Shown here piece after piece: positions 1 through 38,264 of a stretch of DNA of 38,264 bases. Every line of letters begins with the position of its first letter. The first letter of the stretch is position 1. The position numbers were made by a program, and so were the translations under genes. Where the stretch lies: NCBI GenBank assembly GCA_944321175.1, contig CALUKI010000006.1:1-38264 (forward strand), written 5' to 3'. Below the pieces are notes generated by a model that saw only the letters and a program-made list of their open reading frames with translations, did not search any database and was not told the origin of the DNA. Source of the stretch: an uncultured Alistipes sp. (GTDB lineage: Bacteria > Bacteroidota > Bacteroidia > Bacteroidales > Rikenellaceae).

Positions 1-97
1 TTAAATGCAGCAGCTTTCGGAAACGGGCTACGCCATAGTGCTCTTTCGCCTGCTTGCGGTTCTCGAATCACTTGTGGTCTTTGATGTGGTAGTACAT
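1..97 (-). pseudogene. Small ORF fragment with an in-frame TGA, cut by the window edge
   Basis: On the minus strand an ATG at 97-95 opens MYYHIKDHK, then meets TGA at 70-68. The same frame continues as FENRKQAKEHYGVARFRKLL to the edge without another stop. The text on both sides of the TGA reads as one basic, soluble protein, so the stop is probably a TGG or CGA codon changed to TGA. A minus-strand promoter at 269-300 points at it. The family is not recognised; small basic proteins of this style occur in Bacteroidales mobile elements. Only 32 codons are visible, so a real nine-residue peptide followed by chance open frame cannot be excluded. Confidence 0.4.
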
Positions 98-114
98 GGT
101 CGGAACGACTTTAT

Positions 115-142
115 TAGGTAGTGTATAAGTAGGTAGTGTATA
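115..142. repeat. Direct repeat, 13-bp unit with 15-bp period
   Basis: TAGGTAGTGTATA occurs at 115-127 and again, identical, at 130-142. The pair lies between the minus-strand promoter at 269-300 and the fragment at 1-97, in its 5' leader. It could be a binding site for an element-encoded regulator or part of a transposon end; the sequence alone does not decide. Confidence 0.6.
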
Positions 143-143
143 T

Positions 144-187
144 ATAGGACACTTTTGAGCAGTTATCATAGGACAGTTTTGAGCAAC
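144..187. repeat. Imperfect direct repeat, 20-bp unit with 24-bp period
   Basis: The copies at 144-163 and 168-187 share ATAGGACA, TTTTGAGCA and most other positions. They directly adjoin the 13-bp repeats at 115-142, so four repeat units fall within 73 bp. Multiple short repeats like this are known at ends of IS21-type transposons and in iterons; no transposase is visible here. Confidence 0.55.
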
Positions 188-268
188 TGCCTGCCTACTA
201 TCTGAACGGATTGAATCTGGAATCTCGGGGACGAACAGAATGCCTGCCCCGTCTTGGAATTGGATGAA

Positions 269-300
269 CAAAGATACAAAAAGTTCAATAATTATACAAA
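269..300 (-). promoter_or_regulatory. Bacteroidetes-type promoter, leftward
   Basis: Read on the minus strand, TTTG (300-297), 20 nt, then TATCTTTG (276-269) match the -33 and -7 elements of Bacteroidetes primary sigma-factor promoters. Transcription would start near 262 and run through the repeats at 115-187 into the fragment at 1-97. It is divergent from the promoter at 322-352. Confidence 0.65.
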
Positions 301-321
301 TATTTGACAGCCTATTTAGCG

Positions 322-352
322 TTGTTTGTCTCTCGGTCGTTTTGTATCTTTG
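322..352 (+). promoter_or_regulatory. Bacteroidetes-type promoter for the gene at 377
   Basis: TTG (322-324), 20 nt, then TATCTTTG (345-352). The predicted transcript start is about 359, leaving a leader of roughly 18 nt before the ATG at 377. Positions 98-376 contain only the repeats and the two divergent promoters; no gene is supported there. Confidence 0.65.
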
Positions 353-376
353 AGAAACTGAAATCCCGAACTGACT

Positions 377-1209
377 ATGAACTGTACGATCCCTCAAAAC
401 TGGAGCGATGAAGCCATGGAGTATGCCAACCGACTGGCCGACCGAATCAATGTAGGCTGGGATGGTGAGAACTATTGCCCGAGTGACTGGAGCCTCCGAT
501 TTCTTGTTCGTCTGAATAAGGGCTTGGTGAAAGCACCCTTCACCTATGAAGCCTTCAGGGATAACGACGACATCATGGCTAAATTGGAGGGATACGGGTT
601 GGATGCCGAAAAGTTCTGGTATGCGTTGCTCTTCATCTACGACATCACAATCTCTTTCTGCTTGAATGCTGCCGATGCCAGCAAGACGGATTATGAGATT
701 CTGACAGAACTCAACGATTTTCTGCAACAGCATCCGAAAGCAGTTCTCTACCTCTCGGAGGATCGGGAGTTGCGCAAGAGTGAACGCTACGAAACCAACA
801 GTCCGTTGATTCTGGGCTGCCTGCGTCGTTTTGTCAAGCAGGAGTTGGCGCAATATCCAGAACCGCCCCAACAAAAAATATTTACCATCGACCTCCTATA
901 TAGGAATTATACAGAATCACTGTCCACTGCCCAGCAACAGGTGCTGATGTATCGGTTGTTCAAGGTACTGTTCGATACCCTCAAATTGCCCGAGTTGCGT
1001 GCCAAACGGGAGAGGTTGTGTCGTACAGCAAACAGCTCCTTGTCTCCCGCATTATCTATTTCTGCCGACTGACGGCCAATGAATCCTTTACGGTGGACAG
1101 CTCCTCATTGAAAGGAGTCCTAAAACAGTACGGAAATACGGACTTCAACCAACTGGAACCTCGGGTTTATACGGGCGGCTTGCGATTGCCGAAAGAAGAG
1201 GGAGAGTAA
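377..1209 (+). pseudogene. Frameshifted gene of unknown function (mobile-element cargo)
   Basis: The first frame runs 377-1072 and the second carries the C-terminus to 1209. The frames join cleanly near 1010-1015: adding one G to CGGGAGAGG gives KREEVVSYSKQ and one protein of about 277 residues. The intact part (MNCTIPQNWSDEAMEYANRL...) is acidic and soluble, with no signal peptide or membrane segment and no motif I recognise. It has its own promoter, sits upstream of a ParB-like gene and shares its AT-richer base use, so it probably belongs to the same integrated element. The change could be a true mutation or a base lost in sequencing. No canonical slippery heptamer was seen, which argues against programmed frameshifting. 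Function unknown. Confidence 0.6.
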
Positions 1210-1328
1210 GTCGGGTTGTATTTTACTCCCTAAAGAGGGGTGGAATTTTGCCGAGCTTTGTCGTGTCGGATGGATGGTCCAGACGACCTGCAACCCCTCG
1301 GGCAAGGCAAGCAGCATAACCAACGCCC

Positions 1329-1345
1329 CTCCGTAAAGGACGGAG
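1329..1345. other. Perfect hairpin just upstream of the ParB-like gene
   Basis: CTCCGT (1329-1334) and ACGGAG (1340-1345) form a six-pair stem with the five-base loop AAAGG. It ends 12 nt before the ATG at 1358 and is followed by TAATTTATAG. It could weakly end the upstream transcript, be an operator for the DNA-binding-like product, or affect translation. The 148 bp between the two genes hold no clear promoter. Confidence 0.4.
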
Positions 1346-1357
1346 TAATTTATAGCC

Positions 1358-2197
1358 ATGAAAAAGCTTATCATCACCTCCGACAACCAGAATCGTCAGT
1401 TCGCATTTGTGAAGGGTAACCGCCCGACCAACGCCAAGACCGTGAAGGCCAAGGAGAAATCGATGCAGGAGTATGGGCAGCTGTCGCCCATCACCGTTGT
1501 GAAGGGTGAGGATGTTTACCTGATGAACGGCCATCTGGTAGACCTGCAGGGACACGACATTCCCGACGAACAGACAGAACGGTACTATGCCGTGGTGGAT
1601 GGACAACACCGAGTGGTTGCATGGATGAACTTGGGCAAGAACCTGGATGACCTCGTGATTTGTGAAGCGCTGAATGCCGAGATGGAGATTGCGGCCCTGA
1701 TCGCCGAGATGAATATCTGTACGACCTCGTGGAAGGGGACCGATTATATGGCAGCTCCAGCAATGGCCCTGGCTGCAAAGAATGAGGTCTTTGATTTTGC
1801 CGTGGAGCTGCAGGGCGAGGGCTTCCCGCTGGCGACTATCTCTCTTTGGTGTACGGGCGCCAACTCCCTCAAACCGAAAGACCTCGTAGCCAGCGTCAAG
1901 AATAAAACTCTGCCACGGGCATTTGAAGATGCTGGCTGGCTCTATCGAAGCGTCAAGTGGTACAAGGCAGCTTTGGAACGGATTCCGAATGCGTTCCTGG
2001 CGAAAAAATATCTGATTACCTTCTTGATTAAGAAGTTCAACCATGCGGAGGACCCCATGCTGTTCAGCAGCCAGATGGAAGAGAAGTTGAGATGCCTGAC
2101 GGAGGAGCAGGTGAAAGAAATCATGAACCCCAAGACAGAAGAGGATGTTTCGCGGGAACAAGCGACCTATGACACACTGGAAAAGTACCTCGGGTAA
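1358..2197 (+). CDS. ParB/Srx-fold (ParB-like nuclease domain) protein
   Basis: The 279-residue protein carries YYAVVDGQHRVVAWM at about residues 77-91. DGQHR is the signature of the ParB/sulfiredoxin fold, and the N-terminal part (residues 35-100, with SMQEYGQLSPITVV) fits the rest of that fold. Residues 100-279 are helical and charged with no motif recognised. Family members include plasmid partition proteins that bind CTP and DNA, nucleases and small transferases; the motif does not tell which applies. There is no ParA partner nearby, so classical partitioning is unlikely to be complete here. The gene is convergent with the integrase and probably element cargo. The ATG at 1358 follows GGACGGAG. 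Confidence 0.75.
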   Translation: MKKLIITSDNQNRQFAFVKGNRPTNAKTVKAKEKSMQEYGQLSPITVVKGEDVYLMNGHLVDLQGHDIPDEQTERYYAVVDGQHRVVAWMNLGKNLDDLVICEALNAEMEIAALIAEMNICTTSWKGTDYMAAPAMALAAKNEVFDFAVELQGEGFPLATISLWCTGANSLKPKDLVASVKNKTLPRAFEDAGWLYRSVKWYKAALERIPNAFLAKKYLITFLIKKFNHAEDPMLFSSQMEEKLRCLTEEQVKEIMNPKTEEDVSREQATYDTLEKYLG

Positions 2198-2225
2198 TGG
2201 AAACGCCGCATGTCATCAGAAGAAA

Positions 2226-2258
2226 GGAGGTCGGTTACCAACAGAGCCGCCGACCTCC
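2226..2258 (-). terminator. Hairpin between convergent genes, likely ending the integrase transcript
   Basis: GGAGGTCGG (2226-2234) pairs perfectly with CCGACCTCC (2250-2258) over nine pairs, loop 15 nt. On the minus strand the stem is followed by TTTCTTCTG, a modest T-rich tail just past the integrase stop at 2265. On the plus strand the tail is CGATTCTTATA, so it may also weakly end the ParB-like transcript. Confidence 0.6.
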
Positions 2259-2264
2259 CGATTC

Positions 2265-3479
2265 TTATAGCAGATGCTGCATGGCCTCGTCGATTTGCGA
2301 GTTCTCGAATGAATCAAGGTAGATTTGCGTGGTCGAGAGGTCGGAGTGCCCCAACGATTCGGAAATCAGAGCCACGCTTACTCCTGACCGTTTCAGGACG
2401 GTTGCATAGGTGTGACGAGCAACATAGGTCGTCAATGGAATCTCCAATCCAATCAGTTTTCCCAGCACCTTTAATTCCCGATTGATTTTTGCCAGAACCT
2501 TATGTGTCCGATTGAAAATCTGTTGTGGTGTTCGATGGACATTTCGGTTGAGAATCGGAAAGATATAATCCTCTTTCGCATGGCATCTCTTACTGTATTT
2601 CTGGATAATCTGCAAGGCGTTCGGCACCAGCTGGAAGGATAACAGTTTCTGGGTCTTATGTCGGGAGTAATAGATTCTGCCTTTTATGAGGTCCTTGTAA
2701 CGTAACCGTGCCATGTCACCGAAATTCATTCCCGCCGTAAAGTAGGAGAACAGGAATAAATCCTTGGCAAGTTGTCGGTACTCCGCCTTATGTCCCTCGG
2801 TAATTTCGAGATCAATCAATCGCTGGATGTCCTCTTTGTCGATGGCTCGTTTGCGGGTCTTGGCCCACAAACTGCCCACTTGGTAAAGGTTGAACGGATT
2901 TTGTTTGGTCTCGATTCGTCCCTCTTTGACCGCCTTGTTGTAGATGGCCTTGAAGATGGCAAACCGTGTGGCGATGCTGTTGTCCCTGTTGCCACGTTTC
3001 CGCAGGTATAGTTCCAACCCTTTCAGATAGTCGAGGTCGATGGCTTCCATGACCATACTGGTCGGTTTGTAGCCTTCCAACACTTGCAGGGCATATCGGT
3101 GCTTGGTCGCCGAATGAATCTTGCCGAGCGATTCCAACCGTTCGATCTCCTCGTTGAATCCTTGTTTGATGGTGATTCCTGCGATATGGGCGGTTTTTAC
3201 CTCAAACAGTGTATCGAAGTTTACGGGAATATCCAACGCCTCCAGCCTTTTGATCTTCTTCTGAAATCCTGTTAATGTGCAGTCGATCTTACTTTGCAGG
3301 GTGGCTCGATCAGGGCAATCCGCTGTCAGCATTTCGGCCTCTTTGTCCCAGTAACAGGGTGCAACAGAAAGTCCGAGAGCCACCAGTTTTGAGGTGCGGT
3401 TGTGGGTAAACCGAAGCATCAACGGGGATCGACCGTTTTTGTAGACTCTGTCTGTTTTTAGAATAATCTTGATTTTCAT
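2265..3479 (-). CDS. Tyrosine recombinase / integrase, Bacteroidetes mobile-element type
   Basis: A 404-residue site-specific recombinase that would cut and join att sites to insert or excise the element. N-terminal residues 1-90 form the arm-binding region (KIIL...NGRSPLMLRFT), followed by a SAM-like core-binding domain and the catalytic domain. C-terminal signatures are YVARHTYAT (box II Arg near 355), LGHSDLSTTQIYL with His near 378 and the nucleophile Tyr near 387. The box I Arg position reads TAGMNFGDM, with Asn in place of Arg, and the HxxR His is Tyr; as I recall, both are frequent in Bacteroidetes integrases, so they need not mean inactivity. The start lies about 155 bp from the tRNA-Thr 3' end, the usual arrangement for tRNA-targeting elements. 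Confidence 0.92.
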   Translation of the reverse strand: MKIKIILKTDRVYKNGRSPLMLRFTHNRTSKLVALGLSVAPCYWDKEAEMLTADCPDRATLQSKIDCTLTGFQKKIKRLEALDIPVNFDTLFEVKTAHIAGITIKQGFNEEIERLESLGKIHSATKHRYALQVLEGYKPTSMVMEAIDLDYLKGLELYLRKRGNRDNSIATRFAIFKAIYNKAVKEGRIETKQNPFNLYQVGSLWAKTRKRAIDKEDIQRLIDLEITEGHKAEYRQLAKDLFLFSYFTAGMNFGDMARLRYKDLIKGRIYYSRHKTQKLLSFQLVPNALQIIQKYSKRCHAKEDYIFPILNRNVHRTPQQIFNRTHKVLAKINRELKVLGKLIGLEIPLTTYVARHTYATVLKRSGVSVALISESLGHSDLSTTQIYLDSFENSQIDEAMQHLL

Positions 3480-3481
3480 CT

Positions 3482-3500
3482 ACTTGCGTATTCTGCAAGT
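3482..3500. repeat. Inverted repeat overlapping the integrase promoter region
   Basis: ACTTGC (3482-3487) and GCAAGT (3495-3500) form six-base inverted arms around a seven-base centre, ending 3 bp before the integrase ATG. Position suits an operator or an excisionase/integrase arm site; no experimental basis. Confidence 0.4.
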
Positions 3501-3520
3501 AATTGAGAGAAGCGATGGCG

Positions 3521-3544
3521 GTGTCCAACAAAGTGTCCAACATT
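3521..3544. repeat. Direct repeats upstream of the integrase, possible arm-binding sites
   Basis: GTGTCCAACAAA (3521-3532) and GTGTCCAACATT (3533-3544) are two adjoining 12-bp copies, ten bases identical. They lie between the integrase start and the tRNA gene, where attP arm sites for tyrosine recombinases are normally found. Confidence 0.5.
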
Positions 3545-3592
3545 TGCGCTCGGAAGCCCTTTTTTGCCCCTGTTTCACTCCCGAAACGGCAC

Positions 3593-3623
3593 AAAAAAAG
3601 AGGCCACTTAAATCGTAACCTCT
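3593..3623 (-). terminator. Rho-independent terminator of tRNA-Thr
   Basis: On the minus strand AGAGGTTAC (3623-3615) pairs with GTGGCCTCT (3607-3599) through nine pairs, two of them G-U, around a seven-base loop. Seven T follow. It lies 10 nt past the tRNA 3' end. Being chromosomal in style, it suggests that any integration crossover lies inside or very near the tRNA rather than between tRNA and terminator. Confidence 0.85.
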
Positions 3624-3633
3624 TGGTTTTCAG

Positions 3634-3705
3634 AGCCGAAACCGAGATTTGAACTCGGGACCCCTTCATTACGAGTGAAGTGCTCTACCGCTGAGCTATT
3701 TCGGC
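3634..3705 (-). tRNA. tRNA-Thr (anticodon CGU)
   Basis: The minus strand folds into a full cloverleaf: acceptor GCCGAAA with TTTCGGC, D-arm GCTC...GAGC, anticodon stem CTTCA/TGAAG with loop CTCGTAA, and T-arm CCGAG TTCAAAT CTCGG. The anticodon CGT reads ACG (Thr). The 3' CCA is not encoded, as is common in this phylum. The tRNA 3' end faces the integrase, making it the likely integration site. Positions 3480-3783 hold this tRNA with its terminator and promoter and the putative arm sites, and no protein gene. Confidence 0.96.
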
Positions 3706-3728
3706 AATCCAATTTTCGAATTCGGGGG

Positions 3729-3736
3729 CAAAGATA
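3729..3736 (-). promoter_or_regulatory. -7 element of the tRNA-Thr promoter
   Basis: TATCTTTG on the minus strand fits the TAnnTTTG consensus and lies 23 nt upstream of the tRNA 5' end at 3705. No clear TTTG stands at -33; that region is A/T-rich instead. Confidence 0.55.
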
Positions 3737-3783
3737 CTACTTTTTATTATTTTTTCACTATTTTCGCAAGAAAATTTCAGTAA

Positions 3784-5211
3784 ATGATCACTTTTCTCCT
3801 TTGTCTCGCCGCGCTGATCGTCGCCTATTTCACATACGGACGCCGGCTCGAACGGCTCGCTCAGATCGATTCCGGCAACTCCGTCCCCAGCGAAAGACTC
3901 TACGACGGAATCGATTACGTCCCGATGCCCCGTTGGAAGGTATTCCTGATCCAACTGCTCAATATTGCCGGCACCGGCCCGATCTTCGGCGCGATCCTCG
4001 GTGCCGCATTCGGGCCCGTCGCCTTCCTCTGGATTACTCTCGGCGGAATATTCATGGGCGCCATGCACGATTTTCTGTCCGGAGTCATGATCCTCCGAAA
4101 CGACGGCCTGAGCCTCCCCGAAGTTGCCGGTCGATACCTCGGAGACGGCATGCGGCACTTCATCCGCGTGTTTTGCGTCATTCTTATGGTCATCGTCGGT
4201 GCCGTATTCCTTCTCAGTCCCGCCGATATCCTCTTCGGAATGGTTCCGGCAATTCCGCATTCGGTCTGGGTCTGGATCATTCTGGCATACTACTTCATCG
4301 CGACCCTGCTGCCCATCGACAAAATCATCGGAAAGATCTATCCCGTCTTCGGCGCCGCACTCATCCTCATGGTGCTGGGCCTGTTCGGAGTCCTTATCTT
4401 CGGCCCCTATCGCATCCCCGAACTCACGACGCTTGCAAACGCGCAACTCAATCCCCGCGACATGCCCATCATCCCGACCCTCTTCATTACCGTTGCCTGC
4501 GGAGCCATCTCCGGATTTCACGCTACGCAATCGCCGTTGATGGCGCGGTGCATGCGCAACGAAAAAGAGTGCCGGCCCGTCTTCTACGGCGCCATGATCT
4601 CCGAAAGCATCATCGCGCTGATCTGGGCCGCGATCGGCATGGCCTTCTTCGGCGGTGCGCATGCGCTGGCCGAAGCACTGGCACAAACCGGGAACAGCGC
4701 CGCATGGGTCGTGAATGTCATTTCAACCACCACGCTGGGAGTCGTCGGCGGCATCCTCGCCCTTTTGGGCGTCGTCGCAGCTCCCATCACCTCCGGCGAT
4801 ACGGCATTCCGCTCCGCACGTCTGATCATCGCCGATATCTTCCATATCGAACAGCGCACCGCATGGAAACGTTTTGCCATTGCCATTCCGCTGTTCGCCG
4901 TCGGATACTACATCACCCAGATCGATTTCTCCGTCATTTGGCGGTATTTCGCATGGACGAATCAAACATTGGGGGCAATCACCCTTTGGACTATTGTCGT
5001 CTGGCTGGCGTCCACCCGCCGCAATTGCTTCTTCGCGTTGCTCCCCGCCCTCTTCATGACCTTCATCTGCGCGTCGTTCGTCTTCGTTTCCGATCAATTC
5101 TTCGGGATGGAAAACCGAATCGCAGCATACATGTTGGCCGGAGCCGCAACCTTGATCGTTTTGCTTTTCGCCATTCTAAAAATTCGCCGCGATGGCCGAC
5201 GTCACGCTTAA
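3784..5211 (+). CDS. cstA: CstA-family carbon-starvation peptide/pyruvate transporter
   Basis: A polytopic inner-membrane protein of 475 residues. CstA proteins take up peptides, and related members take up pyruvate, when carbon is limiting. Family marks are the N-terminal YDGIDYVPMPRWKVFLIQ at about residues 40-57, GTGPIFGAILGAAFGP (63-78), and about a dozen hydrophobic segments. It is shorter than the roughly 700-residue enterobacterial CstA but matches the compact Bacteroidetes form. The ATG at 3784 is the first start after the tRNA region; TACTTTTT near 3738 could be a weak -7 box. The next gene overlaps its last 20 nt, so the two are probably co-translated. Confidence 0.9.
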   Translation: MITFLLCLAALIVAYFTYGRRLERLAQIDSGNSVPSERLYDGIDYVPMPRWKVFLIQLLNIAGTGPIFGAILGAAFGPVAFLWITLGGIFMGAMHDFLSGVMILRNDGLSLPEVAGRYLGDGMRHFIRVFCVILMVIVGAVFLLSPADILFGMVPAIPHSVWVWIILAYYFIATLLPIDKIIGKIYPVFGAALILMVLGLFGVLIFGPYRIPELTTLANAQLNPRDMPIIPTLFITVACGAISGFHATQSPLMARCMRNEKECRPVFYGAMISESIIALIWAAIGMAFFGGAHALAEALAQTGNSAAWVVNVISTTTLGVVGGILALLGVVAAPITSGDTAFRSARLIIADIFHIEQRTAWKRFAIAIPLFAVGYYITQIDFSVIWRYFAWTNQTLGAITLWTIVVWLASTRRNCFFALLPALFMTFICASFVFVSDQFFGMENRIAAYMLAGAATLIVLLFAILKIRRDGRRHA

Positions 5212-5890
5212 ACCCACGCCCGACCAGACCTTCGAGATCGAGGGCCGCGATGAATACGATTTCCTCCGCACGCTCCGCCGTTCGGAGGAGCTTCAGCGGA
5301 ACGGGGCCGTCGATGAGGCCTGCAACCTGCGGTTTCATGCTTTTCAGCACCTTGCGGAGTTGATCCCCGACGATGAAGAGATCATTCTCGAATGGTCGCA
5401 CCCCAATACGCGGGCGGCACTCGACCTGCTCTACCGGTCGGCGATCGACCACTTCCTGATCGATGATTTCGAACTTTCGGCGGCCATGCTGGAGATGCTG
5501 CTCGATCTCGATCCCGAAGACCACGAGGAGGCGACATGGCTGCTGGCATTCGACTATGTGGCACTCGGAGATTATGATGCCTTCGATGAGGTTATCAACG
5601 ACGTCTCGGACAAATACCCCGAAAAGCCGTTGTTGACGCTATGGTCGGAGTTCCGGCGGCACGGCACACTGCCGCCCGGCGAAGCGATCCGGCTGCAACG
5701 CCATTTTACCCCCTATTACAAGGAGTTCATTGCCGAGAGCCACCCGGCCGACGAAAGCTACCTCCACGACATCGAAAGTGAGCACCCGTCGCAGGAGGCG
5801 CTGGCGCGGGAGCTGTGGCTCAAGACCGAGAATCTCTGGACGGCATTCCCCGACTTCATACCGGCACTCAAAGCCCTGCCCCGACATTGA
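5192..5890 (+). CDS. Conserved protein with tetratricopeptide-like helical repeats
   Basis: A soluble, strongly acidic protein of 232 residues without a signal peptide. Residues 85-150 show paired helices in TPR-like spacing (FELSAAMLEMLLDLDPEDHE, then DYVALGDYDAFDEVINDV), suggesting a scaffold for protein contacts. No catalytic motif is visible. The ATG at 5192 lies inside the end of cstA, a 20-nt overlap, so translation is likely coupled and a link to the transporter is possible but unproven. A strong bidirectional hairpin ends this unit at 6022-6063. Function unknown. Confidence 0.75.
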   Translation: MADVTLKPTPDQTFEIEGRDEYDFLRTLRRSEELQRNGAVDEACNLRFHAFQHLAELIPDDEEIILEWSHPNTRAALDLLYRSAIDHFLIDDFELSAAMLEMLLDLDPEDHEEATWLLAFDYVALGDYDAFDEVINDVSDKYPEKPLLTLWSEFRRHGTLPPGEAIRLQRHFTPYYKEFIAESHPADESYLHDIESEHPSQEALARELWLKTENLWTAFPDFIPALKALPRH

Positions 5891-6021
5891 CCGATCCGGC
5901 CGGCACACAGCGGGGAAACAATTTTCGGTCCGCAAAAGACGCGGAAAAGTAACGGGGACACCTCCGGTCGAAGCAACGAAGAGAAGACTCCCGAACGGGT
6001 TGAGCCGAGATTGAGATAAAA

Positions 6022-6063
6022 GGGCGGCCCTCCATCCTGCTGTCGGATGGAGGACCGCTCTTT
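6022..6063. terminator. Bidirectional terminator between convergent genes
   Basis: GGGCGG plus CCTCCATCC pairs with GGATGGAGG plus CCGCTC around the loop TGCTGTC, a stem of about 15 pairs with one mismatch. On the plus strand TTTCTTTC follows; on the minus strand TTTTATCTC follows. It serves the cstA unit and tdk together. Confidence 0.85.
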
Positions 6064-6074
6064 CTTTCGTCGGA

Positions 6075-6647
6075 TTACTTTTTCTCGCCGCGCAGCTGGG
6101 CAAAACAGTGACGGCAGATCGGCTCGTAGGAGTCCTGCGCACCCAGCATCACCTGTTTCTCATCGGCCGTCAGGCGATGCGAATGGTGCGCCAGATTGCC
6201 GCAACGCACACAGATGGCATGCACCTTCGTGACATACTCCGCCGTAGCCATCAATGCCGGCATCGGCCCGAACGGTTTGCCCGTATAATCCATGTCGAGC
6301 CCCGCGACGATGACACGCACGCCGCTGTCGGCCAGTATGCGGCAGACATCGACGATTCCCTCATCGAAGAACTGCGCCTCGTCGATGCCGACAACATCCA
6401 CATCGGAGGTCATCAACAGAATATTCTGCGCCGAATCGACCGGTGTGGAACGGATTGCATGGGCATCGTGCGACACCACCTCTTCATCCGAATAGCGCGT
6501 ATCGACGCAGGGTTTGAAGATCTCCACACGCAGATTGGCGAACTGCGCACGGCGCAGACGCCGGATCAGTTCTTCGGTTTTACCGGAGAACATCGATCCG
6601 CAGATTACCTCGATCCAGCCCTTCTGGCTGGCATTTTCCAAAAACAT
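6075..6647 (-). CDS. tdk: Thymidine kinase (type II)
   Basis: Phosphorylates thymidine to dTMP with ATP in the nucleotide-salvage pathway of the cytosol. The 190-residue length fits bacterial type II enzymes. [11 protein letters not shown] (residues 17-27) is the P-loop; GIDEAQFF holds the catalytic Glu and Mg contact region; CVRCG and CRHC near the C-terminus form the structural zinc site typical of this type. The lasso region with [11 protein letters not shown] is intact. It is a single-gene unit ending at the shared terminator at 6022-6063. No promoter with a good -7 box was found in the 220 bp upstream (6648-6867). Confidence 0.97.
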
Positions 6648-6867
6648 AGACCGTATGATTTGTTTTCTGTTTGCCGGGCGAATCCCGGACGCTATGGGCG
6701 TCTCCCACTTGCCCCGACAACTCCATCTTCATTATTTTTTCTTCCCCCGTTCTTCCGTAAAAAGGAGTTTCAACGATGGATTCCACGCAACCCGACAAAC
6801 GGAAATACCTCCTTCCCGCATAACCGGTATTTGCCGAAGACCGGCCCGCCGTCATTCTCGATGACAG

Positions 6868-7628
6868 TTACATGAGTCCCGCGGCCTTTAATGCCTCCTC
6901 CGTCTTTTTCTCATCCAATCCCGGAAGTTTACCGGCACGCAAGTAAGGTTCATACCGTGCATCATACTCCTTTTTCAACCGGACCTTTTGCGGATAGTGA
7001 TAACCGTCCTCTCCGATCAGTTGCGGGATAAATTCCGGTCGCAGATCCACGCTGACTGACACCTCATAAGCCGAATGTTCGTGAGAACCGCCCACATCGA
7101 CGACTACAACGCAATGACAGGTGTAACCTCGTCCCGTCAGGTCACGAATCGGAGTCCATGCTCCCGACAGGGCATCCATGCACTCCCTTACGGTCTGTTC
7201 AATCGTCCTGCACCTTTTCCGGGAGACGGTCATCACACCCGGCCGCCGACGATCTTCATAGGCATTGAATCTCAAGGAATCGATTGTCTGCCTGCCGACG
7301 GAATCGACCGTAAACCAAATGATAGCCGAACCGAGCGCCCGACGGGCGTTCCTGTACTTTTCACCGACACGAAATTCCAGATCCCGGGCAAAGAGATAGG
7401 GATAGTTCTCCCGATAGGCCAGTTCACTCAACCCTGCACCGGCCAACGGAGTCCAAAAGATCGCACAGGTGAAACCCCCTCCTCTTCCGAGACAAATTTC
7501 AATTCATCAACGTGTTTGGCGATATATTCCTCCGTCCGGCAACTCATGACCGAATCGGGCGACTGCGCCACTGCCTGTACTCCTGCCGCACAAAACAGTG
7601 TCGTCAGGAAAAGTTTCCAAGGTCTCAT
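6868..7628 (-). pseudogene. Secreted protein, possibly TonB-C-like, broken by a one-base frameshift in a G run
   Basis: The ATG at 7628 begins MRPWKLFLTTLFCAAGVQAVAQ, a signal peptide, but the frame stops at 7428. Adding one G to the G5 run (plus-strand C run 7475-7479) joins EEEG to GFTCAIFWTPLAGAGLSELAYREN and continues to the stop at 6868, giving about 253 residues. Upstream of 7446 the second frame still reads like protein, which supports the repair. The second half (GSAIIWFTVD...GAWTPI...CVVVVDV) has the strand pattern of TonB C-terminal-like domains; this is a weak call. It lies 21 nt behind murA on the same strand and probably shares its transcript. It may be a real null allele, an on/off homopolymer switch or a sequencing slip. 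Confidence 0.6.
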
Positions 7629-7649
7629 ATGCAAATAGGGTTAAAAGGT

Positions 7650-8966
7650 TCAGTTGCACTCTTCATACCGGGTGATGCGGGCCCCCAACGCATTGAGACG
7701 GCCGTCAATGTCGCAATACCCCCGATCGATCTGCTCGATGTTCTGGATCGTGCTGCACCCTTCGGCGCTCATCGCCGCAATGAGCAGCGCCACGCCGGCA
7801 CGGATATCGGGCGACGTCATCCGCGTGGCCCGCAGCCGAATGCGGTGGTCGTGCCCGATGACCGTTGCCCGGTGCGGATCGCACAGGATCACCTGCGCCC
7901 CCATGTCGATGAGCTTGTCAACGAAGAAGAGACGGCTTTCGAACATCTTCTGGTGGATCAGCACAGCCCCTTTGGCCTGCGTCGCCACGACCAGGAAAAT
8001 CGACAGCAGGTCGGGCGTCAGCCCCGGCCAGGGAGCATCGGCAATGGTCATGATCGAGCCGTCGATGAAGGTCTCGATCCGGTAGTGATCCTGCTGCGGT
8101 ATGTAGATGTCGTCACCCCGCTGCTCGAAGCGGATACCCATGCGTGCAAACTGCGACGGGATGATTCCCAGATCGGGATACGAAACGTTGCGGATCGTCA
8201 ACTCCGACTGCGTCATGGCCGCCATGCCGATGAACGATCCCACCTCGATCATGTCGGGCAGCAGCGTATGCTCCGTACCGCCGAGCTCCGTCACCCCCTC
8301 GATCGTCAGCAGGTTCGACGCTATGCCCGAGATACGCGCTCCCATGCGGTTGAGCATCCGGCACAGCTGCTGGATGTAGGGCTCGCACGCCGCATTGTAG
8401 ATCGTCGTCGTACCTTTGGCCATGACGGCCGCCATGATGATGTTGGCCGTACCCGTGACCGACGCCTCGTCGAGCAGCATGTAGCAGCCCCGCAGATTCT
8501 TTCCATCGACCGAGAAGAACTCCTCGGCGGCATCGAAGTCGAACCGTGCCCCGAGTTTCTGAAAGCCGATGAAGTGCGTGTCGAGCCGGCGGCGGCCGAT
8601 CTTGTCACCGCCCGGCTTGGGGACATACCCCACGCCGAATCGGGCCAGCAGCGGCCCGATCAGCATCACCGAACCGCGCAGCCGTGCACAACGCCGGCGA
8701 TAATCCTCCGTGCGCAGGTAGTCGAGATTGACCTCGCGGGCCCGGAAGGAATAGGCATCCTTCGCCAGCCGCTCGACCTCGACGCCCATCGCACGCAGCA
8801 GCTCGATGAGCTGCATGACGTCGAGAATCTCCGGAACGTTGCGCACCACGACCCGTTCGGGCGTGAGCAACGTCGCGCACAGAATCTCCAAAGCCTCGTT
8901 CTTGGCCCCCTGCGGGGTTATCTCGCCGTGAAGACGACGACCGCCTTCGACCTGAAAATATGCCAT
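7650..8966 (-). CDS. murA: UDP-N-acetylglucosamine 1-carboxyvinyltransferase (MurA), Asp-type active site
   Basis: Transfers enolpyruvate from PEP to UDP-GlcNAc, the first committed step of peptidoglycan synthesis in the cytosol. The 438 residues cover the whole EPSP-synthase-like fold. GAKNEAL (Lys22, Asn23) matches the conserved Lys/Asn pair and LIGPLLARFG the loop-preceding helix. The active-site loop reads KPGGDKIG, so Asp121 stands where E. coli has Cys115, the residue alkylated by fosfomycin. MurA enzymes with Asp there stay active and are insensitive to the drug. The gene has its own promoter (8985-9015) and is followed at 21 nt by the broken secreted protein. ATG 8966 is the natural start. 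Confidence 0.97.
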   Translation of the reverse strand: MAYFQVEGGRRLHGEITPQGAKNEALEILCATLLTPERVVVRNVPEILDVMQLIELLRAMGVEVERLAKDAYSFRAREVNLDYLRTEDYRRRCARLRGSVMLIGPLLARFGVGYVPKPGGDKIGRRRLDTHFIGFQKLGARFDFDAAEEFFSVDGKNLRGCYMLLDEASVTGTANIIMAAVMAKGTTTIYNAACEPYIQQLCRMLNRMGARISGIASNLLTIEGVTELGGTEHTLLPDMIEVGSFIGMAAMTQSELTIRNVSYPDLGIIPSQFARMGIRFEQRGDDIYIPQQDHYRIETFIDGSIMTIADAPWPGLTPDLLSIFLVVATQAKGAVLIHQKMFESRLFFVDKLIDMGAQVILCDPHRATVIGHDHRIRLRATRMTSPDIRAGVALLIAAMSAEGCSTIQNIEQIDRGYCDIDGRLNALGARITRYEECN

Positions 8967-8984
8967 GATCTCCGAATTTTAATT

Positions 8985-9015
8985 CAAAGGTAGGAATCTT
9001 AATCAAAACTTTCAA
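8985..9015 (-). promoter_or_regulatory. Promoter of murA
   Basis: On the minus strand TTG (9015-9013), 20 nt, TACCTTTG (8992-8985). The transcript would start near 8978, about 12 nt before the murA ATG, giving a very short leader. Confidence 0.65.
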
Positions 9016-9080
9016 GTCCGGCGGTGAATTTGGCAAAAAAAGAGCTTGCGACCGTTCCCGCCGGCCGTTGCTGCGCGAAT

Positions 9081-9112
9081 TTTGCTGTTGTCGATGAAAT
9101 TTGCCATCTTTG
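9081..9112 (+). promoter_or_regulatory. Promoter of the lipoprotein gene at 9140
   Basis: TTTG (9081-9084), 20 nt, CATCTTTG (9105-9112), one mismatch from TAnnTTTG. The expected start near 9119 leaves a leader of about 20 nt. It is divergent from the murA promoter, 65 bp away. Confidence 0.6.
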
Positions 9113-9139
9113 CCGATACAACATCTCAAATCATAAACC

Positions 9140-10288
9140 ATGATACGTTACCGTACGCTTCACATAACGGGCATCGTTGCGATGCTGCTGTTTTCGGGCT
9201 GTTCGCTGCTGCGGTTCACCGTCTCGACCGGAGAATCGCCGCTGCCCGAAGCGGACTCCCGCATGCGGCTCATGTCGCGCGGGTTCTACTATGCCTCCAC
9301 CGACGAGATCGCGGCTGCGGCCGACTCGATTGCCGCCGGCAGCGATGATCCGGAGATCCAGCGCCGGACGATCCGGTGGAAGCTCCATGCCACGCGGGCA
9401 GCCGTCACGGCGGCCATGCAGCAGGCTCCGGAGCTGGCCGTACTCGACACATGGCTTCTCTACCGCAACATGGATTCGCTCTTTGCACGGCGTCCCGATT
9501 CCCTGCTCTTCGGCAGGGAGTCGCCATTGGCGCGGCAAACGGTGCACCGGCTCCATCGCAAGGCACAACACCTCGCGCGGGAAGTGCTTCCGGCCGAACG
9601 GTACGGCCTGATGCGGCAATTCGTCGCCGAACGGCCTGTTCCGGCTCCCGATAAGGAGGTCGAATCCGACCGCACCATGCTGCCTTGGATCGATTTTCTG
9701 CGGGCACACGGAATCGAACCCAACTACCCCGTCGGCACCATTGCCGAAGTAATGGCCGATATGAGCGACCGTGTCGGCAGTACGGTACAGCAGACGGCCT
9801 ACGCCCTCGACTGGACGGGCGACCTGATTGCCTTGCGCATGCAGCAGGACAGCCTGCGCGACCGGCTCGCCATGCAACTGGATTCGCTCGAACGCGATTT
9901 CAGCCGGCTGACCGACGTTGCGGCGGATCTGCCGGGCGTGTCGCGGGAGATCGCGGCAGAACTGAATGCGGCACTGGCCCAGGCAATGGCGACGTTCAAT
10001 GCCGGCGTTGACAACGCCTTTGCCGACATCGACCGGCAGCGCATGGCGCTGCAGGCCTATGTCTCCGCCGAACGCGAAGCGCTCATCTCCCAGACGCAAC
10101 AGGCGGCCGACGACGCGATCGCCCGGATTCTCGCGGCCGTACCGGCGCTCATAGGCAAGGTGGTCGTCTGGATCATTCTGCTGGTTGTCGTACTCGTCGG
10201 GCTGCCGTTCCTGCTGGGATTCCATGCCGGACGCTGGCGCGAGAAGACGCAGCGACATAAAAACAGACCGGACGAAACGGAATCCTGA
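9140..10288 (+). CDS. Lipoprotein with a long helical region and a C-terminal membrane helix
   Basis: A 382-residue protein of unknown function. The N-terminus is a lipoprotein signal with lipobox LFSGC (Cys21). Residues 45-330 are rich in Ala, Asp, Gln and Arg and predicted helical, with heptad-like stretches at about 235-335 (QQDSLRDRLAMQLDSLERDF and following). Residues 339-361 form a strong membrane helix (VVVWIILLVVVLVGLPFLLG), followed by the basic tail GRWREKTQRHKNR. The basic tail implies that the C-terminus is cytosolic, so the helical body is periplasmic and the N-terminal lipid sits in the inner or outer membrane. I recognise no family. It is divergent from murA with its own promoter; no operon partner is evident. 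Confidence 0.8.
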   Translation: MIRYRTLHITGIVAMLLFSGCSLLRFTVSTGESPLPEADSRMRLMSRGFYYASTDEIAAAADSIAAGSDDPEIQRRTIRWKLHATRAAVTAAMQQAPELAVLDTWLLYRNMDSLFARRPDSLLFGRESPLARQTVHRLHRKAQHLAREVLPAERYGLMRQFVAERPVPAPDKEVESDRTMLPWIDFLRAHGIEPNYPVGTIAEVMADMSDRVGSTVQQTAYALDWTGDLIALRMQQDSLRDRLAMQLDSLERDFSRLTDVAADLPGVSREIAAELNAALAQAMATFNAGVDNAFADIDRQRMALQAYVSAEREALISQTQQAADDAIARILAAVPALIGKVVVWIILLVVVLVGLPFLLGFHAGRWREKTQRHKNRPDETES

Positions 10289-10311
10289 TATGCAGTTGTC
10301 GCATTTTATTG

Positions 10312-10319
10312 TATTTTTG
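10312..10319 (+). promoter_or_regulatory. -7 element likely serving rlmD
   Basis: TATTTTTG fits TAnnTTTG and lies 133 nt before the rlmD ATG. No clear TTTG stands at the right distance upstream. The 164 bp between 10288 and 10453 hold no other feature I can support. Confidence 0.4.
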
Positions 10320-10452
10320 CACGCGGAACGGCACGAAACGGCGGATGCCCGTCGCAACGGTTCGCAAAGAGGCGAGACGCAGAGCGTAAAAAGAGGAAGG
10401 GAAGCATCATCCCGCCGGTTTTGCCGTTGACGGACAACAAGAAGATCCAGCC

Positions 10453-11862
10453 ATGAATCGCAGAAAACAGAACTACCCGCTTATCGAAGGATTGAAGATC
10501 ACGACCCTGGCCGCCGAAGGGAAGGCCATGGGCAAATGGAACGATCAGGTGGTCTTCGTGCCGATGACCGTACCGGGCGATGTGGTCGATGTACAGATCC
10601 GCAACAAACGCCGCCGCTTCATGGAGGGGACGGTCGTTCGCTATGTCGAACGGTCGCCGCTGCGCGTCGAACCGTTCTGCGCCCATTTCGGGGTCTGCGG
10701 AGGCTGCAAATGGCAGAACCTGCCCTACGAGGAGCAGCTGCGCTTCAAAACCGAACAGGTGCGCGACCAGCTCGTGCGCATCGGCAAACTCGAACTGCCC
10801 GAAGTACGGCCCTGCCTGCCGTCGAAACAGACGCAGTTCTATCGCAACAAGCTGGAGTTCACCTTCGCGCCGCGCCGCTGGATGACCTACGACGAGATCG
10901 CCGGCGGAGAGGCGATCGAACCGGGACCGGCTCTGGGATTCCATATTCCGAATCTCTTCGACAAGGTGCTCGACATCGAACGGTGCTGGCTGCAGCCCGA
11001 ACCGTCGAATGCCCTGCGCAACGAGATCAAGCGCTTCGCCGTGGAGCAGGGCTATTCGTTCCACAACATTCGCGAGCACCAGGGTCTGATGCGCAATCTG
11101 ATCATCCGCACGGCCTCGACCGGCGAGGTGATGGCGATCATCGTCTTCGGCGAAGAGGATCCCGGCCGCATCACGACGATGATGGAGCATGTTGCCGACC
11201 GTTTTCCGGAGATTACGTCGCTCTTTTATGTGGTCAACACGAAATGGAACGACTCGCTGGGCGATCTCACTCCGGTGCTGTATCGCGGCAAAGACCACAT
11301 CCTCGAAGAGATGGAGGGGTTGCATTTCAAGGTGGGGCCCAAATCATTTTATCAGACCAATTCGAAACAGGCCTACGAACTCTACAAGGTGGCGCGCGAT
11401 TTCGCGGCGCTCACGGGCGGCGAGGTCTTGTACGATCTCTATACCGGTACGGGAACCATCGCCAATTTCTGTGCGGCGCGCTGCAAAAAGGTGGTCGGCA
11501 TCGAATACGTCCCCGAAGCGATTGAAGATGCCCGCGTCAATTCGGCCCTCAACGGTATCGGGAATACGGTCTTTTACGCCGGTGACATGAAAGCGGTTCT
11601 CGATGATGCGTTCATCGCGGCAAACGGACGACCCGACGTCATCATCCTCGACCCGCCCCGCGCGGGTGTGGATCAACCGGTTCTTGAAGTCATTCTGCGT
11701 GCGGCGCCCCGGCGCATCGTCTATGTAAGCTGCAATCCCGCCACACAGGCCCGCGATCTGGCCCTGCTTGCTGCGGATTATCGGGTCGATGCCGTACAGC
11801 CCGTCGATATGTTCCCCCATACGCAGCATGTCGAGAATGTCGTAAGGCTGCTGCGCAAATAG
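10453..11862 (+). CDS. rlmD: 23S rRNA uracil-5 methyltransferase (RlmD/RumA family)
   Basis: Methylates C5 of a uracil in 23S rRNA (U1939 in E. coli) using S-adenosylmethionine. The 469 residues start with a TRAM RNA-binding domain (residues 5-68). CAHFGVCGGCKW gives Cys76, Cys82 and Cys85, which with the Cys in IERCWLQ bind a [4Fe-4S] cluster. The methyltransferase domain shows DLYTGTGTIANF (SAM loop), ILDPPRAG and VSCNPATQARDL, whose Cys is the nucleophile. The final HVENVV is typical. Related enzymes of this family modify tRNA (TrmA) or U747; the iron-sulfur motif and TRAM domain favour RlmD, but the exact uridine is inferred. Confidence 0.9.
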   Translation: MNRRKQNYPLIEGLKITTLAAEGKAMGKWNDQVVFVPMTVPGDVVDVQIRNKRRRFMEGTVVRYVERSPLRVEPFCAHFGVCGGCKWQNLPYEEQLRFKTEQVRDQLVRIGKLELPEVRPCLPSKQTQFYRNKLEFTFAPRRWMTYDEIAGGEAIEPGPALGFHIPNLFDKVLDIERCWLQPEPSNALRNEIKRFAVEQGYSFHNIREHQGLMRNLIIRTASTGEVMAIIVFGEEDPGRITTMMEHVADRFPEITSLFYVVNTKWNDSLGDLTPVLYRGKDHILEEMEGLHFKVGPKSFYQTNSKQAYELYKVARDFAALTGGEVLYDLYTGTGTIANFCAARCKKVVGIEYVPEAIEDARVNSALNGIGNTVFYAGDMKAVLDDAFIAANGRPDVIILDPPRAGVDQPVLEVILRAAPRRIVYVSCNPATQARDLALLAADYRVDAVQPVDMFPHTQHVENVVRLLRK

Positions 11863-11870
11863 GTATTCCG

Positions 11871-11924
11871 ATGCAAATCCGTCTCCTGCGCCCGCGCACG
11901 AAACCGTGCAGGCCCTATTTGCAT
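11871..11924. repeat. Nested inverted repeat downstream of rlmD
   Basis: Outer arms ATGCAAAT (11871-11878) and ATTTGCAT (11917-11924) enclose the inner stem GCACG-AAAC-CGTGC (11896-11909). No T-run follows, so termination, if any, is not of the canonical kind; it could also stabilise the 3' end of the rlmD mRNA. Confidence 0.5.
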
Positions 11925-12198
11925 GCTCTCCGAACGACGCGGGAGGGGAGGCACGAAAAGGGGAAGACGCACGGCGCCGAGAAAACGCGGGAGAGGCCTC
12001 CGTCCTCCGCCGTTTCGGCCGATCCGCAAGGGAGAAAGAGCGGCCGCATATGAAAAAATTTACAGCCGCGATGCAAGATTTCAACAGGTGCGGCGTTTTA
12101 TTTGTAAACAGATTCGTTGAAAACAGGTTGTCCGACGGACTCCGCAGACGGCAAAGGTCCGGAACCCCGATCAAATTGCCGGTCCGGCGGAAAAAAAT

Positions 12199-12207
12199 CC
12201 CCCCCCC
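12199..12207. repeat. C9 homopolymer tract in the SIMPL gene leader
   Basis: Nine C directly after seven A and one T, 54 bp before the ATG at 12262. It is one of three intergenic G/C runs of exactly nine in this window. Confidence 0.8.
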
Positions 12208-12261
12208 GTTTCCCGCCAGCCCGACGCGGACTCCGTAGGATACCTCCAAATCGAGTTTGCC

Positions 12262-12960
12262 ATGAAACAAATCATTCTGTTGGCGGCCGTTGCCTTGCTG
12301 GCGACTCCGTCGAATGCCCAAGAGGCGGCATCGAAATACGATGCCAGTTATGTACAGGTCTGGGGACAGGCCGAAAAGGAGATTACCCCCGACGAGTTCT
12401 ATCTTTCAATCACCATCAACGAAAAGGATTCGAAAGGCAAGATCTCGATCGAGACACAGGAGCAGTCCATGCTCGCCGCACTCAAGAAATCGGGAATCGA
12501 CACACAAAAACAGCTGCGCGTGGTCGATCTGTCGAGCGAATATTTCAAGAAGGGGAATGCCTTGGCCTGGAAGCAATTCCAGCTCAAATTGAACGCACCG
12601 GAGCAGGTCGCCCAGGTCTTCTCTACCCTCAACGATCTGGGAATCTCGAACGTCTCGATGGAGAAAGTCACCCATTCGCAACTGGATCAATACAAAAATG
12701 ACGTACGCATCGAAGCGATGCGCAACGCGAAAGCCAATGCGCAGACGCTTGCCGAAGCCATCGGGCAGAAAGCCGGAAAATGCTTTTACATCTACGACTC
12801 GAACAACGGCGTAACCCCCTATTACGGGAATGTTTTCATGGCCCGCAGCGTCAACATGAAGGCTGCCGACGCCGCAGGGACGGCAGAGGAAGCCGCACAA
12901 TTGGATTTCAAGACGATCAAGCTCAAATACAGCATACAGGCGAAATTCGTGCTGGAATAA
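12262..12960 (+). CDS. SIMPL-domain (DUF541) periplasmic protein
   Basis: A 232-residue exported protein with signal peptide MKQIILLAAVALLATPSNAQ. The mature part fits the SIMPL family: an opening strand YVQVWGQAEKEITPDEFYLSI, the alternating helix/strand middle, VRIEAMRNAKANAQTLAEAI (about residues 150-170), and a C-terminal strand IKLKYSIQAKFVLE. Members such as BP26/OMP28 and YggE are periplasmic, form ring-like oligomers, and have been tied to oxidative-stress tolerance; the biochemical role is not settled. It is a single-gene unit ended by the terminator at 13001-13030. No matching -7 box was found upstream. Confidence 0.85.
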   Translation: MKQIILLAAVALLATPSNAQEAASKYDASYVQVWGQAEKEITPDEFYLSITINEKDSKGKISIETQEQSMLAALKKSGIDTQKQLRVVDLSSEYFKKGNALAWKQFQLKLNAPEQVAQVFSTLNDLGISNVSMEKVTHSQLDQYKNDVRIEAMRNAKANAQTLAEAIGQKAGKCFYIYDSNNGVTPYYGNVFMARSVNMKAADAAGTAEEAAQLDFKTIKLKYSIQAKFVLE

Positions 12961-13000
12961 TTCCGCGCGGAACCCGCTCCCGACACATTTTTCCCGTTCC

Positions 13001-13030
13001 GCCCGATGAGACAGCCCGTCGGGCTTTTTT
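13001..13030 (+). terminator. Rho-independent terminator of the SIMPL gene
   Basis: GCCCGA (13001-13006) pairs with TCGGGC (13019-13024) and six T follow. It lies 40 nt past the stop codon and separates the SIMPL gene from the tiny ORF at 13044. Confidence 0.8.
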
Positions 13031-13043
13031 CAATACCCGAACG

Positions 13044-13139
13044 ATGAGAAAGATTCTCCTTACGGCACTGGCAGCTCTTCTGGTTCCGCCCGCCGCAGCG
13101 CAATGCCCGCCAGCGTACCGGAGCGCTGATGCCGAATGA
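13044..13139 (+). CDS. Tiny ORF: signal peptide with a ten-residue remnant
   Basis: ATG 13044 starts a 31-codon frame: MRKILLTALAALLVPPAAAQ, a textbook signal peptide with an AAA-Q cleavage site, then CPPAYRSADAE and TGA. It follows a terminator and precedes a small inverted repeat (CGGCCC 13160-13165 with GGGCCG 13177-13182). It is either the stump of a decayed secreted protein or a real short secreted peptide. The rest of 13140-13430 shows no continuation in any frame that I trust, only a C9 run and a weak promoter-like box. Function unknown. Confidence 0.4.
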   Translation: MRKILLTALAALLVPPAAAQCPPAYRSADAE

Positions 13140-13274
13140 CGGAGTCCATGTACCGCCGACGGCCCTTCAACAGGCCGGGCCGCCCGTTTCACATTTATAA
13201 GGAACTATTTGCCGGGGCTTTCATTTTCGGGAAGAGGCCGTTGAAAGAGTTCTCATCTCTTCGGGCCGGCCTGT

Positions 13275-13283
13275 CCCCCCCCC
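13275..13283. repeat. C9 homopolymer tract upstream of cdd
   Basis: Nine C in the 290-bp gap before cdd, 148 bp before its ATG. Same length as the tracts at 12199-12207 and 16615-16623. Confidence 0.8.
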
Positions 13284-13379
13284 GCAAAAGGGCCGTCGGA
13301 CCCGATGCAAAAAAGGCGCTGCCGCCGGCGGAAATTGAAAATATCCGTCGCAGAGTATCCGAGTTCGGAAAAATCATAT

Positions 13380-13387
13380 TATCTTTA
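13380..13387 (+). promoter_or_regulatory. Possible -7 element for cdd-rluA-dtd
   Basis: TATCTTTA differs from TAnnTTTG at one base and would start a transcript near 13394, 37 nt before the cdd ATG. No good -33 element accompanies it. Confidence 0.35.
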
Positions 13388-13430
13388 CGAACTTTTCCAC
13401 TCATTTTTACATGAAAGAGAGGAGGCCCCT

Positions 13431-13886
13431 ATGAAAAAGAGAGTTGTTTGCGAATACGACCACTACACCCTGCCGGACGAAATGCCCGAAGAGGATCGTG
13501 TGCTGGTCGAGGAAGCCCGCAAGGCGACACGACAGGCGCAAGCTCCCTACTCGAAATTCCGGGTGGGCGCGGCAGCGCGTCTGGCCAGCGGGCGGATTCT
13601 GCATGCCGGCAATGTCGAAAGCGAAGTCTATCCGGCAGGACTGTGCGCCGAACGCTCGCTGATGTTCTACCTCCAGACCAATTTTCCCGACGATCCGATC
13701 CGCACACTGGCCATTGCGTCGGATCCCTCGCCGCGCGAATGTTATCCCTGCGGACAGTGCCGTCAGGTGATGGTCGATGTCGAACGGCGGCAAGGATCCC
13801 CCATGCGCGTCATCATGGCCGGTACGGAGACGGCGAGCGTCGTCGATACGGCGGAAAAACTGCTCCCCTTTACCTTTGTCCTCTGA
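13431..13886 (+). CDS. cdd: Cytidine deaminase
   Basis: Hydrolyses cytidine and deoxycytidine to uridine forms in pyrimidine salvage. The chosen ATG at 13431 follows GAGAGGAGG and gives 151 residues, usual for the tetrameric class; an in-frame extension upstream to 13305 is poor. Zinc ligands are Cys72 in AGLCAERS, with catalytic Glu74, and Cys107 and Cys110 in PCGQC. NVESEVY replaces the usual NVENASY, keeping the Asn-Val-Glu sugar contact. A seven-residue frame at 13411 ends ATGA-coupled to this start, a chance or a leader. It leads the cdd-rluA-dtd cluster with gaps of only 2 and 5 nt. Confidence 0.95.
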   Translation: MKKRVVCEYDHYTLPDEMPEEDRVLVEEARKATRQAQAPYSKFRVGAAARLASGRILHAGNVESEVYPAGLCAERSLMFYLQTNFPDDPIRTLAIASDPSPRECYPCGQCRQVMVDVERRQGSPMRVIMAGTETASVVDTAEKLLPFTFVL

Positions 13887-13888
13887 CG

Positions 13889-14581
13889 ATGTTCCAACCC
13901 GAAGATATCCTCTACGAAGACAATCATCTGTTGGTCGTCAACAAACATTGCGGGGATCTGGTGCAGCCCGACCCTTCGGGGGAAAGTGCGCTCGAGGATC
14001 AGATCAAGGCCTTCATCAAAAAACGCGATGCCAAGCCGGGCGAGGTTTTCCTCGGCGTCGTGCACCGCATCGACCGGCCGGTAAGCGGCGCCGTACTCTT
14101 CGCAAAGACATCGAAAGCCCTTGTCCGGCTCAACGAGATGATCCGTTCGGGTGCAATCCGCAAAACCTATTGGGCGCTTGTCGAACATTGTCCCGACCCC
14201 GTAGAAGGGGAGTTGAGACATTGGCTTCTGCGTGACGGCCGGACAAACCGCTCGCGGGCATCCGACACCCCGAAACCCGATGCAAAAGAGGCCCGGCTGC
14301 GGTATCGGACGCTCGGCGCTTCGGACAACTATACGCTGGTCGAAGTGCAACTGCTGACAGGCCGTCACCACCAGATCCGTGCACAGCTCGCCCGAATCGG
14401 CTGCCCGATCCGGGGCGATCTGAAATACGGAGCCCGCCGTTCGAACCGAAACGGCGGGATCTCGCTCCATTCGCGGAGCCTCGAATTCGACCATCCCGTC
14501 CGTCGGGAACCGGTGGCCGTTACGGCGCCGGTTCCTGCCGACGACAACTTGTGGGCTTTCTTCGCCCGACAAAACCTTTGA
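13889..14581 (+). CDS. RluA-family pseudouridine synthase
   Basis: Isomerises uridine to pseudouridine in rRNA or tRNA. The ATG at 13889 lies 2 nt past the cdd stop and gives 230 residues. ILYEDNHLLVVNKHCGDLVQ is the N-terminal strand pair of the family; HRIDRPVSGAVLFAKT holds the catalytic Asp62; LVEVQLLTGRHHQIRAQLA is family motif III. There is no S4 RNA-binding domain. Which RNA position is modified cannot be told from sequence; RluA, RluC and TruC-like specificities are all possible. Confidence 0.92.
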   Translation: MFQPEDILYEDNHLLVVNKHCGDLVQPDPSGESALEDQIKAFIKKRDAKPGEVFLGVVHRIDRPVSGAVLFAKTSKALVRLNEMIRSGAIRKTYWALVEHCPDPVEGELRHWLLRDGRTNRSRASDTPKPDAKEARLRYRTLGASDNYTLVEVQLLTGRHHQIRAQLARIGCPIRGDLKYGARRSNRNGGISLHSRSLEFDHPVRREPVAVTAPVPADDNLWAFFARQNL

Positions 14582-14586
14582 AAAAG

Positions 14587-15039
14587 ATGCGGCTGTTGAT
14601 TCAACGTGTACGCCATGCCTCGGTTACCATCGACGGCGCCCGATACTCCGCTATCGGACGGGGGCTGCTGGTATTTGTGGGGGTCGAAGAGGCCGACTCA
14701 CAGGAGGACATCGATTTTCTGGCCGGAAAGGTTTCCCGTCTGCGGATCTTCGACGACGAAGCCGGCGTGATGAATCTCGACGTCCGGCAGATCGGGGGCG
14801 AGCTGCTCGTGGTAAGCCAGTTCACGCTCCATGCCTCTACCAAAAAGGGCAACCGGCCCTCCTACATCCGTGCGGCGGGCGAAGCGGTTGCCCGTCCGAT
14901 GTACGAACGTTTCGTCGCGGCCGTCGCCCTGCAGAGCGGCCGTCCCGTGCGAACGGGCGTCTTCGGGGCCGACATGGCCGTCGAACTCCTCAACGACGGG
15001 CCCGTCACCATCTGGATCGACTCGAAAAACAAAGAATAA
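14587..15039 (+). CDS. dtd: D-aminoacyl-tRNA deacylase
   Basis: Removes D-amino acids, and glycine from mischarged tRNA-Ala, protecting translation in the cytosol. ATG 14587 yields 150 residues beginning MRLLIQRVRHASVTID, exactly where the family starts; an in-frame start at 14551 lies inside rluA and is rejected. SQFTLHAS (residues near 78-85) carries the catalytic Thr and NRPSYIRAA the substrate-recognition loop, though the usual Gly-cisPro pair reads Arg-Pro here. It follows the synthase by 5 nt, so the three genes are surely one transcript. Confidence 0.95.
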   Translation: MRLLIQRVRHASVTIDGARYSAIGRGLLVFVGVEEADSQEDIDFLAGKVSRLRIFDDEAGVMNLDVRQIGGELLVVSQFTLHASTKKGNRPSYIRAAGEAVARPMYERFVAAVALQSGRPVRTGVFGADMAVELLNDGPVTIWIDSKNKE

Positions 15040-15098
15040 ACTCCACACGACAATACAAACCGAAACCATACGACATTATCCCCAATAGACTTACAGAT

Positions 15099-16598
15099 AT
15101 GATGAAACGTCTGCTATTCCTTTTTCTGCTCTTCCCCGTTCTGCCGCTGGCAACGGCTTGCGGCGACAACGGTTCGACGGATGAAGATCCTGTGCCGTCC
15201 GATCCGCGTGAAGAGTGTCTGTTCTCAAACCTCAAGGCCGTGCCCTCTTCGACGTCGGTCGCCGCATCGGCCGAGTACAGCTATCTGGGAGGTTTTCTGG
15301 TCAAGGAGAACGGCTTTACCTGTACGGCCGATGACGGTACGTCCATTACGGTTCCGTGCGAACGTTCGACGACTCCCGCCTGCACAATAAGCGGGTTGAA
15401 AGCCGAAACGTCCTACGAACTGGTCTGCTATGTCATTGCCGGCGGGCATACATACCTCAGTGAGCCGCAGCAGTTCACGACGCTCGAAAGCGGCGAGGAG
15501 CCGGAGCCGGAAGAGGAACGGGTCGTGTTCTCGGCCCTGAACGTCTCCGGAAAGACGGAGAACTCGGCCACCGTAGCGGCAAGTTACACCTACGAAGGCC
15601 CGGATCGGGTAACCGATGCCGGATTCCTCCTTACGGGCGGCGGACAGAGCAATGTCAAACACTCCTGCGGCACGGCCACGACGCTGCAATACACCTATAC
15701 GGATCTGAGCGCCAATACCTCCTATGAGGTCAAGGCCTACGCCGTCACGCCGTCGAAGACCTGGTACGGAGATACCGCAATCTTCACGACCGACGCCGCA
15801 AGCGTCGCACCGCCGGCAAGCGACAGCAAGGCCCGTTACAAGGGCTGGGCTGAACTACCCGACGAAATCACGCATTCGGGCTGGCATTACATCTATCACA
15901 TGCGTCCCGACAAGACATCGGTCCGCAACTTCTCACTCTGTTACAGTTCGGAATACCGTTGTACAATCTGGGCTGCCATGGCAGTCCACGACAGTTGGGA
16001 CGGCAACGCGGGACGCAACGATTCGTGGAAATACGACCCCGCACTATCGTCATCGCTTCAACCCAACCTCAAGAAGACCTACTCCGGCGTGTTCCGCCGC
16101 GGCCACATGGTGGCATCGAGCGACCGGCAGGTAAGTCCGGAGACCAACAGGCAGACCTTCTATTATACCAACATGGCGCCGCAGTACCAAAACGAGTTCA
16201 ACGGCGGCATCTGGAACAAACTCGAAAACCGTATCTGGTCGAACTACAACTGTTCCGACACGCTTTATGTTGTCACAGGCGCCCATTTCGCCAACACGAA
16301 CAAGACCTGCAAGGACAACGACAACAAGACGGTCGTCGTCCCAACCCATTTCTACAAGGTGCTGCTCCGCTCGAAATCGGGCCACACGGGAAAACCGGTC
16401 TGGGAACTGAGCGCCGACCAACTGCAGTGTGTCGGATTCTGGCTCGAACACAACGACCGTTATGCCACGACAGCAACCATCACGGCACAATATCTCGTTC
16501 CTGTGTCCTATATCGAAGAGCAGACCGGACTTCGTTTCTTCCCGAACGTCCCGAACGCTCCGAAAACGACATTCGACAAAGCCGACTGGGACTTCTAA
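15099..16598 (+). CDS. Lipoprotein DNA/RNA non-specific endonuclease with two N-terminal Fn3-like domains
   Basis: A 499-residue secreted lipoprotein. MMKRLLFLFLLFPVLPLATAC is a type II signal with lipobox ATAC at Cys21. Residues 40-128 and 143-240 are two similar beta domains (ending YELVCYVIAGGHTYL...FTT and YEVKAYAVTPSKTWYG...FTT), Fn3-like spacers. Residues 250-499 are an NUC1-type beta-beta-alpha-metal nuclease: FRRGHMVASSDRQ with the general-base His, TNMAPQYQNEFNGGIWNKLE with the metal-binding Asn, and VVTGAHF. The usual DRGH reads RRGH; the His and Asn are kept, so activity is expected. A surface nuclease would digest extracellular DNA/RNA for nutrients or biofilm turnover. It lies 59 nt behind dtd and may be read through from it. 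Confidence 0.9.
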   Translation: MMKRLLFLFLLFPVLPLATACGDNGSTDEDPVPSDPREECLFSNLKAVPSSTSVAASAEYSYLGGFLVKENGFTCTADDGTSITVPCERSTTPACTISGLKAETSYELVCYVIAGGHTYLSEPQQFTTLESGEEPEPEEERVVFSALNVSGKTENSATVAASYTYEGPDRVTDAGFLLTGGGQSNVKHSCGTATTLQYTYTDLSANTSYEVKAYAVTPSKTWYGDTAIFTTDAASVAPPASDSKARYKGWAELPDEITHSGWHYIYHMRPDKTSVRNFSLCYSSEYRCTIWAAMAVHDSWDGNAGRNDSWKYDPALSSSLQPNLKKTYSGVFRRGHMVASSDRQVSPETNRQTFYYTNMAPQYQNEFNGGIWNKLENRIWSNYNCSDTLYVVTGAHFANTNKTCKDNDNKTVVVPTHFYKVLLRSKSGHTGKPVWELSADQLQCVGFWLEHNDRYATTATITAQYLVPVSYIEEQTGLRFFPNVPNAPKTTFDKADWDF

Positions 16599-16614
16599 GC
16601 AGCCGGCACCGACA

Positions 16615-16623
16615 GGGGGGGGG
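16615..16623. repeat. G9 homopolymer tract before the radical SAM gene
   Basis: Nine G between the nuclease stop (16598) and the ATG at 16637, in the spot normally used for ribosome binding. Length change would alter the spacing or strength of the leader. Confidence 0.8.
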
Positions 16624-16636
16624 TGACAAAGAAAAG

Positions 16637-17635
16637 ATGACGACGGAGTCCCGATCCGAATTCCATACCGACGACAACAGGCCCTATTACAGTTACGGGG
16701 CCTATTGTCGTTTTATATTCGGGCGGCAGATGCAGAAACTGCCCGTTTCGGCAGGCTTCACCTGCCCCAACCGCGACGGGACAAAGGGTACGGGCGGCTG
16801 CAGTTTCTGTTCGAACGACGCTTTCACGCCGAGTTATTGCGACGCCCGGCAGCCGATCGCCCGGCAACTCGATGCCGCAATGGCATTTTACAGCCGGCGC
16901 ATACGTCCCGACACGGGGTTTCTGGCCTATTTCCAACCCTTCAGCAATACCTATGCCCCGCTCGAAGAACTCGAACGGCGCTATGCCGAAGCATTGGCCC
17001 ATCCGCATATCGAAGGGTTGGTCATCGCCACGCGCCCCGATTGCGTGGATGAGCGGAAACTCGATTTTCTGGCGGAACTGGCGCAACAGACCTACATCTG
17101 CATCGAATACGGCATCGAATCGACCTCCGATGCCGCGTTGCGGGCCGTCAATCGCGGGCACGATTTCGCAGCGGCCCGCCGGGCCGTCGAACAGACCGCG
17201 CGGCGCGGCATCACCGTCGGCGGGCACTTCATTCTCGGCCTGCCGGACGAACCCGACGAAACGCTGCTCGACCGCGTGCGGACCATCAATTCGCTGCCGC
17301 TGACAACCGTCAAGTTCCATCAGCTGCAGATCCTCGACGGGACACGCATGGCTGCCCTCTACGACGATCACCCCGAACGATTCCGGCACTGGAGTGCCGA
17401 GACCTACATCGAGCTGCTTGCAGAGATGCTCCGGCGGCTGCGGCCCGACATCGTCGTCGAACGGATCGTCAACCAGACCCCGCCCCGTTTCAGGAGCAGG
17501 GGATCGTGGAGCAATCTGCGCAGTGGCGACCTTTGGCGCATGCTCGAAAAAAGACTCCTCGAAAAGAAGGCGCATCAAGGTGATTTTTTGTACCTTTGCA
17601 ACAACGTCCGGCCACAGACGCCGGAGATCCATTAA
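16637..17635 (+). CDS. TIGR01212-type (YhcC-like) radical SAM protein
   Basis: A 332-residue cytosolic radical S-adenosylmethionine protein. The cluster site is the family-specific FTCPNRDGTKGTGGCSFCSN, in which the last two Cys are separated by two residues and the first lies further off, as in YhcC. GHFILGLPDEPDET is the SAM-contacting region and VKFHQLQILDGTRM is a further family mark. No substrate has been established for the family to my knowledge; the likeness to Elp3- and HemN-type enzymes suggests tRNA or tetrapyrrole chemistry, but this is a guess. The ATG at 16637 follows AAGAAAAG; the open frame extends further upstream only as an overlap with the nuclease gene. Confidence 0.88.
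   Translation: MTTESRSEFHTDDNRPYYSYGAYCRFIFGRQMQKLPVSAGFTCPNRDGTKGTGGCSFCSNDAFTPSYCDARQPIARQLDAAMAFYSRRIRPDTGFLAYFQPFSNTYAPLEELERRYAEALAHPHIEGLVIATRPDCVDERKLDFLAELAQQTYICIEYGIESTSDAALRAVNRGHDFAAARRAVEQTARRGITVGGHFILGLPDEPDETLLDRVRTINSLPLTTVKFHQLQILDGTRMAALYDDHPERFRHWSAETYIELLAEMLRRLRPDIVVERIVNQTPPRFRSRGSWSNLRSGDLWRMLEKRLLEKKAHQGDFLYLCNNVRPQTPEIH
17591..17598 (+). promoter_or_regulatory. -7 element for the first yitT-like gene
   Basis: TACCTTTG fits TAnnTTTG exactly. It lies inside the end of the radical SAM gene, 50 nt before the ATG at 17648. No TTTG stands at -33. Confidence 0.5.
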
Positions 17636-17647
17636 CCGTATGCTGTC

Positions 17648-18562
17648 ATGAAAACAAACCGGGTGAACCGTCAGACCGTAACCGCCACGCTGCTCGAATA
17701 CCTGTGGATGATCGTCGGCATGTTCATCTACTCGTTCGGTTGGTTGGCCTGCATCATGCCCGCCAATACGTTGGGCGGCGGTGCTGCGGGTCTTTCGCTG
17801 CTCTTCTATCATGTGACAGGGCTGCCTATCGGCGTACTGGCACTCATCATCAACGGGATCCTGCTGCTCGTCGGCGGGACGATCGTCGGATGGAATTTCG
17901 GCATGAAGACCATCTTCTGCATCCTGATGCTCTCGCTCTCCATGACGGTCCTGCAACCGCTGCTGGCCGCCGTCACCCCCGCCGGAGAGACACTCTTCGC
18001 GCTCAATCCGGTCAGCGACCGCATCCTGCTGGTCATCCTGGGCGGCATCATCGCCGGCGCCGGTATCGCCATCTGCTTCCGGCAGGGCGGATCGACCGGC
18101 GGGACGGATATCATCGCCATGATCATCAACAACTACAAGACGATCAGTTACGGGCGCATTCTGATGACCGTCGATTCGATGATCATCCTCTCATCGCTCT
18201 TCGTCAGCGACATGGGCGTCGATTCGGTCATTTACGGTTTCGTGGTTACGGCCGTCATGGGATATACCGTCGACGTGATCCAGGCCGGAAACCAGCAGTC
18301 CAGCCAGATCTTCGTCTTCACACGCCACTACGAGGCCATGGCCGACGAAATCATCACAACGACCCGCCACAGCGCAACCATCCTCGATGCAATGGGCTGG
18401 TACTCGAAAGAGGATATCAAGGTGGTGCTGGTCGTATGCCGCAAACGCGAAACACCGCAAATGCTCAAAATGGTACGCAACATCGATTCCGACGCCTTCA
18501 TCTCCGTCGGATCGGTCATGGGAGTTTACGGGAAAGGATTCGAAGCCCTCAACAAGGTGTGA
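17648..18562 (+). CDS. YitT-family membrane protein (copy 1)
   Basis: A 304-residue inner-membrane protein with five or six membrane helices in residues 15-215 (YLWMIVGMFIYSFGWLACIM at the start), then a cytosolic DUF2179 domain (about 220-300; QIFVFTRHYEAMADEIITT, VVCRKRETPQMLKMV). GGSTGGTDIIAMIINNY is the family motif near the third repeat. YitT proteins are widespread; their substrate is not known, and a transport role is inferred from architecture. The next gene at 18702 is a paralogue with the same layout. The ATG at 17648 lies 13 nt after the radical SAM stop. Confidence 0.9.
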   Translation: MKTNRVNRQTVTATLLEYLWMIVGMFIYSFGWLACIMPANTLGGGAAGLSLLFYHVTGLPIGVLALIINGILLLVGGTIVGWNFGMKTIFCILMLSLSMTVLQPLLAAVTPAGETLFALNPVSDRILLVILGGIIAGAGIAICFRQGGSTGGTDIIAMIINNYKTISYGRILMTVDSMIILSSLFVSDMGVDSVIYGFVVTAVMGYTVDVIQAGNQQSSQIFVFTRHYEAMADEIITTTRHSATILDAMGWYSKEDIKVVLVVCRKRETPQMLKMVRNIDSDAFISVGSVMGVYGKGFEALNKV

Positions 18563-18603
18563 GACGCCCGCCCGACAACCCGCCGGCCGACCGGCGCCAC
18601 AGA

Positions 18604-18641
18604 ACCGGCACCGAATGACCGGCACCGAATGACCGGCACCG
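18604..18641. repeat. Tandem 14-bp repeat, 2.7 copies
   Basis: ACCGGCACCGAATG at 18604-18617 and 18618-18631, then ten more bases of a third copy. It lies in the 139-bp spacer between the two YitT genes, about 60 bp before the second start. It is likely to vary in copy number between strains. Confidence 0.8.
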
Positions 18642-18701
18642 CCGAAAACAGGAAAAGAAGAAAGAGCAGCGTAGAGCAAGTGTAGAAAACAGAAGAAACA
18701 A

Positions 18702-19619
18702 ATGGAAAATCCGCGATACAACAAATTGCTGCGCCCTGTCAGGGAGTATATCTTGATGACGGTCGGACTGCTGATCTACTCGTTCGGGTGGATCGCCTGC
18801 ATCAAACCGATGGAGGTCGCGGCCGGAGGCGGAACCGGTCTGTCGATGATCATCAGCCATACGGCCTCCGAGATGTGGGGTTCGGATCTTGGAGTAGGGG
18901 CGGTCTTCCTGATACTCAATGTCATGCTGCTTATTGTTTCGGGATTTACCGTCGGGTGGAACTTCGGATTCAAGACCCTCTACTGCATTGTCGTGGCATC
19001 GGGGTTCATGGCATGGATGGAACCCTACCTGCTGACCCACTATCCCCCTGCCGGAGACGTGATCGGACTCGACGACAAACTGCTGACGATCATTCTGGGC
19101 GCCCTGCTCGCCGGCGCCGGCATGGCAATCTGTTTCTCGGCCGGCGGCGCAACGGGCGGGACCGACATCATAGCCAAAATCTTCCACAAATACTGGGGCG
19201 TCCCCTACGGAAAAGTCATCATCTATACGGACATTCTCATCATCGGCTCCACACTGCTGCTGGGATACACGCTCTCCGACGTGATTTACGGATACATCGT
19301 CACGGTCGTCGTCGGCACGACGGTCGATCTGCTGATGTCGGGAAGCCAGCAGTCGAATCAGATCTTCATCATCACGGCCGACTACGACCGTATGGCCGAA
19401 GCGATGCTCCACGAAGCAAACCGGGGCGTGACGCTCATTGATGCAAAAGGAGGATATTCCGCCCATGAGACCCGGATTGTCATGGTCGTCTGCTACAAGC
19501 GCGATGCCGGACATATCCTCCGGATCGCCCGTGATGTCGATCCCAAAGCGTTCGTCACGATCGCGTCGGTGTCGGGAACCTACGGCGAAGGGTTCCGCAA
19601 CCTGACGCAACTGCACTGA
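18702..19619 (+). CDS. YitT-family membrane protein (copy 2)
   Basis: A 305-residue paralogue of the preceding gene, with matching blocks throughout: YSFGWIACIKPMEVAAGGGTGLS, FTVGWNFGFKTLYCIV, GGATGGTDIIAKIFHKY, and the C-terminal DUF2179 domain QIFIITADYDRMAEAM and VVCYKRDAGHILRIARDVD. The two proteins have diverged enough that they are probably an old duplication, perhaps with different partners. It could work alone or as a heteromer with copy 1. priA begins 20 nt after its stop, suggesting read-through. Confidence 0.9.
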   Translation: MENPRYNKLLRPVREYILMTVGLLIYSFGWIACIKPMEVAAGGGTGLSMIISHTASEMWGSDLGVGAVFLILNVMLLIVSGFTVGWNFGFKTLYCIVVASGFMAWMEPYLLTHYPPAGDVIGLDDKLLTIILGALLAGAGMAICFSAGGATGGTDIIAKIFHKYWGVPYGKVIIYTDILIIGSTLLLGYTLSDVIYGYIVTVVVGTTVDLLMSGSQQSNQIFIITADYDRMAEAMLHEANRGVTLIDAKGGYSAHETRIVMVVCYKRDAGHILRIARDVDPKAFVTIASVSGTYGEGFRNLTQLH

Positions 19620-19639
19620 CACAACATGCACGACCCGAT

Positions 19640-21898
19640 ATGAACCGTTATGCCGATATTGTTCTGCCGTTGGCACAACCGGCCTATACCTATGCCGTAC
19701 CCGACGGTCTCGACATCCGCGAGGGAGATGCGGTTGCCGTACAGCTGGGCTTCAGACGCATCTATACGGGCATTGTCTGGCGCATGCACGATCAACGGCC
19801 CGATTTCCCGCACATAAAACCCATCCTGCGCAGGCTTTACGGCCACCCGCTGGTCGATGCGCGGCAACGGGCCTTATGGGAGTGGATGGCCGGCTATTAC
19901 ATGTGCACGGAAGGAGAAGTGATGCGTTTTGCCCTGCCCCAGCTCATCAAGCCTTCGGGCGATACGGAGGAGGAGCTGTTGCAGCGGGCCTATTCCCCGC
20001 GCACCGAAGCCTATGTCGCACTTGCGCCCGATCTGCTCCATGAGGATTGCCTCCACGAGACGATGGAGCGGCTCGAACGCCGCGCTCCGCGGCAGTATGC
20101 CGCACTGCTGGAGATCGCAACGGCCGACGGCGACAACCGGATTGCGACCTCCGAGGTGCCGCGCCGGCTTCTTGCCGCAGACTCCGCAACACTCACGGCG
20201 CTCCGGAAAAAGGGATTCATCTCCATCGCACACAGGGAACGCAACGTGGAACGCGGAACGGCACGCTTCCAGCTCCCGATACTCTCCGCCGCACAGCGGC
20301 AATGTCTCGACCGCATCCGGAAGTGTTTCAACGAAGGATCCCGCACCCTGCTGCTGCACGGCATTACGGGTTCGGGCAAGACGGAGATCTACATGCACCT
20401 CATGGTTGAGACGCTGGCACAGGAGAACGACGTGCTGCTGCTCGTCCCCGAAATCGCGATGACGACCCAGCTCATCGCCCGTCTCGAACGGATCTTCGGC
20501 AGCCGCGTCACGGCCTACCATTCGAAACTGCCCCTTGCGCGACGCGCCGAATCGTATTTGCGATTGTCCCGCTGCACGGGGGGAGAACTGGTGGTGGGAA
20601 CCCGTTCGGCGCTTTTTCTGCCGCTGCGGAAGCTGCGGCTGATCGTTGTCGATGAAGAGCACGATGCCGGATACAAGCAGAGTGATTCACAGCCGCGATA
20701 CAATGCCCGCGATACGGCAGCGGTCATGGCCCGGATCTACGACGCCCACACGGTATTGGGCAGCGCCACACCCTCGCTTGAAAGCTATGCCAACGCCCTG
20801 AGCGGGAAATATGCTCTGGCAACACTTGCGGAACGCTACGGTGACGCCCGTTTGCCGCATGTCATCGTTTCGGATACGCTGCGCGCCGTGCGGCGGAACG
20901 AACGCACGGCACATTTCAATGCCTTGCTGCTCGAACACATCGAACAGGCGCTCGCGCGCGGAGAACAGGTGATGCTCTTCCAGAACCGGCGCGGTTTTGC
21001 ACCTTATGTCAAATGCCGCAACTGCGGGTGGACGCCGCGATGCCCGCATTGCAACGTGACACTCGTCTATCACAAGCGCGAAGAACGGCTCCAATGCCAT
21101 TATTGCGGCCATACGGAATCCGTCCCGGAGCATTGCCCCTCATGCGGGGCCGGCAAACTGCTTCCGGCGGGATTCGGGACCGAAAAGGTCGAAGAGGAAC
21201 TGGCGAAATGTCTTCCCCAAGCCCGCATCGAACGGCTCGATCGTGACACCGCCACCTCCGAACGTGCCTGCAACGAGATCATTTCGCGTTTCGAAAACGG
21301 ACAAAGCGACATCCTCATCGGCACACAGATGATTACGAAAGGATTTGATTTTGCCCGCGTGTCGCTCGTAGGCATTCTCAATGCCGATAACCTGCTGCTG
21401 AGTCCCGATTTCCGTGCGGCCGAACGCGCCTTCCAACTCATGATGCAGGTTGCCGGACGCGCCGGGCGCCGCGATGCCGCAGGCGAAGTCATTATCCAGA
21501 CGGGCGAACCCGACCATCCCGTCATCCGGCAGGTCGCCGCGGGAGATTACGAAGCGATGGCGCGCACACAGCTCTCCGAACGACGGCTCTTCTCCTATCC
21601 GCCCTATGCACGGCTGATCCGTCTCACGCTGCGGCATCGCGACCGCGAGTTCCTGTATGAAGCCTCGGCGGCACTGGCAAAAGCCCTGCGCGGACGATTC
21701 GGACGTCGGGCGATGGGTCCGGTCGCACCCTCCGTCGATCGCGTGCGGGAGACCTATATTACGGAATTTCTGCTCAAGATCGAAACCGGCGCCTCTGCCG
21801 CACACGCCCGGCAGGTGTTGCGCGAAACGGTCCGGACAACGCTGAACGATACCGCATTCAAATCCGTAATCCTCAGTTACGATGTCGATCCTCAATGA
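19640..21898 (+). CDS. priA: Primosomal protein N' (replication restart helicase PriA)
   Basis: Superfamily 2 helicase that recognises stalled or repaired forks and reloads the replicative helicase. At 752 residues it is a normal length. The N-terminal 3'-DNA-binding domain (YADIVLPLAQPAYTYAVPDG) is followed by the P-loop GITGSGKTEIYM at about 244-255, Walker B DEEHD, and a split zinc-binding cassette (CRNCGW, CPHC, CHYCGH, CPSCGA) at about 458-512. IGTQMITKGFDF and MMQVAGRAGRRDAAG are the late helicase motifs. It overlaps comF by 17 nt. Confidence 0.96.
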   Translation: MNRYADIVLPLAQPAYTYAVPDGLDIREGDAVAVQLGFRRIYTGIVWRMHDQRPDFPHIKPILRRLYGHPLVDARQRALWEWMAGYYMCTEGEVMRFALPQLIKPSGDTEEELLQRAYSPRTEAYVALAPDLLHEDCLHETMERLERRAPRQYAALLEIATADGDNRIATSEVPRRLLAADSATLTALRKKGFISIAHRERNVERGTARFQLPILSAAQRQCLDRIRKCFNEGSRTLLLHGITGSGKTEIYMHLMVETLAQENDVLLLVPEIAMTTQLIARLERIFGSRVTAYHSKLPLARRAESYLRLSRCTGGELVVGTRSALFLPLRKLRLIVVDEEHDAGYKQSDSQPRYNARDTAAVMARIYDAHTVLGSATPSLESYANALSGKYALATLAERYGDARLPHVIVSDTLRAVRRNERTAHFNALLLEHIEQALARGEQVMLFQNRRGFAPYVKCRNCGWTPRCPHCNVTLVYHKREERLQCHYCGHTESVPEHCPSCGAGKLLPAGFGTEKVEEELAKCLPQARIERLDRDTATSERACNEIISRFENGQSDILIGTQMITKGFDFARVSLVGILNADNLLLSPDFRAAERAFQLMMQVAGRAGRRDAAGEVIIQTGEPDHPVIRQVAAGDYEAMARTQLSERRLFSYPPYARLIRLTLRHRDREFLYEASAALAKALRGRFGRRAMGPVAPSVDRVRETYITEFLLKIETGASAAHARQVLRETVRTTLNDTAFKSVILSYDVDPQ

Positions 21899-22604
21899 CC
21901 TTGTCGCAGGTATCGGACGCCTGCTCTATCCCGAACGCTGTCCGGTCTGCGGCGGAGAGATGCGGCCCGGTGACCACGTCGTCTGCACCCGCTGCCGTTA
22001 CGAGGTCCCCCTTACCGGATTCTGCGACAAAAGCTACAATCCTTTGTGGGAACGGTTGTCGGCGCACCTGCCGATCGAGCAGGCGTCGGCTTTTCTCTAT
22101 TTTCTTCCGGGCAGCGGCTGGCGCGGCCTGATTCATCGCTTCAAATACTTCGAGGCGTGGCGGCTGGCACGCGACATGGGCGTATGGTACGGCCATTGCC
22201 TGCGTGAAAGTTCGCTCTATGCCTCGGTTGACCGGATAGTCGCCGTGCCGCTGCATTGGCGCAAACGGCTGGCGCGCGGCTACAATCAGGCGGAGTATCT
22301 GGCCGACGGGATCGCCCGGTCGCTGGAGGTACCTGTCGAACGCCGCTGTCTCCGCCGCATCCGGAACAACCCGTCGCAAACGCATCGCCGGCGGGAAGAA
22401 CGGTGGGACAATGTCGAAGGGATCTTCACCGTCAAGCATCCCGAACGGCTGAAAGGGCGCCATCTGTTGCTGGTCGATGATGTCCTCACGACCGGAGCTA
22501 CGTTGCTCTCCTGTGCCGAAGCGATCCTGCGCGCCGTCCCCGACTGCCGGCTGAGCATCGCCGTCCTGGCCGTTCCGGAACACGAATTCGGACTCGACCG
22601 CTGA
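21882..22604 (+). CDS. comF: ComF-family phosphoribosyltransferase-like protein
   Basis: A 240-residue cytosolic protein. The N-terminal zinc finger has Cys20, Cys23, Cys35 and Cys38 (CPVC, CTRC). The phosphoribosyltransferase-like domain contains the PRPP-loop LLVDDVLTTGATL near 193-205. In naturally competent bacteria ComF helps take up or process single-stranded DNA and binds PriA; the priA-comF gene overlap seen here (17 nt) fits that link. Whether this organism is competent is not shown; the YifB/ComM protein downstream is at least compatible. Confidence 0.92.
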   Translation: MSILNDLVAGIGRLLYPERCPVCGGEMRPGDHVVCTRCRYEVPLTGFCDKSYNPLWERLSAHLPIEQASAFLYFLPGSGWRGLIHRFKYFEAWRLARDMGVWYGHCLRESSLYASVDRIVAVPLHWRKRLARGYNQAEYLADGIARSLEVPVERRCLRRIRNNPSQTHRRREERWDNVEGIFTVKHPERLKGRHLLLVDDVLTTGATLLSCAEAILRAVPDCRLSIAVLAVPEHEFGLDR

Positions 22605-22677
22605 ACCGGTCGGTCCGGCAACGGAAACTTTCCCTGCAAATTTTCATTTTTCATTTTATTTATTGCGCGGCTTTGCG

Positions 22678-22685
22678 TAATTTTG
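22678..22685 (+). promoter_or_regulatory. -7 element of the dnaB promoter
   Basis: TAATTTTG fits TAnnTTTG. Transcription would begin near 22692, leaving a leader of about 147 nt before the dnaB ATG. Otherwise the 234 bp from 22605 to 22838 show no gene. Confidence 0.5.
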
Positions 22686-22838
22686 AGACCGAAACCGACC
22701 GTTTCCAATCGGGAAAGCCGCAGCTTCCAGAAGCCTGCGACGAACCGGCATCGTCCCTCCCCTTGAATGAGGGCGGGACCATGCGGCCCGTCGCAGGGAA
22801 GCAGGCCGCGACCCTGCCGACGGTCGAAACCGAATGAC

Positions 22839-24413
22839 ATGACACAGGAAAAAAAAGGACCCTCCGCCCGCAACCGCGAGGCCTACGCCGCCCTGACCGA
22901 CGTCGGGGGAAATGTGCCGCCGCAAGCCGTCGAACTGGAGGAGGCGGTGCTCGGTGCGTTGATGCTCGAAAAGGATTCGATCATCACCGTACAGGAGTTC
23001 ATAACGCCCGAAGCGTTCTATACCGAAGAGCACCGGCTTATCTACCGTGCCATCGAGGAACTGTCGTCGGAACTGAAACCGATCGATCTCTATACGGTCA
23101 CCGAACGGCTGAAAGCAAGGAAAGAGCTCAAAAAGGCGGGCGGTGCCTCCTATCTTGCGCAACTCACCCAAAAGGTGGGGTCGGCCGCCAATGTCGAATT
23201 CCACGCCAAGATCATCGCGCAGAAGTATGTACAGCGGGAACTGATCCGGTCGGCAACGGAGATCCAGCGCCGCTCCTACGACGAATCGACCGATGTGACG
23301 GATCTGATCGGCTTTGCCGAACAGGAGATCTTCAAGGTGGCCGAAGGACATGTGAAGCGTTCGGTGCAGGCCGCCTCCGACGTGCTGGCCCGAACGTTGG
23401 CCCAAATCGAGGAGAACGCCAAGAACAAGAGCGCATTCAACGGGGTGCCCTCCGGATTCGTCGCCCTCGACCGGATCACGATGGGCTGGCAGGCGTCGGA
23501 TCTGATCATCGTTGCCGCACGTCCGTCGATGGGCAAGACCGCTTTCACACTGACGATGGCCCGCAACATGTCGGTCAATTACGATCAGGGGGTTGCATTC
23601 TTTTCGCTCGAAATGCCGGCCAGCCAGTTGATGATGCGTCTGGTCATCGCCGAAACGGGGCTTCCGGGCAATGACCTGAAACTGGGAAAGCTGACTCCTG
23701 AACAGTGGCGGCATCTCGAATCGGCGACACGGCCGCTCGGCAAAGCGCCGCTCTTCATCGACGACACTCCGGCGCTGTCGGTCTTCGAATTCCGGTCGAA
23801 GGCCCGCCGGCTGAAGATCCACAACAACATCAAGATCATCATGATCGACTATCTTCAGCTGATGACCGGCGGCCCGCAGGCCGCCAAAGGCGGAAACCGG
23901 GAACAGGAGGTGTCGTTCATTTCCCGCACGCTCAAGGCCATCGCCAAAGAGTTGAATGTGCCGATCATCGCCCTCTCGCAGCTCAACCGTTCGTCGGAAC
24001 TGCGCGGCGGCTCGAAACGGCCCCAGCTCTCGGATCTGCGTGAGTCGGGCGCCATCGAACAGGACGCCGACATCGTCGCCTTCATCCACCGCCCCGAATA
24101 CTACGGAATCAATCAGGATGAAAACGGCCTGCCGACGACCGGCATGGCGGAATTGATCATCGCCAAGCACCGAAACGGCATCGTAACGGATGTCAAATTG
24201 CGGTTCCTGAAGGATCAGGCGCGCTTTGCCGACATTGACGATGCCGATCTGCTGCCCGACGGCACACCGGTTCCCGGACAACAATACGACGATATCGCCA
24301 GCGGATCGAACGATTCGGATGCCGATCTCCCGCCTGGATCGGGCCTCGGGTCGAGGATCCCCACCGAATTCGACATCACGCCCCGCCCCCTGAACGAAGA
24401 AGTACCTTTTTAA
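22839..24413 (+). CDS. dnaB: Replicative DNA helicase DnaB
   Basis: Hexameric 5'-3' helicase that unwinds the fork. ATG 22839 (MTQEKKGPSARN) gives 524 residues; an upstream in-frame ATG at 22767 adds 24 residues rich in Arg/Pro and is less likely. The N-terminal collar begins about residue 27 (PPQAVELEEAVLGALM). The RecA-like motor has Walker A ARPSMGKTAFT (227-237), Walker B IIMIDYLQLM, and the RGGSKRPQLSDLRESGAIEQDAD loop with the arginine finger region. The last 50 residues form an acidic/Ser tail. No intein is present. Confidence 0.97.
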   Translation: MTQEKKGPSARNREAYAALTDVGGNVPPQAVELEEAVLGALMLEKDSIITVQEFITPEAFYTEEHRLIYRAIEELSSELKPIDLYTVTERLKARKELKKAGGASYLAQLTQKVGSAANVEFHAKIIAQKYVQRELIRSATEIQRRSYDESTDVTDLIGFAEQEIFKVAEGHVKRSVQAASDVLARTLAQIEENAKNKSAFNGVPSGFVALDRITMGWQASDLIIVAARPSMGKTAFTLTMARNMSVNYDQGVAFFSLEMPASQLMMRLVIAETGLPGNDLKLGKLTPEQWRHLESATRPLGKAPLFIDDTPALSVFEFRSKARRLKIHNNIKIIMIDYLQLMTGGPQAAKGGNREQEVSFISRTLKAIAKELNVPIIALSQLNRSSELRGGSKRPQLSDLRESGAIEQDADIVAFIHRPEYYGINQDENGLPTTGMAELIIAKHRNGIVTDVKLRFLKDQARFADIDDADLLPDGTPVPGQQYDDIASGSNDSDADLPPGSGLGSRIPTEFDITPRPLNEEVPF

Positions 24414-24422
24414 TTGACAATC

Positions 24423-25967
24423 ATGTTTGTACGCACCACTGCTGGAGCCATTGTCGGCATCGACGCCGTGACGGTCGCCGTCGAGGTGAACGTCGCGAAC
24501 GCCGGTCAACTGGGCCTTTTTCTGGTGGGGCTGCCCGACAATGCCGTCAAGGAGAGCGAACAACGCATCCGTTCGGCATTCGAGAACAGCGGGTTGCGGA
24601 TGACCGGCAAGAAGGTGGTGGTCAATCTCGCTCCGGCCGATTTGCGAAAAGAGGGGGCGGGATTCGATCTTCCGATTGCGATCGGCATTCTCGGCGCATC
24701 GGAACAGCTTCCCGCCGAGATTCTCGGCGATACGATGCTGGCAGGCGAGCTGTCGCTCGACGGCACGGTAAAACCCGTGCGCGGGATTTTGCCGATGGTT
24801 GTCAAGGCGCGGGAAGAGGGGCTGAAAAGATTGATCGTGCCGCAAGACAACGCGTGTGAAGCGGCCGTTGTCGAGGGAATCGACGTAATCGGGGTCGCCT
24901 CGCTCTCCGAAACGGTGGCTTTTTTGCGTGGAGAAGTGTCGATCGCTCCGACTCGAACGGCTCCGCTTGCCGATTTCGCTGCTGCCGCAAACCGTTATGC
25001 CGAAGACTTTTCCGATGTCCGGGGACAGGCCGCCGTCAAACGGGCGCTGGAGATTGCCGCGGCGGGCGGGCACAACATCCTGATGATCGGGCCTCCGGGA
25101 TCGGGGAAGACGATGCTCGCACGGCGGCTGCCGTCGATCCTGCCGCCCTTGACGGTCGAGGAGGCGCTCGAAACGACCAAAATCCATTCCGTAGCGGGAA
25201 AGATCGGCGCCCACCACGGATTGTTGACCGAACGACCTTTCCGCGCGCCGCACCACCTGACCTCGCAGGTGGCACTCATCGGCGGCGGGCAGACACCGCA
25301 ACCCGGCGAGGTGTCGCTGGCTCACAACGGCGTGCTCTTTCTCGACGAACTGCCCGAATTCGGCCGCAACGTGCTCGAAGTGCTGCGGCAACCGCTCGAA
25401 GAGCGGCATATTACCGTCTCGCGCGCCCGGTACAGCGTCGAATATCCGGCCAATTTCACGCTTGTGGCGGCCATGAATCCCTGTCCTTGCGGATACTACA
25501 ACCATCCGACACACGAATGCACCTGTCCTCCGGGGGCTGTGCACCGTTATCTGGGACGCATCTCCGGACCGTTGATGGACCGGATCGACCTGCATATCGA
25601 GGTTACACCGGTGCCGATCCGCGAAATGGCGTCGCAGCAGGCCGAAGAGCCGAGTGCCGCAATTCGCGAAAGGGTTCTTCGCGCCCGTGCGATCCAACGC
25701 AAACGTTTTCAGGGAATTGACGGCATACACACCAATGCCATGATGAATTCGCGGATGTTGCGGGATTACTGTGCGACGGATGCGGCGGCACAAACGCTGC
25801 TCGAACGGGCGATGGAGCGGCTCAATCTCTCTGCCCGGGCCTACGACCGCATTCTGAAGGTGGCACGGACGATTGCCGACCTGGCGGGCGATGCGGCCGT
25901 CGGTTCGCCGCATATTGCCGAAGCGATCGCCTACCGCTCGCTTGACCGCGAAAACTGGGGAAGGTGA
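24423..25967 (+). CDS. YifB/ComM-type Mg-chelatase-like AAA+ ATPase
   Basis: A 514-residue cytosolic AAA+ protein; the ATG at 24423 lies 9 nt past dnaB, and a TTG at 24414 is the less likely start. An N-terminal Lon-protease-like fold (FVRTTAGAIVGIDAVTVAVE to about 170) lacks protease residues. Walker A MIGPPGSGKTM (222-232) and Walker B VLFLDELPEF follow; CPCGYYNHPTHECTCPP is the family's Cys-rich insertion. ComM in Haemophilus and Vibrio is a hexameric helicase that extends branch migration during natural transformation; the same activity is plausible here. Co-transcription with dnaB is likely. Confidence 0.92.
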   Translation: MFVRTTAGAIVGIDAVTVAVEVNVANAGQLGLFLVGLPDNAVKESEQRIRSAFENSGLRMTGKKVVVNLAPADLRKEGAGFDLPIAIGILGASEQLPAEILGDTMLAGELSLDGTVKPVRGILPMVVKAREEGLKRLIVPQDNACEAAVVEGIDVIGVASLSETVAFLRGEVSIAPTRTAPLADFAAAANRYAEDFSDVRGQAAVKRALEIAAAGGHNILMIGPPGSGKTMLARRLPSILPPLTVEEALETTKIHSVAGKIGAHHGLLTERPFRAPHHLTSQVALIGGGQTPQPGEVSLAHNGVLFLDELPEFGRNVLEVLRQPLEERHITVSRARYSVEYPANFTLVAAMNPCPCGYYNHPTHECTCPPGAVHRYLGRISGPLMDRIDLHIEVTPVPIREMASQQAEEPSAAIRERVLRARAIQRKRFQGIDGIHTNAMMNSRMLRDYCATDAAAQTLLERAMERLNLSARAYDRILKVARTIADLAGDAAVGSPHIAEAIAYRSLDRENWGR

Positions 25968-26062
25968 CCCGCCCGCCCTTCGAACGGACTGTATTTGCAA
26001 CCGACATCAAGGAGGGATAGGGAAGGGCTAAATAAAATAAATACGAAACAACAACGATACAA

Positions 26063-27163
26063 ATGAAACGAGTCATACTTTCGGGCGGCGGCACGGGCGG
26101 ACATATCTACCCTGCCGCAGCAGTTGCCGAAGCCCTCAAAAAACGCTTCGGGGAGGAGGTCGAACTCCTTTTCGTGGGCGCAGAAGGCAAGATGGAGATG
26201 GAAAAGATCCCCGCGCTGGGGTACCGCATCGTCGGACTGCCGACGGCCGGGCTGCAGCGGCGGCTCGCGCTGTCGAATCTGTCCCTGCCCTTCAAGGTGC
26301 TCAAAAGCATCCGTCGGGCGCGACGCACAATCCGCGATTTCAAGGCCGATGTCGTCGTCGGATTCGGCGGCTATGCCTCCGGTCCCGTCCTGTGGGCCGC
26401 ACAACGCGCGGGGGTGCCGACCCTCATTCAGGAACAAAACTCCTACGCCGGCCTCACGAACAAGATTCTGGCACGCGGAGCCCGTCGCATCTGTGTCGCC
26501 TACGACCATATGGAACGCTTCTTTCCCGCCGACCGGATCGTCCATACGGGCAATCCGCTGCGCGGGCGGTTCGGACATCCGACCGACGCGGACAAACGAC
26601 AGGGCGCAGCCCTTTTCGGGCTGGATGCCGACCGTCCGACCGTCCTTGTCGTCGGCGGGTCGCTGGGGTGCCGCACCCTCAACGAAACGATGAAGGCGTG
26701 GCTCACGCGGCAGGAGTTCCGACCTCCGTTTCAGGTAATCTGGCAGACCGGAAAATACTATGAGGCCGAGATGCAGCGTTTCCTCGCGGAACATCCCGCG
26801 CCGGGGATCTGGCAGGGAGCCTTCATCGACCGGATGGATCTGGCTTATGCCGCAGCCGACGTCGTCGTATCGCGCAGCGGCGCCTGCTCCGTCTCGGAGC
26901 TGTGTCTGGTGGGACGCCCCACACTCTTCGTCCCTTCGCCCAATGTCGCCGAAGATCATCAGACCAAAAATGCGCAGGCGCTCGTCGAAAAGGAGGCGGC
27001 CGCAATGGTCACGGATGCCGAGGCGCCGGCCCGCGCGATGGAGACGGCCGGAGCCTTGCTCGCCGATGCCGCGCGGCGCGAACGCCTGAGCCGGAACATT
27101 GCGGCACTGGCAATCCCCGACGCTGCGGAGCGTATCGTTGATGAGATTGCAAAGATCTGGTAG
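26063..27163 (+). CDS. murG: MurG, undecaprenyl-PP-MurNAc-pentapeptide GlcNAc transferase
   Basis: Adds GlcNAc to lipid I to form lipid II at the inner face of the cytoplasmic membrane. The 366 residues carry GGGTGGHIYPA (residues 8-18, diphosphate loop), VGFGGYASGP, LIQEQNSYAG, and SRSGACSVSEL for UDP-GlcNAc binding. It starts the late division/cell-wall set. In most Bacteroidetes ftsW and murD stand directly upstream; here a helicase-like ATPase does, after a 95-bp gap without a clear promoter. Confidence 0.96.
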   Translation: MKRVILSGGGTGGHIYPAAAVAEALKKRFGEEVELLFVGAEGKMEMEKIPALGYRIVGLPTAGLQRRLALSNLSLPFKVLKSIRRARRTIRDFKADVVVGFGGYASGPVLWAAQRAGVPTLIQEQNSYAGLTNKILARGARRICVAYDHMERFFPADRIVHTGNPLRGRFGHPTDADKRQGAALFGLDADRPTVLVVGGSLGCRTLNETMKAWLTRQEFRPPFQVIWQTGKYYEAEMQRFLAEHPAPGIWQGAFIDRMDLAYAAADVVVSRSGACSVSELCLVGRPTLFVPSPNVAEDHQTKNAQALVEKEAAAMVTDAEAPARAMETAGALLADAARRERLSRNIAALAIPDAAERIVDEIAKIW

Positions 27164-27231
27164 GACGGGCACCGAAACGCAGTTTCCAATATTCGAAAAC
27201 GATCCCATAAAGGGATTCTGACAGCAACAAC

Positions 27232-28614
27232 ATGGAGATACAACGCATCTATTTTCTCGGCATCGGCGGCATCGGCATGAGTGCGCTGGCCCGCTATTTT
27301 CTCCACGAAGGCAGACGGGTTGCGGGTTATGACCGCGTATGTTCGGCCCTTACGGAGGCGCTCGAAACGGAGGGGGCCGAAATCCACTACACGGAGGATC
27401 CCGACGCCATTCCCGAAGAGTTCCGCCATCCCGACGGAACGATCGTGGTCTATACGCCCGCCGTACCGGACGACCATCGTGAATTCGTCTGGTTCCGGGC
27501 TCACGGCTTCACCATAGAGAAGCGTTCGCAGATGCTCGGACACCTCTCGCAGAACAAATATGTGATGGCCGTCGCGGGCACGCACGGGAAAACGACCACC
27601 TCGACGCTCATCGCGTGGCTCAACCGCGAGGTCGAAGGGTGCGGCAGCGCTTTTCTGGGCGGCATCTCCAAGAACTTCAACAGCAACCTGGTCTTGGGCG
27701 AGGGGGATCGGCTGGCCGTCGAGGCCGATGAATTCGACCGGTCGTTTCTGCGGCTCTCGCCCGATGTGGCGGTCGTTACGGCCGTCGATGCGGACCACCT
27801 CGATATTTACGGCACATACGAAGCCGTCAAAGAGGCCTTTGCCCGGTTCATCGAACGGATTCATCCCGGCGGGGCGCTCATTCTCAAGGACGGGGTCGAT
27901 GTGGCCATACGCAACCGCGCCATTACCGTTTACCGGTACGCCTGCGATACGCCGTGCGATTTCTACGCCCGCAACATCCGTCTCATCGACGGCGGACACT
28001 ATCGATACGATCTGGCGACACCTTCGGGAACGATTGCCGGCTGCACGCTGGGGATTCCCGGCCGGGTGAACGTCGAGAACGCCGTTGCGGCCGTTGCAGC
28101 GCTCTGGTGTGCGGCCCGAAACGAGGGGCGGGAACTTGACGAGACACGCCTGCGAAAGGCGCTGGCCGGTTTTGCCGGCGTCAAACGCCGCTTCGAGTTT
28201 TACGTCAACACCCCCCGTCAGGTCTATATGGACGACTATGCCCATCATCCGCGCGAACTCGCCGCGACACTTGCCTCCGTAAAACGCATGTTCCCCGGAC
28301 GGCGCGTCACGGCGATCTTCCAGCCGCATCTCTACACCCGTACCCGCGATTTCTATCGGGAATTTGCCGAAGCGCTGTCCCAAGCCGACGAAGTCGTCCT
28401 GCTGCCGATCTACCCGGCGCGCGAAGAACCGATCGAGGGGATCACGAGCGAAATCATCGCCGAGCGGATTACCGTACCGTGCCGGATCGTCACCCGCGAG
28501 AGACTGGCCGAAACGATTGCCGGCATGCAGACCGAGGTGGTCATCAGTTTCGGGGCCGGCAACATCGACGCCTGCTGCGGTGCCTTGGCCGAAACCCTGC
28601 GCAAAAAATCCTGA
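27232..28614 (+). CDS. murC: UDP-N-acetylmuramate-L-alanine ligase
   Basis: Joins L-Ala to UDP-MurNAc with ATP, opening the peptide stem of peptidoglycan. The 460-residue protein has the N-terminal UDP-binding IGGIGMSALARYF, the P-loop VAGTHGKTTTST (114-125), EADEFDRSFL, DADHLDIYG, and MDDYAHHPRE in the C-terminal domain. The stop lies 6 nt before ftsQ, indicating one transcript murG-murC-ftsQ. Confidence 0.97.
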   Translation: MEIQRIYFLGIGGIGMSALARYFLHEGRRVAGYDRVCSALTEALETEGAEIHYTEDPDAIPEEFRHPDGTIVVYTPAVPDDHREFVWFRAHGFTIEKRSQMLGHLSQNKYVMAVAGTHGKTTTSTLIAWLNREVEGCGSAFLGGISKNFNSNLVLGEGDRLAVEADEFDRSFLRLSPDVAVVTAVDADHLDIYGTYEAVKEAFARFIERIHPGGALILKDGVDVAIRNRAITVYRYACDTPCDFYARNIRLIDGGHYRYDLATPSGTIAGCTLGIPGRVNVENAVAAVAALWCAARNEGRELDETRLRKALAGFAGVKRRFEFYVNTPRQVYMDDYAHHPRELAATLASVKRMFPGRRVTAIFQPHLYTRTRDFYREFAEALSQADEVVLLPIYPAREEPIEGITSEIIAERITVPCRIVTRERLAETIAGMQTEVVISFGAGNIDACCGALAETLRKKS

Positions 28615-28620
28615 CCGTCC

Positions 28621-29715
28621 ATGGCGCGACCGTTGCGATACATACTTGTCGGACTGCTTTGGGGCGCCGTTGCCGTGTATGTCGGATACACGGCCGCACG
28701 GGTGCGCCAACACCGCAAAACGCTCGTCGTGCAGCGGCTCGACATCGAGGTGACGGACAGTTCGGCGCAAAGACAACTCGTCACCGGCAGCACGATACGC
28801 CGCTGGATTGCCCGCAGCGGCCTGAAAGCAACGGGAGCAGCGGCCGCAGAGGTCGATCTCCAGGCCATCGAAGGGATGATTCTCCGCAACGGATTCGTCG
28901 CCACTGCCTCAGCCTCGATCGACTACGAAGGCGTCCTGCACATCGAGGTAAGCCAGCGGCAGCCTCTTGTCCGGCTGCTCTTCGACGGATACAACGCCTA
29001 TGCGACGGCCGACGGATACTTTTTTGCGGCTCCCCGATCTTCCGCGTTGTACGTTCCGGTAATGACCGGAACATACGTTCCGCCGGTTCCGCCCTCCTAT
29101 TCCGGATCGGTGGAACAATACATCGACGCACAGATTGCGGCTTCGAACGAACGCATCGCAGAAATCGAACGGGAAAAATATCCGCTCTATCGCGAAGAGC
29201 TGCAAAACGACGAAGACACCAAGGCCCTGCGGCGCATGTTCATCAAAAAACGATGGTTCGAGAGCCGGGAAAATTTCGACCGCCGCGTCAGGGAACTGCG
29301 CGAGAAAAAGGCCCGTCTGCGGCGCCAATACCGTTATACGGCCCGCGTATTGCAGGAAAAAATCGACCGCATAACGGTCCGGCAGAATGCCGAACGGGAA
29401 AAACAAAAAAAGTTGCGCAAAAACTGCGAAGATTTCTTGAAACTCCTTAACTTTGTACAGTTCGTCGAAGCGGACGATTTCTGGTGTTCGGAGATCGTCC
29501 AGATTGTCGTATCGAAAGGGCACGACGGCGCTCCGGAAATCGAACTGGTGCCCCGCGTGGGAAACCATACGGTTCTGTTCGGCCCGCCCGACGGTGCGGA
29601 GGAGAAATTCGACAAACTGATGACGTTCTATCGGCACGGCCTGCGCAATATCGGGTGGGAGGAATACCGGACGATCAACGTCAAGTACAAGGATCAAGTA
29701 GTTTGCACAAAATAG
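28621..29715 (+). CDS. ftsQ: FtsQ/DivIB-type cell-division protein with a long coiled-coil insertion
   Basis: Bitopic inner-membrane divisome protein. Residues 6-23 form the single membrane helix. Residues 36-115 resemble the POTRA domain (VQRLDIEV...LRNGFVATASASI...LHIEVSQRQPLVRL). Residues 120-160 begin the beta domain (GYFFA, LYVPVMTGTYVPP), but residues about 165-268 are a highly charged, Arg/Glu-rich helical stretch (NERIAEIEREKYPLYREEL; RRVRELREKKARLRRQ) before the beta domain resumes (WCSEIVQIVVS...EIELVPRVGNHTVLFG). At 364 residues it is about 100 longer than usual. Position between murC and ftsA supports the assignment more than sequence alone. Confidence 0.9.
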   Translation: MARPLRYILVGLLWGAVAVYVGYTAARVRQHRKTLVVQRLDIEVTDSSAQRQLVTGSTIRRWIARSGLKATGAAAAEVDLQAIEGMILRNGFVATASASIDYEGVLHIEVSQRQPLVRLLFDGYNAYATADGYFFAAPRSSALYVPVMTGTYVPPVPPSYSGSVEQYIDAQIAASNERIAEIEREKYPLYREELQNDEDTKALRRMFIKKRWFESRENFDRRVRELREKKARLRRQYRYTARVLQEKIDRITVRQNAEREKQKKLRKNCEDFLKLLNFVQFVEADDFWCSEIVQIVVSKGHDGAPEIELVPRVGNHTVLFGPPDGAEEKFDKLMTFYRHGLRNIGWEEYRTINVKYKDQVVCTK

Positions 29716-29806
29716 GCGCCGCCGGCACGAAAAAGGCTCGAAGGGCATAGCCATCTCCGTATGCCGAACGATTCCGCCCGAAGCCGGCAAAAGCCGCAAA
29801 ACGAAG

Positions 29807-31336
29807 TTGAAAACTGTGGAGAAGAAGAATTACATCGTCGCGATCGACCTGGGAACGTCGAATGTCGTCATTGCCGTCGCCGAACGGGCCGCCGGGGGGC
29901 GGCTGGCTTTGCGTTGTGTCGTATCGAAACCCTCGCAGGGCGTGAAAGCCGGCATGATTACCAACATCGAACAGGTAAGCAACGCCATCAAATCGGCCGT
30001 CGATGCCGTGAATGAAGCGCTGGGCGTACGGATTACGGAAGCATATACCGGCATCTCCGGCGATTTTGTCCGCTGCGCCCGACATACCGACCATGTCTTT
30101 ACCTCCGACCCTCAAAACGGCGTAAACCGTACCGATGTCGAGGCGCTGTTCGAGCGCATGCGCAACGTACAGGCTCCCGATGACGAGACAATCATGGAAC
30201 GGATCCCTCAAAACTACCTCGTGGACGAGAATCAGGAGGTCGCGGATCCCGTCGGCTCTTTCGGCAAACGTCTCGCCTCGACCTTCAACTTCATACTCTG
30301 CGCCAAAACACCGATCGAGCGTCTCAACCTTGCATTGCGGCGGTTGGGCATCCGCTCGCTGGGCATGTATGCCAATGCACTGGCAACCGCCGCCGCCGTA
30401 CTTACCCCCGACGAGAAAGAGGAGGGTGCCGTACTGGTCGATATCGGAGGCGGCGTGACCGACGTGGCGGTTTATTACCGCAATGTCCTGCGCTATATCG
30501 CGACGATTCCGATGGGCGCCGGTGCCGTCAACAACGATATCCGCACGTTGGGAATCCTTGAACGCCACGTCGATAGTCTCAAGCGCAAGTTCGGATCGGC
30601 TCTGGCCGAACTGGCCCCCAACAAGATGGTCAGCGTCAAGGGCCGTACAGCCAAAGAGACGAAGGATATTCTGCTTTACAACCTCGCCGTGGTGATCGAG
30701 GCCCGCATGCGCGACATCGCCGAGTATGTGGCTCAGGAGATCAAGGATTCGGGATATGGCGACAAACTGGCTTATGGAATCGTCCTGAGCGGCGGATCGG
30801 CGCAACTGAAACATGTCGATGAACTCTTCCGGCGGGTTACGGGAATGGATGTGCGTATCGGCACGGCGGAAGAGATCCTCGAAAAGGAGCCCGGCCAGAA
30901 GGACGAAGAGAGAAATGTCCCTGTTTCACCGGATTACGCCACGGCTATCGGATTGTTGTTCTGCGGTGCGGAACACGGCGACTGCGTGGTCGTAGATGTG
31001 CCCCAGCCCTCCGCGCGTCCGCAAACGTCGAAGCCGGCGGCTCCGGCCCAGGCCTATACGGGTACGGCATTCGGCACGACAGGCCGCAGGCCCGCCGATC
31101 CCGTTGCGGCAAAACCGGCATCCGCCGTCGCAACGGCACCGGCCGGAAACGCCGCACACCCCCCTGTCGAAGAGGGGGCGACAGGAGGAAAAGAAGAGAC
31201 GGCACCACCCGCTGAGGAGCCGCATCCGGCGACTGGGACATCCCGCCAGAAACGGAGCCTGCTGGATAAACTGAAACAGTCGTTGGGGACACGTCTGGAT
31301 GATTTCTTCACGGGATCCGAAGACGAAGAGATTTAA
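29807..31336 (+). CDS. ftsA: Cell-division protein FtsA, non-ATG start
   Basis: Actin-like ATPase that tethers FtsZ to the membrane. The first usable start is TTG 29807 or GTG 29816; no ATG precedes IVAIDLGTSNVVIAVAE, which must be included. Length is 509 residues from the TTG. YTGISGDFV and LVDIGGGVTDVAVY are the nucleotide and subdomain 1C/2A marks; GIVLSGGSAQLKHV closes the core. A Pro/Ala-rich tail of about 80 residues (roughly 403-485) leads to the basic amphipathic helix KRSLLDKLKQSLGTRLDDFF, the membrane-targeting end. The core is normal; the extended linker is seen in this phylum. Confidence 0.96.
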   Translation: MKTVEKKNYIVAIDLGTSNVVIAVAERAAGGRLALRCVVSKPSQGVKAGMITNIEQVSNAIKSAVDAVNEALGVRITEAYTGISGDFVRCARHTDHVFTSDPQNGVNRTDVEALFERMRNVQAPDDETIMERIPQNYLVDENQEVADPVGSFGKRLASTFNFILCAKTPIERLNLALRRLGIRSLGMYANALATAAAVLTPDEKEEGAVLVDIGGGVTDVAVYYRNVLRYIATIPMGAGAVNNDIRTLGILERHVDSLKRKFGSALAELAPNKMVSVKGRTAKETKDILLYNLAVVIEARMRDIAEYVAQEIKDSGYGDKLAYGIVLSGGSAQLKHVDELFRRVTGMDVRIGTAEEILEKEPGQKDEERNVPVSPDYATAIGLLFCGAEHGDCVVVDVPQPSARPQTSKPAAPAQAYTGTAFGTTGRRPADPVAAKPASAVATAPAGNAAHPPVEEGATGGKEETAPPAEEPHPATGTSRQKRSLLDKLKQSLGTRLDDFFTGSEDEEI

Positions 31337-31372
31337 AGACTACGCCCGCAGAGCAGGTGTTAATGAAAAGGT

Positions 31373-32683
31373 ATGAGTGACGATTTAATGAACGAGATTG
31401 CTACGGCAAAAGAGAATAGGTCTTCGATAATCATGGTGGTGGGCGTCGGCGGAGCCGGCGGCAATGCCGTGAATCACATGTGGAACCTCGGCATCAAGGA
31501 TGTGGAGTTCATGGTCTGCAATACCGACCGTCAGGCATTGGACAAAAGCCCCGTTTCGGAGAAGGTCCAGCTGGGACGGGAAGGCCTCGGCGCCGGCAAC
31601 GATCCGGAAAACGGCCGCAAAGCGGCAATCGAGTCGCTTGACGACATCCGCAGCCGTCTCGAAGCGGCCGGCACGCGGATGTTGTTCGTGACGGCCGGCA
31701 TGGGCGGCGGTACGGGAACCGGCGCATCGCCCGTCATCGCCAAACTGGCCCATGAAATGGGAATCCTGACCGTCGGCATCGTCACCTCGCCGCTGGCGGT
31801 CGAGGGGAAAATCCGGTACGAACAGGCCATCCGGGGAATCGAGGAACTGAGCAAGAATGTCGATTCACTGTTGGTCATCAACAACGAAAACATCGTCGAG
31901 ATGTATGGCCGGCTGTCGCTCAAGCAGGCTTTCGGCAAGGCCGATGACATCCTTGCCTCAGCGGCAAAGGGCATCGCCGAAATCATTACCGTCGAGAGCG
32001 ACATGGTCAATGTCGATTTCGCCGATGTCTCGAAGGTCATGCGCGACAGCGGCCGCGCCCACATGTCGGTTGCGACGGCCGAAGGCGAGCACCGCGCCGA
32101 AGAGGTGGCGCGGGCATCGCTCGAATCGCCGTTGCTGGATCATACACTCATATCGGGCGCAAAAAACATCCTGCTCAATATCTCGACCTCCGACGCCGAT
32201 TCATTGGCGCTCGACGAGGTCATGGAGATCCTCAAGTATATCCAGACACACGCCAGCGTGCAGGATGCCGACGGTACGGTCCGCGATGCCAATATCATCT
32301 GGGGAACGAGTGTCAAGCCGCAGCTGGGACGTCGGATCGAGCTGGTCGTCGTGGCGACCGGGTTCGACGGCGTTCCGATCGAGCCCGTTGTCAAAACGGC
32401 CGTGACACCCGCCGAGCAGACGCCTCCGCAGCCGTTTGACGATTCAGGACTCGAACCGATCAAACCGCACGCCGTCCCCCATATACGCCCTGTAACACAG
32501 GTCATGCTGGGCGAACGATCGACACGTTACAAAAATATCGAGTCGCAATTGGCGGTTCCGGCGTACCGGACCCGCAAAGCCGAACTGATCGTCGAGATTT
32601 CGGGCAGCCGCAAGGAGGTACTCAAGGAGGAGGAGTCCTCCCCGAAGTCCGAACAGGACAGAAGCGGATCGCTCTTCGATTAG
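31373..32683 (+). CDS. ftsZ: Cell-division GTPase FtsZ
   Basis: Tubulin-like GTPase that forms the Z ring. GGAGGNAVNHM (26-36) and the signature GGGTGTG (111-117) bind GTP; VNVDFADVSKVM is the catalytic T7 loop. After the core (about residue 325) a variable linker leads to AVPAYRTRKAEL, the part that resembles the Bacteroidetes C-terminal FtsA-binding region, and the tail ends GSLFD. It has 436 residues and starts 36 nt after ftsA. A hairpin without T-run (32689-32734) follows. Confidence 0.98.
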   Translation: MSDDLMNEIATAKENRSSIIMVVGVGGAGGNAVNHMWNLGIKDVEFMVCNTDRQALDKSPVSEKVQLGREGLGAGNDPENGRKAAIESLDDIRSRLEAAGTRMLFVTAGMGGGTGTGASPVIAKLAHEMGILTVGIVTSPLAVEGKIRYEQAIRGIEELSKNVDSLLVINNENIVEMYGRLSLKQAFGKADDILASAAKGIAEIITVESDMVNVDFADVSKVMRDSGRAHMSVATAEGEHRAEEVARASLESPLLDHTLISGAKNILLNISTSDADSLALDEVMEILKYIQTHASVQDADGTVRDANIIWGTSVKPQLGRRIELVVVATGFDGVPIEPVVKTAVTPAEQTPPQPFDDSGLEPIKPHAVPHIRPVTQVMLGERSTRYKNIESQLAVPAYRTRKAELIVEISGSRKEVLKEEESSPKSEQDRSGSLFD

Positions 32684-32688
32684 ATTCA

Positions 32689-32734
32689 GCGGCCTCTCTC
32701 CGCTCCGGCGGCCGGTTCCGACCGGAGAGGCCGC
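32689..32734 (+). other. Stable hairpin after ftsZ
   Basis: GCGGCCTCTC (32689-32698) pairs perfectly with GAGAGGCCGC (32725-32734). No T-run follows, so it is either a weak terminator or a 3'-end stabiliser for the ftsZ message. It begins 6 nt past the stop. Confidence 0.6.
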
Positions 32735-32755
32735 AACCCAAGAAACAGACAAATT

Positions 32756-34045
32756 TTGGAAGGAAGTCTTGTCACAATCAACCCCGCAGATATCGGGCTG
32801 CTTTTCCCGGCTGTCGTCACGTTGTGCCTGCTGTTCATATCGGGACTCGTGTCGGGCGCCGAGATCTCGTTTTTTTCATTGACGCCGCACGACCTGCAAA
32901 ACATCAAAGCCCATCCGGAACGTCCGTCGAACAGCGCCATCCTCAATCTGTTGAGCAATGTGGACCAGTTGCTGGCCACGATTCTGGTGGTAAACAACCT
33001 GGTCAATATCTGCATCGTCCTCCTCGCCGCGAAGATCATCAATACGCTGTTCTCGTTCGGGTCGGCCGGCATGCAGTTCCTCTTCGAATCGGTGATCGCG
33101 ACATTTCTGCTGCTGCTCTTCGGAGAGATCATCCCCAAAGTTTTCGCTCAAAGCCGGCCGCTGCGTTTTGCCCGTTGGGTGGCACGCATCATTCTGCTGT
33201 TTCGGAGGCTTGTCCGTCCGGTCTCCTATGTTCTTATCCGCACCGGAAGCTCGATCAGCGAACACGCCGTGCGCAAAAGCGAGATCTCGCTCGACGAGTT
33301 GGCCGACGCCGTCGATATGACCAGCACGACCTCGGCCGAGGAACACAACATGTTGTCGGGAATCGTCAAATTCGCCAATACGGAGGTGCAGGAGATCATG
33401 CGCCCCCGCATGGATGTGGTCGCCGTCGCCGTCGGCGAAAGTTATGAAAGCGTCCGCGGACGAATCATCGAATCGGGATTCTCGCGGATTCCCGTCTATG
33501 AGGAGGATCTCGACAACATCAGGGGGATTCTCTATGTGAAGGATCTGCTGCCCTACATCAACAACGGAGACGAGTTCGACTGGCGGCAGCTTCTGCGCAA
33601 GGCATATTTCGTTCCGGAGCACAAGAAGATCAACGATCTGCTGGAAGAGTTCCAGTCGAACAAGGTCCATATGGCGGTGGTCGTCGATGAGTACGGTTCG
33701 ACGCTCGGCATCGTATCGCTCGAAGATATTCTGGAAGAGATCGTCGGGGAGATCTCCGACGAAAGCGATACCGTCGAGACGTTCTATACGAAACTCGATG
33801 AACGGAACTATCTTTTCGACGGGAAGACCCATATCGGCGACTTCGAACGGGTGTTGCAGCTCCCCGAAGAGACCTTCTCCGACTGTAAGGGCAAGGCCGA
33901 GACACTGGCCGGGCTGATGCTTGAGATTCACCGGAATTTTCTCCAGCAAGGGGAGTCGGTCACGGCCCACGATATTCGGTTTACGGTTCATACGCTCGAC
34001 GGACACCGTATCGAAAAGATAGAAGTGACACTGCCGGAGCAGTGA
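32756..34045 (+). CDS. GldE-like CNNM/CBS membrane protein
   Basis: A 429-residue inner-membrane protein. Residues 10-165 form the CNNM (DUF21) transmembrane domain (VTLCLLFISGLVSGAEISFFSL; LFGEIIPKVFA). Two CBS domains lie at about 215-330 (MRPRMDVVAVA; MAVVVDEYGSTLGIVSLEDILEEIVGEI) and a CorC/HlyC domain ends the protein. Relatives include Mg/Co efflux proteins and GldE of gliding Bacteroidetes; GldE-type genes also occur in non-gliding species. No ATG fits: TTG 32756 precedes EGSLVTINPADIG and is taken as the start. A phosphopantetheinyl transferase follows, as I recall is common around gldE. Confidence 0.88.
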   Translation: MEGSLVTINPADIGLLFPAVVTLCLLFISGLVSGAEISFFSLTPHDLQNIKAHPERPSNSAILNLLSNVDQLLATILVVNNLVNICIVLLAAKIINTLFSFGSAGMQFLFESVIATFLLLLFGEIIPKVFAQSRPLRFARWVARIILLFRRLVRPVSYVLIRTGSSISEHAVRKSEISLDELADAVDMTSTTSAEEHNMLSGIVKFANTEVQEIMRPRMDVVAVAVGESYESVRGRIIESGFSRIPVYEEDLDNIRGILYVKDLLPYINNGDEFDWRQLLRKAYFVPEHKKINDLLEEFQSNKVHMAVVVDEYGSTLGIVSLEDILEEIVGEISDESDTVETFYTKLDERNYLFDGKTHIGDFERVLQLPEETFSDCKGKAETLAGLMLEIHRNFLQQGESVTAHDIRFTVHTLDGHRIEKIEVTLPEQ

Positions 34046-34212
34046 GCCGCCTGCCGGCAGCAGGCCGCCGACAGCGCATTGCCGCAGGAAAATCCACAGA
34101 AGATCCGGTCGGACGGCGGCCTTCGGCCCTGCCGGTCGATTCCGGAAAAAATACCGAAAATAAAATCAAACCGACGTTGACTGCGAATCGAGAGTAACTC
34201 CCACGAAATCAG

Positions 34213-34785
34213 ATGAATGCCCACTGCATCGTATCCCCGCTGCTGACGCCCGAAGAATTAAGGCAATGCGTTCCCGACTCAGACTGGAATGCGGCAACCT
34301 GTTTTACCCTGCGCCGGCAAATCGAATATCTCACATGGAGAGCGCTGGTTTATCGGGAATTGGGGGCGGTACGGATCGGGTATGACCGTGCGGGGGGTCC
34401 GGTTCTCGAAGGATCGCCGTTGCACATCGGGGTTTCGCATTGCAGCGGGTACGCCGCCGTCGCCATCTCCGAAAACCGGTGCGCGGTGGACATAGAGCTT
34501 CGCTCGCGCGATTTCTCACGGGCCGCAGCACGTTACATGACACCGCAGGAGGCGGCGCTCGACGGCGGGCCTCTGACACGGGGGATTGTCTGGTGCGCAA
34601 AGGAGACGCTCTACAAATACGCCCGCATACCGGCGCTTGACCTGCTGCATGATCTTTCGGTCGAGCGGATCGGACTGCCCGACCGCGAGGCGGCAGGGTT
34701 CGTCGCAGCGCGCATCCGAAACGGGGAGCCGAAACGGCTCCGGCTCGAATTGCGGGAGGATCTCATCCTTGTCTGTCTGCTCTGA
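34213..34785 (+). CDS. 4'-phosphopantetheinyl transferase
   Basis: Transfers phosphopantetheine from CoA to a carrier-protein serine, activating acyl or peptidyl carrier proteins. The 190-residue protein shows HIGVSHCSGYAAVAIS, CAVDIELRSRDF (Mg-binding Asp-x-Glu) and WCAKETLYKY, the WxxKE...K signature of the Sfp superfamily. It could serve fatty-acid ACP or a dedicated carrier; nothing nearby decides, and no acpS-type gene is in view. It starts 167 nt after the gldE-like gene; the spacer (34046-34212) holds small GC-rich inverted repeats but no clear promoter. Confidence 0.92.
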   Translation: MNAHCIVSPLLTPEELRQCVPDSDWNAATCFTLRRQIEYLTWRALVYRELGAVRIGYDRAGGPVLEGSPLHIGVSHCSGYAAVAISENRCAVDIELRSRDFSRAAARYMTPQEAALDGGPLTRGIVWCAKETLYKYARIPALDLLHDLSVERIGLPDREAAGFVAARIRNGEPKRLRLELREDLILVCLL

Positions 34786-34863
34786 AGATCCTGCCGGCAA
34801 GGCTGTCGGGAACGGATGCAAAGTCCAAGAACGTTCCGCCCACCCGACTGCACGCCGCCGATT

Positions 34864-35352
34864 TCATTTATGCCGCAACCGGAAACGCGGCGTAAGATCC
34901 TCGCGCGTGCCGTCCGGCTGAATCCGCCACAACCGTTGGTTGGTCGTCGGGGAGTCCAACGGGCCGAGTGCCGCAATATAGGGGCCCAGTTTTACATAGT
35001 CCAGAACACCTGCAGGATCGAATCCCGCAGGCAGCGCCGGCCGGCCCGAATACCATCCCGTACGCAACGCAGGGCGCAACGACCGCACAAGAGCCGAACA
35101 GCGCAGCACCTCCGCCGGATCGCCGTCGCCGCCCATCAGGCAGAAACAGGTGATCGCCGAACCGTAACGCGCCAACAACCCTTCGACCGCCGCATCGGTC
35201 AGCGGCTCGCCGATGTCGGTCTGCAGCTGGGGGCTGTGACACCCCGGACAACGGTTCGGGCAGCCCGAAAGATTGACTGCAAGCGTCACCTCGTCGGGAA
35301 TCTCCCGAAAAACGATGTCGTAGTCGGTATATCGCAACATTTTTCCGCTCAT
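34864..35352 (-). CDS. nrdG: Anaerobic ribonucleotide reductase activating protein
   Basis: Radical SAM enzyme that installs the glycyl radical on NrdD. GCPNRCPGCHS gives Cys31, Cys35 and Cys38, the CxxxCxxC [4Fe-4S] ligands. FCLMGGDGDPAEVLR binds SAM. The start ATG 35352 overlaps the nrdD stop as ATGA, forcing coupled translation; a second ATG at 35340 would skip four residues. From 35352 it is 162 residues, normal for the family. It lies downstream of nrdD and so shares the riboswitch at 37934-38113. Confidence 0.95.
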   Translation of the reverse strand: MSGKMLRYTDYDIVFREIPDEVTLAVNLSGCPNRCPGCHSPQLQTDIGEPLTDAAVEGLLARYGSAITCFCLMGGDGDPAEVLRCSALVRSLRPALRTGWYSGRPALPAGFDPAGVLDYVKLGPYIAALGPLDSPTTNQRLWRIQPDGTREDLTPRFRLRHK

Positions 35353-37502
35353 TCCTCCTTGCGGGGCGCCGCAACGCTCCGCTCCTCCATTCCGCCGCCC
35401 GCTTCCATGCCCGACGGCCGTGCATAGAAGCGCCGCGCCGCCTCCTGCTGCCGCGCCTGCGAGAAGTTGCTGACGCGTTTCATGTACCCGATCACACGCG
35501 TCAGGTAGTCGAGATTGGTCGAATGGCAGTGCGGGCACTCCTTCAGGTAGCGTTTGTCGATATGTCCGCAACCGTTGCAGACCGTGTTCGGAATGTTGAA
35601 CGTAAAGTAGTTGCAACCCTCCCGTGCCGCAACACGCAGCAACTGCCGGTATTGCGGCTGCGACAGGTGCTCTTCCAGATTCATGTGCAGCGCCGAGCCG
35701 CCCGTGAGATGGGAGATGTATTTTGCGCCGTGCAGCCGGAACTTGTCCACGATGTTGAGCGTCGTATCCTCCACGACGTAAAAATAACTGTTGTAGCAGT
35801 CGCGCGGAACGCGGTATCCGTCCTCCCGATCCCATTTGGCGTGTTTCACGCCGACGTTTTCCGCAGGAATCATCTCGCAGTTGAACAGCACGTCCTTCGT
35901 CCGATACTTGCGGTTGTAACGCTCGACCAGGCCCAGAATCTCCTCCGTAAAACGGACATAGGCAGGATTGTCGTCGATGGCGATTCCCTTGAACTCGGCC
36001 GCTTCGACCAGTCCGTTGACACCGATCGTCAGGTATTGGCGGCCGAGATTGATATACCCCGCATCGAACAGCGGGAGCATACCCTTGCGCTGCAACTCCT
36101 TGAGATTCTCGTTGTAGGCCAGCTGAACCTTGTGCACCAGATCGACCACCTCCTCAAGGAACGACAAACAGGGGATTCCCTGCCGCTCCGCATATTGGAT
36201 GCAGCGGTTCAGGTTGATCGTCAGCACGCTCTTCGACCCTGTCGAAACCCCGCCGGCACCCAGCGTATAGCTGAACCCGTTGTCCTGAATCTCGTTGCGC
36301 AGGCGGCAGCACGACGACAGCGAATCGGCGTTGTCGCTCATATAGGTGAAAAACGAATGGCCTTCGGCATACATCTCGGCGGTGAAATCGCCCCACTCCC
36401 GATCCATCACGTCGCCCTCTTTCGTCAGCAGCGCCACCGTCTCGACCGGAAACGTGAGCACCGTCCGCAGCCGCTCGGCGTTGAACCACTTCATGAAGCG
36501 CTTCTGCAGCCACGACAGCCCCTCCCAATCGGGCCGCGAGCCGTCGGGAAAACGGAATTCCCCAAACAACGACTCGAAATAGTATCGGTCGTAATAGGCG
36601 ATGTTCCAGAAAACGGCTTGAAAATTCCGCGCTCCCGTCGGCTGATTGATCGAATAGACCACCTGTTCGAAACAGTCGGTGATGACCTTGTCGATCGTCC
36701 GCCGGCGGCGCGACAGATCGACGACCTCATCCGCCCGCTTGTAGTAGTCCGGGCCGTATTCCTGTCCGATGAAATAGTTCATATACATCAGAAATTCGGG
36801 CGTGGCGCAGGCCCCCGAAAGCATCGACGACACGATGAAGACCATATTGACAAATCCGCCGCAGAAGGATTTGAGGTTTGTCGGCCGGGTCGAATTCCCG
36901 CCGATCGACGTCGTTCCGTTGAGCAGCCAGGGATACATCGTGATCGAAGCACAATAGTTGGCCAGCGACGTCTCGTCGTTCTTGTAGATGAAATGCCGGT
37001 TCAACAGATCGAGATAACGGTCCGAGAGTTCCTTGCCGTACATCTCCTTCAGCCGGTCGGTCAACAGCCGCCGGTTCAGGCGGATGAAATTCCGCTTCGG
37101 CAGCTCCCCGGTCAGCGTTGCGATGTTCTTGTTCTCCACATTCGCATTGGCGTCGTATTTCGATCCGCTCGCCGGATTCGACGCATCGCAATAACTCATC
37201 AGGAATTGCAGCTTGTCGCGCACCTCCCGATCCTCCGTATGCGTATGCCGGTAGATGATATAGCTTTTTGCAACCCGATAGTACCGTTCGGCCATCAAGG
37301 CTGTTTCAACCTGATTCTGAATCTCTTCGACCGACATGCCGTCGGTGATGCGGATGCGGCTCAGAATCGGCGTCAGCACCTCTTCGGTGGCGAAACCGCC
37401 GACCGAAAGGAACGCCTTCGAGATCGCGGACTTGATCTTGTCAAGAGAGAAGCGTTCGCGTTTGCCGTCACGCTTCGTAATGAAGATTTCGGAACTGCTC
37501 AT
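35349..37502 (-). CDS. nrdD: Anaerobic (class III) ribonucleoside-triphosphate reductase
   Basis: Makes deoxynucleotides from NTPs in the absence of oxygen, using a glycyl radical instead of B12. The N-terminal ATP-cone (residues 4-95, FITKRDGKRERFSLDKIKSAI) is the allosteric domain. The body shows TTSIGGNSTRPTN, GGSALHMNLEEHL and SKSVLTINLNR. The end carries zinc ligands (CNGCGH, CPHCHS) and the radical loop with Gly in TRVIGYMKRVSNFS. Start ATG 37502 (MSSSEIF) gives 717 residues; ATG 37541, preceded by AAGGA, would add 13 and may be used. Single transcription unit with nrdG, probably B12-repressed. Confidence 0.96.
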   Translation of the reverse strand: MSSSEIFITKRDGKRERFSLDKIKSAISKAFLSVGGFATEEVLTPILSRIRITDGMSVEEIQNQVETALMAERYYRVAKSYIIYRHTHTEDREVRDKLQFLMSYCDASNPASGSKYDANANVENKNIATLTGELPKRNFIRLNRRLLTDRLKEMYGKELSDRYLDLLNRHFIYKNDETSLANYCASITMYPWLLNGTTSIGGNSTRPTNLKSFCGGFVNMVFIVSSMLSGACATPEFLMYMNYFIGQEYGPDYYKRADEVVDLSRRRRTIDKVITDCFEQVVYSINQPTGARNFQAVFWNIAYYDRYYFESLFGEFRFPDGSRPDWEGLSWLQKRFMKWFNAERLRTVLTFPVETVALLTKEGDVMDREWGDFTAEMYAEGHSFFTYMSDNADSLSSCCRLRNEIQDNGFSYTLGAGGVSTGSKSVLTINLNRCIQYAERQGIPCLSFLEEVVDLVHKVQLAYNENLKELQRKGMLPLFDAGYINLGRQYLTIGVNGLVEAAEFKGIAIDDNPAYVRFTEEILGLVERYNRKYRTKDVLFNCEMIPAENVGVKHAKWDREDGYRVPRDCYNSYFYVVEDTTLNIVDKFRLHGAKYISHLTGGSALHMNLEEHLSQPQYRQLLRVAAREGCNYFTFNIPNTVCNGCGHIDKRYLKECPHCHSTNLDYLTRVIGYMKRVSNFSQARQQEAARRFYARPSGMEAGGGMEERSVAAPRKEE

Positions 37503-37933
37503 AACATATTGTCTTTTGGTTTTTTCGTAGCACCTTCTCATGGCGTCCTTATCCGTCGCGGCCCGATTCCGGGGAGGGCCCTGCCATGGGCCGCGCCGCG
37601 TTTATGACGCGAAGCGGCCTGTCGCCCGGCTCTGCGACCTGCCGGCCGGCAACGAGCCGAACCGGCACAACCCTGCCCCACAAGGCCTGCAGGGAAAATC
37701 GACAGGCGCCGTGCCGTTCCTCACCCGGCAAACGGCATCGTCCGCCGGCCGTCACGGCAAAACCGGAAACGGCAGCAACCTGTCGGAAACAAATAGGGGA
37801 AAGCATATAAACGATATCGCGGCGACGGTTTTCCCAAGACGCCATTCCTCTCTCCGCCCTCCCTCCTGCGGAAGAACGGGGCGTCGCACGCGAACCGCCG
37901 GTAAATGCCCTTCAACCCGAAAGCCCGAACGGA
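37503..37933 (-). other. Long leader between the riboswitch and nrdD
   Basis: About 430 nt of GC-rich sequence on the nrdD transcript with no recognised gene. It contains one 98-codon open frame (listed separately), a six-pair inverted repeat CCCTGC (37671-37676) / GCAGGG (37689-37694) without T-run, and purine-rich stretches at 37846-37870. No rho-independent terminator is seen directly after the riboswitch, so the mode of control is not evident. Confidence 0.5.
37549..37845 (-). CDS. Doubtful 98-codon ORF in the nrdD leader
   Basis: An ATG at 37845 with a purine-rich stretch (GGAGGGAGGGCGGAGAGAGG) just before it opens a frame MASWENRRRDIVYMLSPICF..., closing at 37549, 8 nt before the possible nrdD start at 37541. 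That spacing would allow coupled translation. The protein is very Arg/Gly/Pro-rich with no domain, signal or membrane helix, and open frames of this size are common by chance in such GC-rich DNA. It is listed because its position between riboswitch and nrdD is suggestive. Confidence 0.2.
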   Translation of the reverse strand: MASWENRRRDIVYMLSPICFRQVAAVSGFAVTAGGRCRLPGEERHGACRFSLQALWGRVVPVRLVAGRQVAEPGDRPLRVINAARPMAGPSPESGRDG

Positions 37934-38113
37934 GGACAACGGCAGGTCTTCTGACTTCTTCCGACCGTGACACCTTCCCAACGTCCACAAACGTCAGTGG
38001 CCGAATCGCACGGACTTGCAACGGAAGTTACAGCTACGGGGATAGTCCCTGACTTGCACAGGTGTTCCCTTTTCATCCGACATGTCGATTGCCGACAAGC
38101 GGAACCGTCATCC
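37934..38113 (-). promoter_or_regulatory. Cobalamin (B12) riboswitch
   Basis: The 180-nt minus-strand element has the class's conserved blocks in order: AAAAGGGAACACCTGTGCAAG, GGGACTATCCCCGTAGCTGTAAC, GCCACTG, GGGAAGG, and the B12 box AAGTCAGAAGACCTGCC (37957-37941). The closing helix P1 pairs GGATGACGG (38113-38105) with CCGTTGTCC (37942-37934) across nine pairs, two G-U. Such RNAs bind adenosylcobalamin or related forms and lower expression of the gene that follows, here nrdDG. The variant loops are long, as in Bacteroidales. No terminator follows closely, so translational control is more likely. Confidence 0.93.
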
Positions 38114-38123
38114 TTGGTATCTG

Positions 38124-38131
38124 CAAAAGTA
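38124..38131 (-). promoter_or_regulatory. -7 element for the riboswitch-nrdDG transcript
   Basis: TACTTTTG on the minus strand fits TAnnTTTG and would start RNA near 38117, a few bases before P1 of the riboswitch. A -33 TTTG is not present. The remaining bases 38132-38264 show no feature I can support. Confidence 0.55.
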
Positions 38132-38264
38132 TGAAAAACGCGCATCTGCCGGACCGTTCCGCAGGGGAAAAGATCAACAAATTATGAACACCCCTCCCGG
38201 ATTCTTTTCTTCGTGCCGAATTGCCGAATTGGAATAAACGTCCCCAATCATCGGCCTTTTCCGG

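Follow-up and report, generated by a model that had tools for sequence, protein, structure and literature searches.

Control of a B12-independent ribonucleotide reductase (RNR) by a cobalamin riboswitch is not a new principle, and nrdDG operons with such a riboswitch, in genomes that also encode the B12-dependent enzyme NrdJ, have been known in other bacteria since 2004. The nrdABS riboswitch of Streptomyces, an organism that has NrdJ, was reportedly tested experimentally by Borovok in 2006; the B12-independent enzyme there is of class Ia, in contrast to the class III NrdDG considered here.

The published systems closest to this locus are cited below from portions of the respective papers. In 2004, nrdDG of Desulfovibrio vulgaris and Desulfuromonas was described as preceded by B12-elements in genomes that also encode NrdJ, and the reasoning was the same (PMC545781). 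Those systems share with the present locus a cobalamin riboswitch before a B12-independent nrdDG, an encoded NrdJ and the proposed logic, but they belong to delta-proteobacteria, whereas the organism studied here is Alistipes-like, has an NrdD of the TIGR02827 type and has no NrdB that we could find. In Propionibacterium acnes, annotated cobalamin riboswitches precede both nrdAB and nrdDG, and the authors proposed repression by B12 and raised, as a speculation, an internal promoter close to NrdR boxes (PMC3848588). An nrdDG operon under a cobalamin riboswitch and a genomic NrdJ are common to that case and ours, but P. acnes is an actinobacterium and has the class I nrdAB as well (PMC3848588). 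Chlorobium nrdD also carries an upstream cobalamin riboswitch, in this case in a green sulphur bacterium (PMC8620254). Within the Bacteroidales, Bacteroides thetaiotaomicron has B12 riboswitches through which B12 represses the downstream mRNA, but the targets are B12 uptake genes (PMC6143338, PMC8941943); at one such locus, the mRNA signal was reduced ~70-fold with 37 nM B12 (PMC6143338). A survey of riboswitch regulons covers the Bacteroidaceae and treats isozymes of B12-dependent enzymes as one of its classes, and its main text does not contain 'nrd' (PMC3766115). A non-exhaustive literature search found no statement of a riboswitch before nrdD in Bacteroidales, which does not prove that none exists.

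We analyzed a 38,264-nt stretch of DNA from an uncultured Alistipes sp. (the window), in which an earlier note, made from the letters alone, had placed a B12 riboswitch at 37934..38131 in front of nrdDG. The interpretation given in that note was supported, repression by B12 being a prediction. The cobalamin riboswitch, located 421 nt upstream of nrdD, is predicted with considerable confidence to switch off NrdDG on binding adenosylcobalamin, which would leave dNTP supply to NrdJ.

Riboswitch, predicted kissing loop and nrdDG operon

The element in the window was confirmed as a genuine cobalamin riboswitch, and the coordinates given in the note were correct. A cmscan of the whole window gave a complete match (model positions 1 to 189) to RF00174, with 91.4 bits against a gathering score of 31.5 bits, and the sole other above-threshold match was a tRNA; the riboswitch at this locus was also recovered by a whole-genome search. 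A P1 helix, which the earlier note had read as nine pairs, was present with about ten pairs as counted by eye (AGGAUGACGG with CCGUUGUCCU). The promoter box claimed directly upstream was likewise found (TACTTTTG), and it ends where the aptamer match begins. It is of the TAnnTTTG type, which we take to be the Bacteroidetes -7 promoter element. Among 64 loci with a riboswitch before nrdD (two having been dropped from a non-redundant set of 66), 53 had such a box immediately 5' of the aptamer, compared to 2.1 expected from shuffled segments, and the distance from box to GGGAA block was 50 to 63 nt in 44 of these 53 loci.

The next recognized genes on the same strand were nrdD and nrdG, in agreement with the earlier reading. 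With an NrdD above the family cut-off and an activase, NrdG, of its own, the enzyme is a class III RNR, and its NrdD, which combines an NRDD domain (PF13597) with an ATP cone (PF03477), is the only PF13597 match and the only NrdD of the genome. The two genes overlap by ATGA, and a second in-frame ATG for nrdD is present at 37541. A PADLOC search of NrdD gave no match. Upstream of the riboswitch and outside the window, an F-type ATP synthase-like operon was recognized by eye on the opposite strand, running away from the riboswitch. On the other side, a 4'-phosphopantetheinyl transferase-like gene (PF01648; 34213-34785, plus strand) lies between nrdG and a GldE-like gene (32756-34045).

A kissing loop between L5 and L13 has been described for the cobalamin riboswitch class (PMC9600662, cited in part). 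Judged by sequence, the element in the window is of this kind: aptamer loop L5 is complementary to a CGGG in an L13-type hairpin that is retained just 3' of the aptamer, and this hairpin is the predicted kissing partner of L5. The aptamer and the L13 hairpin were also intact in the nearest named relative found, an uncultured Alistipes (L056) whose NrdD is 98% identical. For wider comparison, 66 non-redundant loci were used, eight having been dropped from 74 as second copies of the same genome or as one of the near-twins L037/L056. L5 with CCCG was combined with L13 with CGGG in 64 of these loci, and a stem of at least four pairs around the CGGG loop was possible in 60 (raw count). At one locus (L115), both loops were altered and still matched (L5 ACCTGC, L13 GCAGG), and at another (L110), the L13 loop was altered (CGAGG) and L5 was not, so that no paired change had occurred. 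When L095, whose hairpin is further downstream, was excluded, at least five of six L13 stem pairs were formed in 59 of 65 sequences, compared to a mean of 47.7 and a maximum of 55 after swapping of arms (2000 trials, kinship ignored); the hairpin of L088 is likewise further downstream, and its stem count may rest on the wrong CGGG. In ligand-free folding, the probability of the L13 hairpin was 0.00 when the whole leader of the window was folded and 0.08 in a shorter stretch, and a probability of at least 0.5 was reached in only 19 of the 65 loci. Energy models that take account of neither the ligand nor the kissing loop provide weak evidence, but the low modeled probability is the main doubt about the window's own switch.

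Table 1. Positions of the riboswitch, its leader and the nrdDG operon in the window
Feature	Position	Strand	Evidence
Promoter box TACTTTTG (TAnnTTTG type)	38124..38131	-	Sequence; 53/64 loci vs 2.1 expected
Cobalamin riboswitch aptamer (RF00174)	37924..38124	-	cmscan, 91.4 bits, E 1.5e-21
Aptamer loop L5 (UCCCCG)	38037..38042	-	Sequence; complement of CGGG at 37919-37916
L13-type hairpin (CTTTC-GGGTT-GAAGG), predicted partner of L5	37909..37923	-	Sequence; conservation among relatives
Remainder of the 421-nt leader	37503..37908	-	Length; terminator-like site at 37716-37700
nrdD, class III anaerobic ribonucleoside-triphosphate reductase	35349..37502	-	TIGR02827, 948.5 bits (cut-off, 568.3); PF13597; PF03477
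nrdG, radical-SAM activase	34864..35352	-	TIGR02826, 153 bits (cut-off, 151.7)

NrdJ and its co-occurrence with the riboswitch

A class II enzyme had been predicted elsewhere in the genome, and one was present. The genome (2.36 Mb, 36 contigs, 99% complete) contained a single PF02867 match, an 848-amino-acid NrdJ with a TIGR02504 score of 568.4 bits (cut-off, 399.95), whose best-matching solved structures were the B12-dependent RNRs 1xjk and 1xje; no NrdB was found in this 99%-complete genome. Two marks of a B12-repressed isozyme were observed, namely, a riboswitch upstream of nrdDG on the same strand and an NrdJ in the genome, and because of this combination it is likely that the cell turns the B12-free enzyme down when B12 is available.

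In total, the genome contained five cobalamin riboswitches. Two of the others precede DUF5074 proteins, in one case followed by a TonB receptor, and another precedes a DUF4465 protein. No CbiF/CobM match above the cut-off was detected, the one match being weak (32 bits compared to 259.65); this single marker is in keeping with uptake of B12 rather than synthesis and, together with the DUF5074/TonB riboswitches, makes B12 scavenging by this organism plausible. The fifth riboswitch (L008:7872-8086 in G000:C2, minus strand, 80.7 bits) had no recognized B12 gene downstream, and the first same-strand open reading frame (ORF) of at least 150 amino acids past it, at a distance of 456 nt, encodes prolyl-tRNA synthetase.

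Conservation was examined at three levels. The family sample comprised 61 genomes, of which 44 had a TIGR02827 match at E 1e-3 and 29 had one over the cut-off. The best 30 of these matches were used as family loci, and 26 leaders were readable once L034 (contig edge) and L038-L040 (truncated) had been left out. A riboswitch preceded nrdD in 22 of these 26 leaders of TIGR02827 type, the window included, and was absent from four (L023, L031, L032 and L036). NrdJ-like PF02867 matches, judged by score (~300 to 330 bits, like the NrdJ of this genome, compared to 524 for the class I NrdA of G027), were present in 21 of the 22 riboswitch-bearing genomes, the exception being an 84% complete genome (G058), and in two (G010 and G030) but not the other two (G034 and G044) of the riboswitch-less genomes. 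In the genus sample, this NrdD type was found in 14 of 61 genomes and the riboswitch in all 12 loci tested (two gene fragments, L054 and L055, were left out, and one locus is from a genome already present in the family set).

The named-genome set consisted of the best 80 of 488 relatives, with several near-copies among them and genome completeness not given. A pattern screen (scores of 41 to 53; highest of 200 shuffles, 40) detected an aptamer at 40 of the 80 loci, and Infernal found none upstream of nrdD at the other 40, one of which (L089) lacked upstream DNA. The search for NrdJ covered 79 of the 80 genomes, and the comparison of riboswitch and NrdJ omits L089 and L135. Of the 40 genomes with the riboswitch, 38 had an NrdJ over the cut-off, one had none (L085) and one (L104), with a sub-cut-off match of 316 bits compared to 400, was counted apart. 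The 38 genomes without the riboswitch were divided equally between those with NrdJ (19) and those with neither (19), so that the riboswitch was absent from 19 of the 20 genomes lacking NrdJ and present in one. Eight genomes that form one clade, six of which bear the label Paludibacteraceae, had NrdJ and no riboswitch before nrdD. These results indicated that the riboswitch goes with NrdJ and that NrdJ does not require the riboswitch.

In the NrdD tree, the near-copies L119 and L124 lacked both riboswitch and NrdJ, and the other two members of their clade (L128 and L132) had both. Three independent pairs differing in NrdJ were available on supported branches (seven on all branches); the riboswitch differed the same way in 2.5 of the three on average and in the opposite direction in 0.1, with a median p of 0.25 (not significant). 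In the reverse test, with eight pairs on supported branches differing in the riboswitch, NrdJ differed the same way in 2.5 and showed no difference in 5.5, which was also not significant. Independent cases were too few for this tree-based comparison.

The leader and alternative explanations

In the proposed mechanism, transcription would start from promoter box TACTTTTG and continue through nrdDG, binding of the ligand would stabilize the L5-L13 kissing loop, and the kissing loop would in turn lower either the level of nrdDG mRNA or its translation, this last step being the least certain. An effect on the mRNA level would be the likelier form of control, given that a locus in B. thetaiotaomicron loses its mRNA signal with B12.

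The leader was searched for an expression platform. A convincing terminator or a sequestration of the start site was not found in it; the region 37400-38264 contained one terminator-like site, compared to a mean of 1.5 in shuffles. Runs of T 20 to 60 nt past L13 were enriched among the relatives (31 of 66 leaders compared to 13.8 in shuffles), but a terminator common to the leaders was rejected because the window's near-twin L056 lacked such a run there. Several relatives had suggested an anti-aptamer pairing of leader GGCAGG with aptamer CCUGCC; a complement of at least 6 nt was present in 13 of 66 leaders (20%), compared to 13% of shuffles, and not in the window, and the idea was unsupported. 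ORFs within the leader or antisense to it had no Pfam match and were taken as chance frames. Folding of the leader alone gave a z of -1.94 and nothing specific, and a comparison across leaders found no common platform downstream of the L13 hairpin.

An alternative explanation is an intact aptamer that in this lineage is uncoupled from nrdD by the long, G+C-rich leader between them, such that transcription or translation of nrdDG would be independent of B12. Besides the absence of a detected platform and the disfavored L13 hairpin in the ligand-free fold, the distance from the aptamer to the likely nrdD start codon would fit uncoupling: at 421 nt, it was the longest among 22 family leaders, the other 21 of which were 83 to 259 nt (L042, for which no start was located, was excluded from the lengths). 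However, long leaders are not peculiar to this locus, since three more from the same genus (L045, L052 and L053), in which 300 to >500 nt separate riboswitch and nrdD, measured 304, 381 and >500 nt; the 527 nt recorded for L045 counts from an inner ATG, and the likely start gives ~512. Nor was a sense-strand TAnnTTTG box found inside the 421-nt leader, so that a second promoter of this type there was rejected, and the retention of aptamer and L13 hairpin in both the window and its near-twin also argues for a coupled switch. We consider uncoupling unlikely.

The ligand and the direction of the response cannot be read from sequence, and the riboswitch might instead activate nrdDG or sense a corrinoid other than adenosylcobalamin, in which case the logic would not be one of replacement by NrdJ. 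The association of the riboswitch with NrdJ speaks against this, as do the B12 riboswitches of B. thetaiotaomicron, which repress in the portions of the reports cited (PMC6143338, PMC8941943), and we regard such an arrangement as highly improbable. Least credible of all, to the point of being negligible, was a chance similarity or pseudo-riboswitch; nothing was found in its favor, and it was refuted by the covariance-model score (E of 1.5e-21) and runs counter to a position conserved across the family and beyond. Repression of nrdDG by adenosylcobalamin is the reading that we prefer.

The same switch before other RNR enzymes

The riboswitch was not confined to NrdD of the TIGR02827 type. At least 10 family genomes (G007, G008, G012, G021, G026, G037, G040, G041, G046 and G059) had a divergent NrdD with RF00174 upstream on the same strand. 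Riboswitch-preceded NrdD was confirmed for the PRK08270 type at L137, L139 and L143, with a neighboring activase of TIGR02495 at L139, and for the PRK07111 type at L136 and L141, with an activase of TIGR02491 at L141; a riboswitch before the class I nrdA-nrdB was confirmed at L146. For five further loci (L138, L140, L142, L147 and L186), the assignment comes only from similarity or from search tables. In L142 (2047-4254), nrdD does not appear as a single ORF after the riboswitch but as two in succession, of 350 and 322 amino acids, owing either to an interrupted gene or to a sequencing error. L146 (G027) contains two closely similar cobalamin riboswitches ~2 kb apart (3607-3812 and 5631-5836), one before a weakly ThrE-like protein and the other ~60 nt before nrdA-nrdB.

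RNR-associated aptamers were compared with 41 others, which were drawn mostly from the same genomes and for most of which the targets were not identified (39 regions were fetched as other aptamers, and five without a pattern match were dropped from the 41). Of the 33 RNR-associated aptamers, 23 had a P5 signature, CTA-TAG, and 31 had an L13 of the TCGGG type; among the 41 others, the corresponding counts were one and seven. The one aptamer among these 41 with the P5 signature is followed by a cobO-like gene and an ABC transport set (names assigned by eye). The idea that the P5/L13 signature is unique to RNR riboswitches was rejected, as L163/L190 carries it before other genes. The aptamers of L136 and L146 had neither signature, which suggests further recruitment. 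An aptamer tree of 143 columns, in which 3 of 71 inner branches were starred, does not settle the origin, because the columns are too few.

For the family as a whole, we tentatively propose, on a judgment that falls a little short of even, that the riboswitch has been retained across changes of the enzyme behind it. Often with a shared P5/L13 signature, it precedes NrdD of three subfamilies whose activases differ, and in other members a renewed recruitment would have placed it before a further NrdD and before a class I nrdAB. Selection would then act on B12 control of the back-up dNTP route as such, and this control would be kept or lost with NrdJ.

If repression by B12 holds, this organism would pick between two routes to DNA precursors by means of a contested gut vitamin and not by oxygen alone. 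No class I enzyme was found, which would leave the organism with just two RNRs, NrdJ and NrdDG, and make the choice between them complete. Since the riboswitch co-occurs with NrdJ and recurs before different RNRs, the rule could be tested in Bacteroidales amenable to culture and genetic modification.
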